NCBI RefSeq assembly: GCF_000378505.1
Contig: NZ_KB899993.1
Span: 62,001 to 126,000, forward strand
Direction: 5' to 3'
Length of the DNA stretch: 64,000 nt
Origin: Modicisalibacter luteus DSM 23508
Lineage (GTDB): Bacteria > Pseudomonadota > Gammaproteobacteria > Pseudomonadales > Halomonadaceae
Shown: in pieces, positions 1-64,000 of the stretch
Position numbering within the stretch: position 1 is the first letter of the stretch
How the letters are laid out: every line of letters begins with the position of its first letter
Program-made: the position numbers and the translations under genes
The notes under the pieces: generated by a model
The model's input: only the letters and a program-made list of their open reading frames with translations
Told to the model about the DNA's origin: nothing
The model's database searches: none

Positions 1-902
1 TGGTTTTCCTGGTGCTGTCGCTGGCGATCGGCACGGCCTGTCTAATCATCATTCCGCTACTGGGACGTCAGCTCGTCCAGTTGGTCGAGGCAATTCCGAT
101 TATCCTCGCCTGGGTTCAATCCACGGTAATACCCTGGGTCCAGTCAGTCAGCGGCATGGATTTCTCCACCGACTTCGATCAGCTGCGCCAGACTCTTATG
201 GCCAACTGGAAGGAGACCGGGACCTTTGCCGCCACGTTGTTGGCGCAGGTATCGCGTTCCGGCCTGGCGGTTATCGTCTGGATCGCCAATCTTGCTCTGA
301 TTCCCGTGGTCACGTTCTACCTGTTGCTCGATTGGGATCGTCTCAAGGGGCGTATTCAGGATCTATTGCCGCGCCGCTTCGAGCCGACCGTGACGCGTCT
401 GGCCAAGGATTGTGATGAAGTCCTTGCGGCATTCCTTCGCGGGCAACTGATGGTCATGCTCAGCCTTGGCATCATCTATGCTATTGGCCTGACCCTGATC
501 GGGATCCAGTTCGGCGTGCTGATCGGTGTAGTCGCCGGCCTGGCGAGCATCGTTCCCTATCTGGGAGTCATTGTTGGCCTGGCGATCGCCGCCCTGGTGG
601 CATTCTTTCAATACGGCGACTTGTTGCACCTGGTCGGGGTCGGTGCCGTATTCGCGGTGGGGCAAATGCTCGAAGGCATGGTGCTGCAACCGCTACTGCT
701 CGGGGACCGCATCGGTCTGCACCCGGTGGCCGTCATCTTCGCCGTGCTCGCTGGCGGGCAACTGTTCGGCTTTACCGGAATCCTGCTGGCCTTACCGGTC
801 GCTGCGGTTGTCATGGTAGTATTGCGCTATCTACACGAACGCTACAAAAACAGTACCTTGTACGATGTCGCCGGCCAGCGCGGCGGCGATGAGGACTTCT
901 GA
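1..902 (+). CDS. AI-2E family / PerM-type permease, 5' end outside window
   Basis: Integral inner-membrane protein of the AI-2E exporter/PerM family. The reading frame is already open at base 3, before the first GTG at 12, so the N-terminus is missing. About 300 residues remain of a family usually near 350. Several hydrophobic segments are visible, including the C-terminal group rich in Gly/Val/Leu (IGVVAGLASIVPYLGVIVGL region) typical of the family. The stop codon overlaps the hda start by one base, so the two genes are probably co-transcribed. A permease next to hda is a common gammaproteobacterial arrangement. The transported substrate cannot be told from sequence. Confidence 0.85.
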   Translation, partial: VFLVLSLAIGTACLIIIPLLGRQLVQLVEAIPIILAWVQSTVIPWVQSVSGMDFSTDFDQLRQTLMANWKETGTFAATLLAQVSRSGLAVIVWIANLALIPVVTFYLLLDWDRLKGRIQDLLPRRFEPTVTRLAKDCDEVLAAFLRGQLMVMLSLGIIYAIGLTLIGIQFGVLIGVVAGLASIVPYLGVIVGLAIAALVAFFQYGDLLHLVGVGAVFAVGQMLEGMVLQPLLLGDRIGLHPVAVIFAVLAGGQLFGFTGILLALPVAAVVMVVLRYLHERYKNSTLYDVAGQRGGDEDF

Positions 903-1603
903 TGAGCACCGGGCCTGCGCAGCTTCCTCTCGGTATCGGCCTGCGCGATGACGCAACCTTTGCCAATTTCATGCCGCGCGGCAATGCCGCCGCGGTAGCG
1001 GCATTACAGGCCCAGTTGGATGACGGCGGGGAAGCCTTGGTCTATCTCTGGGGAGGCGAGGGGTCCGGCCGCAGCCACCTGTTGCAGGCCGCCTGCCATG
1101 AGGCCAGTCGTCGTGACAAGCGGGCACTGTATTTGCCATTGAACGAACTGGGGCATTTCCCGCCGCATATGCTCGAAGATGTCGAGCGCCTGGATCTAAT
1201 GGTGATCGATGACATCGATCAGGTTGTCGGCAGAAAGCGTTGGGAAGAAGCGCTATTCCACGGTTTCAATCGGCTGCGAGATGCGGGCAAACGCCTCATC
1301 ATTTCCGCCCCGGCAGCGCCTCGTCAATTGAATGTCAAGTTGCCGGACCTGGCCTCACGGTTGACTTGGGGCGTAACGTTCCAGATCCAGCGTTTGGATG
1401 ATGAAGGGCGCTTTGAGGCGCTCAAGCTGCGAGCGCGAGGCCGTGGGATGCAGCTTCCCGATGAAGTGGCGCGTTATATTTTGCATCGCGGCTCGCGCCG
1501 TTTGCCTGAGCTGTTTTCAACCCTGGAGCGTCTCGATCGAGCGTCCCTGACGGCGCAGCGCAAGCTGACCATTCCTTTCGTCAAGCAGGCGCTCGGCTGG
1601 TGA
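902..1603 (+). CDS. hda: DnaA regulatory inactivator Hda
   Basis: AAA+ protein that works with the DNA-loaded beta clamp to stimulate ATP hydrolysis by DnaA and prevent re-initiation of replication. The N-terminus carries a clamp-binding motif (AQLPLGI, residues 6-12). The P-loop is the Hda-type variant GGEGSGRS (51-58) with Arg in place of Lys. LMVIDDID is the Walker B region, and the C-terminus has DRASLTAQRKLTIPFVK, very close to E. coli Hda. Length 233 residues is normal for the family. ATG overlaps the stop of the upstream permease by one base. Confidence 0.95.
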   Translation: MSTGPAQLPLGIGLRDDATFANFMPRGNAAAVAALQAQLDDGGEALVYLWGGEGSGRSHLLQAACHEASRRDKRALYLPLNELGHFPPHMLEDVERLDLMVIDDIDQVVGRKRWEEALFHGFNRLRDAGKRLIISAPAAPRQLNVKLPDLASRLTWGVTFQIQRLDDEGRFEALKLRARGRGMQLPDEVARYILHRGSRRLPELFSTLERLDRASLTAQRKLTIPFVKQALGW

Positions 1604-1636
1604 TGGACATTAGCTGAGCGTCGCTTTGTCGTTTAT

Positions 1637-2056
1637 TCATTCACCCTGCAATGTCACTACCAACGTTCTGCTGCTGGCGTGATCCCTGTGCTCGCATAGG
1701 TAGATACCTTGCCAAGTGCCAAGGTTGAATCGACCATCGCTCACTGGCACGCTCACGCTGCTGCCCAGAATGCTGCTTTTCAGGTGGGCGGGCATGTCGT
1801 CACTGCCCTCGAGGGTGTGCTGGTAGTAGGGTTCGTCGGCAGGCACGGCCTGGCTGAAGTAGCTCTCGAAGTCCTTGCGCACCGTAGGGTCGGCATTCTC
1901 GTTGATCGTCAGCGAGGCCGAAGTGTGCTTGATGAATACATGGCACAGGCCGACGGAAACCTGTTGCAGTTCCGGCAGTTCTTTCAGCACCTGCTCCGTA
2001 ATCAGGTGAAAGCCCCGAACGTGCGGCTTGAGTCTGATTTCTTTTTGAAACCACAT
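1637..2056 (-). CDS. YjbQ/UPF0047 family protein
   Basis: 139-residue member of the YjbQ (UPF0047) family, sometimes named secondary thiamine-phosphate synthase because some members show weak activity of that kind; the true role is uncertain. Family signatures are visible in order: HTSASLTINENADP, then SDDMPAHLKSS, then GTWQGIYLCEHR near the C-terminus. It is convergent with hda and lies about 125 bp downstream of maiA on the same strand. I see no terminator between, so it could be read from the hmg operon, but a functional link is not evident. Confidence 0.85.
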   Translation of the reverse strand: MWFQKEIRLKPHVRGFHLITEQVLKELPELQQVSVGLCHVFIKHTSASLTINENADPTVRKDFESYFSQAVPADEPYYQHTLEGSDDMPAHLKSSILGSSVSVPVSDGRFNLGTWQGIYLCEHRDHASSRTLVVTLQGE

Positions 2057-2181
2057 GGTTCTGCCTTCCGTCGCTGAATGGAAATGTCCTTGGCGTGATG
2101 CGGTATGGCGAGCCGAGACAGCACCTCGGTCGCCACTTTCAGAAGGTATCGCTTGTGTTCGTTATCTTCCAGCCTCGCGGT

Positions 2182-2823
2182 TCAGCCGGCATCCGGTTGT
2201 GCGGCAGGGGCGGCGTGCTTAAAGGCATCCAGAATATCGCAACGCTCGGCAATACGTCGGATTGTCGGATAGGCGCTCATGTCGCACTCGAAACGCCGGG
2301 CATTGAAGACCTGCGGCACCAGGCACACATCGGCCAGGGTCGGTGTGTCGCCATGGCAAAATTCACCGGTAGCGGTAGAGTCAGTGAGCAATGTCTCCAA
2401 TGCATCGAAGCCCTCGCTAACCCAATGACGGTACCAGGCCAGCTTAGTCTTCTCGCTGGTGCCAAGCTCACCGGTCAGGTACTTGAGTACCTTGAGGTTG
2501 TTGAGCGGGTGGATCTCGCAGGCGACCACCTGCGCCAACGCGCGCACCCGGGCGCGCCCTTCGGAATCCGGAGGCAGTAGTGGCGGCTTGGGATAGCGCT
2601 CGTCGAGATATTCGCATATCGCCAGCGACTGGGTCAGTCGCGTTCCGTCATCCGTTTCAAGCACCGGGACGAGCCCTTGGGGGTTGCGGGCGAGGTTGTC
2701 CCCGCCGCGCTGCTCACCACTGACTAGGTTGACGGCAACCTGATCATAGGCCAGCCCCTTGAGGTTGAGTGCGATGCGCACCCGGTAGGCCGCCGAAGAG
2801 CGAAAATAGCCGTAGAGTTTCAT
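2182..2823 (-). CDS. maiA: Maleylacetoacetate isomerase
   Basis: Glutathione-dependent isomerase that converts maleylacetoacetate to fumarylacetoacetate in tyrosine/homogentisate catabolism; cytosolic zeta-class GST. The N-terminal thioredoxin-like domain starts KLYGYFRSSAAYRVRIALNL with the SSAAYRVR active-site motif, and a C-terminal helical GST domain follows. 213 residues is the usual length. The ATG has GAGGG about 7 bases upstream and sits 12 bases after the fahA stop, so it is the third gene of the hmgA-fahA-maiA operon. Context makes the assignment firm. Confidence 0.93.
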   Translation of the reverse strand: MKLYGYFRSSAAYRVRIALNLKGLAYDQVAVNLVSGEQRGGDNLARNPQGLVPVLETDDGTRLTQSLAICEYLDERYPKPPLLPPDSEGRARVRALAQVVACEIHPLNNLKVLKYLTGELGTSEKTKLAWYRHWVSEGFDALETLLTDSTATGEFCHGDTPTLADVCLVPQVFNARRFECDMSAYPTIRRIAERCDILDAFKHAAPAAQPDAG

Positions 2824-2835
2824 CGTGGCCCTCGC

Positions 2836-3855
2836 TCATGCCGGCTGATAGCGCACGACCTGTTGGTCGATGGCGCCGAAAATGGTATGGCCCTGACGAT
2901 CGAACATTTCGATGCGCACCCGGTCGCCAAAGCGCAGGAAAGGTGTCGCCATCTCGCCGTGGAGAATCTTCTCGACCATACGCACTTCAGCCAGGCAGCT
3001 GTACCCGACTCCGCCATCGGCGATGGGCTTGCCGGGGCCGCCGTCGACACCGGGATTGGAGACGGTACCCGAGCCGATGATCGCACCTGCCCCCAGTTGA
3101 CGTGTCCTCGCGGCGTGGGCGACGAGCTGTGGGAAGCTGAAGATCATGTCGGGGCCGGCCTCGGGTTCGCCGAACTTCTCGCCGTTGAGGTGCACGGTCA
3201 GCGGTAGATGGACCCGGCCGTCGCGCCAGGCGTCACCCAACTCGTCCGGTGTCACGGCGATGGGCGAGAAGCTGGACGCCGGTTTGGACTGGAAGAAGCC
3301 GAAGCCCTTGGCCAGTTCACCTGGAATCAACCCACGCAGGCTGACATCGTTGACCAACATGATCAGCTTGATGTGTTTGGCGGCCCGTTCGGGCGAGACG
3401 GCCATCGGCACGTCGTCGACGATCACCGCGAGTTCGCCCTCCAGGTCGATGCCGTGCTCTTCACTGACCGCCTCGATGTCCTCGGTTGGTGCCAGGAAGC
3501 TGTCGCCACCGCCCTGATACATCAGCGGATCGCTCCAGAACGTTTCGGGCATTTCGGCACCGCGCGCCTGGCGTACCAACTGGACGTGATTCAGGTAGGC
3601 CGAGCCATCGGCCCAATGATACGTGCGTGGTAACGGCGAATGCAGGGTGCTCATGTCGAGGTCGAAGGCGCCCGAGGCCTGTCCGCCATTGAGCTCGACG
3701 TAGACCTGTTCGAGCTGAGGAGCGAGCGTATCCCACGCCTCGATGGCCTGCTGCAGGGTGGTGGCGATCTGCGGAACGCGTACGGCGCGGGTCAGGTCGC
3801 GGGAAACCACGATCAATTGGCCGTCGCGGCCCTGATTGAGTGAGGCGAGTTTCAT
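2836..3855 (-). CDS. fahA: Fumarylacetoacetate hydrolase
   Basis: Hydrolyses fumarylacetoacetate to fumarate and acetoacetate, the last step of the homogentisate pathway. 339 residues with an N-terminal SH3-like segment and the FAH catalytic fold; DLEGELAVIVDD and the Gly-rich SGTVSNPGVDGGPGKPIADGGVGY stretch (quoted in part: SGTVSNPG) are family features. It is shorter than the eukaryotic enzyme (about 420) but typical of bacterial two-domain forms. AAGGA lies 8 bases before the ATG. It is 38 bases downstream of hmgA and 12 bases upstream of maiA, fitting one operon. Confidence 0.9.
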   Translation of the reverse strand: MKLASLNQGRDGQLIVVSRDLTRAVRVPQIATTLQQAIEAWDTLAPQLEQVYVELNGGQASGAFDLDMSTLHSPLPRTYHWADGSAYLNHVQLVRQARGAEMPETFWSDPLMYQGGGDSFLAPTEDIEAVSEEHGIDLEGELAVIVDDVPMAVSPERAAKHIKLIMLVNDVSLRGLIPGELAKGFGFFQSKPASSFSPIAVTPDELGDAWRDGRVHLPLTVHLNGEKFGEPEAGPDMIFSFPQLVAHAARTRQLGAGAIIGSGTVSNPGVDGGPGKPIADGGVGYSCLAEVRMVEKILHGEMATPFLRFGDRVRIEMFDRQGHTIFGAIDQQVVRYQPA

Positions 3856-3893
3856 GAAGCGGTCCTTGTTCTCGTGTCGTCAGGTAGCAATGA

Positions 3894-5204
3894 TCAGCGC
3901 TGATCGGGCGTAAAATGCGAACGCAGCCCCGCCCACACGTCGACGTAATCGCGCTGGCGAAAGTCGGCTTCCAGGGCAGCTGGGGAAGGCTGGTACACGT
4001 AGCGGCTCTCGAACATGAAGGCCAGGGTGTCGCCCAGGCGCTGCGGGGCCAACTCGGCAGCGGTGGCCTTTTCGAAGGTCTCCGCGTCCGGGCCGTGGGG
4101 CGACATGCTGTTGTGCAGGCTCGCTCCGCCGGGCAGGAAGCCTTCGGCCTTGGCGTCGTATTCGCCATGGATCAGCCCCATGAACTCGCTCATCAGATTG
4201 CGATGAAAGTAGGGCGGGCGGAAGGTGTTCTCGGCCACCATCCAGCGCGGGGGAAAGATCACGAAGTCGATGTTGGCCATCCCCGGTGTGTCGGAAGCCG
4301 AGGTGAGTACGGTAAAGATCGATGGGTCGGGATGATCGAAGCTGACCGTGTTGATGGTGTTGAATCGCGCCAGGTCGTACTTGTAGGGCGCGTAGTTGCC
4401 GTGCCAGGCCACTACGTCCAGCGGCGAGTGATCCAGCCTGGTTGCCCATAGGCGCCCCGAGAACTTGGCCACGAGTTCGAACTCCCCGGCCACGTTCTCG
4501 TAAGAGGCCACCGGCGTTAGAAAATCGCGCGGGTTGGCCAGGCCGTTGGCACCGATCGGTCCCAGGCCAGGCAGTTCGAAGGGGCTGCCGTAGTTCTCGC
4601 AGACATAGCCGCGTGCCGTGTCGGTGCTCTCGCCGAGCTGAACCTGAAACTTGATTCCGCGCGGAATGACAGCGATCTCACCTGAAACTACTTTCACCAC
4701 GCCTAGTTCAGTCCGCAGCACGAGCGCGCCCTGCTGCGGCACGATCAGCAGTTCGCCATCGGCATTGTAGAAGAAGCGCTCGGTCATATCGCGGTTGAAG
4801 GCATAGACGTGCACTCCGCAGCCGGTCTGCGCCGCGACATCGCCATTGACGGCAATCGTCATCAACCCGTCGATGAAGTCGGTAGGCGCATCGGGCAACG
4901 GGCACGGGTCCCAGCGCATCTGGTTGGGATCGGCAGCCGGCGCGCTTGGTGGCGCCGTATTCCACTTACCAGAAGACAAGGGGCGATAGGCACTCTGGGC
5001 CACCGAGGGGCAAATGCGGTACAGCCAGCTTCGCAGGTTATGACTGCGCGGGGTGGTAAAGGCCGATCCGGTCAATTGTTCCGCATACAGTCCGTAGGGG
5101 CAGCGTTGGGGCGAGTTCTGGCCTTCCGGCAGCGCGCCGGGCAGGGCCTCGGTGGCATGATGGTTGCGGAATCCGCAGAGGTATTCCTGGGTATTGTTGT
5201 TCAT
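3894..5204 (-). CDS. hmgA: Homogentisate 1,2-dioxygenase
   Basis: Non-haem Fe(II) ring-cleaving dioxygenase that opens homogentisate to maleylacetoacetate. 436 residues, the standard length. The N-terminus [19 protein letters not shown] is diagnostic, as are [12 protein letters not shown] and [20 protein letters not shown] with the metal-binding His/Glu region ([19 protein letters not shown]-terminal half) and [19 protein letters not shown] lies about 5 bases before the ATG. First gene of the minus-strand hmgA-fahA-maiA operon; no regulator gene is adjacent, but a perfect palindrome lies in the promoter region. Confidence 0.97.
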
Positions 5205-5248
5205 GGCATCCCTCAGGTTCGGCGAGCGGCGATTGGCTTGCCTTTATC

Positions 5249-5266
5249 TAGTTTCAAATGAAACTA
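5249..5266. promoter_or_regulatory. Palindrome upstream of hmgA, probable operator
   Basis: tagtttca-aa-tgaaacta is a perfect 8-bp inverted repeat with a 2-bp centre, 45-62 bases upstream of the hmgA ATG. On the minus strand a TATAGT -10-like hexamer overlaps its edge. Regulation of hmg operons by a dedicated repressor is known in pseudomonads; that this is the site is inference, since no regulator gene is adjacent. Confidence 0.5.
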
Positions 5267-5414
5267 TAGGCCATGCTAGGTGCCGCTAGGAAACGCGTCA
5301 AGTGGAGCGTTATAGGTATAGCGATGAAGACATATCGGCCAAAGCCGTATGTCGTGCTGGACCTCATTGAGGTAAGAAGGAGGTATCAAGGCGCAACGCA
5401 AAGGGGCAGGGAGC

Positions 5415-5939
5415 ATGGCGATCTACAAGCTCGACGGGCAATCGCCCAAGGTTGGCGAAGAAACTTACGTGGCGGAATCGGCAACGGTGATCGGTAAGGT
5501 GGTTCTGAAACGCCAGTCGAGTGTCTGGTATCAGGCTGTGCTACGGGCCGACAACGAACCCATCGAAGTGGGCGAGGGAAGCAATGTTCAGGACGGGGCG
5601 GTGCTGCATACCGATCCGGGGTTTCCACTGGTCATCGGTAAAGGCGTGACCATCGGGCATCAAGCCATGCTGCACGGATGTACCATTGGCGATGGCGCCC
5701 TGATCGGTATTCAGGCGGTTATCTTGAATGGGGCGGTTATCGGCAAGAATTGTTTGGTCGGTGCAGGAGCCGTAGTGACGGAGGGCAAGCAATATCCGGA
5801 CAACTCGCTGATCCTGGGGGCGCCGGCCAAGGTGGTGAGGGAACTGACCCCAGAAGCTATCGAGAACCTGAAGAAAAACGCCGAAGGTTATATCGCTCGC
5901 GGGGCGCTCCACAAGACAGCGCTGGAGCGTATCGACTGA
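5415..5939 (+). CDS. Gamma-carbonic anhydrase-like hexapeptide-repeat protein
   Basis: 174-residue left-handed beta-helix protein of the YrdA/CaiE/PaaY gamma-carbonic anhydrase-like group. Hexapeptide repeats run through most of the chain (for example [22 protein letters not shown]), and the three conserved His (in VLHTD, IGHQ and LHGC) are the metal ligands of the family. Whether it hydrates CO2 or acts as a thioesterase cannot be decided. AAGGGG lies about 8 bases before the ATG. It is divergent from hmgA and probably monocistronic. Confidence 0.9.
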
Positions 5940-6015
5940 TGGCTGCGCCCTTAGTACATGAATGGGTGAAGCCTTCCCGGCTCATGAAGCGTCGCCTCGT
6001 TGAGCGACCAACCGC

Positions 6016-6402
6016 TTAGTGAGTGCTGGCTTCTCCAATAACGATCCATCCCTGTTCGTCGATATGTGTCGGGATGGCATCCAGGCATTCACCCAAGCCC
6101 AGGCCTTCGACCCCTTCACCGTCACTGAGGCGAAACGCGGCGTCGTGGTTCGAGCAGCGAATCAGCTCGCCATCGCTGCTGAGTATGTTGTCGCTGCGCT
6201 GATCCAGCGGCAGGAATTGGTGGGGGCAGGCATTGACAAAAGCCTGAATGGCATCCTTGCCCTGCAGCAGCAGGACCGGAAAGGTGCCGTTATCGCTCGT
6301 CACGGACAGACTATGGAGGCGATCGGTCTTTACCCGGTGTGACTCGAGCAGGCGAGTTCCTTTTGGAGGTGCGCTCCTATAGTTTTCCCACGCTGCTTTC
6401 AT
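6016..6402 (-). CDS. Small Rieske [2Fe-2S] protein
   Basis: 128-residue soluble protein with one Rieske domain: C59-P-H61 and C83-S-N-H86 give the CxH...CxxH cluster ligands. No signal peptide or membrane anchor, so it is likely a cytosolic ferredoxin-type electron carrier resembling NirD-like or dioxygenase ferredoxin subunits. No oxygenase or reductase gene is next to it; the neighbour is a divergent hydrolase gene, so its partner is unknown. AGGAG sits 8 bases before the ATG. Confidence 0.88.
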   Translation of the reverse strand: MKAAWENYRSAPPKGTRLLESHRVKTDRLHSLSVTSDNGTFPVLLLQGKDAIQAFVNACPHQFLPLDQRSDNILSSDGELIRCSNHDAAFRLSDGEGVEGLGLGECLDAIPTHIDEQGWIVIGEASTH

Positions 6403-6464
6403 GAGGTTGCTCCTGGTTAGCTATGCTTGCAGGCAATAACGACGTTCTTTCTGCAAGGTACGCT

Positions 6465-7442
6465 ATGTCTATGCTCGATGTCATCGGGCTCGTTATCGTG
6501 GCCATCTTGGTAATTACGCTGGTTGCGTGGGGGCTGACGGTGCGGATCGCCAAGCGTGTGGAAGCGGCTATCCCGCCCGCCGGCAGGTTCGTGGAACTGC
6601 CGGTAATCCGGCTGCATGTCGTGGAAAAGGGCAAGGGCACGCCGGTGATAATGCTTCATGGCGTAGGCGGGCAGCTTCATCACTTCACCTATGCACTGGT
6701 CGATGAACTTGCTGTTGACTTTCGAGTCATGGCGGTGGACCGGCCTGGCATGGGGTACTCGACCAGGCACGGCGAGGGTGAAACGGACCTGGCGCTCCAG
6801 GCGCGTTGCATAGCGGACTTCATTCGACAAGAATCTCTGGAGCGCCCCTTGCTGGTGGGGCATTCCCTGGGCGGCGCACTGGCCTTACGCGTTGCGCTCG
6901 ATTACCCAGGTCTGGTCGGTGGCCTGGCTTTACTCGCCCCGCTGACGCAATCACAAGCGATTCCTCGAGAATTTCGTCCTATTGCCATCCGTTCAGCGTG
7001 GCTGCGCAGCGGATTCGCCTGGACCTTTGCAATACCGCTATCGATCCTGTCGGCCCGTCGGGCGTTGCGCCGCGTATTTACTCCGCAGTCTCCACCGCAG
7101 GATTTTTATTATCGTGGCGGCGCCTTGCTGGGGTTGCGTCCAGTATCCTTCTCGACCCTGAGCCTCGAATTGAGCCAACTCAACGATCCGATGCCGGCCA
7201 TGATTGCGCGATATTCCGAGCTGAGCATGCCGGTGGGGATTCTCTTCGGTGATGCCGATGCGGTGTTGGACCCTGAGCGACACGGTGTGCCCATGGCAAC
7301 GCATATTCCTTCATTAACGTTGGAACGGCTGCCCGGGGAGGGGCATATGCTGCCTGTCATGCGCCCCGATGCCTGCGCTGCCTTCATCCGACGGATGGCC
7401 GAGGCGTTGCCGGGGCGCAAGCGGGTTAACGATCGAGCGTGA
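6465..7442 (+). CDS. Alpha/beta hydrolase with N-terminal membrane anchor
   Basis: About 325-residue alpha/beta-hydrolase fold protein. An N-terminal transmembrane helix (MLDVIGLVIVAILVITLVAW) precedes the hydrolase. The oxyanion region is HGVGGQ, the nucleophile elbow GHSLGG (Ser), the acid is in ILFGDADAVLD and the catalytic His in GEGHMLP. I chose ATG 6465 (AAGG 7 bases upstream) over the in-frame ATG at 6423, which lacks a ribosome site. Substrate unknown. The last 17 bases overlap the convergent lipoprotein gene. Confidence 0.85.
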   Translation: MSMLDVIGLVIVAILVITLVAWGLTVRIAKRVEAAIPPAGRFVELPVIRLHVVEKGKGTPVIMLHGVGGQLHHFTYALVDELAVDFRVMAVDRPGMGYSTRHGEGETDLALQARCIADFIRQESLERPLLVGHSLGGALALRVALDYPGLVGGLALLAPLTQSQAIPREFRPIAIRSAWLRSGFAWTFAIPLSILSARRALRRVFTPQSPPQDFYYRGGALLGLRPVSFSTLSLELSQLNDPMPAMIARYSELSMPVGILFGDADAVLDPERHGVPMATHIPSLTLERLPGEGHMLPVMRPDACAAFIRRMAEALPGRKRVNDRA

Positions 7443-7956
7443 TCTTGGCGGTCTCGCCCGAACTCAAGCGTACCTGATCGATAATGACGTGACGCTTGCC
7501 CCCGGGAACGGAGACCCGGCCGGCCACATAGAATACGCCGGAGGGCAGGCCTGTGACTTTGAAGTAGCCGCGGTCGTCGGTCTTTGCGTAATGCGTGTAC
7601 TCCTGGGCACGTGGGTCAGGTTTTTCGAGAACCTTGCCGGCCAGGGCGGCTTCGGCGGCCTCGGCCGTGTAGGTCGTTGCCGGTGCGACCGAAACGGTCT
7701 CGTTCGCTCCGTAGACGGTCTGGCCCGAGGGTGTCGTAACGAATAACTGGCCGGTGATGGCGGCGTTGCCACTTTTTTCCAGTTTGGCGTATTCATTCTC
7801 AGGGAAAGCCACCTGGCGCTCGGTCCGCTCCGGAACCCCGGGGGCTGGAGCACCGAGATCCTCTATGTCGGGGGGGGCGGTATCACGGTCGGTGCCGACG
7901 AACTGGCATCCGGCTAGCAGGCCGCCTATCAGGGCAGCAGATATCCATCGTTTCAT
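7426..7956 (-). CDS. Lipoprotein with carboxypeptidase-regulatory-like fold
   Basis: 176-residue exported lipoprotein. A type II signal peptide ends with the lipobox LLAGC at residues 13-17. The rest has a short Pro/Asp-rich linker and a region (GQLFVTTPSGQTVYG ... TDDRGYFKVTGLPSGVFYVAGR) that resembles the carboxypeptidase-regulatory-like beta-sandwich found in many envelope proteins. I do not recognise a specific function. It is convergent with, and overlaps by 17 bases, the hydrolase gene. Confidence 0.75.
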   Translation of the reverse strand: MKRWISAALIGGLLAGCQFVGTDRDTAPPDIEDLGAPAPGVPERTERQVAFPENEYAKLEKSGNAAITGQLFVTTPSGQTVYGANETVSVAPATTYTAEAAEAALAGKVLEKPDPRAQEYTHYAKTDDRGYFKVTGLPSGVFYVAGRVSVPGGKRHVIIDQVRLSSGETAKITLDR

Positions 7957-8165
7957 GACACGTTTCCTTGTGGCTTACGGCACGGAGACTATCTTCTGAA
8001 GCAGTCTACAAAGACTGGCTGAAACGGCAACCGATAAGCCCGCGCTATGGTTACGATGCGTTTCGCCCGCTTGCAAGCGATGCTACGAATCACGATGGTA
8101 ACGGCTGCCGGTGGCCGTACAGTTATTCCCCGGTCAACCGCGGACACAATGGACAGGAGAGTGCT

Positions 8166-9545
<1,380 letters not shown>

Positions 9546-9560
9546 CGTCATCTTCTCTTG

Positions 9561-9588
9561 GATGGCGAGGCGCTCAGGCCTCGCCATC
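9561..9588. other. Perfect 11-bp hairpin between convergent fumC and EEP gene
   Basis: gatggcgaggc / gcctcgccatc with a 6-base loop, beginning 15 bases after the fumC stop and overlapping the last codons of the convergent EEP gene. No U-tract follows on either strand, so it may be a 3'-end stabilising stem rather than an intrinsic terminator. Confidence 0.5.
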
Positions 9589-10644
9589 CCCCTGTTGCCG
9601 GGCCTCTTCAATGGTTTCGGTGGCTTCCTTTCGTTCTTCCCTATCAGCCTCGGGCGTGTCGTTCTCGTCGGCGCGTGCCGGTCGATAACACAGCGTGGCG
9701 ATAATGGGAAAGTGATCCGAACCGAAGTTTTTCAGGCGCTGCATGTTGACCAAGGTGAAGTGTTCGCTGATGAAGATATGATCCAGCGGCCAGCGAATCA
9801 GCGGATAGCTGGCATGGAATGTGCTGAACATGCCTCGTCCACGGCGTGGATCGAGCATGCCGCTGACCCGGCAGAAACGCCGTGTCGTGCGCGACCAGGC
9901 GACGTCATTGAGATCACCTGCAAGCAACGTAGGCTGTTCGTGGCGATGAATATCCTTGCCGACCAAAAGTAGCTCGGCATCGCGCCACAAGGATTGTTCG
10001 CTTTCGCTGGGGGCTGGGGGGCGCGGGTGCAGGGCATGGAAGCGGATTTGTGCGCCGCATGGCATACGCAGCCAGGTGTGAATCGACGGAATATCGCTCT
10101 GGATCAGCCACTTGACCTCGGTCTCTTCGAGGGGAATTCGCGAATAGAGATGCATGCCATAGAGATTGTCGAGAGGTATTCGGACGCTGTACGGCCATTC
10201 CTCGCCGAGGGAGGCCTCGAGCTGCTCCCCCCACCACGCATCGGATTCGAGCGTAAGGACGATTTCCGGCTGATGTTCGTGAATCTGCTCGAGCAGTCCC
10301 TGTGCATTGCGATTGGGCGTCAGGACATTGGAAACCATCAATGTCAGGTACTGCATTTCCTTGTTACTGGTCGCGGTCCTGACTGACTTGGGCCATAGCG
10401 GCGTCCAGGGCAGGATATGTGCCGCCTGGATGAAGGCCACGGCAGCGCAGGCAGCGATCGACCACCAGCGCCAGTCGGCCGATCCCCACAACCATTGCGC
10501 AGCACCCACCACCGCCGCCAGTGCGGCAAGTTGTAGGCGGGGGAAGTCGAAACCGCGTACCCACCAGTAACGTATGTGAAGAAAGGGAACGAGCGTTGCG
10601 GCCAACAGGGCCGCAGCGAGGATCCCCAGTCCGATATCGAGCAT
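9574..10644 (-). CDS. Membrane-anchored endonuclease/exonuclease/phosphatase family protein
   Basis: 356 residues. About 85 N-terminal residues form two or three transmembrane helices (LAAALLAATLVPFL; LAALAAVVGAAQWLW; IAACAAVAFIQAAHIL). They are followed by an EEP (DNase I-like) domain with LTLESDAWW, LLAGDLNDVAWS, PLDHIFIS and the catalytic GSDHFPI near the end. The active domain is probably periplasmic, as in other N-terminally anchored EEP proteins. A charged Glu-rich tail ends the protein. AGGAGG lies about 10 bases before the ATG. The substrate (nucleic acid, phospholipid or other phosphodiester) is unknown. Confidence 0.85.
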   Translation of the reverse strand: MLDIGLGILAAALLAATLVPFLHIRYWWVRGFDFPRLQLAALAAVVGAAQWLWGSADWRWWSIAACAAVAFIQAAHILPWTPLWPKSVRTATSNKEMQYLTLMVSNVLTPNRNAQGLLEQIHEHQPEIVLTLESDAWWGEQLEASLGEEWPYSVRIPLDNLYGMHLYSRIPLEETEVKWLIQSDIPSIHTWLRMPCGAQIRFHALHPRPPAPSESEQSLWRDAELLLVGKDIHRHEQPTLLAGDLNDVAWSRTTRRFCRVSGMLDPRRGRGMFSTFHASYPLIRWPLDHIFISEHFTLVNMQRLKNFGSDHFPIIATLCYRPARADENDTPEADREERKEATETIEEARQQGDGEA

Positions 10645-10837
10645 TGAAAAGTGCCTCCTGGCTTAAGGCGAAACGAGGTGTTATGCCCAGCGTGTCGTCG
10701 GTTCTGCTCTTATGGTGCCATTCGTTTTATCTCTAAGCATCAGTCTGTTGCGGTTGGGTAACAAGAAAATGGCTAGAAGATGAGTCAAAAAGTGCCGGCA
10801 ACAGGGTTGATCGCTCTCGATTTTTTCGCTCCTTGGC
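10645..10837. other. Gene-free stretch upstream of tRNA genes
   Basis: Lies between the divergent EEP gene and the tRNA promoter. I see no convincing gene, repeat or terminator here. Confidence 0.5.
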
Positions 10838-10865
10838 TTGCAATCAAACTGAAAATACGTAGAAT
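10838..10865 (+). promoter_or_regulatory. Sigma-70 promoter of the tRNA-Val genes
   Basis: TTGCAA (10838-10843), a 16-bp spacer and TAGAAT (10860-10865), ending about 40 bases before the first tRNA. A start near 10872 would give a short leader and one transcript carrying both tRNAs. Confidence 0.6.
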
Positions 10866-10905
10866 ACGCATCCGTTGCCGCGAGGTGATCGCGGAGCGCG
10901 CCTGA

Positions 10906-10982
10906 AGGACCGTAGCTCAGTTGGTTAGAGCGCCACGTTGACATCGTGGAGGTCAGCGGTTCAAATCCGCTCGGTCCTACCA
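10906..10982 (+). tRNA. tRNA-Val (anticodon GAC), copy 1
   Basis: 77 nt with encoded CCA. The acceptor stem is AGGACCG/CGGTCCT, the D-arm is gctcagttggttagagc, the anticodon stem-loop ccacg-TTGACAT-cgtgg gives anticodon GAC (codon GTC), and the T-arm is agcgg-TTCAAAT-ccgct. All four stems pair fully. Confidence 0.97.
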
Positions 10983-10999
10983 ATAGGCCGTGATATTGC

Positions 11000-11076
11000 A
11001 GGACCATAGCTCAGTTGGTTAGAGCGCCACGTTGACATCGTGGAGGTCAGCGGTTCAAATCCGCTTGGTCCTACCA
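11000..11076 (+). tRNA. tRNA-Val (anticodon GAC), copy 2
   Basis: 77 nt with encoded CCA, identical to the first copy except for the last acceptor pair: AGGACCA/TGGTCCT instead of AGGACCG/CGGTCCT, a compensated change. It begins 17 bases after copy 1 and is probably processed from the same transcript. Confidence 0.97.
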
Positions 11077-11082
11077 GATTGC

Positions 11083-11116
11083 ATACCCCGAGGGTTTTCC
11101 CTCGGGGTATTTTCGT
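11083..11116 (+). terminator. Intrinsic terminator of the tRNA-Val transcript
   Basis: ataccccgaggg / ccctcggggtat is a perfect 12-bp stem with a TTTT loop (11095-11098), followed by TTTT. It lies 6 bases after the second tRNA. Confidence 0.9.
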
Positions 11117-11117
11117 T

Positions 11118-11582
11118 TCAGGCTGGGTGGGAAAGATCGCTGGCTGTAATGAAAATCTCGACCAGTCGTTCAATACCCTGCCGATCCTGCTCGCTGAATC
11201 GGGCCTGACGCGGGCTGTCCAGATCGAGTACGCCCCAGACCTTGTCATCAATGACGATGGGTACGACCAGTTCCGAGCGTGAGGCGGCGTCACAGGCAAT
11301 GTGATCGGCCACGGCGTGAACGTCCTCGACACGCTGAGTCTGACGTGTGCGGGCGGCTGCACCACACACACCCTTGCTGAAGGGGATAGGATTGCAGGCA
11401 GGCTTGCCTTGAAACGGGCCGAGTGTCAGCATCTCCGGACGAACATGCAGATAGAACCCCGCCCAGTTGATTTCGTCGATTTCCTGCATCAGGAAGGCGC
11501 AGGTCTGGGCGGCGTTGGTCAGCCAGTCTCGGGTATCCAGAAGCGCCTCGAGTTGGCGGGCCAAAAGTGCGTAATCGGTCAC
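11118..11582 (-). CDS. msrC: Free methionine-(R)-sulfoxide reductase (GAF domain)
   Basis: Reduces free L-methionine-(R)-sulfoxide to methionine. It is a single GAF domain with the conserved cysteines of the fRMsr family: GKPACNPIP, GVCGAAA and HIACDAASRSE, matching E. coli MsrC closely (EDVHAVADHIACDAAS, VWGVLDLDS). I place the start at GTG 11582, which has AAGGA 7 bases upstream and gives 154 residues. The in-frame ATG at 11609 directly abuts the U-tract of the preceding terminator and has no ribosome site. It lies downstream of metQ, which fits a methionine supply role. Confidence 0.9.
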   Translation of the reverse strand: MTDYALLARQLEALLDTRDWLTNAAQTCAFLMQEIDEINWAGFYLHVRPEMLTLGPFQGKPACNPIPFSKGVCGAAARTRQTQRVEDVHAVADHIACDAASRSELVVPIVIDDKVWGVLDLDSPRQARFSEQDRQGIERLVEIFITASDLSHPA

Positions 11583-11610
11583 GGCAATATCCTTGGATCC
11601 ACAAAGCATG

Positions 11611-11635
11611 AAAAAGGCCAGCGCTGGGGCTGGCC
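11611..11635 (-). terminator. Intrinsic terminator after metQ
   Basis: On the minus strand ggccagc-cccagc-gctggcc (7-bp stem, 6-base loop) is followed by TTTTT. It ends the metNIQ transcript 28 bases after the metQ stop and lies just upstream of msrC, so msrC would be reached only by readthrough or from its own promoter. Confidence 0.8.
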
Positions 11636-11663
11636 TCTACGTGCGGCGCCTAGCTAAGAAGGA

Positions 11664-12494
11664 TCACTCCCAGCCCGGCACGGCTGCACCTTTGAACAAT
11701 TCCTCGGCCTTGGCGGCGACTTCCTCGCTCTGGTAGGCATCGACGAGTTGCTGGATTGATTCACGGTCCTCGTCACCCTTGCGCACCACGATCAGGTTGA
11801 CGTAGGGCGATTCCGGACCTTCGCGAATCAGGGCATCGTCCAGGCTCAGGCCGGCCGGTTGGGCGAAGGTATTATTAATGAATGCCATGTCGACGTCCGG
11901 CAATACGCGCGGCAACTGGGCAGCTTCAATTTCCCGGAACTCGAAGTTATGCGGGTTCTCGGCGATATCGATCGGCGTCGCCTCGAGGTTGGTCGGATCC
12001 TTGAGCTCGATCAGCCCTTCGTTGTGCATCAGGATCAGTGCGCGGCCCTCATTGGAGGGGTCGTTGGGCAGTGCAATGGTGGCGCCATCGGGCAGGGCGT
12101 CGATGCTGTCGTACTTCTCGGAGTAGGCGCCGATCGGGTAGACGAAGGTGCGTCCGGCAATGGCGAAGTCGTAGCCGCGATCCTCGACCATGCTGCGCAT
12201 GTAAGGTTCGTGCTGATAAGCGTTGGCGTCCAGGCTGCCATCGGCCAGGGCGGCATTAGGCGAGACGTAGTCCGTAAACTCTACAATCTCTACTTCCAGA
12301 TCGTGATTTTCCTTGGCCAGGCGCTTAGCGACTTGCATGACTTCGGTTTCAGGTCCAGCGACGGTGCCGACCTTGATCGAGGACGACTCGGCCTCGTCGT
12401 TACCGCCGCAGCCGGCGAGAAGGAGGCTGCCGAGCAGGGCCGCTGCGCCTAACAGGCGGGCGGGGCCGAAACGTTGCGACAGGGATGGCATCAT
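11664..12494 (-). CDS. metQ: Methionine ABC transporter substrate-binding lipoprotein
   Basis: Periplasmic D/L-methionine-binding lipoprotein of the NlpA/MetQ family. A signal peptide with lipobox LLLAGC is followed by GTVAGPETEVMQVAKRLAKE, DGSLDANAYQHEPYM and the C-terminal FKGAAVPGWE, all family hallmarks. The frame is open upstream to 12644, but ATG 12494 (followed by a second ATG at 12491) has AAGGAG 7 bases before it and puts the signal peptide at the N-terminus. 276 residues. Third gene of the metNIQ operon. Confidence 0.95.
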   Translation of the reverse strand: MMPSLSQRFGPARLLGAAALLGSLLLAGCGGNDEAESSSIKVGTVAGPETEVMQVAKRLAKENHDLEVEIVEFTDYVSPNAALADGSLDANAYQHEPYMRSMVEDRGYDFAIAGRTFVYPIGAYSEKYDSIDALPDGATIALPNDPSNEGRALILMHNEGLIELKDPTNLEATPIDIAENPHNFEFREIEAAQLPRVLPDVDMAFINNTFAQPAGLSLDDALIREGPESPYVNLIVVRKGDEDRESIQQLVDAYQSEEVAAKAEELFKGAAVPGWE

Positions 12495-12567
12495 TCGATA
12501 TCTCCTTGCTGATGATGGTAGCTCGTCACCATGGTGATGGCGGGCCAGTGTTTCAAGCCGTAACCGG

Positions 12568-13221
12568 CTATTTATGATCCGCCTTGCGGACCAGGGCGTC
12601 GCCGAGGCTCTGGAAGCCCTGAACCATGACGACCAGGATGGCAACGGTGATTAGCATGACGACGGGGTTGAAGCGGTTATAGCCGTAACGAATCCCCAGA
12701 TCGCCGAGGCCGCCGCCGCCAACGGCGCCGGCCATGGCCGAATAGCTCACCAGGGTAACCGCGGTGATCGTCAGCCCGGTGATAATGCCGCCGCGAGCTT
12801 CCGGTAGGAGTACCTTGGTAATGATCTGATATGGCGTAGCGCCCATGGATTGAGCGGCTTCGACCAGGCCGGGCGGGACCTCATTGAGCGCTCCTTCGAC
12901 CAGGCGTGCCACGAATGGGATGGCAGCGAGAGTCAGTGGAACGATGGCGGCGTTGGTGCCGATTGAACTACCGACGATAAAGCGGGTAAACGGAATGATC
13001 GCCACCATCAGAATGATGAACGGAATCGAACGTCCGATATTGGTAATCATGCCGAGTGCGGTGTTCAGAGTCGGCATGGCCAGGATTTGTCGAGGGCGGG
13101 TCACGTAGAGCAGTACGCCCAATGGCACGCCAAGGGCGGCGGCGACAAGGCCCGAGACACCCACCATATAAAGGGTATCAAGGGTAGCCATCAGGATCAG
13201 TTCAAGCATTGCGCTGGACAT
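12568..13221 (-). CDS. metI: Methionine ABC transporter permease
   Basis: Inner-membrane permease of the MetNIQ importer, 217 residues as in E. coli. It has five or so transmembrane helices and the EAA loop VEAAQSMGATPYQIITKVLLPEA that docks on MetN. RSIPFIILMVAIIPFTRFIVGSSIG is typical of MetI. ATG 13221 is preceded by GGAGG at 9 bases and overlaps the metN coding end by 20 bases, pointing to translational coupling. Confidence 0.95.
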   Translation of the reverse strand: MSSAMLELILMATLDTLYMVGVSGLVAAALGVPLGVLLYVTRPRQILAMPTLNTALGMITNIGRSIPFIILMVAIIPFTRFIVGSSIGTNAAIVPLTLAAIPFVARLVEGALNEVPPGLVEAAQSMGATPYQIITKVLLPEARGGIITGLTITAVTLVSYSAMAGAVGGGGLGDLGIRYGYNRFNPVVMLITVAILVVMVQGFQSLGDALVRKADHK

Positions 13222-14245
13222 GGCCAAGCACCTCCACTTGCAGGTCATGTGACTTGAGGTAGGCGAGTGCCTGCTGCGTCTTTTCCTGTGGCCCGATCAG
13301 TTCCGCAATCATCAGACCCAGAGTGCGTTCCTGAATCGACTCGACCTTGGCTTCGAGAATGCTTACATCAACGTTACATTCGCGGGCGAGGCGTGAGATC
13401 AGCGGTGTCGAAACCGCATCGCCGGTAAATGCCAGGCGTACCACAGGATGAGTGTGCGGGCCGGGTCTGGCCTCCATACGATCGATCAGGGCCTGGGGTG
13501 GGTCGAGTTCCAGAAAGGCGTTGAGGAATTCTCGGCCCAGGCGTGTGCTAGGCGAGGTGAAAAAGTCGCCTACCTCGGCCTCCTCGACCAGCTTGCCTCC
13601 CGAAATCAGGCCAACCTTGTGGCAGATTGACTTGACCACTTCCATTTCATGAGTGATCAGCAGGATGGTCAGCCCGAGCTTGCGATTGATGTCTTTGAGC
13701 AGCTCGAGGATCGATTGCGTGGTTTGAGGATCAAGGGCTGAAGTCGCCTCGTCGCAGAGCAGAACCTTGGGCCGGCTGGCCAGGGCGCGAGCAATGGCGA
13801 CACGTTGTTTCTGGCCACCGGAGAGTTCGGCCGGATACTTGGCATGTTTGTCACTCAGCCCGGTGAGATCCAGCAGGGGCTGGACTCGCTCGCGTATCTC
13901 GCGTTTGGCTACGCCCATCAATTCCAGGGGCAGGGCGACGTTATCAAAGACCGTGCGCGATGCCAGCAGGTTGAAGTGTTGGAAGATCATGCCAATGCGG
14001 TGGCGTGCCTGGTTGAGCTCCTGCCTGCCGAGCGAGGTGAGTTCCTGGCCATCGACGAAGATGCGACCGGTGGTGGGGCGCTCAAGCAGATTGACGCAGC
14101 GAATCAACGTCGATTTGCCGGCACCGGACAGGCCGATGACGCCGTAGATTTCCCCCTGCGCTACATGCAGGTCGGTGGGTTTGAGGGCATGGACCGCCTG
14201 GGGACCCTTGCCATACGTCTTGGAAATATTCTCGAGTGTGATCAT
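13202..14245 (-). CDS. metN: Methionine ABC transporter ATP-binding protein
   Basis: ATPase subunit of the methionine importer. 347 residues: ABC domain with Walker A GLSGAGKST, Q-loop GMIFQHFNLL, signature LSGGQKQRVAIARAL and Walker B VLLCDEATSALD. A C-terminal NIL domain (about 265-347; FTGDAVSTPLISRLARE) binds methionine and mediates feedback inhibition in this family. First gene of the operon. Its 5' leader carries a SAM-II-like element and a terminator, so expression is likely controlled by S-adenosylmethionine. Confidence 0.96.
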   Translation of the reverse strand: MITLENISKTYGKGPQAVHALKPTDLHVAQGEIYGVIGLSGAGKSTLIRCVNLLERPTTGRIFVDGQELTSLGRQELNQARHRIGMIFQHFNLLASRTVFDNVALPLELMGVAKREIRERVQPLLDLTGLSDKHAKYPAELSGGQKQRVAIARALASRPKVLLCDEATSALDPQTTQSILELLKDINRKLGLTILLITHEMEVVKSICHKVGLISGGKLVEEAEVGDFFTSPSTRLGREFLNAFLELDPPQALIDRMEARPGPHTHPVVRLAFTGDAVSTPLISRLARECNVDVSILEAKVESIQERTLGLMIAELIGPQEKTQQALAYLKSHDLQVEVLGHVQRNA

Positions 14246-14368
14246 GGTCCTGGTCGAATCGCGGCGCTGAGGAAATCCGATAACGGCGAGGCTTGTCCGA
14301 TCGAGGACCGGTGGGATCGTCGTGCGCGGGCGAAGGTGCTCGACAGCAGGGAGGGTGGCGGGCTAGCG

Positions 14369-14396
14369 AAAAAAAAGGCCACCCTGGTGGGTGGCC
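14369..14396 (-). terminator. Intrinsic terminator in the metN leader
   Basis: On the minus strand ggccaccc-acca-gggtggcc (8-bp perfect stem, 4-base loop) is followed by eight T. It stands about 120 bases upstream of the metN ATG and 14 bases after the riboswitch core, so it is an attenuator rather than the end of another gene: no minus-strand gene lies between it and the promoter. Confidence 0.85.
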
Positions 14397-14410
14397 ATCA
14401 ACGCTGGACA

Positions 14411-14485
14411 CACCCTTTTAGCTGCACTTTCCGGAACACGAGGCTCCGGAGGCGCCCGCAATCCGGGTACAAATCGGCGCCTAAA
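14411..14485 (-). promoter_or_regulatory. SAM-II-like riboswitch controlling metNIQ
   Basis: Minus-strand RNA reads tttaggcgcc-GATTTG-tACCCggATTGC-gggcgcc, an extra tccgga hairpin, then gtgca-GCTAAAA-GGGTG. This matches the SAM-II core as I know it: P1 stem (here ggcgcc/ggcgcc), loop GAUUUR..ACC..AUUGC, 3' strand GCUAAAAAGGG. Loop ACCC (14465-14468) can pair with 3' GGGT (14412-14415) as the pseudoknot. The inserted hairpin between P1 and the 3' strand resembles long-loop SAM-II/SAM-V variants. It sits directly after a strong promoter and before an intrinsic terminator. Confidence 0.8.
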
Positions 14486-14499
14486 ATAATGTGCGCAAG

Positions 14500-14528
14500 A
14501 GTTTAAGAAGCGCAAGGGAAAGTGTCAA
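14500..14528 (-). promoter_or_regulatory. Sigma-70 promoter of metNIQ
   Basis: Reading the minus strand: TTGACA (14528-14523), a 17-bp spacer and TAAACT (14505-14500). The expected start, near 14493, is about 8 bases before the riboswitch P1 stem, which is what a riboswitch leader requires. Confidence 0.75.
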
Positions 14529-14696
14529 TCTCTTTGGAAGATGTGCAAACGTTTGGTGCTTTGATGTAGAAAATATTCTGGAAACAAGGGATATAAACAG
14601 AAAATTGTTCTGCCTTGTATGCGTTGCCGTACCCGAAGCGTGGACGATCCAGCGCCTATTTGACTAGACTGGCGGCCCTAGCCAGGGGAGAGCGTG
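14529..14696. other. Gene-free stretch between met promoter and ribE
   Basis: Relatively AT-rich spacer carrying the back-to-back promoter regions of metN and ribE. I looked for an FMN riboswitch upstream of ribE and see no match to its core. Confidence 0.4.
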
Positions 14697-15317
14697 ATGT
14701 TTACCGGAATCGTGCAAGGCACGGCCGAACTTGTATCGGTCGAGGAAAGGAACGAATTTCGCACCCATGTCCTCGTCATGAGTGACAACATGCGCAAGGG
14801 GCTCGAGATCGGGGCGTCGGTGGCACACAATGGTTGTTGCCTCACCGTGACGCGCATCGATGGCGACCGGGTCAGTTTCGACCTGATGCGCGAAACCCTG
14901 CGCCTCACAAATTTGGGGAGCCTTGATATTGGCGACCGCGTAAACATCGAGCGTGCCGCGCGCTTTGGTGACGAGATCGGGGGCCATGCCATGTCCGGTC
15001 ACGTCATCTGTATGGCCGAACTGACCGAGATTGACGAAGCGCCCGACAACCGTCGTCTCTGGTTCGAGCTCCCCGCCATGTATGCGCGTTTCCTCTTCGA
15101 AAAAGGATATATCGGGATTGACGGTATCAGCTTGACCATCGGCGAGGTTCAGGGCGCCCGTTTTTGTGTCAATCTGATTCCTGAAACCTTGGCGCGGACT
15201 ACCTTGAGTGACCGAGCTCCTGGGGATCACGTCAATATCGAGATCGACCCGCAGACTCAGGCGATTGTCGAGACAGTCGAGCGGGTTCTGGCGAGCCGTA
15301 GCGACATACTGCGTTGA
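14697..15317 (+). CDS. ribE: Riboflavin synthase, alpha subunit
   Basis: Converts two 6,7-dimethyl-8-ribityllumazine molecules to riboflavin. 206 residues with two tandem lumazine-binding repeats: the first begins [14 protein letters not shown] and includes GCCLTVTRI and GGHAMSGHV; the second includes [17 protein letters not shown] 14697 has GGGGAG about 7 bases upstream; the GTG three bases earlier is a poorer start. It stands alone here, away from other rib genes, and is divergent from metNIQ. Confidence 0.93.
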
Positions 15318-15494
15318 TCGCTTCGCCAGGGTGCGTTGGGATGCCGTATGGCTTCTGACACAGCACTTGCTTATAAATGACAAGCCACTTTTGTTACTGC
15401 ACCCATGGTGTCTCGCGTTGCGTGATGCCATTGGGTACCATGTGCGGCTTTTTCCGCACCCCAAGGATTCCGTTCCAGGTACGCAGGTCCCTAC

Positions 15495-16799
15495 ATGCTA
15501 AAAAGACAACTGAATAGCTTCTTCAAGCTGGACGAGCATCAAACTTCGGTACGCACCGAGATCATCGCCGGGATCACCACGTTCCTGACGATGGCGTATA
15601 TCATCTTCGTCAACCCGAGCGTGCTGGCACAGGCCGGCATGGATCCGGGGGCGGTTTTCGTCGCGACCTGTCTTGCGGCGGCCATCGGCTGTTTGATCAT
15701 GGGGCTATTGGCCAATTACCCAATTGCCCAGGCGCCGGGCATGGGGCTCAACGCCTTCTTCACGTTCGGTGTGGTGCTGGGGATGGGACATACCTGGGAA
15801 GCCGCGTTGGGAGCGGTATTCCTGTCGGGGATCATTTTCCTGCTGCTCAGTATCTTTCGTATCCGTGAGTGGATCATCAATTCGATACCGATGGCACTGA
15901 GATTGGGCATCGCTGCGGGTATCGGCCTGTTTCTGGCGATCATAGCCCTGCAGAACGCGGGGATCGTCATCGATCATCCTGCAACGCTGCTGACTATTGG
16001 TGACATTGCCCAGCCCGCTGCACTGTATACCTTGGGCGGCTTCTTCATTATCACCGCGTTGGCCTATCTGCGTGTGATGGGGGCGGTGATGATCGGTATT
16101 CTGGGTGTCACCGTCATTTCCATCCTGCTCGGTCACAGCGAATTCGGGGGCGTCGTATCGATGCCGCCCTCGATGGCGCCGGTCTTTCTCGAACTCGATT
16201 TGGCCGGTGCGCTGGATATCAGCATGATCAGCGTGGTGTTTGCCTTCCTGTTCGTCGATCTCTTCGATACTGCCGGCACGCTTGTCGGCGTGGCCCAGCG
16301 TGGCGGCCTGCTCGACAAGGAAGGCAAGCTGCCGCGCCTTAACAAGGCATTGATGGCCGATAGCACTGCAACCATGACTGGGGCGCTGCTGGGGACTTCC
16401 TCAACCACTAGCTATATTGAAAGTGCTTCGGGTATTACGGCAGGTGGCCGTACGGGGCTGACGGCGGTAGTGGTCGCTGTGCTGTTCTTGATCAGTCTAT
16501 TCTTCGCGCCCTTGGCGGGTTCGATTCCGGTCTATGCGACAGCTGGCGCGCTGCTTTATGTCGCGGTGCTGATGTGTGGCAGCCTGGCGCGCGCCGACTG
16601 GGACGATGTTACCGAGGCAGCGCCGGTTCTGGTGGCTGCGCTGTCCATGCCGTTGACCTATTCGATTGCCAACGGCATTGCACTGGGCTTCATCAGCTAC
16701 GCCGCCATCAAGGCGCTGTCGGGGCGCTTCAGGGAACTCAGCCCTGCCGTCACCGTCTTGGCGATTCTCTTTGCCCTGAAATACCTGTTCCTTGATTGA
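15495..16799 (+). CDS. NCS2 family purine permease (AzgA/GhxP/AdeP type)
   Basis: 434-residue inner-membrane nucleobase:H+ symporter of the AzgA branch. The start [22 protein letters not shown] and the segment [20 protein letters not shown] are typical, as are the [12 protein letters not shown] motif in helix 3 and [18 protein letters not shown] in the substrate-binding helix 10 region. Around 12-14 hydrophobic segments. It is followed 8 bases later by apt, so uptake of adenine, guanine or hypoxanthine is likely linked to salvage. Which purine it prefers cannot be read from sequence. Confidence 0.9.
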
Positions 16800-16807
16800 G
16801 GAAACCC

Positions 16808-17356
16808 ATGAGCATCTACGGCGACTACATCAAGTCCGTGATACGTACCGTGCCCGACTGGCCACAGCCGGGCGTCAATTTCCGGGATATTACGCCCGTA
16901 CTGCAGAATCGGTCGGCCTTCCGCAAGCTGATCGACAGCTTTGTGCATCGTTATCAGGACATGGACCTCGATGCGATTGCTGCCATCGACGCACGTGGAT
17001 TCATTATCGGTGCCCCAGTCGCCTATGAACTCGGTTGTAGCTTCGTGCCGGTGCGCAAGAAAGGTAAATTGCCGTTCAAGACCATCAGTGAGACCTATAC
17101 CCTGGAGTACGGCGAAGCCACTGTAGAACTGCACTCCGATGCGTTCCGTGAGGGTGATCGTATCCTGGTGATGGATGATTTGATCGCCACCGGAGGAACC
17201 ATGCTGGCAGCAGCCAAGCTGATCCAGCGTAGCGGTGGCCAGGTGGTCGAGACGGCTGCAATCATCGACCTTCCCGAGCTCGGGGGCTCGCAAAAGATTC
17301 GTGAAGATGGGCATAGCGTCTTCGCTGTGTGCTCCTTCACGGAAGACGACGACTGA
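16808..17356 (+). CDS. apt: Adenine phosphoribosyltransferase
   Basis: Makes AMP from adenine and PRPP. 182 residues; type I PRTase fold with PRPP loop [17 protein letters not shown], the purine-binding [12 protein letters not shown] region and RKKGKLPF loop, all as in E. coli Apt. ATG 16808 (TGAGGA upstream) is preferred over the TTG at 16796, which overlaps the permease stop. Together with the permease, gpt and later upp it forms a nucleobase salvage block. Confidence 0.95.
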
Positions 17357-17382
17357 GTCGTTGACCAGCAGAGTATCTGATC

Positions 17383-17871
17383 ATGAGTGCCAACCGTTAC
17401 CATCAGCATTTCACCGTATCCTGGGACCAGTTGCACCGTGATGTGCGCGCCTTGTGCCACCAGCTCATCGAGCGGGATTTCAAGGGCATCGTGGCCATTA
17501 CCCGCGGCGGTCTGATTCCGGCTGCGTTAATCGCTCGCGAACTCAACGTTCGCTTGATCGATACGGTCTGTATCAAAAGCTACGACCACATGGATCAGGG
17601 CGGATTGGATGTCATGAAGGGCGTCGATCATGATGGCGAAGGCTGGCTGCTGGTGGACGATCTCGTCGACACTGGCAAGACGGCACGTGCCGTACGCAAC
17701 ATGCTGCCCAAGGCGCATTTCGTGACTGTCTATGCCAAGCCGGAAGGGCGACCACTGGTCGACCAGTGTCTCACCGAGGTGGCTCAGGATTGCTGGATTC
17801 AGTTCCCCTGGGATATGGGCATTGCCTACGTGGAGCCCTTGGTGGATCAAGTTCGCAGCCAGGATCGCTAA
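17383..17871 (+). CDS. gpt: Xanthine-guanine phosphoribosyltransferase
   Basis: Converts xanthine, guanine and less well hypoxanthine to the nucleotides. 162 residues, closely following E. coli Gpt: [48 protein letters not shown] (PRPP loop) and [21 protein letters not shown]. It lies 26 bases after apt and 9 bases before ung, so all three are likely on one transcript. Confidence 0.95.
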
Positions 17872-17880
17872 GGACGCTAT

Positions 17881-18567
17881 ATGGCATCGCCGCTGCCCGA
17901 AAGCTGGGATCGTTATCTGGGCGCCGAGTTCGAGGCGCCCTACATGCAGTCGCTGAAATACTATCTGGCGGCGGAAAAACAGGCGCGCAAGATTATCTAC
18001 CCACATTCGGCGGACTGGTTTCGGGCGTTCGAATTGACGCCCCTGGACCAGGTGCGGGTCGTGATCCTTGGTCAGGATCCGTATCACGGCCCTGGCCAAG
18101 CCCATGGGTTGTGCTTCTCGGTGCGCCCAGGCGTGCCTACGCCTCCATCACTGCAGAACATTTACAAAGAACTTGCGCAGGACGTTGGCTTCTCGCCGGT
18201 CGATCATGGTTTTCTTGAAAGCTGGGCCCGCCAGGGCGTGTTGTTGCTCAATAGTGTTCTAACTGTCGAGCAAGGCAATGCCGGTGCGCATCGGAACCGA
18301 GGATGGGAAACGTTCACTGATCGTGCCATTCAGGTCATCAACGAACATTGCACCAATGTGGTCTTCCTGCTGTGGGGCAGCTATGCCCAGAAGAAGGCGT
18401 CATTCGTGGACCGCAACCGTCACCTGGTACTCCACGCACCACACCCGTCGCCGTTATCCGCCCACCGGGGGTTCTTTGGTCAGGGGCATTTTTCTCGCAC
18501 CAACGATTTTCTCGAGTCGAAAGGACGTGGTTCCATCGACTGGCAACTGCCGGCTGTCCCGACTTGA
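17881..18567 (+). CDS. ung: Uracil-DNA glycosylase
   Basis: Removes uracil from DNA for base excision repair. Family 1 UDG, 228 residues, with water-activating motif GQDPYHG (catalytic Asp at residue 66), uracil-pocket segment [17 protein letters not shown] and the DNA-intercalation motif [11 protein letters not shown]. The start immediately follows gpt. Its place among nucleobase genes is thematically fitting but does not indicate joint function. Confidence 0.96.
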
Positions 18568-18675
18568 TGCGCCGGCGGAGATTGGCCCTTAACCCGAGGC
18601 GCCCGTCGCGATAGAATTGCGCGCAATTTCGGGTCCGTGCCCTCCCTCCTTTAACTGCCTTCAAGGGATCTCGCC

Positions 18676-19305
18676 ATGAGCGTACACGCTATCGATCATC
18701 CGCTGGTCAAGCATAAGCTGGGTCTGATGCGTACCGCCGATATCAGCACGAAGAGCTTTCGTGAACTTGCCGGCGAAGTCGCCAAACTGTTGACCTATGA
18801 AGCGACCCAAGACCTGGAAGTGGAGCCTGTAACTATCCAGGGGTGGAGTGGCCAGCCTATCGAAGTTGAGCACCTCAAGGGCAAGAAGGTTACTATCGTG
18901 CCGATCCTGCGTGCCGGGTTGGGCATGCTGGATGGGGTGACCGACCTGATCCCTAGCGCACGTATCAGTGTGGTGGGGCTATATCGCAACGAGGAGACGC
19001 TGGAGCCGGTACCGTACTTCGAGAAGTTCACCAACGATATCGAGGAACGCCTGGCTATCGTCATCGATCCAATGCTGGCTACGGGCGGCTCGATGGTCGC
19101 TACACTGGATATGCTGAAAAAACGTGGCTGTCCGCTGATGAAAGTGATCGTGCTGGTTGCAGCGCCTGAAGGTATACGCCGCGTACAGGAAGCGCACCCC
19201 GACGTAGAGATTTATACTGCATCCATTGACGAACGGCTCGATGAGAAGGGGTACATCGTGCCCGGGTTGGGGGATGCGGGAGACAAAATCTTCGGGACAC
19301 GCTGA
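18676..19305 (+). CDS. upp: Uracil phosphoribosyltransferase
   Basis: Converts uracil and PRPP to UMP. 209 residues: [12 protein letters not shown] at the N-terminus, [16 protein letters not shown] loop [20 protein letters not shown], and the uracil-binding C-terminus [16 protein letters not shown]. Upp is usually next to the uracil permease uraA in gammaproteobacteria; here a six-gene glycerol transport operon and its AT-rich leader stand between the two. Confidence 0.96.
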
Positions 19306-19320
19306 ATAAGGTTGTTTCCT

Positions 19321-19346
19321 CGGCTGGCCGAAAAACCGGTCAGCCG
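19321..19346 (+). terminator. Hairpin after upp, possible terminator
   Basis: cggctggccg / cggtcagccg forms a 10-bp stem (one G-U) with an A-rich loop 15 bases after the upp stop. No clear U-run follows, so termination would be weak or factor-assisted. Confidence 0.45.
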
Positions 19347-19400
19347 CTCCGCTTAATAATACCTGCCCTTTCTATTTACCCGCCTGATTAGTCATTACTG

Positions 19401-19428
19401 ATGTTCGGAAGTGATCAATAGCGAACAT
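19401..19428. promoter_or_regulatory. Inverted repeat ATGTTCG-N14-CGAACAT, possible GlpR-type site
   Basis: Perfect 7-bp half-sites identical to those of the E. coli GlpR consensus as I know it, but with 14 bp between them instead of 4, that is one extra helical turn. It is 230-256 bp upstream of glpS. Assignment to a GlpR-like repressor is inference; no glpR gene is in the window. Confidence 0.4.
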
Positions 19429-19582
19429 TTCTGAAGGCAAGGCCTCTTTTGCCTAGCTTTCTTATGATCTTGGTCAAAAGTCTAATAAGAGCTATTTTTT
19501 ATTATAAAACAATAAGAAGCGCTCATTTATGGGTGGGTTCTTGGGCCTTGCTGTTGATTTTCGGTTGTAGACATTTGTGTTT

Positions 19583-19627
19583 GTATTCGAATCTCGGCTA
19601 GTGTTCAGACTAGCCGCTTACGAATAC
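19583..19627. promoter_or_regulatory. Nested inverted repeats upstream of glpS
   Basis: An outer pair gtattcg/cgaatac (19583-19589, 19621-19627) encloses an inner pair cggctag/ctagccg (19595-19601, 19610-19616), with centres at 19605 and 19605.5. It ends 29 bases before the glpS ATG, so it could act as a double operator or as a leader hairpin. Confidence 0.5.
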
Positions 19628-19656
19628 CTCGATAACAACGAACAACCGAGCACAGT

Positions 19657-20745
19657 ATGTCCTTGATCCTCGAAGACCTCCATCGCGTTGTCGGCGGAGA
19701 AACCTACATCGAAGGCATAAGCCTGGAGCTGGAACCCGGCTCGTTCAATGTGCTGCTAGGCCGAACGCTGTCAGGCAAAACGTCTCTCATGCGCCTCATG
19801 GCAGGCCTGGATTCTCCAACCCAGGGGCGGGTAATAATGCATGGACGTGACGTGACGGGCGTTTCGGTACGCAAGCGTAACGTGTCCATGGTTTACCAGC
19901 AGTTTATCAATTACCCCGGGCTCACTGTTTACGACAACATTGCCTCTCCTCTCAAGCTGGCCAAGGTCAGCTGTGGCGAAATCGATCGGCGGGTTCGCGA
20001 AATCGCCGAAATGCTGCATATCGATCCCTTCCTGGACCGCTTGCCACTGGAACTCTCCGGTGGGCAGCAGCAGCGTACTGCCATGGGCCGCGCACTGGTT
20101 AAAGATGCGGATATCGTTCTCTTCGATGAGCCGTTGGTCAATCTCGATTATAAGCTACGCGAAGAATTTCGAGAGGAGTTGCGTGCCGTCTTCAGCGAGC
20201 GCAACTGCATCGCCGTGTATGCGACGACCGAACCCGCCGAAGCCTTGGCGCTGGGAGGCAATACGGCCGTCCTGCACGAGGGGCGGCTGTTGCAATATGG
20301 ACGCACCGAGGAGGTTTATCACCGTCCACGTGACATTCTGAGCGCCGAGATGTTTTCGGAGCCGCCCATCAATATTTTGCGCGGAATCATTTCCGGCTCT
20401 GAGGTGACGTTCGACAGTCGCCTGCACTTCCCGATCAAGGAGGATCTTCGCTCCTTGCCGCCGGGGGAATATCGCTTCGGAGTGCGAGCTTCGCATATCT
20501 CACTCAGTCCTCGAGCCGAGGATGATATCGCGGTCCAGATGTCAGTCGACTTGGCGGAAATCAGCGGTTCCGAGACCTTTTTGCACGTGCATAACGAACT
20601 CTTTCACTTGGCGGTACATCTCGCAGGCGTGCATGACTTCAAGGTTGGCGCGCCCGTCACACTCTACTTCCCGACGCACAAGATCTACGCCTTTGATCGG
20701 CATGGGGCCGTGGTACATATTCCGACGCACCTGGGAGGCCTCTGA
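19657..20745 (+). CDS. glpS: Glycerol ABC transporter ATP-binding protein GlpS
   Basis: First ATPase of a glycerol-type ABC importer of the rhizobial GlpSTPQUV kind. 362 residues: Walker A GRTLSGKT (35-42), canonical signature LSGGQ (133-137), Walker B VLFDEP, then a C-terminal TOBE-like regulatory region. The switch (H-loop) histidine is replaced: YATTEP occupies the place of the usual YVTHD, putting Thr191 at the His position. No strong ribosome site precedes the ATG. It heads a six-gene operon; glpT follows two bases later. Confidence 0.88.
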   Translation: MSLILEDLHRVVGGETYIEGISLELEPGSFNVLLGRTLSGKTSLMRLMAGLDSPTQGRVIMHGRDVTGVSVRKRNVSMVYQQFINYPGLTVYDNIASPLKLAKVSCGEIDRRVREIAEMLHIDPFLDRLPLELSGGQQQRTAMGRALVKDADIVLFDEPLVNLDYKLREEFREELRAVFSERNCIAVYATTEPAEALALGGNTAVLHEGRLLQYGRTEEVYHRPRDILSAEMFSEPPINILRGIISGSEVTFDSRLHFPIKEDLRSLPPGEYRFGVRASHISLSPRAEDDIAVQMSVDLAEISGSETFLHVHNELFHLAVHLAGVHDFKVGAPVTLYFPTHKIYAFDRHGAVVHIPTHLGGL

Positions 20746-20746
20746 G

Positions 20747-21847
20747 ATGGCAGAGATCGCATTGAAATCCTTGGCTCACAGCTACCTGCCCAATCCTACC
20801 AAGCCGGGAGACTATGCCATTCGTGAAATGAATCACGTCTGGCAGCAGGGGGGAGCCTATGCGCTTCTCGGTCCCTCGGGGTGCGGCAAATCGACCCTGC
20901 TCAACATTATTTCCGGCTTGCTTGAGCCTTCCAGTGGAGAGGTGTTGTTCGATGGCGAACGGGTCAATTCATTGCCACCCGAAGCGCGCAACATTGCTCA
21001 GGTTTTTCAGTTTCCGGTCGTCTACGACACTATGACCGTCTACGACAACCTGGCCTTTCCCCTGCGCAACGTGAAGACGCCGGAAGACAGGGTTCACGAG
21101 CGCGTGATGGAGGTTGCCGATGCGCTGGAACTGACGCCGCACTTGAAACGCAAGGCCAAGAACCTATCTGCCGACGAGAAGCAGAAGGTCTCCATGGGTC
21201 GTGGACTGGTACGTGACGATGTCTCCGCGATTCTGTTCGATGAGCCGCTGACCGTGATCGATCCTCAGCTCAAGTGGAAACTGCGGCGTAAGCTCAAGGA
21301 GATTCATCAGCGCTTCGAAATCACCATGGTCTACGTAACTCACGACCAGCTCGAGGCGTCCACCTTCGCTGACAAGATCGCCGTGATGTACGAGGGGCAA
21401 GTCGTTCAGTTTGGCACGCCACGTGAACTGTTCGAGGCGCCGAACCATACCTTTGTCGGCTATTTCATTGGTAGTCCCGGCATGAACTTCATTGATGTCT
21501 CGCTGCGTAATGGTCGGGTCATGGCCGGGGAGACGGAGCTACATATCGGTCGGGAAATCGCCAAGGCACTGCAAGATGTCCGTACGACGAACGTCAAGCT
21601 AGGCATTCGTCCCGAGTTTATCGAGGTTCACGATACTGCCGTAGAGGGCAGCATGGCCGTTGACGTCGAGCACGTTCAGGACCTCGGCACCTACTCAATC
21701 CTCTATCTCAAGCTCGGTGAGACTTCTCTCAAGGCGCGCATCGAGGAGGAGCAGGATGCACCTGTCGGCAAGGCGTATTTGCGCTTCCCGAACGACCGGG
21801 TCGGCCTTTACGTCGACGAGTTTCGCGTGGAGGTTCCACATGAATAA
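20747..21847 (+). CDS. glpT: Glycerol ABC transporter ATP-binding protein GlpT
   Basis: Second ATPase of the importer, 366 residues. Walker A GPSGCGKST (42-50), Walker B ILFDEP and switch His199 in YVTHDQLEAS are intact, but the signature reads LSADE (140-144) in place of LSGGQ. A TOBE-like C-terminal domain follows. As far as I recall the altered signature is usual for this family, so I do not treat it as decay. ATG 20747 follows glpS directly, and the 3' end overlaps glpP by 8 bases. Confidence 0.88.
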   Translation: MAEIALKSLAHSYLPNPTKPGDYAIREMNHVWQQGGAYALLGPSGCGKSTLLNIISGLLEPSSGEVLFDGERVNSLPPEARNIAQVFQFPVVYDTMTVYDNLAFPLRNVKTPEDRVHERVMEVADALELTPHLKRKAKNLSADEKQKVSMGRGLVRDDVSAILFDEPLTVIDPQLKWKLRRKLKEIHQRFEITMVYVTHDQLEASTFADKIAVMYEGQVVQFGTPRELFEAPNHTFVGYFIGSPGMNFIDVSLRNGRVMAGETELHIGREIAKALQDVRTTNVKLGIRPEFIEVHDTAVEGSMAVDVEHVQDLGTYSILYLKLGETSLKARIEEEQDAPVGKAYLRFPNDRVGLYVDEFRVEVPHE

Positions 21848-22721
21848 AGTCCAGAATAACCGTGCATGGTGGTTAATCCTGCCCATGCTGCTGTTGGTTG
21901 CCTTCTCTGCAATCATTCCTTTAATGACCGTAGTCAACTACTCGGTTCAGGACGTCTTCGATGCCAATACCCGGTTCTTCACAGGAACCGAGTGGTTCAA
22001 GGAAATGCTCAACGACCCGGCCCTCCAGGCAGCTGTGCTTCGACAGTTTGCCTTCTCGCTCACGGTGCTGGCGATTGAGGTGCCGTTGGGCATCGGCATT
22101 GCGTTGATCATGCCCAAGCGGGGGTGGCAGGCGTCTGCGGTACTGATCCTGGTGACCATGCCGTTGCTGATACCCTGGAATGTCGTGGGCAGCATCTGGC
22201 AGATTTTTACCCGTGGTGATATCGGCCTCATGGGCTGGAGCCTTCGCGAACTCGGGTACGGCTACAACATCACGGCGAGCCCCGTGGATGCCTGGGCCAC
22301 CATTATCCTCATGGATGTCTGGCACTGGACTCCGCTCATCGCTCTGCTTTGCTACAGTGGTCTGCGCTCCATACCTGATGCCTATTACCAGGCCGCACGC
22401 ATAGACCGGGCTTCCCAGTGGGCTGTCTTTCGACATATCCAGCTTCCCAAGCTGACCAACGTACTGGTTATTGGTGTACTGCTGCGTTTCATGCACTCCT
22501 TCATGATCTACGCGGAACCCTTCGTGCTGACGGGAGGCGGGCCCGGGAGTTCGACCACCTTCCTTAGCCAATCCCTGACCACCATGGCGATCGGGCAGCA
22601 GGATCTTGGCCCCTCGGCCGCGTTTTCTCTGATCTATTTCCTGATTATTCTTCTCGTCAGTTGGGTCTTCTACACCGCCATCATGAACATGCAGAAAGAC
22701 AAGAAGCAGGAGGGGGCCTGA
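21840..22721 (+). CDS. glpP: Glycerol ABC transporter permease GlpP
   Basis: Inner-membrane permease of the MalF type, 293 residues and about six transmembrane helices. The EAA-like loop that contacts the ATPases is visible as YYQAARIDRASQWAVFRHIQLPKL. ATG 21840 overlaps the glpT stop by 8 bases; the frame is open further upstream, but inside glpT. One base separates its stop from glpQ. Confidence 0.87.
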   Translation: MNKVQNNRAWWLILPMLLLVAFSAIIPLMTVVNYSVQDVFDANTRFFTGTEWFKEMLNDPALQAAVLRQFAFSLTVLAIEVPLGIGIALIMPKRGWQASAVLILVTMPLLIPWNVVGSIWQIFTRGDIGLMGWSLRELGYGYNITASPVDAWATIILMDVWHWTPLIALLCYSGLRSIPDAYYQAARIDRASQWAVFRHIQLPKLTNVLVIGVLLRFMHSFMIYAEPFVLTGGGPGSSTTFLSQSLTTMAIGQQDLGPSAAFSLIYFLIILLVSWVFYTAIMNMQKDKKQEGA

Positions 22722-22722
22722 G

Positions 22723-23616
<894 letters not shown>

Positions 23617-23627
23617 GGAGGAACGAC

Positions 23628-23900
23628 ATGGAATGGATGGTCTGGACCACCCCGACTGCGATCTTCTTTTCAGTCATCGCTGCCATGTTGGCTGGGATGA
23701 CGGCATGGGAAATCTCATCACCATCGATCGAGCGCAAGGGGTTCCTGCCGATCGAAACCACGCGGGGAGACCGGCTCTTCATTGGGCTGCTTTCCGCTGC
23801 CTATATCCATCTGCTGGTGGTGGGCTTCACATCACTGAGCATCTGGATAGCCCTGGGAATTTCCATCCTTTGGGTGCTGGTGTTGATGCGCTGGGGCTGA
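23628..23900 (+). CDS. glpU: Small membrane protein GlpU (DUF2160)
   Basis: 90-residue protein with three predicted transmembrane segments (TPTAIFFSVIAAMLAGMTAW; LFIGLLSAAYIHLLVVGF; IWIALGISILWVLVLM) and the central SIERKGFLPIETTRGDRLF loop of the DUF2160 family. This family is found inside glycerol-type ABC transporter operons between the permease and binding-protein genes, exactly as here. Its role, perhaps in stabilising the permease, is not known to me. GAGGA lies just upstream of the ATG. Confidence 0.85.
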   Translation: MEWMVWTTPTAIFFSVIAAMLAGMTAWEISSPSIERKGFLPIETTRGDRLFIGLLSAAYIHLLVVGFTSLSIWIALGISILWVLVLMRWG

Positions 23901-23955
23901 CAACCACTTGGAGCCGCAGATTCACGGACGAACTACCACAAACAAAGAGGTCACT

Positions 23956-25695
23956 ATGAAACCGACAAGAATACGACTCTCTCTGCTCGCTGCTGGCGTC
24001 ATGCTGGCGAGCGGCGCGCTGCACGCCGACGAGAACGACACTCGCGCCATCGCTGAACGGCTGGTCGACGAGCATTTCCAAGAATCGACGCTGACGCGCG
24101 AGCAACAAATCGAAGAACTCATGTGGTTTGCCAAGGCGGCCGAGCCGTTCCGTGGCATGGATATCAATACGGTTGCCGAGGGGTTGACCACGCATATCTA
24201 TGAGCGGGATGTACTTGCCAAAGCCTTCAGCGAACTGACCGGCATCAACCTGACGCACAACATCATTGGCGAAGGTGATGTAGTCAATAACATGCAGACG
24301 CAGATGCAGTCGGGGCGCAACATTTACGATGGCTACGTCAATGATACGGACTCCATCGGCACGCATATTCGCTACGGTAGCACCGTCAATATTTCCGAGG
24401 CCATGAAGAATGAGTGGGCCGATTACACATTGCCGAGCCTGGATCTCAACGACTTCATCGGCATCCAGTATGGCACGGGCCCTGATGGCAGTCTCTATCA
24501 GTTGCCCGACCAGCAATTCGCCAACCTTTACTGGTTCCGTTATGACTGGTTCCAGCGTGAGGATCTCCAGAAACAGTTCCGTGATATTTATGGCTATGAC
24601 CTGGGCGTACCCACTAACTGGACGGCTTACGAGGACATTGCCGAGTTCTTCACGGAACACGTCGGAGAAATCGACGGTACCAAGGTGTATGGCCATATGG
24701 ATTATGGCCGTCGCGATCCCTCGCTGGGCTGGCGCTTCCACGATTCCTGGCTTTCCATGGCAGGCATGGGCAGTCACGGCGTACCGTTCGGCAACCCAGT
24801 GGATGACTGGGGAATTCGTGTCAATGAACAAAGCCAACCGGTGGGGGCTAGTGTGAGTCGTGGTGGGGCCACCAATTCACCAGCGTCGGTCTTTGCGGTG
24901 ACCAAAATGGTCGATTGGCTAAAAGAATATGCGCCACCCGAGGCCAGCGGCATGACCTTTGGTGAAGCCGGCCCGGTTCCCGCGCAAGGCAACATTGCCC
25001 AGCAGATCTTCTGGTACACCGCCTTTACCGCGGACATGACCGATCCGGGCCTGCCGGTCACCGAGGAAGACGGTACACCGAAGTGGCGCATGGCGCCGTC
25101 GCCGACTGGGCCGTACTGGGAAGAAGGGATGAAAGTCGGCTATCAGGACGTAGGGGCCTGGACCTTCTTCGACTCCACCCCTGAGGACCGACGCACGGCT
25201 GCCTGGCTTTTCGCCCAGTTCGCCGTTTCCAAGACCGTCTCGCTCGAGAAGTTGATGGCCGGGCTCACGCCGATTCGCAAATCGGACATCTTTTCCGAAC
25301 AGATGACCGAAATGGCTCCCAAGCTTGGCGGTTTCGTGGAGTTCTATCGTAGCCCCAACGAGTCTCAGTGGACCCCCTCGAGCACCAACGTTCCTGACTA
25401 TCCGCGCATGGCGCCCCTATGGTGGCAGAACCTGTCGCCAGCGGTGAGCGGTGATATTTCGCCACAGGAAGCGCTCGACAATCTGGCGGGTGATCTGGAC
25501 AGCATCATGGCACGCCTTGCCCGGGCCAAGGTCTTCGAAACCTATGCGCCCAATCTCAACGAGGAGCGGGATCCTGAATATTGGCTTTCCCAACCGGGAT
25601 CGCCCAAGGCCAAGCTGGATAACGAGATGCCGCAGGGCACCACCGTGCCCTACGACGAGTTGATGAAGCAGTGGATGGCTGCCGGTACACGCTGA
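23956..25695 (+). CDS. glpV: Glycerol ABC transporter substrate-binding protein GlpV
   Basis: Periplasmic solute-binding protein of 579 residues, unusually long for the class but normal for the glycerol family. Signal peptide MKPTRIRLSLLAAGVMLASG ends around LHA-DE. An N-terminal extension (about 30-80, EQQIEELMWFAKAAEPFRGM) precedes the extracellular binding fold with YQLPDQQFANLYWFRYDWF and SWLSMAGMGSHG. ATG 23956 with AGAGG upstream is preferred to the earlier open frame. Last gene of the operon. Confidence 0.88.
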   Translation: MKPTRIRLSLLAAGVMLASGALHADENDTRAIAERLVDEHFQESTLTREQQIEELMWFAKAAEPFRGMDINTVAEGLTTHIYERDVLAKAFSELTGINLTHNIIGEGDVVNNMQTQMQSGRNIYDGYVNDTDSIGTHIRYGSTVNISEAMKNEWADYTLPSLDLNDFIGIQYGTGPDGSLYQLPDQQFANLYWFRYDWFQREDLQKQFRDIYGYDLGVPTNWTAYEDIAEFFTEHVGEIDGTKVYGHMDYGRRDPSLGWRFHDSWLSMAGMGSHGVPFGNPVDDWGIRVNEQSQPVGASVSRGGATNSPASVFAVTKMVDWLKEYAPPEASGMTFGEAGPVPAQGNIAQQIFWYTAFTADMTDPGLPVTEEDGTPKWRMAPSPTGPYWEEGMKVGYQDVGAWTFFDSTPEDRRTAAWLFAQFAVSKTVSLEKLMAGLTPIRKSDIFSEQMTEMAPKLGGFVEFYRSPNESQWTPSSTNVPDYPRMAPLWWQNLSPAVSGDISPQEALDNLAGDLDSIMARLARAKVFETYAPNLNEERDPEYWLSQPGSPKAKLDNEMPQGTTVPYDELMKQWMAAGTR

Positions 25696-25721
25696 GAAGC
25701 CTGTGATCAGGTGTTGTATCC

Positions 25722-25745
25722 TGCCGGCCCAGTCATGGGCCGGCA
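25722..25745 (+). other. Perfect 10-bp hairpin after glpV
   Basis: tgccggccca-gtca-tgggccggca, starting 26 bases after the glpV stop. It has no U-tract, so it may protect the mRNA 3' end, with true termination at the next stem-loop. Confidence 0.5.
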
Positions 25746-25789
25746 AGGAGACCAGTAACGTGTGAACGGTTGCCTGAACGGAACCCAGG

Positions 25790-25821
25790 GCCCCGCTTGG
25801 CATGACCGAGCGGGGCTTTTT
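25790..25821 (+). terminator. Intrinsic terminator of the glpSTPQUV operon
   Basis: gccccgcttgg-catga-ccgagcggggc, an 11-bp stem with one G-U, followed by TTTTT. It lies about 95 bases after glpV. Confidence 0.85.
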
Positions 25822-26074
25822 GCTTCCAGAACGGGGCTGTGATGTAGCTACGCGATAGCAATATCCAACTTCCCGGCCAGATCTTAATTGTCCTCATGAT
25901 CGGCGCGGGTAGATGAATTGGGCGAAAAGCGTAAGCATTGTGTCTCCAGGGGGGCGGGAATCATCGAACAGAAGCGTTGGAAGCGCGGGGTATGATCTGG
26001 GCCCCAACCGGGCTGGGTGCTGTTAGAATGCCGCGCGATACGCATTGTCCGATGAAATCTCTGGAGCCCCTGAC

Positions 26075-27319
26075 ATGACCGACAATACATCGGCTGCCAC
26101 CTTGCCGGCCGATTCTCTGCCACGCATCTTGCTGACCGGGGCACAGATGCTGTTCGTGGCTTTTGGTGCGCTGGTGCTGGTGCCTTTGCTGACCGGGCTA
26201 GACCCCAGCGTGGCGCTGTTTACCGCCGGAGCGGGAACGCTGGTGTTTCACGCCGTCACGCGACAAAGTGTGCCGGTATTTCTGGCCTCGTCGTTTGCCT
26301 TTATCGCGCCGATCCAAGGGTCAATAGCCAATTTCGGCATCCCCGCCACGCTAGGCGGCTTGTTTGTGGCAGGCCTGGTTTATGTAGCGATCTCGCAACT
26401 GGTCAGGGTGAAAGGAACCGCTTGGCTGCATCGGCTGTTGCCGCCGGTGGTGGTGGGGCCGGTGATCATGGTTATCGGGCTGGCATTGGCGCCGGTCGCC
26501 GTTGATATGGCAATTGGGAATACCAGTGACACCATCAGTTACGGTCAGGCGATCACCTTGTCGATGCTTAGCCTGCTGGTGACGCTGATCCTGGCCGTGT
26601 TCGGGCGCGGCATACTGCGGCTCGTGCCGATCATGGGGGGTATTCTGGTCGGGTACCTGCTCGGCCTGGCCATGGGCGTGGTCGACTTGACGCCAGTCAG
26701 TGATGCTGCCTGGATCGAACTGCCCAATTTCGTTGCGCCGACGTTCCATCTTTCAGCGATACTGTTCATGATTCCGGTAGCCATCGCGCCGGCGGTTGAG
26801 CATATCGGTGACATGATCGCCATCGGGTCAGTAACTCGTAAAAATTACCTGGAAAAGCCGGGATTGCACCGGACCCTGTTGGGCGATGGTCTGGCCACGT
26901 CGGTGGCTGCAATGTTCGGTGGGCCGCCGAACACCACTTATTCGGAGGTGACAGGGGCGGTCACGCTAACGCGCAACTTCAACCCTCGCATCATGATCGT
27001 CGCGGCAATCGTGGCCATCGTTCTGGCTTTCGTGGCCAAGCTCGGCGCGCTACTACAGACCATTCCTGCACCAGTGATGGGTGGCATCATGACACTGCTA
27101 TTCGGCTCGATTGCCGTGGTGGGCATGAATACCCTGGTCAGGGCAGGGAAGGCCCTGACCGTGCCGCGTAACATGGTTGTCGTCTCCCTGATCCTAGTCT
27201 TCGGGATCGGTGGCATGCAGGTCGGTGGGGGGCAGTTCGTCCTGCAAGGCGTCAGTCTGGCTGCGTTGGTGGGTATTGTATTGAACCTGGTGTTGCCGCC
27301 TGCCAAGGAAGAGCACTAA
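26075..27319 (+). CDS. uraA: Uracil permease (NCS2 family)
   Basis: 414-residue nucleobase:cation symporter of the NCS2 uracil/xanthine branch. Helix motifs include LVPLLTGLDPSVALFTAG, RQSVPVFLASSFAFIAPIQG, IPVAIAPAVEHIGDM (the conserved substrate-binding Glu/His region) and GGPPNTTYSEVTGAV, all close to UraA. ATG 26075 has GGAG 8 bases upstream. A uracil substrate fits with upp, now about 6.8 kb upstream, but xanthine cannot be excluded. Confidence 0.88.
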   Translation: MTDNTSAATLPADSLPRILLTGAQMLFVAFGALVLVPLLTGLDPSVALFTAGAGTLVFHAVTRQSVPVFLASSFAFIAPIQGSIANFGIPATLGGLFVAGLVYVAISQLVRVKGTAWLHRLLPPVVVGPVIMVIGLALAPVAVDMAIGNTSDTISYGQAITLSMLSLLVTLILAVFGRGILRLVPIMGGILVGYLLGLAMGVVDLTPVSDAAWIELPNFVAPTFHLSAILFMIPVAIAPAVEHIGDMIAIGSVTRKNYLEKPGLHRTLLGDGLATSVAAMFGGPPNTTYSEVTGAVTLTRNFNPRIMIVAAIVAIVLAFVAKLGALLQTIPAPVMGGIMTLLFGSIAVVGMNTLVRAGKALTVPRNMVVVSLILVFGIGGMQVGGGQFVLQGVSLAALVGIVLNLVLPPAKEEH

Positions 27320-27330
27320 GTACGGCTGGG

Positions 27331-27361
27331 AGGAGGGAAGGGCTGAGCCGCTTTCCCTCCT
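27331..27361. other. Hairpin between convergent uraA and regulator gene
   Basis: aggagggaa / ttccctcct, a 9-bp stem with a 13-base loop, placed between the two stop codons. It could serve as a weak bidirectional end signal; no clear U-run. Confidence 0.35.
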
Positions 27362-27367
27362 GCTGCT

Positions 27368-27949
27368 TCAACCGTGATGCTTTTCTGTGCCTCCTTCAGC
27401 GAAGCTGGGCGGATTGTTGGCACTGACGATAACGCAGTCGCTATCGCTGACATTGCGGAAGCGATGCGGAAGTCGGGAGTCGAAATAGTACGCATCCCCG
27501 GCAGTGAGCAACTGAACTTCGCCGTTGACGGAAAGTTCGATGGTTCCGGCCACGATGACGCCGCCCTCTTCCCCTTCGTGTTCAAGCATATCTTCGCCGG
27601 TGTCGGCGCCAGGCGGATAATACTCGTGGATGATCGACATGCTGCGGTTAGGCCGGCGGGCGCCGACCAGGCGCCAGGATAGCTTGCCATCGCCGATCTC
27701 GGTCAGCTCGCTGGCACGATAGAACACTTGTTCTTTAGCGAACTCCTCGCCGGCAAAGAACTCACTGATCGACACAGGTAATGCGTCCAGTATCTTCTTC
27801 AATGAGCTGACGGAAGGGCTGACACTGTTCTGTTCGATAAGGGATATCGTGCTGTTTGTCACCCCGGCACGCTTGGCCAATTCACGTTGGGAAAGCCCGC
27901 GTTTCTGACGAAGCTGCTTGAGGCGTGCCCCTACATCGAATCCGCTCAT
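27368..27949 (-). CDS. XRE-family regulator with cupin domain (PuuR-like)
   Basis: 193-residue transcription factor: an N-terminal helix-turn-helix (about residues 6-60, LKQLRQKRGLSQRELAKRAGVTN then STISLIEQN) and a C-terminal cupin (EGGVIVAGTIELSVNGEVQLLTAGDAYYFDSRLPHRF). This pairing is typical of PuuR and similar regulators of polyamine or amino-acid metabolism. I start it at ATG 27949 (AAGGA upstream); the frame is open to 28048. No target operon is adjacent, so the ligand is unknown. It is divergent from mobA. Confidence 0.85.
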   Translation of the reverse strand: MSGFDVGARLKQLRQKRGLSQRELAKRAGVTNSTISLIEQNSVSPSVSSLKKILDALPVSISEFFAGEEFAKEQVFYRASELTEIGDGKLSWRLVGARRPNRSMSIIHEYYPPGADTGEDMLEHEGEEGGVIVAGTIELSVNGEVQLLTAGDAYYFDSRLPHRFRNVSDSDCVIVSANNPPSFAEGGTEKHHG

Positions 27950-28173
27950 TTTCCATCCTTGTTGAACATACTTGACGGCATGATACCGCGTTATTTCTCC
28001 CTGCCAAAATTGCCGCTGCCGGTACCTGCGTTCAATCGATGAGTCCATCGATTGTCTGCGTTAGGCTATGTATCACTGGCCTGCTTGAGGCTCCGGCAGG
28101 CGAATCGCTACGCGAGCGTTACGGCAGCTATGTCGCGACGCGTTTTTGGCATCCTGCTTGGTTGAATCAACAA

Positions 28174-28788
28174 ATGCCCGATGACTCGATACAACCTGAA
28201 TATCTCTCGCTCTTGATCCTGGCGGGCGGACAAGGCCGGCGCATGGGCGGCATCGACAAGGGGTGGTTGCCACTTGCCGGGCGTCCGTTGATCGAGCATG
28301 TCATGATTCGCTTTCAAGACCAGGTCAGCGGGGTCATGATCAGTGCCAACCGCTCCCTGTCAGCCTACCGTGAGCTGGGCGCCGACGTCGTGACGGATCG
28401 TAAAGAGGGCTATCAAGGACCGCTCATGGGTATCTGGAGTGGGCTTGTTGCAGCATCCACACCTTGGGTGCTTGTCGTGCCCTGCGATAGCCCAGCGCTC
28501 CCCGCCGATCTGGTTCCGCGCATGGTATCTGGCATTAATGATAATGACATCGCCATGGCTCATGACGGCGAGCGGGCACATCCGGTGGTTGCCCTGATAC
28601 GCCGGGGACTTGCTGAGGACCTCGAGACAGCGCTTCTGGCAGGCGAGCGCAAGATACGGCACTGGTATGCAAGACACGCCTATTGCGAGGTCGATTTCAG
28701 TGATTGCCCCGATGCGTTTGCCAATATCAATACGCCTGACGACAGTGCCATGCTGATGCGTCGGCTCTCGAAGAAACGGGCACTTTGA
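28174..28788 (+). CDS. mobA: Molybdenum cofactor guanylyltransferase
   Basis: Transfers GMP from GTP to molybdopterin to make the guanine dinucleotide cofactor. 204 residues with the nucleotide-binding start LLILAGGQGRRMGGIDKGWLPL, DRKEGYQGPLMG and PCDSPALP. The frame is open from 28039, but ATG 28174 puts the GTP-binding segment at its usual place; the ribosome site is weak. First of a six-gene molybdenum cofactor cluster: mobA, mobB, moeA, moaCD, moaE, moaA. Confidence 0.92.
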   Translation: MPDDSIQPEYLSLLILAGGQGRRMGGIDKGWLPLAGRPLIEHVMIRFQDQVSGVMISANRSLSAYRELGADVVTDRKEGYQGPLMGIWSGLVAASTPWVLVVPCDSPALPADLVPRMVSGINDNDIAMAHDGERAHPVVALIRRGLAEDLETALLAGERKIRHWYARHAYCEVDFSDCPDAFANINTPDDSAMLMRRLSKKRAL

Positions 28789-28880
28789 GAAGGATAGGCG
28801 TCCGTGCCCTTCGCAGTAAGGCATTGACCGCGTTACGCTACATGGCACAGGACCACGTTTCCTCGCATCACTAGGACGCC

Positions 28881-29447
28881 ATGACACTCGAACTTAGCAA
28901 CGAAACGTTACCGCTGCTGGGCATAGCCGCCTGGAGTGGAACGGGAAAGACGACCATGCTCGAACGGTTGCTGCCTGCTTTGGCCCAACGTGGATTGCGG
29001 GTTGCGGTGATCAAGCATGCTCACCACAGCTTCGATATCGACCAGCCAGGCAAGGATAGCTATCGGCTACGGAATGCCGGAGCCAGCCCGATCCTGGTGG
29101 CATCCAGGGAGCGGTTCGCCCTGATGATGGAAACGCCTGAACGACAGGAGCCCGAACTGACCATGCTTATCGAGCAGGTGCGCCCGCAGCAGCCGGACTT
29201 GGTGCTTGTCGAGGGATTCAAGGAGTGGCCCCTGCCCAAGCTTGAGTTGCATCGCCCGGCGTTGGGCAAGCCATTACTGGCCCAAGATGATCCTTGGATC
29301 CTCGCCGTTGCCAGCGACGAGCCGGTGGACTTGCCCGCTGACGTATGGGCGCTGGAGCTCAACGATATCCCGTCGCTAGCTGAGTATGTAGCTACCTGGC
29401 CAGGGCATTGGTCACAACGCCGGCAACCTCGCCGGGAGGCTCGGTAA
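28881..29447 (+). CDS. mobB: Molybdopterin-guanine dinucleotide biosynthesis protein MobB
   Basis: GTP-binding accessory protein for MGD synthesis. 188 residues with P-loop AAWSGTGKTTMLERLLPAL and the family segments RVAVIKHAHHSFDIDQPGKDSYRLRNAGA (in part: VIKHAHHSFDID) and LVLVEGFKEWPLPKLELHR. The stop overlaps the moeA start by one base (TAATG), indicating co-translation. Confidence 0.92.
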   Translation: MTLELSNETLPLLGIAAWSGTGKTTMLERLLPALAQRGLRVAVIKHAHHSFDIDQPGKDSYRLRNAGASPILVASRERFALMMETPERQEPELTMLIEQVRPQQPDLVLVEGFKEWPLPKLELHRPALGKPLLAQDDPWILAVASDEPVDLPADVWALELNDIPSLAEYVATWPGHWSQRRQPRREAR

Positions 29448-30700
29448 TGAGCGATTCTTGTTTCGAGCGTGGCGAACGCATGCTCAGTGTCGATGATGCC
29501 GCTGCGGCACTTCGCGAACTGACACCCCACCCATTAGCGACAGAACGCTTGCCGTTGGCCTCGTTGCTGGGGCGCGTTGTGGCCGAGGATATCCACTCGC
29601 CGATCAATGTACCTCAGAATACCAATGCGGCGTTGGACGGGATTGCCCTGGCCTGGTCGAGCGCAACGCAGACACGCCTTGAGGTTATCGGTGAGTCGTT
29701 GGCCGGCCAGCGTTACGAGGGAAAAATTACTGAGGGCCAGGCTGTAGCCATCACAACCGGTGCGCCGCTGCCTGCCGGGGCGGATACCGTCATCATGCAA
29801 GAGCAGCTCGCATTTGGTGGCGATGCAGGAAATTCCTGGGTCGAGATCCAACGGCCCAAGGCGGTCAAGCAAGGACAGAACGTCCGCATGGCGGGTGAGG
29901 ATATCGCCCGGAACGCGTTGGCGTTAGCGGCCGGAACGCGGCTCAAGGCGCAACACCTTGGCTTGCTGGCATCCCTGGGGTGCGATGGGGCCGTTGTCTA
30001 CCGTCGACCGAACGTTGCTATCTTTTCCACCGGCGATGAAGTCACAGCGCCCGGAACCCCCTTGCCCCAGGATGGCATCTACGACGCCAACCGCTTCTCG
30101 CTGCACGGTTTGCTCGTGTCACTGGGGTGCAATGTCGTCGACCTGGGCATCCTGTCCGACGAGCCTGGACAGGTTGAGCAGGCGCTGATGACAGCCGCTG
30201 ACGAGGCCGATATGGTCATTACCAGCGGGGGGGTGTCTGTGGGCCAGGCGGACTGGATCAAGCACGCGTTACACGACGCGGGGCGGCTATGCTTCTGGCG
30301 TATCGCCATGCGGCCCGGGAAGCCATTGGCATGTGGGGTGCTGGGCAAGCGGGAAGTGCCTTTCTTCGGGCTGCCGGGGAATCCGGTCGCTGTGATGGTG
30401 ACGTTCCTGCAATTTGTCCAGCCATTGCTACGCACCATGCAAGGCGAGATGGCCTGGCGCCAGCCACGCCTGGTGGCGGTAGCCGACGACTACTTGTCCA
30501 GTCGCGAGGGGCGCGTGGATTACCTGCGTGGCGTCTATGCCTGCGATGATCAGGGGCAGCTGCACGTGCGCAGCACCGGGCAACAAGGATCTGGCATCCT
30601 GACCTCCATGGTGGCTGCCAACTGCCTGATCGAAATCGACACGGCCCGGAGCATGGTGAAGCCGGGTGAGACCGTAACGATACAACCATTCGAGAGCTGA
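29447..30700 (+). CDS. moeA: Molybdopterin molybdenumtransferase
   Basis: Inserts molybdate into adenylylated molybdopterin. 417 residues with the four-domain MoeA layout: [13 protein letters not shown] near the N-terminus, [43 protein letters not shown] (in part: STGDEV) and [12 protein letters not shown], then [13 protein letters not shown] in the catalytic domain, and a C-terminal beta domain. ATG 29447 overlaps the mobB stop. No mogA/moaB adenylyltransferase gene is seen in the cluster. Confidence 0.95.
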
Positions 30701-30701
30701 C

Positions 30702-31568
30702 ATGAGCCTGACCCATCTCAATTCGCGGGGCGAAGCCCACATGGTCGATGTCGGCGACAAGACCGAAACCCGCCGTGAGGCAACCGCCGGTGGCCGTATC
30801 CATATGCGATCCGAGACCTTGGCACTGCTTGCCGAAGGTGGGTTGCCCAAGGGTGACGTATTGGCAACGGCACGCATCGCCGGAATCCAGGCAGCCAAAA
30901 AGACCCATGAGTTGATACCGCTTTGCCATGCTCTGGCATTATCCAAGGTGGAAATCGGCTTTGAACTCGATGAAGCCAACGCCTGTGTCGAGGTTAAAGC
31001 GACATGCCGTCTGACGGGGCGCACGGGAGTCGAAATGGAGGCGCTAACCGCCGTATCTGTTGCCTGCCTCACGCTTTATGACATGTGCAAGGCGGTCGAT
31101 AAGGATATGCGTATCGATAGCGTACGACTGCTCTCCAAGACAGGTGGCAAGTCAGGCGACTACCGTCGTAACGAGACTGCTGATGACCCGAGGGCGACTG
31201 CGCCTTCATCGCTAGCCGCTCCGTCCCGTGATGCAGCCACTAACCGCGATATGCCCATGATTACCGGCGAATCGCCGGACGGCCACATCAGCATCGCGCC
31301 ACGCAACGAGCAGCCATGTATACAGGTGAAGTTCCTCGCCGAGTTGCGTGAACGTCTAGGCATCAGCGATATCGATATCCCATTGGAGTCTTTGCCATCG
31401 CCGACTGTTGCCGGCCTTAAACAGGCACTTCAGTCACATGACACGCGGTTTTCTCTCCTTGGTGAGCGGCGGGTGCTTTGCGCAGTGAACCAGGTCATGA
31501 GCGCAGACGATATGTCATTGACCGACGGTGATGAAGTGGCTTTCTTCCCGCCGGTGACCGGAGGATAA
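30702..31568 (+). CDS. moaC: MoaC-MoaD fusion protein
   Basis: Single 288-residue frame joining two cofactor proteins. Residues 1-157 are MoaC, cyclic pyranopterin monophosphate synthase, with [20 protein letters not shown], and the catalytic [11 protein letters not shown] and KSGDYRR. Residues 158-206 are a Pro/Ala/Asp-rich linker. Residues 207-288 are MoaD, the sulfur-carrier subunit of molybdopterin synthase, with [12 protein letters not shown] and the obligatory C-terminal FFPPVTGG. MoaC and MoaD are normally separate. An ATG near residue 184 has no good ribosome site, so separate MoaD translation is less likely. moaE follows in two bases. Confidence 0.9.
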
Positions 31569-31570
31569 CC

Positions 31571-32023
31571 ATGATCAGTGTCCAGACCGCGCCTTTCGAT
31601 GTCGGTACCGAACAGCAGGTACTGACACGAAAACGTACCGATATCGGCGCCGTGGTCAGTTTCACGGGGCTGGTACGCGACTTCAATGAACGACCTGACG
31701 TTCAGGCACTGACTCTTGAGCACTACCCCGGTATGACAGAGCAGGCTTTGCAGGACATCGTAGCCGAGGCCGAAGCCCGCTGGGCTCTGCAGGGGATACG
31801 GTTGATACACCGTGTTGGCCGGCTGGAACCGGGTGACCCGATCGTTATGGTTGCCGTCGCAAGCGCTCATCGTCGGCACGCATTCGAAGCCTGCGATTTC
31901 ATTATGGATTATCTGAAGACACGCGCTCCGTTCTGGAAAAAGGAACATACTGTCAGTGGCCACTACTGGGTTGCTGAGCGAAATACGGATATTGAGGATG
32001 CGAAACGCTGGGAGGCGACATGA
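31571..32023 (+). CDS. moaE: Molybdopterin synthase catalytic subunit
   Basis: Large subunit of molybdopterin synthase; with thiocarboxylated MoaD it adds two sulfurs to precursor Z. 150 residues including [49 protein letters not shown] and [18 protein letters not shown] with the active-site lysines. It begins two bases after the moaC-moaD fusion and overlaps moaA by 4 bases (ATGA). Confidence 0.95.
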
Positions 32024-33009
32024 CGCAACTGGTCGACAATTTTCAGCGTGTCGTTCGTTATGTGAGGATCTCGGTCACTGATCGTTGTGATTTTCGCTGT
32101 GTCTACTGCATGAGCGAAGACATGACGTTTCTCCCTCGCGATCAGGTCCTCTCGCTGGAAGAGTTGGCACTGGTGGCGAAGGCTTTTACCGAACTGGGAG
32201 TGGAAAAGATTCGTCTCACCGGCGGTGAGCCCTTGGTCAGGCGTGGCATCGAAGACTTGGTGGAAGAGATCGGTCGCCTGGAAGGGCTCAAAGATTTTGC
32301 CATGACCACCAATGGTGCCGGGCTTGGCAAGCAGGCTCGCCGGCTGCGTGAAGGCGGGCTCCAGCGTCTCAATATCAGCATCGATTCGCTGGATGAGGAG
32401 CGCTTCAAAAAACTGACCCGCACGGGGCGGCTGGATAAGGTCATTGACGGCATCCACGCTGCTCAGGACGCCGGTTTTGAGCGCATCAAATTGAATGCTG
32501 TCATCCTCAAGGGAAGGAACGACGATGAAGTCTTGCCTCTGGTGGACTTTGCTCGTCGGGAAGGGGTGGATATCAGTTTTATTGAGGAAATGCCGCTGGG
32601 CGACGTTTCCGAGCATTCACGTGCTGAGACCTACTTCTCAAGCGACGATGTACAGTCAGTCATCGAGTCCCGGTATCAGCTGATTCCAACAACGGAGACT
32701 ACACTGGGGCCATCGCGCTATTTTCGCATGACCGATAGCGCGACCCGGATTGGTTTCATCTCCCCACATAGCCACAATTTCTGTGCGACCTGCAATCGCG
32801 TAAGGGTGACGGTGGAAGGGCGGCTACTGCTCTGTCTTGGCAACGAGCATTCCGTAGACCTTAGAGAAGTCATGCGCCGCTATCCCGGTGATATCGAGGC
32901 ACTCAAGTCACGCATTATCGAAGCCATGGATCTCAAGCCGGAGAGGCATCACTTTACAACGGATGGAGATGTCCAAGTGGTCAGGTTCATGAACATGACG
33001 GGGGGCTGA
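32020..33009 (+). CDS. moaA: GTP 3',8-cyclase
   Basis: Radical SAM enzyme starting molybdopterin synthesis from GTP. 329 residues with the N-terminal [4Fe-4S] motif C23-DFR-C27-VY-C30, the SAM-binding GGEPLVRRG segment, and the second cluster motif [18 protein letters not shown] near the C-terminus. It ends in the conserved MNMTGG, where the Gly-Gly tail is required in this family. Last gene of the cluster; an intrinsic terminator follows. Confidence 0.96.
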
Positions 33010-33070
33010 ACGGCACCTTTGCGTTACGCTAGGTCATTGGTCCGACCATCGATAAATAAGTCTTCTCTAT

Positions 33071-33099
33071 AGCCCGCTAATCGTAGCGGGTTATTTTTT
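33071..33099 (+). terminator. Intrinsic terminator of the molybdenum cofactor operon
   Basis: cccgct-aatcgt-agcggg, a 6-bp stem extended by weaker pairs, followed by a six-base T-run, about 60 bases after moaA. Confidence 0.8.
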
Positions 33100-33190
33100 G
33101 CGCTGACTTGCCAACTAACCCTTCGAGCATATACTTTTACGATAAATGCAGCGCTAAAAAGATAACTAGACCTTCAGTACGGAGGAAGTC

Positions 33191-33478
33191 ATGTCGACCG
33201 AGTCTTTGGAAAGAATTGCCCGAAACAAGAATGTTGCTCGCGCAGCTGCGCGTCAGTTGAGCATGGAACAGCTGCATAAATTATCTGAAGTTATTAACGA
33301 GGTAATCGAGCAGAAACAGGATGAGGAGCGCAAGCGCCAAGAAGAGGAAACGGACAAGGCGCGAAAGCTCGCGGAAATCCGCGAAGCGATTAACGATGCA
33401 GGTTTGTCGTTAGATGATCTTGTCGGCGAGCAGCCCAAGCGTCGGCGTGGTCGTCCCCCGAAGAAAAAGGAAGCCTGA
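33191..33478 (+). CDS. Small H-NS-like nucleoid protein with AT-hook tail
   Basis: 95 residues. The N-terminal two thirds form a charged helical/coiled-coil region (LSMEQLHKLSEVINEVIEQK; QDEERKRQEEETDKARKLAE) resembling H-NS oligomerisation domains and ending in SLDDLVGE. The C-terminus is KRRRGRPPKKKEA, an AT-hook-like RGRPP core. The usual H-NS DNA-binding motif (TWxGRGRxPxW) is absent and does not appear in any frame downstream, so DNA contact would rest on the AT-hook. GGAGGA lies upstream of the ATG. It is probably monocistronic, with its own terminator. Confidence 0.75.
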   Translation: MSTESLERIARNKNVARAAARQLSMEQLHKLSEVINEVIEQKQDEERKRQEEETDKARKLAEIREAINDAGLSLDDLVGEQPKRRRGRPPKKKEA

Positions 33479-33542
33479 ACTCGATACAGTGTGACCTATC
33501 ATGCTCGGAAGACATGAAACAATAGTTATGGCTTAGGGGGAG

Positions 33543-33565
33543 AAACGGCGTTAAGCGCCGTTTTT
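33543..33565. terminator. Intrinsic terminator between H-NS-like gene and RNase J-like gene
   Basis: aaacggcg-ttaag-cgccgttt, an 8-bp stem followed on the plus strand by a T-rich run. It serves two convergent genes and could work in both directions. Confidence 0.8.
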
Positions 33566-33588
33566 CTTATATTGCTACACATTCCACG

Positions 33589-35265
33589 TCAGCGATACAT
33601 GTCAATTTCTGCAGCGGTCAACTGGAAGTGGACTGTCGGTAAGTGGCGCAAGTGGTCTGAGAGCCATTGCATCAATCGAGGCTGTAACTGAGTGCGCAAT
33701 TGGGCCAGTGTGTCCGCTTCCGATTGCGAAAGTGTATCGTCTAGCCAATCGGAAAGACTGGTTTCGTCCAGCGTCGAGGTGGCTCTGGAATCGACAATCA
33801 GCCGCCCGATACGCACCCATCCCATATCGGCAGGTATCACCGCGACCCATAGGAATAGATCGCCATGTCGCTCCTTGGGGTCCCCCTTGGGTGCGATCAG
33901 TCCCTCTAGAGGCTGAATATTATCTTGGGTGATGATGCGTGGCGCTTGGGCGTAACGCGCCTCTACGGCCAATCCATCTTCATCGAAGCGGATCAGGTCG
34001 CCATTGGTGGGCGTTAAAGGGGCGACGATACCTCGCGCTTGTGCCAGTTCACGGTGCGCAAGCTGATGGCGGTGCTCGCCATGGACGGGGAGTAGATATC
34101 GTGGCTTGATCCATTCATAGAGTTGGTTCAGCTCGTCCTGAGCCGCATGGCCGGAGGCATGCAGTTCTGGATGGTGTATTTCTTCCAGTATGCGCACATC
34201 CCGCTGGCGCAGGGCATGGTGAAGCCGTTCGATATGCCGCTCGTTGCCAGGGATGGCCTTGGCGGAAAAAATAACCGTGTCGCCGGCCTGCAACTCGAAA
34301 TCGGGGTGGCGCCCTTGGGCGAGGCGGGAAAGAGCGGCCCTCGGCTCGCCTTGGCTGCCGGTAGCAATCACCAGCACTTCTTCCGGAGGTAGGTAGCCCA
34401 GGTCGTTGACGGGAACCAATGCAGGAAACTCTTCCAGATAGCCGAGGCCTCTTGCAATGCGCACCATGCGCTCCATGGAGCGCCCCATCAGGCTGACGCG
34501 GCGACCGCAGTGTGAGGCAGCGTGTCCCAGGGCGAGCACGCGTGCGAGATTGCTGGCAAAGCAGGAGACGATGACCCGTCCCTGGCAGTCGGAAAGGGTG
34601 CCTTGCAGGGCGCGGGCCACATCGCCTTCGCTGCGTGACTTTCCCGGGAGTGGGGCATTGGTCGAATCGCCAACCACCAGATCGATGGGGGGCAACGAGC
34701 GAAACAGCTGCTCGTCGACCGGGGCGCCGATCAAAGGCTCGGGATCTAGCTTCCAGTCGCCGGTATGCAGTACGCGGTGCGCCGGCGTGGTTAGCAGCAA
34801 CGCACAGCTTTCGGGAATCGAATGGGTCAGCGGCAGATAACGCAGCAGGAAAGCGCCGCATTCCAGCGCTTCACCGGGCTCGACGATGCGGATTGCGTCA
34901 GTCGCCAAGCCTCTCTCGGCAAATTTGGTGCGCAGCAGACCCGCGGCCAGAGGCGTAGCGTATATGTCACATCCCCATCGTGGCCATAACCAGGCCACGG
35001 CACCGATATGATCTTCGTGCCCATGCGTAATCACGAGTGCGCGCGGCCTGATGCCCAAGGCAGGGAGCCCGTCAATATTGGGAACCTGCAAGGGATTATC
35101 GGGTAAATCCTGACGAATCATCATCCCGCAATCAACCGCAAGCCAATCGCCATCGTAGCCGTACAGGGTCAGATTCATGCCGATCTCGCCACATCCTCCC
35201 AATGGCAGGATATGCAACGGCGGGCGGCGGCGTGGACGAATCTGTACGCGTGTTTGTGACATCAT
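33589..35265 (-). CDS. RNase J-like metallo-beta-lactamase/beta-CASP ribonuclease
   Basis: About 558 residues, the size of RNase J. Metal ligands of the metallo-beta-lactamase domain are HGHEDHIG, LTHSIPES and HTGDWKLDP. Beta-CASP motifs are GDSTNAPLPGKS, the HASGHAAQDEL helix and LPVHGEHRHQ. A short C-terminal domain follows. In other bacteria such enzymes degrade and mature RNA with 5' exo- and endonuclease activity. ATG 35265 (then 35262) is chosen over a TTG at 35313; the ribosome site is weak either way. Most gammaproteobacteria rely on RNase E and lack this enzyme. Confidence 0.85.
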   Translation of the reverse strand: MMSQTRVQIRPRRRPPLHILPLGGCGEIGMNLTLYGYDGDWLAVDCGMMIRQDLPDNPLQVPNIDGLPALGIRPRALVITHGHEDHIGAVAWLWPRWGCDIYATPLAAGLLRTKFAERGLATDAIRIVEPGEALECGAFLLRYLPLTHSIPESCALLLTTPAHRVLHTGDWKLDPEPLIGAPVDEQLFRSLPPIDLVVGDSTNAPLPGKSRSEGDVARALQGTLSDCQGRVIVSCFASNLARVLALGHAASHCGRRVSLMGRSMERMVRIARGLGYLEEFPALVPVNDLGYLPPEEVLVIATGSQGEPRAALSRLAQGRHPDFELQAGDTVIFSAKAIPGNERHIERLHHALRQRDVRILEEIHHPELHASGHAAQDELNQLYEWIKPRYLLPVHGEHRHQLAHRELAQARGIVAPLTPTNGDLIRFDEDGLAVEARYAQAPRIITQDNIQPLEGLIAPKGDPKERHGDLFLWVAVIPADMGWVRIGRLIVDSRATSTLDETSLSDWLDDTLSQSEADTLAQLRTQLQPRLMQWLSDHLRHLPTVHFQLTAAEIDMYR

Positions 35266-35418
35266 CGATAGGTATTGAGCATGTAATCGCTCAATATACG
35301 TGATCGCGGGCAACCGTCACAATGCGCGCTGCCGAAAGTCGCTGAATTCGCTACAATAGCCGGCCGCGTGCCTCAGGGCACGTTGACCCCTTCATTCTTC
35401 GAGTCCGAGCGGATCAAC

Positions 35419-36273
35419 ATGTCGCACTTCTTTCGTCTGGTCGTTTCCTGTCCCGATCGTCTGGGCATCGTGGCTCAGGTATCCGGCTTTATTGCCAGTC
35501 AGGGCGGATCCATCACCGAGGCCAACCAGCATTCGGATCTGACCTCCGGACGTTTCTTCATGCGCTATGAAATACAGGTCGATGCAGATGCGTCACGCGC
35601 AGAAGTGTTACGCGAAGCCTTTCGGCCGATTGCCGAGCGCTTCGAGATGGACTGGGCCTTGCATGACGCATCGCGTCGCAAACGTGTGGTTTTAATGGTG
35701 TCCAAGGCATCGCACTGTCTGGTCGACTTGCTGTATCGCTGGAAGACAGGCGAACTGCATTGCGATATTCCCTGTATCATCTCGAATCACGAGGATCTGA
35801 AACCCTTGGCGGAATGGCATGGCATTCCCTTCCTTCATGTTCCGGTGAGTGCTGATGACAAGGGGGCGGCCTTTGCTCAGGTGGAACGCCTGGTCGATGA
35901 GGCAGAGGCGGACTGTGTGGTATTGGCGCGCTACATGCAGATCCTGCCGCCGCGGTTGTGCGAACGCTACGCCGGACGGGTCATCAACATTCATCACAGC
36001 TTCCTGCCGTCGTTTGCCGGAGCCAAGCCATACCATCAGGCGTACGAGCGCGGGGTCAAGCTTATCGGCGCAACCAGTCACTATGTGACGGAAGAACTCG
36101 ATGCCGGACCGATCATCGAACAGGACATTCACCGCGTTTCCCATTGCCATACGCCTGACGACCTGGTGCGCTTTGGACGCGACGTCGAAAAAGCCGTGTT
36201 GGCCCGGGGGCTGCGTTGGCACCTGCAGGATCGTGTCCTGATTCACGGGAACAAGACGGTTGTATTTGCCTGA
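35419..36273 (+). CDS. purU: Formyltetrahydrofolate deformylase
   Basis: Hydrolyses 10-formyl-THF to formate and THF, supplying formate to PurT and balancing one-carbon pools. 284 residues: N-terminal ACT domain (FRLVVSCPDRLGIVAQVSGF) and a C-terminal formyltransferase domain with INIHHSFLPSFAGAKPYHQA, GATSHYVTEELDAGPIIEQD, holding the catalytic Asn/His/Asp. ATG 35419 matches the family start; the open frame to 35368 lacks similarity. Confidence 0.95.
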   Translation: MSHFFRLVVSCPDRLGIVAQVSGFIASQGGSITEANQHSDLTSGRFFMRYEIQVDADASRAEVLREAFRPIAERFEMDWALHDASRRKRVVLMVSKASHCLVDLLYRWKTGELHCDIPCIISNHEDLKPLAEWHGIPFLHVPVSADDKGAAFAQVERLVDEAEADCVVLARYMQILPPRLCERYAGRVINIHHSFLPSFAGAKPYHQAYERGVKLIGATSHYVTEELDAGPIIEQDIHRVSHCHTPDDLVRFGRDVEKAVLARGLRWHLQDRVLIHGNKTVVFA

Positions 36274-36362
36274 GCTGACCGTGCCAAGTTGCCCTGGATC
36301 GGATGCCAGGGGGGCGTGGTGTCTTTGACCTGCGTAGTGCGCGAATCTTGGCGCTGCTTGTT

Positions 36363-37418
36363 TTATTGAAGGTTCCCGAACAGGTCAAGTTGCCGCGTAC
36401 TGTCGGGGGAGGCCAGGCGGACACCGACACCCAGCAGGCGGACCGGACGGCTGCCCCGGGCCCAGGCTTCCTCAAGCAGTAACAGAAAACGCTCGCGATC
36501 TGGTTGCCAGCCTGCATATTCCAAGGTGGTAAGGGTGAAATCGTCGAAGCGGACCTTGACGAACAGGCCTCTGACGCGTGGGCGACCGTGACGATCGAGG
36601 CGTTCGTCGAGACGGTCGATCAGTGCCGGTAAGGCCGCACGACAGGCATCCAGGTCGGGTAGGTCCTGGTGAAAAGTATTTTCGGCGCTCACCGACTTGC
36701 GCTCCCGTTCGACCTTGACCGGACGCTCATCGATGCCTCGAGCCAGTCCGTAAAGGCGATGGCCAAACTTGCCGAAACGTTCCAGCAGCGTGTCGAGCGG
36801 CCACTGGCGCAAGTCGGTGCATGTGCTGACATTCATGGCCGCGAGCTTGGCTGCATTAGCTGGGCCAACGCCATGCAGCTTGTTGACTGGCAGTGAGGCA
36901 ACGAAGGTGTCGACCTCATCGGGTGTAATAACGCGTAATCCATCCGGCTTGTCCCAGTCACTTGCGATCTTGGCCAGAAACTTGCTCGGTGCTGCGCCTA
37001 CCGACACCGTAATTCCCGTACGCCTGATGGCTTCCTGCTTGATCCAGCGTGCCATCCAGGTCGCACTTCCCTTGAAGTGCGTCACGTCGCTGACATCGAG
37101 AAAAGCCTCGTCCAGCGATAGCGGTTCGACCAGGGGCGTTAACTCATGAAAAATTGCCTGAATCTGCTCCGAGACGGCGCGGTAGCGAGAGAAATCAGGC
37201 GGCAGCAAGGTAAGCTGGGGGCACAGACGAAGTGCATGTGCTGTAGGCATGGCCGAACGTATGCCATAGCTGCGTGCGGGGTAGTTGCAGGTGGCAATTA
37301 CACCTCGACGTTCGGCACTTCCACCGATGGCGAGCGGAACATCACGAAGCCGCGGATCGTCGCGCATTTCCACGGCAGCATAGAAGCAGTCGCAATCGGC
37401 ATGCAGGATCTTGCGCAT
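36363..37418 (-). CDS. dinB: DNA polymerase IV
   Basis: Y-family translesion polymerase. 351 residues: catalytic ILHADCDCFYAAVE and SLDEAFLDVSD, helix-hairpin-helix GVGPANAAKLAAMNV, little-finger domain, and a C-terminal beta-clamp motif QLDLF. It starts 13 bases after lexA and is presumably in one SOS-controlled operon with it, downstream of two LexA boxes. Confidence 0.96.
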   Translation of the reverse strand: MRKILHADCDCFYAAVEMRDDPRLRDVPLAIGGSAERRGVIATCNYPARSYGIRSAMPTAHALRLCPQLTLLPPDFSRYRAVSEQIQAIFHELTPLVEPLSLDEAFLDVSDVTHFKGSATWMARWIKQEAIRRTGITVSVGAAPSKFLAKIASDWDKPDGLRVITPDEVDTFVASLPVNKLHGVGPANAAKLAAMNVSTCTDLRQWPLDTLLERFGKFGHRLYGLARGIDERPVKVERERKSVSAENTFHQDLPDLDACRAALPALIDRLDERLDRHGRPRVRGLFVKVRFDDFTLTTLEYAGWQPDRERFLLLLEEAWARGSRPVRLLGVGVRLASPDSTRQLDLFGNLQ

Positions 37419-37431
37419 GCGCTAAGACGGC

Positions 37432-38076
37432 TCAGTGCAACGATTGGCCGTTACCGCCCCGGATGACGCCGACGCCGACACCTTCAATCTCGAGGTCCTG
37501 CTGGCGCAGATCGATCTCGATGGGCGAGAACTCATCGTTCTCAGGAAGCAGCCAGACCGTATGCCCATCGCGTCGAAAGCGTTTTACCGTTACCTCGTCT
37601 TCGAGTCGGGCCACCACGACCTGGCCATCGCGAACCCGATTGGTGCGATGCACCGCGAGCAGATCGCCCTCCAGTATACCGATGTCTCGCATCGATAACC
37701 CGCGAACCCGTAGCAGATAGTCCGCTCGTGGTGTGAAGTAATCCGGTGCCAGTGGGCAATAGCGATCGATATGTGCGGCGGCCAGGATCGGGTTACCTGC
37801 AGCGACTTCACCGATGATCGGCAGCCCGTTGTTCGTCTCGCCGGGAGATTCTTCCGCTTCTTGTGAAGGCAAACGTATCCCGCGCGATGTGCCGGGAATC
37901 ATACGAATCACCCCTTTCTTGCTCAGGGCGCGTAGATGCTCTTCGGCAGCGTTGGGGGAACGAAAGCCCAGTGCGCGGGCAATCTCGGCGCGGGTCGGAG
38001 GATAGCCCAGCTCGTTCATTGTCTTGACGATGAAATCATAGACATTCTGCTGGCGCGGGGTGAGGGGACGAGTCAT
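37432..38076 (-). CDS. lexA: LexA repressor
   Basis: SOS response repressor, 214 residues. Winged helix with [20 protein letters not shown]; self-cleavage site Ala93-Gly94 in EVAAGNP; catalytic dyad Ser128 (RGLSMRD) and Lys165 (EVTVKRF). Two LexA-box-like sites lie 43-75 bases upstream, as expected for autoregulation. It is followed by dinB, and the neighbouring psrA-nagZ order is as in Pseudomonas. Confidence 0.97.
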
Positions 38077-38118
38077 GGTGCCTCCGCGGTTGCGCTCGGT
38101 GAGAAATCAGTCGTGGCT

Positions 38119-38134
38119 TTGTTCAAGTATACAG
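38119..38134 (-). promoter_or_regulatory. LexA box 2 upstream of lexA
   Basis: On the minus strand CTGTATACTTGAACAA: strong left half of the CTG-N10-CAG box and a degenerate right half. It lies 2 bp from the stronger box and nearer to the lexA start. Confidence 0.6.
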
Positions 38135-38135
38135 C

Positions 38136-38151
38136 CTGGCATTGTATCCAG
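38136..38151 (-). promoter_or_regulatory. LexA box 1 upstream of lexA
   Basis: On the minus strand CTGGATACAATGCCAG, a full CTG-N10-CAG SOS box, 60-75 bases upstream of the lexA ATG. Confidence 0.75.
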
Positions 38152-38249
38152 TAATCGGTTTCATGCAAATGCACATGATTTGCCGGCTTGCGGCTGATTC
38201 GAACCGTTTGTCGTATGACCGCAACTTGCGTAGTATTTGGATGACGTTT

Positions 38250-38263
38250 TAAACATCCGTTTA
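38250..38263. promoter_or_regulatory. psrA: PsrA operator in the psrA promoter
   Basis: TAAAC-atcc-GTTTA, a perfect 5-bp inverted repeat with a 4-bp spacer. It fits the known PsrA box AAAC-N2-4-GTTT and overlaps a TATAAT (38262-38267) just upstream of the psrA ATG, so autorepression is likely. Confidence 0.7.
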
Positions 38264-38279
38264 TAATCAGAGGCACTTC

Positions 38280-38936
38280 ATGGCCCAGACCGATACCGTG
38301 ACGCGTATTCTCGATACTGCGGAGGTCTTGTTTGCCGAGCGCGGATTTGCAGAAACCTCGCTGCGCAACATTACCAGCAAGGCCAAGGTCAACCTGGCGG
38401 CGGTCAACTATCATTTCGGTTCCAAGAAAGCTTTGATTCAGGCTGTCTTCGCGCGGTACCTCGATCCATTCACCGAGCGCTTCCATACTGTGTTGGACGA
38501 GCTCGAGAGCGAATATGGAGAGCGTCCGATTCCTCTGGAAGTGCTTCTTGAGTGTATGGCGCGAACCGTGCTCGAGGTGCCGGCAGAGCGCAATAGCCTC
38601 AAGGTGTTCATGCGCCTGCTGGGGCTGGCCTATACCCAGGCGCAAGGCCACCTGAGGCGTTTCATTCAGGATCATTACGGCAGCGTGTTCACTCGCTTTG
38701 CCGAACTGGTGCGTCGGGCCACGCCGGATTTGCCGGATGCCGAGCGCTTCTGGCGGCTGCACTTCATGCTCGGCACCGTCATATTTACCTTGTCGGGGCT
38801 GGATGCACTACGCGATATTGCCGAGAAGGATTATGGCGAACACGTTAGTGTGCGTGATCTTATTCGCCGGTTGAGGCCTGTGGTCGTGGCCGGCATGAAT
38901 GCGCCCCTCCCTGAGCCGGCTAAAGCGGCCTCCTGA
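38280..38936 (+). CDS. psrA: TetR-family fatty-acid-responsive regulator PsrA
   Basis: 218-residue TetR regulator. The N-terminal helix-turn-helix (ERGFAETSLRNITSKAKVNL then AAVNYHFGSKKAL) and the following FMRLLGLAYTQAQGHLRRF are very close to Pseudomonas PsrA, which senses long-chain fatty acids and controls rpoS and beta-oxidation genes. Synteny (lexA-psrA-nagZ) supports this, as does the matching operator in its own promoter. AGAGG lies 6 bases before the ATG. Confidence 0.88.
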   Translation: MAQTDTVTRILDTAEVLFAERGFAETSLRNITSKAKVNLAAVNYHFGSKKALIQAVFARYLDPFTERFHTVLDELESEYGERPIPLEVLLECMARTVLEVPAERNSLKVFMRLLGLAYTQAQGHLRRFIQDHYGSVFTRFAELVRRATPDLPDAERFWRLHFMLGTVIFTLSGLDALRDIAEKDYGEHVSVRDLIRRLRPVVVAGMNAPLPEPAKAAS

Positions 38937-39102
38937 GGGTGCAAGCGGAGCGATGCATGGCGATAGGCTATAGTTGATTGCATTGTCGGGCAGGGCATGG
39001 CCTATCGCGAAGCGCCACTGGAGACGGATTCATGAATTCCGTCTGTTGTCGCCTCGTTCATTGGTCTAGAATCGGCCCCCTTCATGGCCAAGGAACCCGA
39101 TC

Positions 39103-40119
39103 ATGACCCAACCGCTCGGACCGGTAATGCTGGATCTCGAAGGTGCCGCGCTGACCAGTGCGGAGCGCAAGCTGTTGATGCGCCCGGAGGTTGGCGGGGT
39201 AATTCTGTTTGCCCGCAATATCGTCGACGCTGGTCAGGTGAGTGAACTATGTGCCGCTATACGGCGAATCCGGCCGGACCTGTTGCTGGGTATCGACCAG
39301 GAGGGGGGGCGGGTTCAGCGCCTGAAGGAAGGCGTGACACGACTGCCCTCGATGGGAAAGCTGGGCAGCATCTATGCCGATGTGCCTCAGGATGGTCTGC
39401 AGCTCTGTCATGATGCCGGCTGGTTGCTGGGTATGGAAATGGCCGCCTGCGGGTTGGACCTGACCTTCGCCCCGGTACTCGATGTCGACGTGGGGCGCTC
39501 GCAGGTAATCGGGGATCGCAGCTTTTCCCGCGATCCTCTGGCAGTCACGGCCTTGGCCGGTGCCTTCATCGATGGGCTGCACGAAGCTGGCATGGTAGCA
39601 GTCGGCAAGCATTTTCCCGGCCATGGTGGAGTCGAGGCCGACTCGCATCATGAGCTTCCGCTGGATGATCGTTCCCTCCAGGCGCTGCGCGAACATGACC
39701 TGGTCCCGTTCGCGAAGCTGGCTAGCCGCCTCGATGGCATCATGCCGGCGCACGTCATTTACAAGGCGTTCGACGATCGTCCGGCTGGCTTCTCGCCCAG
39801 TTGGCTCGGCATGTTACGCGAGGAGCTGGGCTTCAAGGGAGCTATCTTTTCCGACGACCTGTCCATGGCTGGTGCCCATGTCGCCGGCGGGCCGGATGCG
39901 CGTGCGCATGCCGCGCTTGAGGCCGGCTGCGACATGGTATTGGTCTGCAACGACCGGGAGGCTGCATTGGCCGTGGCCGACGCCTGCCAGGGGCGGGCCT
40001 CGAAGCGCCAGGCCAAGCTGCGCTATGGGCGTGCGCGTCCGGAGCTCGACACCCTGCCTGCGCTAAGTCGCTGGCGACGAACCCATGCCAGACTGGAGGC
40101 GCTTGCGAGCGCTTCGTAA
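39103..40119 (+). CDS. nagZ: Beta-N-acetylhexosaminidase NagZ
   Basis: Cytosolic glycoside hydrolase family 3 enzyme that removes GlcNAc from anhydromuropeptides in cell-wall recycling. 338 residues: LGIDQEGGRVQRLKEG, the catalytic KHFPGHGGVEADSH loop, FSDDLSM and the VMPAHV-like IMPAHVIY. AAGGA lies 8 bases before the ATG. The position after psrA matches Pseudomonas. Confidence 0.95.
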   Translation: MTQPLGPVMLDLEGAALTSAERKLLMRPEVGGVILFARNIVDAGQVSELCAAIRRIRPDLLLGIDQEGGRVQRLKEGVTRLPSMGKLGSIYADVPQDGLQLCHDAGWLLGMEMAACGLDLTFAPVLDVDVGRSQVIGDRSFSRDPLAVTALAGAFIDGLHEAGMVAVGKHFPGHGGVEADSHHELPLDDRSLQALREHDLVPFAKLASRLDGIMPAHVIYKAFDDRPAGFSPSWLGMLREELGFKGAIFSDDLSMAGAHVAGGPDARAHAALEAGCDMVLVCNDREAALAVADACQGRASKRQAKLRYGRARPELDTLPALSRWRRTHARLEALASAS

Positions 40120-40231
40120 CGTTTCGCAATCATCCATGCGGCTGCGGCCGTTCGTTTCGACTATCTGTCGCCTCGCCAGCGATCCTGCGTGGCGGCGACA
40201 CGTGAAGTCATCGACATTGATCAGGACTCCG

Positions 40232-40810
40232 ATGCCTAAGCTTGACCCTGCCTCTCACGAATCGCTAGCTACCATGCGTGAAATCATGGACAACGCCGAC
40301 TGCCTGATTTCCCAGGCACAGGTCGAGCGAGCCCTGGATCGCATGGCTGAGCAGATTACCGAAAATCTCGGTGACAAGTTGCCGGTCTTCTACTGCGTGA
40401 TGAACGGCGGACTGATTACCACCGGCCATCTGTTGACCCGCCTTGGCTTTCCCCTTGAGGTCGACTATCTGCATGCCACACGCTATCGCGGCGGCACCCG
40501 GGGAGGGGAACTGTTCTGGCGTGTCTCGCCGGAAGTTCCCATGGCCGGACGCCATGTCGTCATCGTCGATGACATCCTCGATGAAGGCGCAACCTTGTCA
40601 GCGATCCTCGACTACTGTAAGGAAGCCGGTGCCGCCAGCATCTCAACAGCAGTGCTGGTCGACAAGCGGCATGATCGTAAAGCCATTCCGGATCTCAAGG
40701 CGGACTACTGCAGTCTCGAAGTCGAGGATCGCTATGTGTTCGGCTTCGGTATGGATTACAAGGGTTACTGGCGTAATGCGCCGGGGATATTCGCTCCCAA
40801 GGGCATGTGA
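40232..40810 (+). CDS. Hypoxanthine-guanine phosphoribosyltransferase
   Basis: 192-residue type I PRTase with VFYCVMNGGLITTGHLL, the flexible DYLHATRYRGGTRGGE loop and the PRPP loop VVIVDDILDEGATLSAIL, followed by FGFGMDYKGYWRN. This fits the Hpt/HGPRT family salvaging hypoxanthine and guanine. ATG 40232 (AGGA upstream) is preferred to the open frame from 40085, which runs inside nagZ. It stands next to the MTIP gene, whose product is hypoxanthine, so the two steps connect directly. Confidence 0.9.
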   Translation: MPKLDPASHESLATMREIMDNADCLISQAQVERALDRMAEQITENLGDKLPVFYCVMNGGLITTGHLLTRLGFPLEVDYLHATRYRGGTRGGELFWRVSPEVPMAGRHVVIVDDILDEGATLSAILDYCKEAGAASISTAVLVDKRHDRKAIPDLKADYCSLEVEDRYVFGFGMDYKGYWRNAPGIFAPKGM

Positions 40811-40849
40811 CGCATCACACCTTTTCTCGTGGCGATGGGTGAATAAGCG

Positions 40850-41578
40850 ATGCTGGCAATCATCGGTGGGACCGGCCTGACCACGATGGCTGGGCTGGAC
40901 GTGATCAAGCGACACTCGGCGGAAACTCCGCTGGGGGCGGCATCCGCCAGTGTCGTTCATGGCACGTATGAGGGATACGACATCCTGTTTCTGGCGCGTC
41001 ATGGCCATCCGTACAAGTTGCCGCCACACCGCATAAACTATCGTGCCAATCTCTGGGCGTTGAAGCAGGCCGGGGCGACGCGCGTCGTTGGCGTGAATGC
41101 CGTGGGGGGGATAGATCCATCGCTCTCGCCGGGGGCGCTGGTGGTGCCTGATCAGATCATCGACTATACGGTTGGGCGCGAGTGCACCTATTTCGACGGA
41201 CGGTTCAAACCGCTCAAGCATATCGATTTTTCCTGGCCGTATACCTCATCCCTGTGTTCGGAGTTGCTGAGCGCAGGCGAGAAGGCTGGCGAGATACTGG
41301 AAAAAGGGGGCGTTTATGGCTGCACCCAAGGACCACGCCTCGAGACGGCAGCAGAAATCGCGCGCATGGCACGTGACGGGTGTCACCTGGTTGGGATGAC
41401 CGGCATGCCGGAAGCCTCGCTGGCACGCGAACTGGAAATCGACTATGCCTGCTTGGCGCTGGTAGTCAATCCCGCTGCTGGCGTGACGAACCGAGAGATC
41501 AGCCTGACCGAAATCGATGCCGTCATTTCGAGCGGTATTGAGCGGATCAAACGAGTCATCGGCGCGATGTTGGGTTAA
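40850..41578 (+). CDS. S-methyl-5'-thioinosine phosphorylase
   Basis: 242-residue PNP/MTAP-family phosphorylase: IIGGTGLTTM at the N-terminus (phosphate site), ARHGHPYKLPPHRINYRAN, GCTQGPRLETAAEI and VGMTGMPEASLARELEI. Its place after psrA-nagZ-hpt is that of the characterised Pseudomonas aeruginosa MTIP, which releases hypoxanthine and methylthioribose-1-phosphate in polyamine by-product salvage. Adenosine-type substrate preference (MTAP) cannot be excluded by motif alone. Confidence 0.85.
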   Translation: MLAIIGGTGLTTMAGLDVIKRHSAETPLGAASASVVHGTYEGYDILFLARHGHPYKLPPHRINYRANLWALKQAGATRVVGVNAVGGIDPSLSPGALVVPDQIIDYTVGRECTYFDGRFKPLKHIDFSWPYTSSLCSELLSAGEKAGEILEKGGVYGCTQGPRLETAAEIARMARDGCHLVGMTGMPEASLARELEIDYACLALVVNPAAGVTNREISLTEIDAVISSGIERIKRVIGAMLG

Positions 41579-41580
41579 TC

Positions 41581-41619
41581 ACGAGCTGGGCAGCGTAGGG
41601 ACGCGCTGATCCAGCTCGT
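41581..41619. other. Hairpin between convergent MTIP and acyl-CoA synthetase genes
   Basis: acgagctgg / ccagctcgt (9 bp) enclosing a smaller cagcg/cgctg stem. It lies between two convergent stop codons; no U-tract, so it is a possible weak bidirectional end. Confidence 0.4.
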
Positions 41620-41629
41620 TGGCATTGGC

Positions 41630-43342
41630 TCACAATCCCAGTTCGTGTGTGGCTTCCTCCCGCATCTTGTACTTCTGAACCTTACCGGTCACTGTCATCG
41701 GGAATGCATCGACGAACTTCACGTACCGTGGAATCTTATAGTGCGCGATCTGGCCTTGGCAGAACGTGCGCAGGCCTTCCTCGTCGAGGCTTTCACCTTC
41801 AACCAGCTTGACCCAGGCCATGACTTCCTCGCCATATTTCTCGTCGGGTACGCCAATGACCTGCACATCGGAGATGGCAGGGTGGGTGTAAAGGAAGTCC
41901 TCAATCTCGCGAGGGTATATATTCTCTCCGCCGCGGATGATCATGTCCTTGATGCGCCCGGCAATAGCCACATAGCCGTCTTCATCCATGGTGGCCAGAT
42001 CGCCGGTATGCATCCAGCCGGCACTATCAATGGCTTTGGCAGTCGCCTCCGGGTTGTCCCAGTAGCCAAGCATCACGCTGTAGCCACGGGTACATAACTC
42101 TCCTTTCTCGCCACGTGATACGACGGTGCCGGTCGTCGGGTCGACCAGCTTGACCTCAGTATGCGGATGAATGGTGCCCACCGTAGTCACACGCTTGTCC
42201 AGCGGTGCGTCGGTCTGAGTCTGCAGACTCACGGGGCTGGTCTCGGTCATGCCATAGCAGATACTGACCTCACGCATGTTCATCTTTTCAATGACCTGTC
42301 GCATCACCTCGATGGGGCAGATGGATCCCGCCATGATCCCGGTACGCAGCGATCCCAAGTCGAACTGCTCGAAGTCCGGATGTTCGAGTTCGGCAATGAA
42401 CATGGTAGGGACGCCGTAGAGCGCCGTGCCGCGTTCCTCACTGACGGCTCGCAAGGTGGCCAGCGGGTCGAAGCCGTCACCCGGATAGATCATTGCGGCG
42501 CCATGTGTCATGCAGCCCAGGTTGCCCATGACCATGCCAAAGCAGTGGTAGAGCGGCACGGGGATCACCATGCGATCCTCGCAGGTCAGGCCGATGCGTT
42601 CGGCAACGAAGAAGCCATTGTTGAGGATGTTGTGATGCGACAGGGTCGCCCCTTTGGGTGCGCCGGTCGTACCTGAGGTGTATTGGATATTGATAGGCTC
42701 GTCGAACTGCAACGTGGCTTGCAGCTCGGCCAGTTGAGTGGCATCGATGTCCTCGGAACGCGCTAGTAGATCCTCCCAGGTCAGCATCCCCGGGCGGGTG
42801 CGCTCAGCGTCCAGGCAGACGATGCGTCTAAGAGCCGGCAACCGCGTGCTGGAAAGACTCTCAGGCGTGGCGTTATCGACTTCGGGTACCAGCTCGGCAA
42901 GCATGTCGACATAATTCGAACTCTTGAAGGCGCCTTGCAGAATCAGCGTCGAGGTTCCTGATTGACGAAGGGCATATTCGAGCTCGTGGGTGCGGTAGCT
43001 GGGGTTGATATTGACCAGGACGGCGCCGATCTTGGCGGTGGCAAACTGGGTGATGGTCCATTCCGCACAGTTGGGTGCCCAGATGCCGACGCGTTCGCCC
43101 TTGGCAACGCCAATGGCGAGCAGGGCGCGGGCGGTCCGTTCGACCACCTCTTGTAATTGGTTCCAGGTGTAGCGCAGGTTCTGGTGTCGGCTGATAAGTG
43201 CGTCGCGGTTGCCATGGCTGGCGACCGTAGCATCGAAGCAATCACCAATGGTTTGTCCCTTGAGAGGCAGCTCGCTGATACCGCTGACATAGCTGTTAAG
43301 ACGACGCTGCGAGACGGTTGTCGTTGTGGCGTGGCGTGTCAT
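41630..43342 (-). CDS. AMP-binding fatty acyl-CoA synthetase
   Basis: 570-residue ANL-superfamily ligase of the medium/long-chain acyl-CoA synthetase (AcsF-like) group. Motifs: [18 protein letters not shown] (phosphate loop), [41 protein letters not shown] and the C-terminal catalytic Lys in [11 protein letters not shown]. It lies downstream of the LiuR-type regulator gene on the same strand, 46 bases away, and probably activates a branched or short/medium acid for the adjacent catabolic genes. The exact acyl substrate is unknown. Confidence 0.88.
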
Positions 43343-43388
43343 GGAACTTCCTGCTTGTTGTTGTGAAAAGCATTACCGGTATTGATCG

Positions 43389-43838
43389 TTAGCCCTTGGC
43401 TCGCTGACGGGTTAGGGCCTGTAGCGACTCCTGGCAACGGGCCTCAACGTCATCCAGCTCGCGTTGAAGGACACGGATATCCTCCAGCTGTTGCTGCATG
43501 GCGGCGCGTTTGTCGGCCAGGATATCGAGCATTCGGCGAAGCTGGCGTTCGTCGCCGTCGGGGGCGTGGTCGTAGAGCTGGATAACCTCGCGAATCTCGA
43601 CCAGCGAGAATCCCAGGCGCTTGCCGCGCAAGGTCAGCTTGAGCCGGACGCGATCCTTGTCATGATAGACGCGAGTCTGGCCACGACGCTCCGGCTCCAG
43701 TAAACCTTCCTGTTCGTAAAAGCGGATCGTTCGCGGAGTGATTTCGAAGAGTCTGGCGAGCTCGCCGATCGTATAAGTCCGTCGCGAGCGTGAGCCCTCC
43801 TGGGGAGGTGTAGCTATGGAATGGGGGGCGTCTGGCAT
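43389..43838 (-). CDS. liuR: MerR-family regulator, LiuR type
   Basis: 149-residue MerR regulator. DNA-binding domain TYTIGELARLFEITPRTIRF and RRGQTRVYHDKDRVRLKLTL then RGKRLGFSLVEIREVIQLYD are near-identical to LiuR, regulator of leucine/isovalerate and related branched-chain catabolism. A coiled-coil helix (about 95-140) follows. Start at ATG 43838 with GAGGA upstream; the frame is open to 43865. A perfect 16-bp palindrome lies 71-86 bases upstream, between this gene and the divergent acyl-CoA dehydrogenase gene. Confidence 0.88.
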   Translation of the reverse strand: MPDAPHSIATPPQEGSRSRRTYTIGELARLFEITPRTIRFYEQEGLLEPERRGQTRVYHDKDRVRLKLTLRGKRLGFSLVEIREVIQLYDHAPDGDERQLRRMLDILADKRAAMQQQLEDIRVLQRELDDVEARCQESLQALTRQRAKG

Positions 43839-43908
43839 GTGTTTTCCTCGCTTTACTGGACGCATGGAACTAGGCGTTCAGCGTCCCGTGTGCCTAGGCT
43901 AGATTAGG

Positions 43909-43924
43909 TTTACGTTAACGTAAA
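43909..43924. promoter_or_regulatory. LiuR operator in the divergent promoter region
   Basis: TTTACGTTAACGTAAA, a perfect 16-bp palindrome, matches the LiuR/MerR-type motif as I know it. It lies between liuR and the acyl-CoA dehydrogenase gene and can serve both arms. Confidence 0.75.
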
Positions 43925-44033
43925 GTAGACCAAGCGATAGCTTTCATGCAGCCAAGCAAATGCTAGGTTGAATGGCGGACCGGCATGATAAGGCTGGGCC
44001 AGGCATATTCATGCTCACCATGAGGACGCAGAG

Positions 44034-45203
44034 ATGGATTTTGCTCTCAGTGACGACCAGCGCGCGCTACAGCAGGCCGCTGCCGACTTTGCTCGGGTCG
44101 AGTTAGCCCCCCACGCCGCCGAGTGGGATGCAACGGCGCATTTTCCCGTCGATGTCATCAAGCGTGCCGGAGACGCCGGCTTTCTGGCGATCTACATCGA
44201 CGAGCTGCATGGGGGGCTGGGGCTGTCTCGTCTCGATGCCTCGTTGATCTTCGAGCAGCTCTCCCAGGGGTGCGTGTCGACTACGGCGTATCTCACCATT
44301 CACAACATGGCCAGCTGGATGATCGCTACCTGGGGCAGTGAGACGCTACGCGACACCTGGTTGCCCTCGTTAATTAGTGGAGAACGCCTGGCCTCATACT
44401 GCCTGACTGAGCCTGGAGCCGGTTCTGATGCCGCCAATCTGCGTACCCGGGCTGTACGCGATGGCGAAGATTACGTCCTCACCGGTAGCAAAATGTTCAT
44501 TTCCGGTGCGGGAGCCACCGACGTGCTAGTGGTCATGGCACGTACTGGTGCGCCGGATTCCGGGGCGGCTGGTATATCGACCTTTCTGGTGCCGGCCGAT
44601 AGCGCGGGTATCGAGTATGGCAAGAACGAGGAGAAGATGGGCTGGAAAAGCCAGCCTACGCGCCTGGTCAGCTTCGATGAGGTGCGCGTCTCGGCCGGGT
44701 ATCGTCTCGGCGAAGAGGGCGAAGGGTTCAAGCTCGCCATGAAGGGGCTCGATGGCGGGCGCCTCAATATCGCCAGCTGTTCACTGGGCGCAGCTCAGCA
44801 TGCGTTGGAACTAGCGCGCGACTACCTTCACGACCGCAAGCAGTTCGGCAAGACGCTGGCGTCGTTCCAGGCGCTGCAGTTCAAATTCGCCGATATGGCA
44901 ACCGAACTCGTCAGTGCCCGGCTAATGGTACGTCATGCCGCTTGGCGTCTCGATCAGGGAGACCCGCAGGCGCCGGCGCACTGCGCCATGGCCAAACGGC
45001 TGGCAACCGATATCGGCTTCAACGTGTGTAACGAGGCGCTGCAATTGTACGGTGGGTACGGCTATATCAAGGAGTATCCTCTCGAGCGTTTGGTGCGTGA
45101 TACCCGAGTCCATCAGATTCTGGAGGGCACCAACGAGATCATGCGCCTGATCGCGTCGCGCCGGCTATTCGATGACGGCGTGGTCGAGACTTTGCAGCAA
45201 TGA
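44034..45203 (+). CDS. Acyl-CoA dehydrogenase, probably isobutyryl-CoA dehydrogenase
   Basis: 389-residue FAD enzyme of the acyl-CoA dehydrogenase family: YCLTEPGAGSDAANL, MFISGAGATDVLVVMART, DRKQFGKTLASFQALQFK and HQILEGTNEIMRL carrying the catalytic Glu. The following genes (enoyl-CoA hydratase, 3-hydroxyisobutyryl-CoA hydrolase, 3-hydroxyisobutyrate dehydrogenase) define valine degradation, so isobutyryl-CoA is the likely substrate. It starts the plus-strand arm, divergent from liuR. Confidence 0.88.
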   Translation: MDFALSDDQRALQQAAADFARVELAPHAAEWDATAHFPVDVIKRAGDAGFLAIYIDELHGGLGLSRLDASLIFEQLSQGCVSTTAYLTIHNMASWMIATWGSETLRDTWLPSLISGERLASYCLTEPGAGSDAANLRTRAVRDGEDYVLTGSKMFISGAGATDVLVVMARTGAPDSGAAGISTFLVPADSAGIEYGKNEEKMGWKSQPTRLVSFDEVRVSAGYRLGEEGEGFKLAMKGLDGGRLNIASCSLGAAQHALELARDYLHDRKQFGKTLASFQALQFKFADMATELVSARLMVRHAAWRLDQGDPQAPAHCAMAKRLATDIGFNVCNEALQLYGGYGYIKEYPLERLVRDTRVHQILEGTNEIMRLIASRRLFDDGVVETLQQ

Positions 45204-45240
45204 CGGCCCGATGCTACCCGATAATGACAAGGAGAAGATG

Positions 45241-46029
45241 ATGAGCCGCAACCTGATCTTGGAGAAGGATCGTCACATCGCTCGTGTAACGATCAGCAAC
45301 CCACCGGCCAATACGTGGACGTACGACTCGCTGCTCGAGCTGGAGGGGCTGATCGATGACCTGGAAGCGGATACCAGCATTACTGCCTTGGTGATCACCG
45401 GCGAGGGTGAAAAATTCTTTTCGGCCGGAGCCGACCTGAAAACCTTTGCCGACGGCGACAAAGGTATGGCGGCGACCATGGCGGTACGTTTCGGGCATGC
45501 CTTTGAACGATTGGCCAATTATCGTGGCGTCAGCATTGCCGCGGTCAATGGTTATGCCATGGGCGGTGGCCTGGAATGCGCACTCGCCTGCGATATCCGC
45601 ATTGTAGAGCGCCAGGCCAAACTGGCATTGCCTGAGGCCCGGGTCGGCGTGCTGCCGTGCGGGTGCGGCACGCAGCATCTCACTCGCCTGGTGGGCGAGG
45701 GCTGGGCCAAACGCATGATTCTGTGCGGCGAGCAGGTCGATGCCGAAACTGCTGAGCGCATCGGCTTGACCGAAGAGGTCGTCGAGACAGGCATGGCGCT
45801 GGAACGCGCCCTGGCTTTGGCCGAAGGCGTGGCCCGGCAAAGCCCGAAGGCACTCGAGCACTGCAAGACCCTGATCATGAGCAGCCGTGAGCGCGGGTTA
45901 TCAGATGGGTTTCGGCTCGAGCGCGAATTGTTCATCGATCTGTTCGACGACCCCAATCAGCGGGAAGGTGTCACCGCCTTCTTGGAGAAACGTGAGCCCA
46001 GGTGGACCCCGGTTAAGAGGGAGCGCTGA
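45241..46029 (+). CDS. Enoyl-CoA hydratase/isomerase family protein
   Basis: 262-residue crotonase-fold enzyme with oxyanion-hole segments FSAGADLKTF and NGYAMGGGLECALACDIRI and the glutamates of active hydratases around LALPEARVGVLPC. In context it hydrates methacrylyl-CoA to 3-hydroxyisobutyryl-CoA. I start it at the second of two adjacent ATGs (45241), which is better spaced from AGGAG; 45238 is possible. It lies two bases from the next gene. Confidence 0.88.
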   Translation: MSRNLILEKDRHIARVTISNPPANTWTYDSLLELEGLIDDLEADTSITALVITGEGEKFFSAGADLKTFADGDKGMAATMAVRFGHAFERLANYRGVSIAAVNGYAMGGGLECALACDIRIVERQAKLALPEARVGVLPCGCGTQHLTRLVGEGWAKRMILCGEQVDAETAERIGLTEEVVETGMALERALALAEGVARQSPKALEHCKTLIMSSRERGLSDGFRLERELFIDLFDDPNQREGVTAFLEKREPRWTPVKRER

Positions 46030-46031
46030 AC

Positions 46032-47141
46032 ATGGCTGAGCAGCCCGTCAAGTTCCAGGAAATTGCCACGCGCGACGAGAAGCGAATTGGCGTGGCCTCG
46101 CTTAATGCGCCCAAGTCGCTCAATGCACTTTCTCTCGAGATGATAGAGCTGCTTGGCGACCGGCTGGCTCGTTGGGCCGATGATCCTGAGGTGGCCGTCG
46201 TCTGGCTCGAAGGGGCTGGCGACAAGGCATTCTGTGCCGGAGGCGATGTCGTTGGCCTTTACCGCGCCATCGTCGGCGAATCTAACGACGACACGACGGA
46301 CGATTATCCTACCCGCTACTTCGCTGCGGAATATCGCCTGGACTATACCATTCACACGTATCCCAAACCGTTGATTATCTGGGGGGATGGTATCGTCATG
46401 GGGGGTGGCCTGGGCCTTATGGCTGGGGGGGCGCACCGAGTGGCGACGGAGACCACGCGCATTGCCATGCCCGAGATAACCATCGGCCTGTACCCCGATA
46501 TCGGTGCCAGCTGGTTCCTCAATCGTATGCCTACCGGGGTGGGGGCCTACCTGGCCTTGACCGGGGCGCAACTCAATGCTCGTGACGCCATCGATGTGGG
46601 CCTAGCAGACCGCCTGATTCCTCATGAGTATCGCGAGGACGTCATCAAGGCGCTGGCTAATGCATCGTTCGACCTGCCAGAAGTCACCGTGAGAAGAATC
46701 CTGCACGATTACGAGGAGCGCTCGCGCGCTCCGCAGGGGCAGGTACTGGCGCACCTCGACGCAATACAGTCGCTTGTCGATGCCAGCAGTGCCGCTGAGG
46801 CCGTCAAGCGCATCCTCGGTGATAGCCGGGCTGATGCATGGTTGGCCGCCAATCGCCAACGCCTTGCGGCGGGATGTCCGATCACGGCGCATCTCGCCTG
46901 GCGCATGCTGGAGCGCCATAAACGCGGCAGCCTGGCCCAGGCGTTTCGTGACGAACTCAACCTGTCGGTCCAGTGCTGTCGGCAAGGCGATCTCGCCGAG
47001 GGTGTGCGAGCCTTGCTGATTGACAAGGACAAGACACCGCGCTGGACCCATGCAGACACAGCCAGCGTGCCCGAACGTGACATCGAGGCTTTTTTTGCGC
47101 CGCTATGGTCCTCTCAATCGCATCCGCTGCGTGACCTCTAG
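46032..47141 (+). CDS. 3-Hydroxyisobutyryl-CoA hydrolase
   Basis: 369-residue crotonase-superfamily thioesterase. The longer length, FCAGGDVVGLYRAI, GDGIVMGGGLGLMAGGAHRV and MPEITIGLYPDIGASWFLNR are typical of HIBCH rather than hydratases. It removes CoA from 3-hydroxyisobutyryl-CoA in valine breakdown and so prevents build-up of methacrylyl-CoA. Start two bases after the hydratase stop; mmsB follows after 33 bases. Confidence 0.9.
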   Translation: MAEQPVKFQEIATRDEKRIGVASLNAPKSLNALSLEMIELLGDRLARWADDPEVAVVWLEGAGDKAFCAGGDVVGLYRAIVGESNDDTTDDYPTRYFAAEYRLDYTIHTYPKPLIIWGDGIVMGGGLGLMAGGAHRVATETTRIAMPEITIGLYPDIGASWFLNRMPTGVGAYLALTGAQLNARDAIDVGLADRLIPHEYREDVIKALANASFDLPEVTVRRILHDYEERSRAPQGQVLAHLDAIQSLVDASSAAEAVKRILGDSRADAWLAANRQRLAAGCPITAHLAWRMLERHKRGSLAQAFRDELNLSVQCCRQGDLAEGVRALLIDKDKTPRWTHADTASVPERDIEAFFAPLWSSQSHPLRDL

Positions 47142-47174
47142 CGCGATACTTAACAACAACAAGGAGCCACATTC

Positions 47175-48080
47175 ATGCGTATCGCTTTCATTGGCCTGGG
47201 CAACATGGGCGCCCCCATGGCCAGCAATTTACTCAAGGCCGGGCATGAGGTCACCGTATTCGACCTCGTCGAACCTGCCATGCAACAGCTTGTGTCCGAG
47301 GGTGCCAAGGCGTCGGGTTCTGCCGTCGAGGCGACACGCCAAGCCGAGGTCATCGTCTCAATGCTGCCGGCAGGGATCCACGTGCGCGAGCTCTATCTCG
47401 GCCAGGAAGGTCAGGCAGGGCTGCTCGAGGCATTCGATACCCAACCCTTGGTCATCGATGCTTCTACCATTGCCCCCGAAGACGCCCGCGCCGTCGCCGA
47501 GGCGGCACACAGGCGTGGCGTTCCCTTCCTCGATGCCCCGGTATCCGGTGGAGTCGGCGGTGCCAAGGCGGGCACGTTGACCTTCATCGTGGGCGGTCCC
47601 GAAGACGCCTTCCAGCGTGCGCGGCCGGTGCTCGAAGCCATGGGGAAGAATATCTTTCACGCCGGAGAAGCCGGGGCAGGGCAGGTCGCCAAGATCTGCA
47701 ACAACATGCTGTTGGGAATTCTGATGAGCGGGACGGCGGAGGCATTGGCGCTTGGCGTCAGGAATGGTCTCGACCCGGCCACGCTCTCCGAGATCATGAA
47801 GCAGAGTTCCGGCGGTAACTGGGCCTTGAACGTCTACAACCCCTGGCCTGGCGTAATGGAGAATGTGCCGGCCTCGAAGGAATACCAAGGCGGCTTCCTG
47901 GTCGATCTAATGATGAAGGATCTCGGGCTGGCCTGGAACCTGGCGCTGGATTCGAAAGCGACGGTACCGATGGGATCTCAGGCACGTAATCTATTTGCGC
48001 TGCATGCCGCCCAAGGCAACGGTCGGTTGGATTTTTCCAGCATCCAGTGGCTGTATCGGAGTGGTGATGCGCGTGAATGA
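47175..48080 (+). CDS. mmsB: 3-Hydroxyisobutyrate dehydrogenase
   Basis: Oxidises 3-hydroxyisobutyrate to methylmalonate semialdehyde with NAD+. 301 residues: Rossmann start FIGLGNMGAPMASNLLKAGH, DAPVSGGVGGAKAGTLTFIV, and the catalytic Lys in GAGQVAKICNNMLLG. A clear AAGGAG precedes the ATG. Last gene of the valine arm; methylmalonate-semialdehyde dehydrogenase (mmsA) is not in the window. Confidence 0.94.
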   Translation: MRIAFIGLGNMGAPMASNLLKAGHEVTVFDLVEPAMQQLVSEGAKASGSAVEATRQAEVIVSMLPAGIHVRELYLGQEGQAGLLEAFDTQPLVIDASTIAPEDARAVAEAAHRRGVPFLDAPVSGGVGGAKAGTLTFIVGGPEDAFQRARPVLEAMGKNIFHAGEAGAGQVAKICNNMLLGILMSGTAEALALGVRNGLDPATLSEIMKQSSGGNWALNVYNPWPGVMENVPASKEYQGGFLVDLMMKDLGLAWNLALDSKATVPMGSQARNLFALHAAQGNGRLDFSSIQWLYRSGDARE

Positions 48081-48156
48081 GTGAATTGTCATGCATACGA
48101 TGTGCTGACTGTTGACTACCCTTTGAGGGGTTAGCCATTCGATACGTGGGGGTGAT

Positions 48157-48741
48157 ATGGCCAAGGTACTTTTGCCCGTAGCCGACGGTAGCGAGGATAT
48201 CGAAACGGTCACCGTGATTGACGTGTTGCGGCGTGCCGAAGTTGATGTATTGGTAGCCTCGGTCATGCGAGAGGTCGATGTAACCTTGGCGCGGGGTACC
48301 CTGCTGACAGCGGACGTCACGCTGGATGCCGTGGATGAGTCGCAGACATTCGATGCCATTGTCCTACCGGGCGGCATGCCTGGAGCGTCACGGCTTCGCG
48401 ATAGCGAGGCGCTCAAGCAGCGCCTGCTACAGCAGCGCGAGGCTCAGCGCTGGATTGCGGCGATCTGCGCCGCGCCTGGCGTCGTGCTGGCCGCACACGA
48501 TCTGGTGCGTGGGCACGACGTTACTGGGTATCCTGCCTTTCAGGCACCATTGGCCGATGCGGGAGGTCACCTCAGCCAGCGCTGTGTGGTCGAGGATCGT
48601 CGTTTGGTGACTAGCCAAGGTCCGGCAACCGCCATGGCGTTTGCCCTGCATCTGGTGGGTCTGCTCGTCGATGAGGAAACCGAGGCGCGTATCGCAGAAG
48701 GTCTATTGGTGGACGTCGCTTCGTCCGAACGCCACTGCTGA
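48157..48741 (+). CDS. DJ-1/PfpI family protein (YajL-like)
   Basis: 194-residue DJ-1 superfamily protein. The conserved Glu is in LPVADGSEDIETVT and the nucleophilic Cys is in AAICAAPGVVLA, followed by YPAFQ and VTSQGPATAMAFALHLVG. YajL and DJ-1 have been linked to protection against oxidative stress and carbonyl damage, but the molecular activity is debated. Between its stop and the next gene lies a perfect 16-bp hairpin. Confidence 0.88.
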   Translation: MAKVLLPVADGSEDIETVTVIDVLRRAEVDVLVASVMREVDVTLARGTLLTADVTLDAVDESQTFDAIVLPGGMPGASRLRDSEALKQRLLQQREAQRWIAAICAAPGVVLAAHDLVRGHDVTGYPAFQAPLADAGGHLSQRCVVEDRRLVTSQGPATAMAFALHLVGLLVDEETEARIAEGLLVDVASSERHC

Positions 48742-48746
48742 TTCAC

Positions 48747-48800
48747 TTGGGCTCCTGACTCGGCTTGGGCACAATGGGCCTCCTCGAGTCAGGAGCCCAA
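48747..48800 (+). promoter_or_regulatory. 16-bp perfect hairpin burying the MATE ribosome binding site
   Basis: ttgggctcctgactcg (48747-48762) and cgagtcaggagcccaa (48785-48800) are exact reverse complements around a 22-base loop. The AGGAG ribosome site of the following MATE gene (48791-48795) lies in the 3' arm and pairs with CTCCT in the 5' arm. There is no U-tract. Formation would block translation initiation. Confidence 0.7.
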
Positions 48801-48802
48801 GC

Positions 48803-50203
48803 ATGCCATCCAGCGAACGCACCGCCGCCCACTCAGCCTCCGTTTCCGGCGCGAATCGATGCGCTCCATCCAACTCTATCCTGCTGACAGGGCCAATTGC
48901 CTCCACGCTGTTCAACAAGTCGCTTCCCGTCATCGCTGGCATGATCGCGATGATGCTGTTCAACCTCGTCGATGCATGGTTCGTTTCTCGACTGGGCACT
49001 GCGGAGCTGGCGGCAGTATCGTTCACGTTTCCGGTGTCTTTTGCGGCGATCAGTCTGGCGATTGGTTTGGGGATCGGCACTTCCGCTGTGGTCGGGCGAC
49101 GGCTGGGACGCGGCGAGGTGGAAACCGTCCGGCGTCGGGCGACGGACGCCTTCCTGCTGTCATTGCTAGTAGGAATCATTGTCAGCGTGGCTGGGTTAAT
49201 GACGGTTTCACCATTGTTCACCGCGCTAGGGGCCGATCAGACATTGATGCCGCATATCCACGCCTATATGGGCGTATGGTATTTCGGGGCGGCATTCGTG
49301 ATTGCGCCGCGCGTACTCAACAGCGTGCTGCGTGCCCAGGGAAATACTCTAATACCTGGCCTATTGATGGGCGCCGCCGCCTTGCTCAATGCGTTGCTCG
49401 ACCCGCTACTGATTTTCGGTCTAGGGCCGGTGCCTGGACTAGGCGTCAGCGGGGCGGCGCTGGCCACCGTGATCAGTTGGGGCGTGATGACGCTGGGACT
49501 ATTCGCCCAGCGCGATCTCAAGGCATTGATCGACTTGCGTGGACTAACTTTTCCCGCATTGATGGCGTCCTGGACCGAATTAGGAAAAATTGCGCTGCCA
49601 GCGGCCATTACCAGCGTATTCACGCCCATTGCCATGGCCCTGGTGACACGCATCGTTGCCGATTACGGGCATGCCGCCGTCGCGGCGTTCGGGGTAGGAA
49701 CGCGTATCGACGCCATTGCCCAGATCGTTGTGCTGGCCCTATCGATGACATTGTCGCCATTCATCAGCCAAAACCAAGGGGCCGACCAGCCGGAACGCGT
49801 CAGGCGAGCAATCCTTGGCTGCTTCGCTTTCGTCCTTGTCTGGCAATTACTGATCTGGGGCGTGCTGCAGGGGCTGGCCCCCTGGCTGTCCGAAAGTTAT
49901 GCCCAGACGCCGGAGGTAGGTGAAGTGTTGCGTACTTTCCTCTGGCTGGTACCGCTGGGGTTGGGTGCGCAAGGCGTGGTGATCCTGACCAACTCTTCTT
50001 TCAATGCCCTGCATAGGCCACGCCGCGCCTTGGTTCTCTCGGTGATTCGCCTGTTCGTGTTATTCGTGCCGTTGGCCTGGCTGGGTGGCCGGCTAGCCGG
50101 ACCCATGGGGATCTTCGCAGGCATGCTCGGCGCCAATGTGATCATGGCAGTGATTTCGTGGCGCCAGATTCGCTCGGTCCTTAGTCATCGGTTAGGTGTT
50201 TAA
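48803..50203 (+). CDS. MATE-family multidrug exporter
   Basis: 466-residue inner-membrane protein with about 12 transmembrane helices and the two-fold MATE repeat: LPVIAGMIAMMLFNLVDAWF with LGTAELAAVSFTFPV in the first half, LPAAITSVFTPIAMALVTRI and GVGTRIDAIAQIVVLALSM in the second. It would export cationic drugs or metabolites in exchange for Na+ or H+. The frame is open from 48641, but ATG 48803 with AGGAG 8 bases upstream is the plausible start. That ribosome site is inside a strong hairpin. Confidence 0.9.
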   Translation: MPSSERTAAHSASVSGANRCAPSNSILLTGPIASTLFNKSLPVIAGMIAMMLFNLVDAWFVSRLGTAELAAVSFTFPVSFAAISLAIGLGIGTSAVVGRRLGRGEVETVRRRATDAFLLSLLVGIIVSVAGLMTVSPLFTALGADQTLMPHIHAYMGVWYFGAAFVIAPRVLNSVLRAQGNTLIPGLLMGAAALLNALLDPLLIFGLGPVPGLGVSGAALATVISWGVMTLGLFAQRDLKALIDLRGLTFPALMASWTELGKIALPAAITSVFTPIAMALVTRIVADYGHAAVAAFGVGTRIDAIAQIVVLALSMTLSPFISQNQGADQPERVRRAILGCFAFVLVWQLLIWGVLQGLAPWLSESYAQTPEVGEVLRTFLWLVPLGLGAQGVVILTNSSFNALHRPRRALVLSVIRLFVLFVPLAWLGGRLAGPMGIFAGMLGANVIMAVISWRQIRSVLSHRLGV

Positions 50204-50209
50204 CAGGGG

Positions 50210-51043
50210 CTACCTGGGACGAATACGTCGCTGCAGGCCCGTCTCGGCAATCATGCGCGTGGAAATCTCTTCGATCGAGAAGCGCGTGGTGTCGATGTAG
50301 GGGACGTTATAGCGCTTGAATAGCGACTCCGCCTGATGAATTTCCTGCAAGCATTGATCGATCGAGCAGTAGCGGCTGTTGGGACGGCGCTCGGTACGAA
50401 TTGCCGCCAAGCGGCGTGGGTCGATCGTCAGCCCGAACAGCTTGTGCCGATAGGGCGCCAGCGCCTTGGGCATCTTTAGCATGCCGTCTTCGTCGAGGTC
50501 GTCCTCGGTGAAAGGATAGTTGGCGGCACGAATGCCAAACTGAAGTGCCAGATAAAGCGAAGTAGGTGTCTTGCCGCAGCGTGATACCCCGACCAGGATG
50601 ATGTCCGCCTTATCGTAGTGATGCACTCGTGCGCCATCGTCGTTATCGAGCGCGAACTGGACCGAGTCGATACGCTGCATGTAGGCGTCGTCGTGGCCGA
50701 TGGCGTGGGTGCGTCCGACCGAATAGCTGGAGTGGGTATTGAGCTCTTCTTCCAGCGGGGCGAGGAAGGTAGTGAAGATATCCACCTTGAAGCCCGGTGC
50801 GCGAGTGATGATTTCGCGAATCGTCTGGTCGACGATCGTGTCGATGATGATCGGCCGTTCGCCGTCACGTACAGCGGTGGCTTCGATGACAGCAGCCAGG
50901 TTCTGAGCCTTCTCCCGGGAATCGATGTAAGGCTTGGTAATCATCTGGATGTCGCTGTTCTCGAACTGCGCCAGCAGACTGCGTCCCAGGGTTTCGGCGG
51001 TAATGCCGGTGCCGTCGGAAATGAAAAAGGCGGTGCGGGCCAT
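50210..51043 (-). CDS. ppsR: PEP synthase regulatory protein (bifunctional kinase/phosphorylase)
   Basis: DUF299 protein that inactivates PpsA by ADP-dependent phosphorylation and reactivates it by Pi-dependent phosphorolysis. 277 residues with [16 protein letters not shown] at the N-terminus and the P-loop [18 protein letters not shown] 51043 (GGGAGA upstream) matches the family; the frame is open to 51100. It is divergent from its target gene ppsA, with 245 bp shared between them. Confidence 0.95.
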
Positions 51044-51288
51044 GCCGTATCTCCCGGTAATGAGGCTTGGAAAGCCCATGCATTGTCCCGCGTCGTCCAA
51101 GACGCGGCAACCGGCACGCCGACTACATAATTCGTCAGAAAACGGGCAGTGTTGTAAAAAAACTCCAGTGACTTCGCTATTAGACTAATGGCTAATAAGC
51201 GCAGCGATTGTTAGGGTGAGTAACATCTTACGAAGCCAGTCGTGACTGGCGCCGCGCTGCGCGCACCGCACAAGGATTGGGAGGTCTC

Positions 51289-53661
51289 TTGGAAAACTAT
51301 ATCGAATGGTTCGATCGCCTGGGCATGGATGACGTCGAGCGAGTTGGCGGCAAGAACGCATCTCTGGGTGAGATGATTTCCAACCTGGCCGATGCCGGGG
51401 TCACCGTCCCGGGTGGTTTTGCTACCACGGCATTCGCCTATCGTGAATTCCTGGCTCATGAAGGGCTCAAGGAGCGCATCGACGAAGCCCTGTCGCGTCT
51501 GGATGTGGACGATACCGATGAGCTGGCACGGGTCGGCGCTGAAATTCGTCAATGGGTTATCGATACACCGCTACCTCCGCAGTTCGAAGCTGCCTTGCGC
51601 GATGCCTACCGTGAGCTTGAATCCCGGCATGCCAACCTGAAGGTGGCGGTTCGTTCCTCGGCGACAGCAGAGGATCTTCCAGATGCTTCGTTTGCGGGGC
51701 AGCAGGAGACCTTCCTTAACATTGAAGGCTTCGATAACGTCAAGCGTGCCGTTCACGAGGTTTTCGCGTCGCTTTTCAATGACCGAGCGATCTCCTACCG
51801 CGTGCACCGCGGCTTTGCCCATGATCAAGTCGCGCTGTCTGCAGGGGTGCAGAAAATGGTGCGCTCGGAAACCGGAGCGTCGGGGGTCATGTTCACCCTC
51901 GATACCGAGTCCGGCTATCGCGATGCTGTGTTTATCACCGGCTCATGGGGGCTGGGGGAAACCGTTGTGCAGGGCGCAGTCAATCCCGACGAATTCTACG
52001 TGCACAAGCCGACACTGGCTGCGGGCCGTCCGGCGGTACTGCGTCGTACGCTCGGCTCCAAACTGATCAAGATGACCTATACCGACGACGCTTCGGCGGG
52101 CAAGTCGGTCCAGACCATCGATGTGCCGCTCGCCGATCGCGCGCGCTTCTGCATCAGCGACGACGACGTCATGGCATTGGCACGCCAGGCAGTGACCATC
52201 GAGCAGCATTATGGCCGGCCGATGGATATCGAGTGGGCGCGGGACGGTGATGACGGCAAGCTCTATATCGTCCAGGCACGCCCCGAGACCGTGGTGTCGA
52301 ACCAGGAAGGCGGTAAGCTCGAACGGTTTCAGCTCAAGGAGAAAGGCCGCCTGTTGGTGTCCGGCCGCGCCATCGGCCAGCGTATCGGGAGTGGCGCCGT
52401 CAAGGTGATCGAATCGCCCGAGCAGATGAGCAAGGTCCAGAATGGCGATGTGCTGGTCACCGACATGACCGATCCCGACTGGGAGCCGGTGATGAAGCGC
52501 GCCTCGGCAATCGTCACCAACCGCGGCGGACGCACATGTCACGCGGCGATCATTGCCCGTGAGCTGGGAATCCCCGCAGTCGTCGGGTGTGGCGACGCCA
52601 CTAGCCTTCTCGAGGATGGACGCGAAGTCACCGTTTCCTGTTCGGAAGGTGACACCGGTCATGTCTATGATGGCCTGCTCGATTACGACTGCAACACCAC
52701 CAGCGTCGATAGCATGCCGGAGCTGCCGTTCAAGATCATGATGAACGTCGGCAATCCGGACCGCGCCTTTAACTTCGCCTCGTTGCCCAATGCCGGGGTG
52801 GGGCTGGCGCGACTGGAATTCATCATCAACCGCATGATCGGCGTGCACCCCAAGGCGCTGATGGAATACGACCAGCTCTCTGCTGACTTGCAGCAAATCA
52901 TTGACGTGCGTACAGCCGGTTATGCCGACCCGGTCGCGTTCTATGTCGACAAGTTGGTCGAAGGAATCTCGACCTTGGCGGCGGCATTCTATCCCAAACG
53001 GGTCATCGTGCGTTTGTCGGACTTCAAGTCCAACGAGTACGAGAACCTGATCGGTGGCAAGCATTACGAGCCGGGTGAAGAGAATCCCATGCTTGGCTTC
53101 CGCGGGGCGTCACGTTACATCTCGGACACCTTCCGTCCTTGTTTCGAGCTGGAGTGTCGGGCGCTCAAGCGTGTCCGCGACGAGATGGGCCTCGATAACG
53201 TCGAGATCATGGTTCCCTTCGTGCGTACGCCGGACGAAGGACGAGAGGTCGTCAAGTTGCTCAATGCCAATGGCCTGAAGAGCGGCGACAATGGACTCAA
53301 GATCATCATGATGTGCGAGCTTCCGTCCAATGCGCTGCTGGCCGATGAGTTCCTTGAACACTTCGACGGTTTCTCGATCGGTTCCAACGACCTGACCCAG
53401 CTGACGCTGGGGCTGGATCGTGATTCCGGCATCATCGCGCATCTCTTCGATGAGCGTGACCCTGCCGTCAAGAAGCTACTATCCATGGCCATCCAGGCCT
53501 GCAAGGCGCAAGGCAAATATGTCGGGATCTGCGGGCAAGGCCCCTCGGACCATCCTGAACTCGCCAAGTGGCTGATGGAGCAGGGCATCGATTCGGTCTC
53601 GCTTAACCCCGATGCCGTTCTTGAGACCTGGTTCATGCTTGCAGGGGAAACATTGGGCTAA
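51289..53661 (+). CDS. ppsA: Phosphoenolpyruvate synthase
   Basis: Makes PEP from pyruvate and ATP for gluconeogenesis. 790 residues: N-terminal ATP-binding domain ([31 protein letters not shown]), swivelling domain with catalytic His in [17 protein letters not shown], and C-terminal PEP/pyruvate domain with [11 protein letters not shown] and [11 protein letters not shown]. Start is TTG 51289, with GGGAGG only 4 bases upstream; no ATG gives a better fit. It is divergent from ppsR and followed by a strong terminator. Confidence 0.96.
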
Positions 53662-53680
53662 CGACCCCTAATCCGAGAAT

Positions 53681-53720
53681 CGGCGCCCGGCATGGATTGC
53701 ATGCCGGGCGCCGTGCTTTT
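53681..53720 (+). terminator. Intrinsic terminator after ppsA
   Basis: cggcgcccggcat-ggattgc-atgccgggcgccg, a 13-bp perfect stem, followed by TGCTTTT, 20 bases after the ppsA stop. Confidence 0.85.
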
Positions 53721-53784
53721 AGCGGACAATAAAGGTTTTTAGACGACGTCTTTTTAGGCCGTATAGATGAGCGCAGCGATTGTC

Positions 53785-55617
53785 TTATGAATGGAGCCAA
53801 TTGCGCAGTTTAACCAACAACAGCTCCCCATCGCTAAGCGTCGAGCGTTCTGCCAAAACTTCAGCAAGGACATCCGGACGGTCGGTAATGATATTGTCGA
53901 CGCCCAGGTCGATCATGCGTGACATTTCGCTACGGCCGTTAACGGTCCATGCGTGTAGTTGGTAACCCCGGCGATGCGCGGCTGCGATACTATCTGGGGT
54001 TATACGATTATGGCGAAGGCCTAACGCATCGATAATCGTGGTGTCCAGACCGCCACGAACCACGAACTGAGCGAATAGGGTCGTTTTCAGATGTGGGGCT
54101 TGCTGTTTTACTTCCCGGATGATCTGTGGCGAAAGTGACGCCATGATCACCTCGTCCTGGCGTGCCTCTGGCAAGCGGTCGATGACCGCAGCGACCAGCG
54201 CCTGTGCATCGCCCGGAGCCGGCTTGAGCTCTATGTACAGATTGATTCGGCCACGTGTCAGCCGCAGGACTTCATCAAGGGTCGGGATGGGCTGACCGGC
54301 AAACGTATCGCCAAACCAGCTCCCGACGTCCACTTCTTTCACCTCATCCAGCCTCATCTCATCGATGTCCCGGTCCAGGCCGGTCAAGCGTCTCAGGCTG
54401 TTGTCATGCGAGAGAACCACTTCGCCATCGGCGGTCAGGCGAACATCGATTTCGACATAATCTGCACCATCGATAATGGCCTCTTCGATGGCTGCCAGGG
54501 TGTTCTCCGGTGCTTTCATCGAACTGCCACGGTGGGCCGTGACCTGTACACGATCGCGGATCTCGAAGCTGTTCAGCACCGAGGACGCCTGGTAGAACGC
54601 AAAAACCAGAACCAGTGCCTCAGCACCCCAGGCGACCCAGCCGGGATGACTGCCCTTCGGCGGCGCGGAGGGCTTTGGCTGGTGATGCGCCAGGCGTAAA
54701 TAAAGGCACCCCACCAGCATGCTGTTAAATGCTACCCCTACGAATGTCCCTGCCAGTGCCAGCAGGCCGTAGAGGGTCAGATAAAGCAGCATGGCTGGGA
54801 TGAGTACACTGACCCGTTCAGGCAGCCACTGCAGCATTGGGGTGATCAGGGTATCGAATCCTGCCGTGACCAAGGTCGGCAGCAAAAGAATTGCCGTGAG
54901 TGGAATGGCAACAGGAAGACTTAGTCGGGCCTTGACGCCGTATGTCAGCGCACGACTACGTGCCAGCGCCTGGCGAGCAGACAACCGTTCAAGCATCAAA
55001 GCAGGCAGGGCCAGCGCCCAGCGCAGGTAGAGCCTGGCTGCCAGCCATAGCCATAACAACGCCAGAAGCGCCGCGGCAAGGAAAAACCACCATAGTTCTT
55101 GAGGTTTGGCCTGCGTCACGTAATAGCTTTCATAGCCACCAAGCAACGCTTCGTATAGCCAGACCAGGATCAGTAAAAAGGGTAGCGCGAGCAGCAAGTG
55201 TGCTCCGACCTTGACCAGAGTTAGCGTGGCGAGGCCGATGAAGCGCTGGAGTACACCCCAAGAGGCATCCAGCGCCATGCGATAGCGATTGCCGCCGGGG
55301 TGTACGGTGATCAGGAGCATGCCAGCCTGTTGCAAGAATAGAACCAGGAAGGCAAGGGCAACGACTGCCAGCACCCAGATCAGCCCTACCGGAGACAGGA
55401 TCACTGCCAGTAACTGGTCGTTGGTGAGCACTGGCCGGCCAATGCGTTTGAGTAGGGCGGCCAGCGAGCTGGCTGAAGCTGGTAGCAACAGCGTAGCGGC
55501 CAGTAGGGTGAAAAAAAGATGGTAAGCGACTAGAGGACGCCAATGGTCACGCAGAGTGGCCACGACATCGGCGAACAAGTGATGCAGCGTCAATGATGTG
55601 GGGGTTTTCTCGGACAT
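53785..55617 (-). CDS. Glycerophosphodiester phosphodiesterase with N-terminal membrane domain
   Basis: About 610 residues. The first 340 or so form a multi-helix membrane domain of the GPDPase_memb type (WRPLVAYHLFFTLLAATLLL; VLALVFAFYQASSVL ends it). The C-terminal 250 are a GDPD TIM barrel with VTAHRGSSMKAPENTLAAIE, YVEIDVRLTADGEVVLSHD and YIELKP. It should hydrolyse glycerophosphodiesters to glycerol-3-phosphate and an alcohol. ATG 55617 has AGGAG only one base upstream, so the start is uncertain; a TTG at 55653 is the alternative. Confidence 0.88.
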   Translation of the reverse strand: MSEKTPTSLTLHHLFADVVATLRDHWRPLVAYHLFFTLLAATLLLPASASSLAALLKRIGRPVLTNDQLLAVILSPVGLIWVLAVVALAFLVLFLQQAGMLLITVHPGGNRYRMALDASWGVLQRFIGLATLTLVKVGAHLLLALPFLLILVWLYEALLGGYESYYVTQAKPQELWWFFLAAALLALLWLWLAARLYLRWALALPALMLERLSARQALARSRALTYGVKARLSLPVAIPLTAILLLPTLVTAGFDTLITPMLQWLPERVSVLIPAMLLYLTLYGLLALAGTFVGVAFNSMLVGCLYLRLAHHQPKPSAPPKGSHPGWVAWGAEALVLVFAFYQASSVLNSFEIRDRVQVTAHRGSSMKAPENTLAAIEEAIIDGADYVEIDVRLTADGEVVLSHDNSLRRLTGLDRDIDEMRLDEVKEVDVGSWFGDTFAGQPIPTLDEVLRLTRGRINLYIELKPAPGDAQALVAAVIDRLPEARQDEVIMASLSPQIIREVKQQAPHLKTTLFAQFVVRGGLDTTIIDALGLRHNRITPDSIAAAHRRGYQLHAWTVNGRSEMSRMIDLGVDNIITDRPDVLAEVLAERSTLSDGELLLVKLRNWLHS

Positions 55618-55751
55618 GCTCCTAGCGTTGCACTTTATTAGAAAAAGTGCCAATAACGGCTATGCGTGAGGCCCGCTAGCTGCGAGCGGACCGGCTACGA
55701 GAACTTCATCGTGTCTGAGAAGGCCGAGCTAGGGCAGACACTTTCATAAGT

Positions 55752-56240
55752 CTAGACGTCCAGAGTGAGGCGGGATTCAGCTACCACGATGCCATTATTA
55801 TCGGCATAGACCCACTGCCCGGGGCGCAGGGTAACGCCGGCAAAGGCCACCGCCACGTCTCGCTGCCCTTCACCGTGCTTATCACTACGACGCGGATGTG
55901 CGCCCAGAGCTTGCACGCCCAATTCCGTCTCGGCGAGAACATCGATATCACGCACGCAACCGTACACGATGACGCCGGCCCAGCCATTGTCAGCGGCCTT
56001 TTCGGCCAGCATGTCTCCCAGCAGGGCGCAGCGTAGTGAGCCACCACCGTCGACCACAAGCACGGCCCCATCTCCCGGTTCGGCAACTGCCTCCTTGACA
56101 CGGGAGTTGTCCTCGAAGCACTTGACAGTGCGCACGGGACCGCAGAAGGCATCTACACCTCCAAAGTTGGCAAACAGCGGGTCGAGAACCCGCACGCCGG
56201 GATGGGCGTCGCAGATATCCGGTGTCACGATATGGCTCAT
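55752..56240 (-). CDS. rraA: RraA-family regulator of RNase E activity
   Basis: 162-residue RraA-fold protein. In E. coli RraA binds RNase E and inhibits mRNA decay. [20 protein letters not shown] and [16 protein letters not shown] are characteristic; the [26 protein letters not shown]-type segment (in part: [13 protein letters not shown]) matches the family closely. Some relatives are oxaloacetate or HMG aldolases, so the role is assigned by similarity only. ATG 56240 has AGGAG 7 bases upstream; the frame is open to 56282. Confidence 0.9.
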
Positions 56241-56361
56241 GTAATTTCTCCTGGATGGGTTTTTGGATAGTGCCACACTCACACAACAAGAAAACCCTGC
56301 CTTGGGGGCAGGGCGTGTAGGTTAGCGACAGGAGATACGGCTGAAGACCTGACCCGAACCG

Positions 56362-56967
56362 TCAGAAGCGGAACCCGGCCGAGGCCGTGAACGTGTCGAC
56401 GCGATAATCGCTGTCGACATCGTAATATTCGTATTCGGTGCGCAACAGGAACGGAGAAAAGTCGAACTGCGCACCAAACCCGTAGACGGGGTTGGTGCCT
56501 TTATGACCTTCGAGTTCGAAACGTGTCCCGTCGTCGAGATTGCCTTCCAGATTGCTGTCCCAGCGAGCGATGCCGGCCTTGGCGAACGCAGTAAGCCAAG
56601 GAGAAAACGCCATCTGGCCCACCGCGCTCATGCCGTAGGCACTGGATTCGAAATCACTGCTGGCTCCACTGCTATCCTCGAACCGAATGCGACCCAGATA
56701 GGTATAAAACATTTCGGCGGCAAAGTAGGGGGTGAAATCGTAACCCACGAACCCCTTGAAGACATTCTGGTCATCCTCGAATGCTTTCTTGCCAGGCTGT
56801 GAAGAAAGCATGTCATTCATTGGCGTCTGTCTGTCATCGCCTTGGGTGCCGATGCCTGTGCCCACGAAAATACTTTCCCTAGGCTCAGCTGAAGCCGGCA
56901 GCGAAACAGCCGCCAGGCCAAGGAAGGCGGAGCCCAGAAAGACGCTGAGCAATATCCAAGTCTGCAC
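56362..56967 (-). CDS. OmpA-like outer-membrane beta-barrel protein
   Basis: 201-residue exported protein: signal peptide (TWILLSVFLGSAFLGLAAVS, cleaved near ASA-EP) and an eight-stranded-type small barrel with alternating aromatic strands (VFKGFVGYDFTPYFAAEMFY; WLTAFAKAGIARWDS) ending in the terminal Phe signature FTASAGFRF. Start is taken as GTG 56967 with AGGGAGA upstream; there is no ATG at the right place. It is a paralogue of the next gene. Function unknown; such barrels are often structural. Confidence 0.8.
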   Translation of the reverse strand: MQTWILLSVFLGSAFLGLAAVSLPASAEPRESIFVGTGIGTQGDDRQTPMNDMLSSQPGKKAFEDDQNVFKGFVGYDFTPYFAAEMFYTYLGRIRFEDSSGASSDFESSAYGMSAVGQMAFSPWLTAFAKAGIARWDSNLEGNLDDGTRFELEGHKGTNPVYGFGAQFDFSPFLLRTEYEYYDVDSDYRVDTFTASAGFRF

Positions 56968-57157
56968 GGGAAATCTCCCTGTGATGCGACAAGTCTTCGT
57001 TATCGTGATCGTCAACCGCTGACACGAGCATGGTTGGCGCCGTTGAGAATAGGGCGGATAACTTACGTGCATTAAAAGTAAGCCCGACAAAGGCTGCCGA
57101 CAAGGGCGGCTAGGTTACGGCGGGTAACTACTGTTTCAGAGGTGTACTATAAAGAGG

Positions 57158-57189
57158 ACGACTTCCCACCGATACCAATGGGAAGTCGT
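57158..57189. terminator. Hairpin between the two barrel-protein genes
   Basis: acgacttccca / tgggaagtcgt, an 11-bp perfect stem with a 10-base loop, 26 bases after the stop of the 57215 gene. Only a weak T-rich tail follows on the minus strand, so it is a probable but imperfect terminator. Confidence 0.55.
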
Positions 57190-57214
57190 TTATTGCACTG
57201 ACTAATTAACTGCG

Positions 57215-57817
57215 TCAGAAGCGAATGCCGGCAGAGGCAGAGAAACTATCGATCTTGTAGTCACTATCGAAGTCGTAACGTTCGTACTCGGCACGAACGA
57301 AAGCCGGAGAAAAGTTCAGCTGGGCTCCAACACCATAAACGGGATCGGTGCCATCCTGGTCTTCCAGATCAAAGTCGGCACTGCCCAGGTTGCCATCGAC
57401 GTCGGTTTCCCATTTGGCAACTCCGATCTTGGCAAAGGCGGTAAACCATGAGGTGATCGGCAACTGACCAACGATACTTACACCGTAGGCATCCGACTCC
57501 AGATCGGTGTTTGCTTCATTATTGCCTTCCAGGCGTGTCCGGCCCAGATCGGCATAAAACAGCTCAGTGGCGAAGTAAGGATTGTATTCGTAACCGACAA
57601 ACCCCTTGAACGAGTTGTCGTCGTCATCGATATCGAAGTCTTCTGAGCCGGTATCGATAAAATCGTCGACTTCGTCACTGTCATTCTTCAATGAACTGAA
57701 TCCGGTACCAACGCCTAGATAGAGCCCTTGGCCGTTCGGTGCCGCCATGACAGGAGAGGCTGCGGTACACATGATGGCAGAGGCCAGTGATGCAGTGACT
57801 AACGTTTTGAATTTCAC
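57215..57817 (-). CDS. OmpA-like outer-membrane beta-barrel protein, paralogue
   Basis: 200-residue exported barrel. Signal peptide MKFKTLVTASLASAIMCTAA ends near VMA-AP; then LYLGVGTGFSSL, an acidic Asp-rich loop (DDFIDTGSEDFDIDDDDN), SFKGFVGYEYNPYFATELFY, WFTAFAKIGVAKWETD and terminal SASAGIRF. It aligns through its length with the gene at 56362, so the two arose by tandem duplication. The acidic loop could suit a saline habitat, but that is inference. Confidence 0.82.
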   Translation of the reverse strand: MKFKTLVTASLASAIMCTAASPVMAAPNGQGLYLGVGTGFSSLKNDSDEVDDFIDTGSEDFDIDDDDNSFKGFVGYEYNPYFATELFYADLGRTRLEGNNEANTDLESDAYGVSIVGQLPITSWFTAFAKIGVAKWETDVDGNLGSADFDLEDQDGTDPVYGVGAQLNFSPAFVRAEYERYDFDSDYKIDSFSASAGIRF

Positions 57818-57980
57818 GGTTCTCCTGATGACGCCAGATATTGCTAACCGGCAATGTATGAAACGGCGTCCTGCCGTGTTTCACGCCATGTAACGACCGT
57901 TTGATCAAGACGTCAGAAATTTAAGTCGAACACTGTTTGGCAGCAAGTTTTCCTGCGTTATAACAGGTAGCTTTTTGTAT

Positions 57981-58011
57981 AAAAAAACGCCCCGTCATGG
58001 ACGGGGCGTTT
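57981..58011 (-). terminator. Intrinsic terminator after acnB
   Basis: On the minus strand aaacgccccgtc / gacggggcgttt, a perfect 12-bp stem with a 3-base loop, runs into a T-tract. It lies 62 bases after the acnB stop. Confidence 0.9.
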
Positions 58012-58072
58012 CGGTCTTCGATTCTAGGACGGCTAGCGTCCCAGCGATGTTGCGAGCATCGGAACCAAAGAA

Positions 58073-60691
58073 TCAAGCTTCCTGTGCGACAGGAATCGCA
58101 TTCGAGGCCATTTTCTGATATTCCTCGATTTCATGGAAGTTCATGTACCGGTAAATTTCACCGGCCATGGCATTGAACTCGCCCATGTAACCCATGTACT
58201 CCTCCACCGTCGGTAGGCGACCAACTACTGCGGCCACCGCAGCCAGTTCTGCCGATGCCAGGTAGACGTTAGCACCATCGCCCAGACGGTTGGGGAAGTT
58301 ACGGGTCGAAGTCGAAACCACGGTGGATTTGGGTGCGACACGTGCCTGGTTACCCATGCACAGTGAGCAGCCCGGCATTTCCATCCGTGCCCCGGCACGA
58401 CCATAAATGCCGTAGTAGCCTTCTTCAGTCAACTGATGCTGGTCCATCTTGGTCGGCGGCGCCAGCCATAGGCGTGTCTTCAAACTGCCGGCCGGCTGCT
58501 TTTCCAAGAGCTTGCCCGCGGCACGGAAGTGGCCAATGTTGGTCATGCATGAGCCGATGAAGACTTCATCGATGGTTTCGCCGGCCACATCGGAAAGCAG
58601 GCGCGCATCGTCGGGATCGTTGGGCGCGCACAGCACGGGCTCGGTAATCTCGCTGAGATCGATCTCGATGACCTCGGCATACTCGGCGTCCTTGTCGGCA
58701 CGCATCAGGCTCGGATTGGCCAACCATTCTTCCATTGCCAGGATGCGGCGCTCTAGGGTACGCACGTCGCCGTAACCATTGGCGATCATCCACTTGAGCA
58801 GCGTGATGTTCGACTTGAGATATTCGGACACGCGCTCGTCGGACAGCGTGATGGTGCAGCCTGCGGCGCTACGCTCGGCAGAGGCGTCGGACAGTTCGAA
58901 AGCCTGCTCGACGGTGAGGTCTTCGAGACCTTCGATCTCAAGAATGCGGCCTGAGAAGGCATTCTTCTTGCCGGATTTTTCGACCGTCAACAAGCCCTGC
59001 TTGATGCCATATAGCGGAATGGCGTGGACCAGGTCACGCAGGGTGATGCCGGGCTGGCGCTCGCCCTTGAAGCGAACCAGGACCGACTCGGGCATGTCCA
59101 GCGGCATGACGCCGGTGGCAGCGGCAAAGGCCACCAGACCAGAGCCCGCCGGGAAAGAGATACCCATCGGGAAGCGGGTATGGGAATCGCCACCGGTGCC
59201 TACGGTATCGGGCAGCAGCATGCGGTTCAGCCATGAGTGGATGATACCGTCGCCCGGACGCAGCGACACGCCGCCACGGTTCATGATGAAGTCGGGCAGG
59301 GTGTGGTGGGTTTCCACGTCGACCGGTTTGGGATAGGCGCTGGTATGACAGAACGACTGCATGACCAGGTCAGCCTGGAAGCCCAGGCAGGCGAGGTCCT
59401 TGAGCTCGTCGCGGGTCATCGGGCCAGTAGTATCCTGGGATCCCACAGTGGTCATCTTCGGCTCGCAGTACATGCCGGGGCGCACGCCTTCCATGCCGCA
59501 AGCCTTGCCCACCATCTTCTGAGCGAGGGTGAAGCCTTTGCCGCTATCGGCCGGCTGCTCCGGAGTCTTGAATACGTCGGACGGGCCCATGCCGAGCTCA
59601 TTGCGGGCCTTGTCGGTAAGACCGCGTCCAATGATCAAAGGAATACGACCGCCGGCACGCACTTCGTCGAGGATGACGCGAGTCTTGAGTTCGAAGGTAG
59701 TCAGTACCTCGTCGGTACCGTGCTTGCAAACCTTGCCTTCGTACGGGTAGACATCGATGACATCGCCCATATTCATCTGGGAGACATCCATCTCGACGGG
59801 CAGGGCGCCTGCATCTTCCATGGTGTTGAAGAAGATCGGAGCGATCTTACCGCCGAAGCAGAAACCGCCAGCGCGCTTGTTGGGCACGAACGGAATGTCA
59901 TCGCCGAAGAACCACAGTACGGAGTTGGTGGCCGACTTGCGTGAGGAGCCGGTGCCGACCACGTCACCGACGTAGGCGACCGGGTAACCCTTGGACTTCA
60001 CTTCGTCGATCTGGGCCAGCGGCCCCTTGCTGCCGGGAACTTCGGGCTGGATGCCTTCGCGCTCGTTCTTGAGCATGGCGTTGGCGTGCAGGGGGATGTC
60101 CGGGCGCGACCAGGCATCCGGAGCCGGCGACAGGTCGTCGGTGTTGGTCTCGCCGGGGACCTTGAACACGCTCAGGGTGATCTTGTCGTCCAGCTTGGGC
60201 TTGGCCAGGAACCATTCGGCGTCGGCCCAGGATTGCAGAACGTCCTTGGCAATGGCATTGCCGGCCTTGGCACGATCGGCGACGTCGTGGAAGGCATCGA
60301 ACATCAGCAGGGTGTGCTTGAGCTGTTCGCCGGCTTCCTTGGCTAGGCTTTCGTCATCGAGCAACTCGACCAGCGTGGCGATGTTGTAGCCACCCTGCAT
60401 GGTACCCAACAGCTTGACCGCATGGACTTTGTCGATCAGCGGCGATTCGGCGTCGCCCTTGGCGATGGCAGTGAGAAAGCCGGCCTTGACGTAGGCGGCT
60501 TCGTCGACACCGGGCGGTACGCGATCGGTGATCAATTCGAGGAGAAACTGTTCCTCACCCGCCGGCGGGTTCTTGAGGAGGTCGACCAGCGCAGCGGTCT
60601 GCTCGGCGTTCAGCGGCTTCGGCGGCACGCCCTCGGCAGCGCGCTCCTCGACATGTTGGCGGTAGGCTTCAAGCACGTTGGGGATCCTCAT
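58073..60691 (-). CDS. acnB: Aconitate hydratase B
   Basis: TCA-cycle [4Fe-4S] aconitase interconverting citrate and isocitrate; it also converts 2-methylcitrate-derived aconitate in some bacteria. 872 residues: N-terminal HEAT-like domain ([20 protein letters not shown]), swivel domain, and catalytic core with the cluster cysteines in [14 protein letters not shown] and [14 protein letters not shown], plus [18 protein letters not shown]. coli AcnB is bifunctional as an mRNA-binding regulator when its cluster is lost. A perfect palindrome lies 38 bases upstream of the ATG. Confidence 0.97.
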
Positions 60692-60728
60692 CTATTTTTC
60701 GGATTCCATGAGCGATCGGAGGGGGATA

Positions 60729-60746
60729 CATCGACACATGTCGATG
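60729..60746. promoter_or_regulatory. Palindrome upstream of acnB
   Basis: catcgaca-ca-tgtcgatg, a perfect 8-bp inverted repeat with a 2-bp centre. Just beyond it are two copies of TGACAGGC (60760-60767 and 60780-60787) exactly 20 bp apart. Possible operator elements; the factor is unknown. Confidence 0.4.
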
Positions 60747-60949
60747 AAAGACGACCCGGTGACAGGCGACCCCGACCGCTGACAGGCCGCCGCGATTCTA
60801 CGCGAGAATGTCGACAATGTTAAGCGAAGCCCGGCCGTGTGGCGTTCCACTTTGGTCGGCGCTGTGTAATACAACAACACAAACCTCTGTTTCTCTATCG
60901 CTGACACGAAACTGTCGCGTTACCATGATGCGCTTGAAGAGGATCTGCC

Positions 60950-61399
60950 ATGACGCAACGTATTGCTTCTCCCTGCGTCGGGTTGTGCTCCACCACGGTG
61001 GGTGACACCGCCTGTCGAGGGTGCCAGCGCAGCGATACTGAGATACGCGACTGGTTTGTTTACGACGATCAAGAACGGCAGCGGCGTATGGACGAACTGG
61101 ACAGGCTGCGGGTGGCGGTTGCGGAGGAATATCTGCAAGTCACTGATGCCGAGACGCTTGAGGCACAACTCGTCCGCTATCGCATTCGCTTCCGCGAGGG
61201 GCAGCCGCCGCTGTCGCGTGCGGTCGAGCTTTTGCGTGTCGGACGAACCCGAATCGTCGATCTGACCCGTTACGGCCTGCAGCCCTACGGTAAAGGTCTG
61301 CAGCTTTCTGCCGATGAATTGTATGAGTCGATTAGCCTGGCATTGCTTGAGCATGCTCAGAAGCGCAGTCAGGTGCATCGACTTGATCAACCAACATGA
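60950..61399 (+). CDS. DUF1289 domain protein
   Basis: 149 residues. The N-terminal 50 carry the DUF1289 Cys pattern: SPC9-VGLC13, C22-RGC25 then TEIRDW, probably a small metal-binding unit. The rest (about 60-149) is helical and unassigned. Similar proteins are widespread in proteobacteria and of unknown function. Its last four bases overlap the miaE start (ATGA), so the two are co-translated; a link to tRNA modification is possible but unproven. Confidence 0.85.
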   Translation: MTQRIASPCVGLCSTTVGDTACRGCQRSDTEIRDWFVYDDQERQRRMDELDRLRVAVAEEYLQVTDAETLEAQLVRYRIRFREGQPPLSRAVELLRVGRTRIVDLTRYGLQPYGKGLQLSADELYESISLALLEHAQKRSQVHRLDQPT

Positions 61400-62034
61400 T
61401 GACGACCATGCCCGATACCGTAGAGGCGTTGCTGCCTGCCGAACTGCTCGACTTTCTTCCCTGTGCCACGCCAGAGGCATGGTGTGATGCTGCGCTTGAG
61501 AATCAGGAACTGTTGCTGATTGATCATGCGCAGTGCGAGAAAAAGGCGGCATCGACCGCCATGAGTTTGATGTATCGCTATGTCGATAGGCCATTATTGT
61601 TGACAAAGATGTCCCAACTAGCCCGGGAGGAGCTCCTGCATTTCGAGCAGGTGGTCAAGCTGATGGAGACGCGAGGTGTGGTCTATCGCCATCTCAGCGC
61701 GGCACGCTATGCCGAGGGGCTACGCAGCCATGTGCGCCGAGACGATCCCGGCCGACTCATTGATATCTTGATTGTCGGGGCTTTCATCGAGGCGCGCAGT
61801 TGCGAACGCTTCGCCCGGCTGATTCCACGTCTCGATGACGAGCTTGCCAAGTTCTATCGCTCTCTGGTTAAGTCGGAAGGACGTCATTATGAAGACTATT
61901 TGATGTTGGCCCGACACTATGCCACGGCACCCATAGACACGCGTATTGCCTTCTTCGCTGACCGCGAGCGAGAGCTGATCGAGGCTCCGGATACGGCCTT
62001 CCGTTTCCATAGTGGCTTGCCTGCCGCGGCCTGA
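61396..62034 (+). CDS. miaE: tRNA-(ms[2]io[6]A)-hydroxylase
   Basis: Non-haem di-iron monooxygenase that hydroxylates the isopentenyl group of ms2i6A at tRNA position 37. 212 residues. Iron ligands are visible: Glu in LIDHAQCEKKAASTA, the first ExxH in AREELLHFEQV, Glu in AFIEARSCERF and the second ExxH in KSEGRHYEDYL. The frame starts with ATGATG overlapping the DUF1289 stop. MiaE occurs only in some gammaproteobacteria and relatives. Confidence 0.93.
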   Translation: MMTTMPDTVEALLPAELLDFLPCATPEAWCDAALENQELLLIDHAQCEKKAASTAMSLMYRYVDRPLLLTKMSQLAREELLHFEQVVKLMETRGVVYRHLSAARYAEGLRSHVRRDDPGRLIDILIVGAFIEARSCERFARLIPRLDDELAKFYRSLVKSEGRHYEDYLMLARHYATAPIDTRIAFFADRERELIEAPDTAFRFHSGLPAAA

Positions 62035-62081
62035 GGCAACCTGGGGCTGGGCGGTGACGCCTTGCAGTCGTAGACAGAACA

Positions 62082-64000
62082 ATGCAGGAACTGACAACAA
62101 TGATGCGGACCGATTCCGTAAATACACAGTTAACGCTGTTCGGTCATTTTTCTTTGAGCCTGGGTGGCGATACGTTGACCCAGTTCAGTTACGACAAGGT
62201 CAAGGCACTGCTTGTCCACCTGTTGCTGCAGGGCCAGCCGGTCAACCGTGCCACGCTTGCCGAACTTCTATGGCCAGACCAGGGGCTTTCTTCAGGACGT
62301 ACCAATCTTCGCCATGCGTTGCATTGTTTACGTCAGAGCCTGGGTGACGACGCCGAGCGCGTGTTGGTGGTGTCCCGTCAAACGATCGCGTTCCAATTGC
62401 CGGAGCAATGGCAGTTCGATCTGCATCAGGTCGATTCGTTGTTGGCCGAGACGCCCGATGTGGAACGTCTTGAGCAATTACTTTCCCTGTATAGAGGCGA
62501 TCTGGCGGAAGAACTCCAGCTCTCCCAGTGTGCTGAGTATCAGCGCTGGTTGGTACGAATTCGCGGCGAATGGCGCCAGCGCGTCATCGCTTATGCTGAA
62601 CAGGTCGTCAATTCGTCGTCGGACGTTCCGGATGCATTGTTGCGTACGCTGGTCAGCCGTTTCTCAGGCTACGCCCCCTTTCATGAACGCTTGATCCGAC
62701 AACTGCTAGATCAGGGCCAATCTGCCGCTGCCCATGAAGAATACAATGCCTACCTGCAGTTGCTGGCCTTGGCAGGACAGCAACCCGACCCGGGTATTCT
62801 GCAACTGGCGCGTTATTGGTCCGACGCCCCGGCGGAACCGCAGCCAGCAACGCCACAGGGGGCCTATTCCCGTGCGCTTAGCATGGACAGTCAGCCACTG
62901 CATGACGAGGAAATCGATCATCGGCAGCTTTCCGTGATGGCGATTCGTCTGAGCTTGCACGGCGAATGGGAGGAACGTAGCGAGGTCAGGGCCTGCCTGG
63001 CACTGCAGATCGAACTGCTGCGCTGGCTGGAGCAACAATGCCATCATCTTGGGGGGTTCTGGCTGCCCGGAGCGACAGGTGGCCTGGGGCTGGCTTGCTT
63101 TGGAACTCACGGCCCGGCGCATCAATTGGCTGAACTGGTCGCGCTATATGAGCATTGCCGGCGTGCCCTGCCGGATGAGACAGCGCGCCTTTGGAGCGGC
63201 GATAAGCCAACACCACAGTTTTCGCTGACAGCGGGCCTTCACAGCGGACGTGTCGTTTATCTACCTGAACGTCAGTTGGTCGATCCCTTGGGCCAGGTAA
63301 CGCAGCGCTCGTTGGAGTTGATGAGTGCGGCAGGGGGCAGTGAGCTGGTCATTTCGCAGGAGGCCAGCCAGCACATGCCGCCAGCGCTCGATCTGCAGCC
63401 CCGTCTGGCATCGCGTTTGGTAGCCAGTGACGGCAAGATACGTTTGCGTGCACTTGTGCTCGGTACCGGTGAGGGCGGGCGTAGTACGCTGCCACCGGCA
63501 TTGGTCGGGCGTGAGAATGCACTACGCAAAATGCGGGATGCCCTGGCCCGAGCCGGCATTGGCTTGCGGCAGAGCGTGCTGGTGCAGGGCGCGTCGGGTA
63601 TGGGCAAGTCGGCGTTGATGGTGGGGTTCAGACAACTGGAACAGAGCCAGGACGCCGCGCTGTGTTGGATCTCGACCACCCGTATGTCTATGCAGGAGCC
63701 TTATGGCGTAGCGCGATCGCTGTTGCGCTGGCATTGGCAGGACGAGCTGAGCCGCAACGCCTTGCATGCCTTGCTGGAAATGCAGGGTGAGACGGCGCTG
63801 ATAGCCGATGTAAGCCGTTGCCGCTTGCTTCATCAGGCGCTGGGGCTCGAGGCTCCGGAAGAACACATGGCCGTTACCCAGAACGGCGAGGCGGTGGAGC
63901 TTGTCGTCCGCGTGCTGCATGGCTTGATCGAGCGCATCACGAAGGATAAGCCATTAGTGCTCATGGTCGACGACTTACAGTGGATCGATGAGCCCTCGTT
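62082..64000 (+). CDS. SARP-like regulator: BTAD + degenerate cyclase + STAND ATPase, 3' end outside window
   Basis: The frame is open from ATG 62082 to the window edge (639 residues visible). Alternative starts are 62100/62103. Residues about 17-110 form an OmpR/SARP-type winged helix (LTLFGHFSLSLGGDTLTQF; LAELLWPDQGLSSGRTNLRH). A helical BTAD domain follows (to about 240). Residues about 270-440 resemble a class III nucleotidyl cyclase fold (LTAGLHSGRVVYLPERQLVD; LGQVTQRSLELMSAAGGSEL) lacking the first metal-binding Asp. From about 475 comes an AAA-16 ATPase with P-loop GASGMGKS (503-510) and Walker B VLMVDDLQWID. Probably a large ATP-dependent transcription activator; ligand and targets unknown. 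Confidence 0.82.
   Translation, partial: MQELTTMMRTDSVNTQLTLFGHFSLSLGGDTLTQFSYDKVKALLVHLLLQGQPVNRATLAELLWPDQGLSSGRTNLRHALHCLRQSLGDDAERVLVVSRQTIAFQLPEQWQFDLHQVDSLLAETPDVERLEQLLSLYRGDLAEELQLSQCAEYQRWLVRIRGEWRQRVIAYAEQVVNSSSDVPDALLRTLVSRFSGYAPFHERLIRQLLDQGQSAAAHEEYNAYLQLLALAGQQPDPGILQLARYWSDAPAEPQPATPQGAYSRALSMDSQPLHDEEIDHRQLSVMAIRLSLHGEWEERSEVRACLALQIELLRWLEQQCHHLGGFWLPGATGGLGLACFGTHGPAHQLAELVALYEHCRRALPDETARLWSGDKPTPQFSLTAGLHSGRVVYLPERQLVDPLGQVTQRSLELMSAAGGSELVISQEASQHMPPALDLQPRLASRLVASDGKIRLRALVLGTGEGGRSTLPPALVGRENALRKMRDALARAGIGLRQSVLVQGASGMGKSALMVGFRQLEQSQDAALCWISTTRMSMQEPYGVARSLLRWHWQDELSRNALHALLEMQGETALIADVSRCRLLHQALGLEAPEEHMAVTQNGEAVELVVRVLHGLIERITKDKPLVLMVDDLQWIDEPS

Follow-up and report, generated by a model that had tools for sequence, protein, structure and literature searches.

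What controls methionine uptake in Modicisalibacter luteus, whose metNIQ operon is preceded by a leader that resembles a SAM-II riboswitch and is passed over by Rfam? A scan of the window (the whole 64,000-nt stretch of DNA analyzed here) at curated Rfam cut-offs returned two tRNAs only, and the leader was not called. We consider it likely, with a probability of roughly 0.86, that the leader is a SAM-II riboswitch of metNIQ, in a hairpin variant common to most Halomonadaceae examined, and that it is a transcriptional OFF switch. Judging from its sequence, it very probably senses S-adenosylmethionine (SAM) and stops transcription.

Anatomy and conservation of the metNIQ leader

The leader occupies 14528-14369 of the minus strand (Table 1). 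It opens with a promoter, after which come the SAM-II core, the hairpin, GCTAAAAGGG, the 14-nt linker and, last, an intrinsic terminator. The original prediction had described a SAM-II-like riboswitch with an inserted hairpin upstream of metNIQ, and its description held to the base: the promoter, the core and the terminator with its eight T were all located, and the CACCC of the terminator 5′ arm lies where it had been placed. Downstream stands metNIQ, in keeping with the position of SAM-II ahead of methionine or SAM genes. The true start of metQ is probably inside the listed TTG-start ORF, because the family match begins at residue 64 or later. The other neighbor of the leader is a divergent plus-strand ORF from 14694, which we take to be riboflavin-synthase-like, so the terminator can serve only the transcript directed to metN. 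No match to MetJ was found in the window's genome. Two near-identical tRNA genes with 20 nt between them lie elsewhere in the window, on the plus strand (10906-10979 and 11000-11073).

Table 1. Features of the metNIQ operon and its leader, in window coordinates.
Feature	Position	Strand	Details	Basis
metQ	11664-12644	-	NCBIfam TIGR00363 MetQ/NlpA family, 288.1 bits (cut-off 228.85)	
metI	12568-13248	-	NCBIfam NF008049 MetI, 252.7 bits (cut-off 212)	
metN	13202-14245	-	best NCBIfam match TIGR02314 ABC_MetN, 482.8 bits, slightly below cut-off (499.7)	
Promoter	14500-14528	-	-35 TTGACA 14528-14523, spacer 17, -10 TAAACT 14505-14500	sequence
SAM-II P1 stem and its loop	14451-14481	-	GGCGCC 14481-14476 with GGCGCC 14456-14451	
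P1 loop elements		-	GATTTG 14475-14470; P2a strand ACCC 14468-14465; ATTGC 14462-14458	
P2 5′ strand TTGC	14458-14461	-	within P1 loop	
Inserted hairpin, 8 bp	14430-14450	-	14443-14450 with 14430-14437	folds, covariation
Hairpin letters		-	arm TCCGGAGC, loop CTCGT, arm GTTCCGGA; immediately 3′ of P1	
Loop L3 remnant AAGTGCA	14423-14429	-	identical in 114/144 distinct leaders	
P2 3′ strand GCTAAA(A)	14416-14422	-	invariant in 29-row alignment; also part of the motif used to select homologues	
P2a 3′ strand GGGT(G)	14411-14415	-	invariant in 29-row alignment; also part of the motif used to select homologues	
Conserved 14-nt linker TGTCCAGCGTTGAT	14397-14410	-	loop and inner helix of antiterminator	
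Antiterminator	14389-14415	-	GGGTG 14411-14415 with CACCC 14389-14393, plus inner pairs	RNAfold
Intrinsic terminator	14369-14396	-	GGCCACCC 14396-14389, loop ACCA, GGGTGGCC 14384-14377, eight T 14376-14369	

A blastn search with the leader across 97 genomes gave strong matches inside the same GTDB family. All 29 of the best homologues, the window not counted, preserve the arrangement of the parts while differing in hairpin sequence; their core motif is constant by construction, as it is in the counts of 144 and 150 distinct leaders given below, which come from loci L007-L272, chosen by core motif, and form an uneven sample. P1 closes a loop with GATTTG and TTGC, the arrangement that marks SAM-II (RF00521), and is fully paired in 136 of the 144 distinct leaders; 34 carry GACGCC/GGCGTC, in which A-U replaces G-C. 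A linker pattern search, in which the linker is conserved by construction, gave 118 named loci. In 107 of them metN lies downstream, no more than 600 nt away and in the same orientation; of the remaining 11, six end within 381 nt downstream and five are from Salinicola (counts among the matches listed).

All 150 distinct leaders have a promoter of this kind, made up of a box within one mismatch of TTGACA and a -10-like box at a spacing of 16-18 nt (17 nt in 139), compared to 1.4% of 20,000 positions drawn at random from those loci. Since Rfam gives no match over cut-off, one might suppose that this is a plain terminator resembling SAM-II by chance. However, core, promoter and hairpin are all conserved and orthologues score over the cut-off (see below); on the strength of conservation, promoter statistics and orthology, we reject a chance resemblance.

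Relationship to SAM-II and the inserted hairpin

The SAM_alpha model (RF00521) gave the window leader 17.8 bits, with a cut-off of 36, and aligned to its 5′ half only (model positions 10-43); over the whole genome, six weak matches were obtained, among which the leader ranked first (E 0.28). The curated cut-off describes a contiguous consensus without an insert, and by this measure the leader falls outside the family. In contrast, metN leaders that lack the hairpin, which occur in Terasakiispira (G034), Phytohalomonas (G022), Larsenimonas (G057) and other genera, exceed the SAM_alpha cut-off in four genomes (G034, 47.8 bits; G201, 38.9; G203, 38.4; G022, 36.9) and score below it in others (Larsenimonas, 29.6; G030, 27.8; G020, 25.4; G029, 23.3). 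The G034 and G022 leaders keep the linker and a terminator, while those of G201 and G203 have a different linker and no U-tract within the stretch read; metN was found downstream of leaders L096, L098, L114 and L130. The GATTTG, TTGC and GCTAAA core letters of the window are the same as in the hairpin-less orthologues that score as SAM-II. Sequence comparison thus indicates that the hairpin leaders are orthologous with canonical SAM-II across the insertion. Because hairpin-less orthologues pass the cut-off, we attribute the low score of the window leader to its inserted hairpin, and refer to it as a variant derived from SAM-II rather than a plain member. The covariance-model comparison suggested with the original prediction came out negative for the window's leader, with SAM-V as well as with RF00521, and positive with RF00521 for the four hairpin-less orthologues over the cut-off. 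Neither the SAM-V (RF01826) nor the SAM-II long loops (RF01726) model matched the leaders (E ≤ 10 in two scans, E ≤ 1 in the scan of hairpin-less leaders).

Other candidates were rejected. The remaining Rfam families (Phe_leader, anti-hemB, isrD, suhB, istR and others) all scored below their own cut-offs, in alignments that lean on the terminator. The top weak match, Phe_leader (24 bits, cut-off 55), might hint at an attenuator that depends on the ribosome and a leader peptide instead of a riboswitch, but the leader ATG (14398) opens 11 codons that run through the terminator with, by eye, no further methionine codon, and the conserved part is an aptamer-like core, making such an attenuator very improbable. 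A long-range "rod" fold of the full leader, which was the RNAfold optimum in three of four folded rows, was not adopted because its inner part breaks, by eye, in relatives having AAATAC for AAGTGC.

We then built a covariance model, R1, from 29 rows comprising hairpin leaders only. R1 matched 240 of 275 family genomes (E ≤ 0.01), all but 17 of them with E < 1e-10, whereas RF00521 exceeded its cut-off in 9 of the 275, four of these at metN. As the weakest R1 matches (e.g., G202, E 0.006) represent look-alike terminators only (L090-L093, L122) and some best matches are tandem SAM-II elements (G127, G179), 240 is somewhat high as a count of metN leaders. The hairpin-less metN leaders were found among the weaker R1 matches. 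In the GTDB class Gammaproteobacteria, R1 matched 119 of 369 sampled genomes (E ≤ 0.001), reaching ordinary SAM-II: 67 of the 94 class genomes with an RF00521 match (E ≤ 1e-4) are also on its list of 119.

An insert of 12-46 nt was present in 138 of 144 distinct leaders. Its mean fold energy was -14.6 kcal/mol, with a mean z of -3.6 relative to 100 mononucleotide shuffles each, and z was below -1 in 132/138. In the 29-row alignment, the six outer pairs of the hairpin hold in 87.4% of cells, compared to 61.9% when shuffled, and 46 cells are changed on both sides, compared to a shuffled mean of 14.5; 0/500 shuffles were as high in either measure, and sliding one hairpin strand abolished the covariation signal. 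The number of hairpin pairs with a double change in this alignment (5, with 4.7 in shuffles) was not above chance. Homologues clearly keep the core and pairing, and the hairpin shows the covariation that the original prediction had suggested looking for in related genomes; together with the hairpin-less orthologues over the cut-off, this supports its description of the element. In most rows, no gap separates the hairpin from the 3′ strand of P1, and its first pair forms in 106/137; it probably stacks under P1, and with it in place the P2 3′ strand is transcribed later.

When 40 chosen rows were placed on a MetN tree, the eight hairpin-less rows called for two changes, compared to 7.4 in shuffles (0/500 as low). 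The tree is also compatible with one change, so a single gain or loss of the hairpin is possible. Two further families of the class, f197 and f169, have hairpin inserts at this SAM-II position that look independent (L273; L276 and L281). What is new is that most of a family (the Halomonadaceae examined) carries a hairpin within a SAM-II that is canonical in other respects; in the open-licence literature searched, we found no account of a hairpin inserted in SAM-II, nor of SAM-II in Halomonas. Given that the hairpin is new, that its position is conserved, and that a ligand cannot be read from sequence, the aptamer, though derived from SAM-II, could have come to recognize a different ligand, SAH for instance, in which case the hairpin would belong to that change. 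We find this improbable, as GATTTG, TTGC and GCTAAA match those of hairpin-less orthologues that score as SAM-II and the regulated operon serves methionine uptake.

Expression platform and predicted switching

With SAM as the presumed ligand, the parts of the leader suggest two mutually exclusive states. At low SAM, GGGTG would pair with CACCC in the terminator 5′ arm, forming an antiterminator, and metNIQ would be transcribed. At high SAM, the ligand would be held between GATTTG, TTGC and GCTAAA, and P2 and P2a (CCC/GGG) would sequester GGG, such that the terminator could form and transcription would end ~120 nt before the metN start. GGG can thus join either the loop, as P2a in the SAM-bound form, or the terminator 5′ arm, as antiterminator, and we predict that high SAM turns transcription OFF. 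The original prediction had proposed the same exclusive pairings, and GGG was able to pair with the terminator 5′ arm in 132 of 133 foldable leaders (of 144). Its proposal that ACCC/GGGT forms the bound pseudoknot needs amendment: the pairing stands, but the ligand-binding helix is P2 (TTGC with GCTAA), and ACCC/GGGT is its outer extension, P2a. We mapped this assignment from the SAM-V/SAM-II description in the available part of PMC6061858. A fourth P2a pair, A-U, is not general, as the A before loop CCC is present in 110/144 distinct leaders (missing in 33/143) and the pair fails in 9/29 alignment rows. The complementary strands of P2 and P2a are present in all 29 rows, but are invariant or nearly so; since these and the antiterminator strands hardly vary, covariation gives the switch itself little backing. 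Lineages differ in the inner helix of their antiterminators, which is TGTC/GACA in Phytohalomonas and Terasakiispira.

The antiterminator stretch of the window has an RNAfold energy of -10.6 kcal/mol, as do most antiterminators, and the terminator stem ~ -17 kcal/mol, most terminators falling between -16 and -18. The terminator being ~6 kcal/mol more stable, the ON state would need kinetic control, with the antiterminator forming first.

In genus g1, the close relatives L106 and L108-L110 (G004, G012, G005 and G007) keep core and hairpin but have lost linker and terminator, so that the expression platform has changed inside a single genus. Such leaders would fit a riboswitch that works mainly on translation or via Rho, the terminator being secondary. 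However, the GGG strand of the window is ~165 nt away from the metN start and a U-tract of TTTTT or longer is in place in 129/144 distinct leaders, so we hold a main role in translation or via Rho to be unlikely, and the transcriptional OFF switch remains our preferred reading.

Leaders parted from metN occur in Salinicola (genus g4). At L162, L186, L189 and L206, opposite-strand genes, which we take to be look-alikes of the rut pyrimidine-use cluster, lie directly downstream of the leader, and metN was not found in the 5-7 kb examined; the fifth Salinicola locus offered 890 nt of room. At L111 (G221), metN starts 1.2 kb from the leader, with one regulator-like gene in between. These five cases may be described as orphan riboswitches. 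R1 scores in nine Salinicola genomes range from E 3.5e-23 to 1.8e-7, compared to values near 1e-30 to 1e-24 for most genomes of g2, g11, g13 and g20, and several Salinicola leaders are visibly decayed (L107, L111-L113) or split (L078, L085). Loss of the metN neighbor thus accompanies loss of the switch, which fits the prediction of a cis role. The copies at L162, L186 and L189 are fairly intact despite having no adjoining metN, which leaves an opening for a trans-acting reading: the terminated ~120-nt leader, released at high SAM, would also be a trans-acting small RNA, with the near-invariant linker UGUCCAGCGUUGAU as a seed exposed exactly in the SAM-bound state, and the intact Salinicola copies would survive on that function. 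A 12-mer complementary to the linker had 72 exact matches among 61 family genomes, in 44 of them. At most 38 of these are the leader itself, leaving ~34, compared to 14 for a back-to-front control pattern; by eye, and considering exact pairing only, the remaining matches recur only within genera, and codon bias could be the cause of the excess. We regard the trans-acting function as doubtful. Two loci of genus g5 (L115, L120) combine a strongly diverged core with a terminator and the linker TTTGTCCAGCGTTT, and the 1.5 kb downstream of each gave no match to MetN.

Distribution and comparison with known systems

The original prediction regarded SAM-II as mainly alphaproteobacterial and a transcriptional version in a gammaproteobacterium as notable. 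Neither argument was supported. SAM-II turned out not to be rare in the class: RF00521 matched 94 of 369 sampled genomes (E ≤ 1e-4), 30 of them over the cut-off; the GTDB class Gammaproteobacteria includes the former betaproteobacteria. TTTTT occurs 20-80 nt downstream in 40 of the 53 SAM-II core matches read in 48 loci, four of the 53 being repeat matches of one core. To the extent that the sources were available, the majority of SAM-II is held to be transcriptional (PMC6061858), most often with terminators in alpha- and betaproteobacteria (PMC2258182), and terminators are ordinary in SAM-II (PMC1273637). A regulon reconstruction based on Rfam profiles reported SAM_alpha only in Rhizobiales and Rhodobacterales, in the part of PMC4239095 consulted.

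Compact SAM-II-like cores also occurred in tandem, ~110-130 nt apart, as 28 distinct pairs (L079-L084, L086-L088, L094, L095, L118, L125-L128, L131, L133-L147 and L150-L152; genus g20, with L083 and L126 in g11). The first core has a terminator, and the predicted antiterminator would pair with GCTAAAGCG itself; three of four typed downstream ORFs had no Pfam match. Tandem SAM-II has been published, with 44 examples in the section of PMC9481103 available.

If the main reading is correct, most of a bacterial family gains a control of methionine uptake that Rfam scans have overlooked, and one loop position of the compact SAM-II pseudoknot can accommodate a complete hairpin. The Rfam SAM-II model could be widened to take in the hairpin.

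As far as the portions of the sources at hand describe them, several known systems share features with this leader. SAM-V (RF01826; PMC6061858) has the type of pseudoknot and ligand site predicted here but is translational, and SAM-II long loops (RF01726; PMC2864571) is likewise an expansion of SAM-II but is found in Bacteroidetes and marine sequences; both models miss the leaders. A betaproteobacterial metXZ element (PMC4239095), compared by description, also has a predicted pseudoknot and a terminator-antiterminator ahead of methionine genes, in that case metX or metZ, and this "novel" element may be SAM-II under another name. The Sinorhizobium meliloti metZ SAM-II (PMC9373788), for which termination has been proposed, is similar in its predicted SAM-dependent release of a riboswitch-containing small RNA, but it is canonical, with a hairpin unmentioned in the text available, and precedes metZ rather than metNIQ. 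The closest likeness is to SAM-II (SAM_alpha, RF00521; PMC1273637, seen in part), with which the leader shares P1, the GATTTG, TTGC and GCTAAA core, a predicted pseudoknot, a promoter just upstream, a downstream terminator and methionine genes, and from which it differs in its score below the cut-off, its conserved 14-nt linker and the variable hairpin between the P1 3′ strand and L3.
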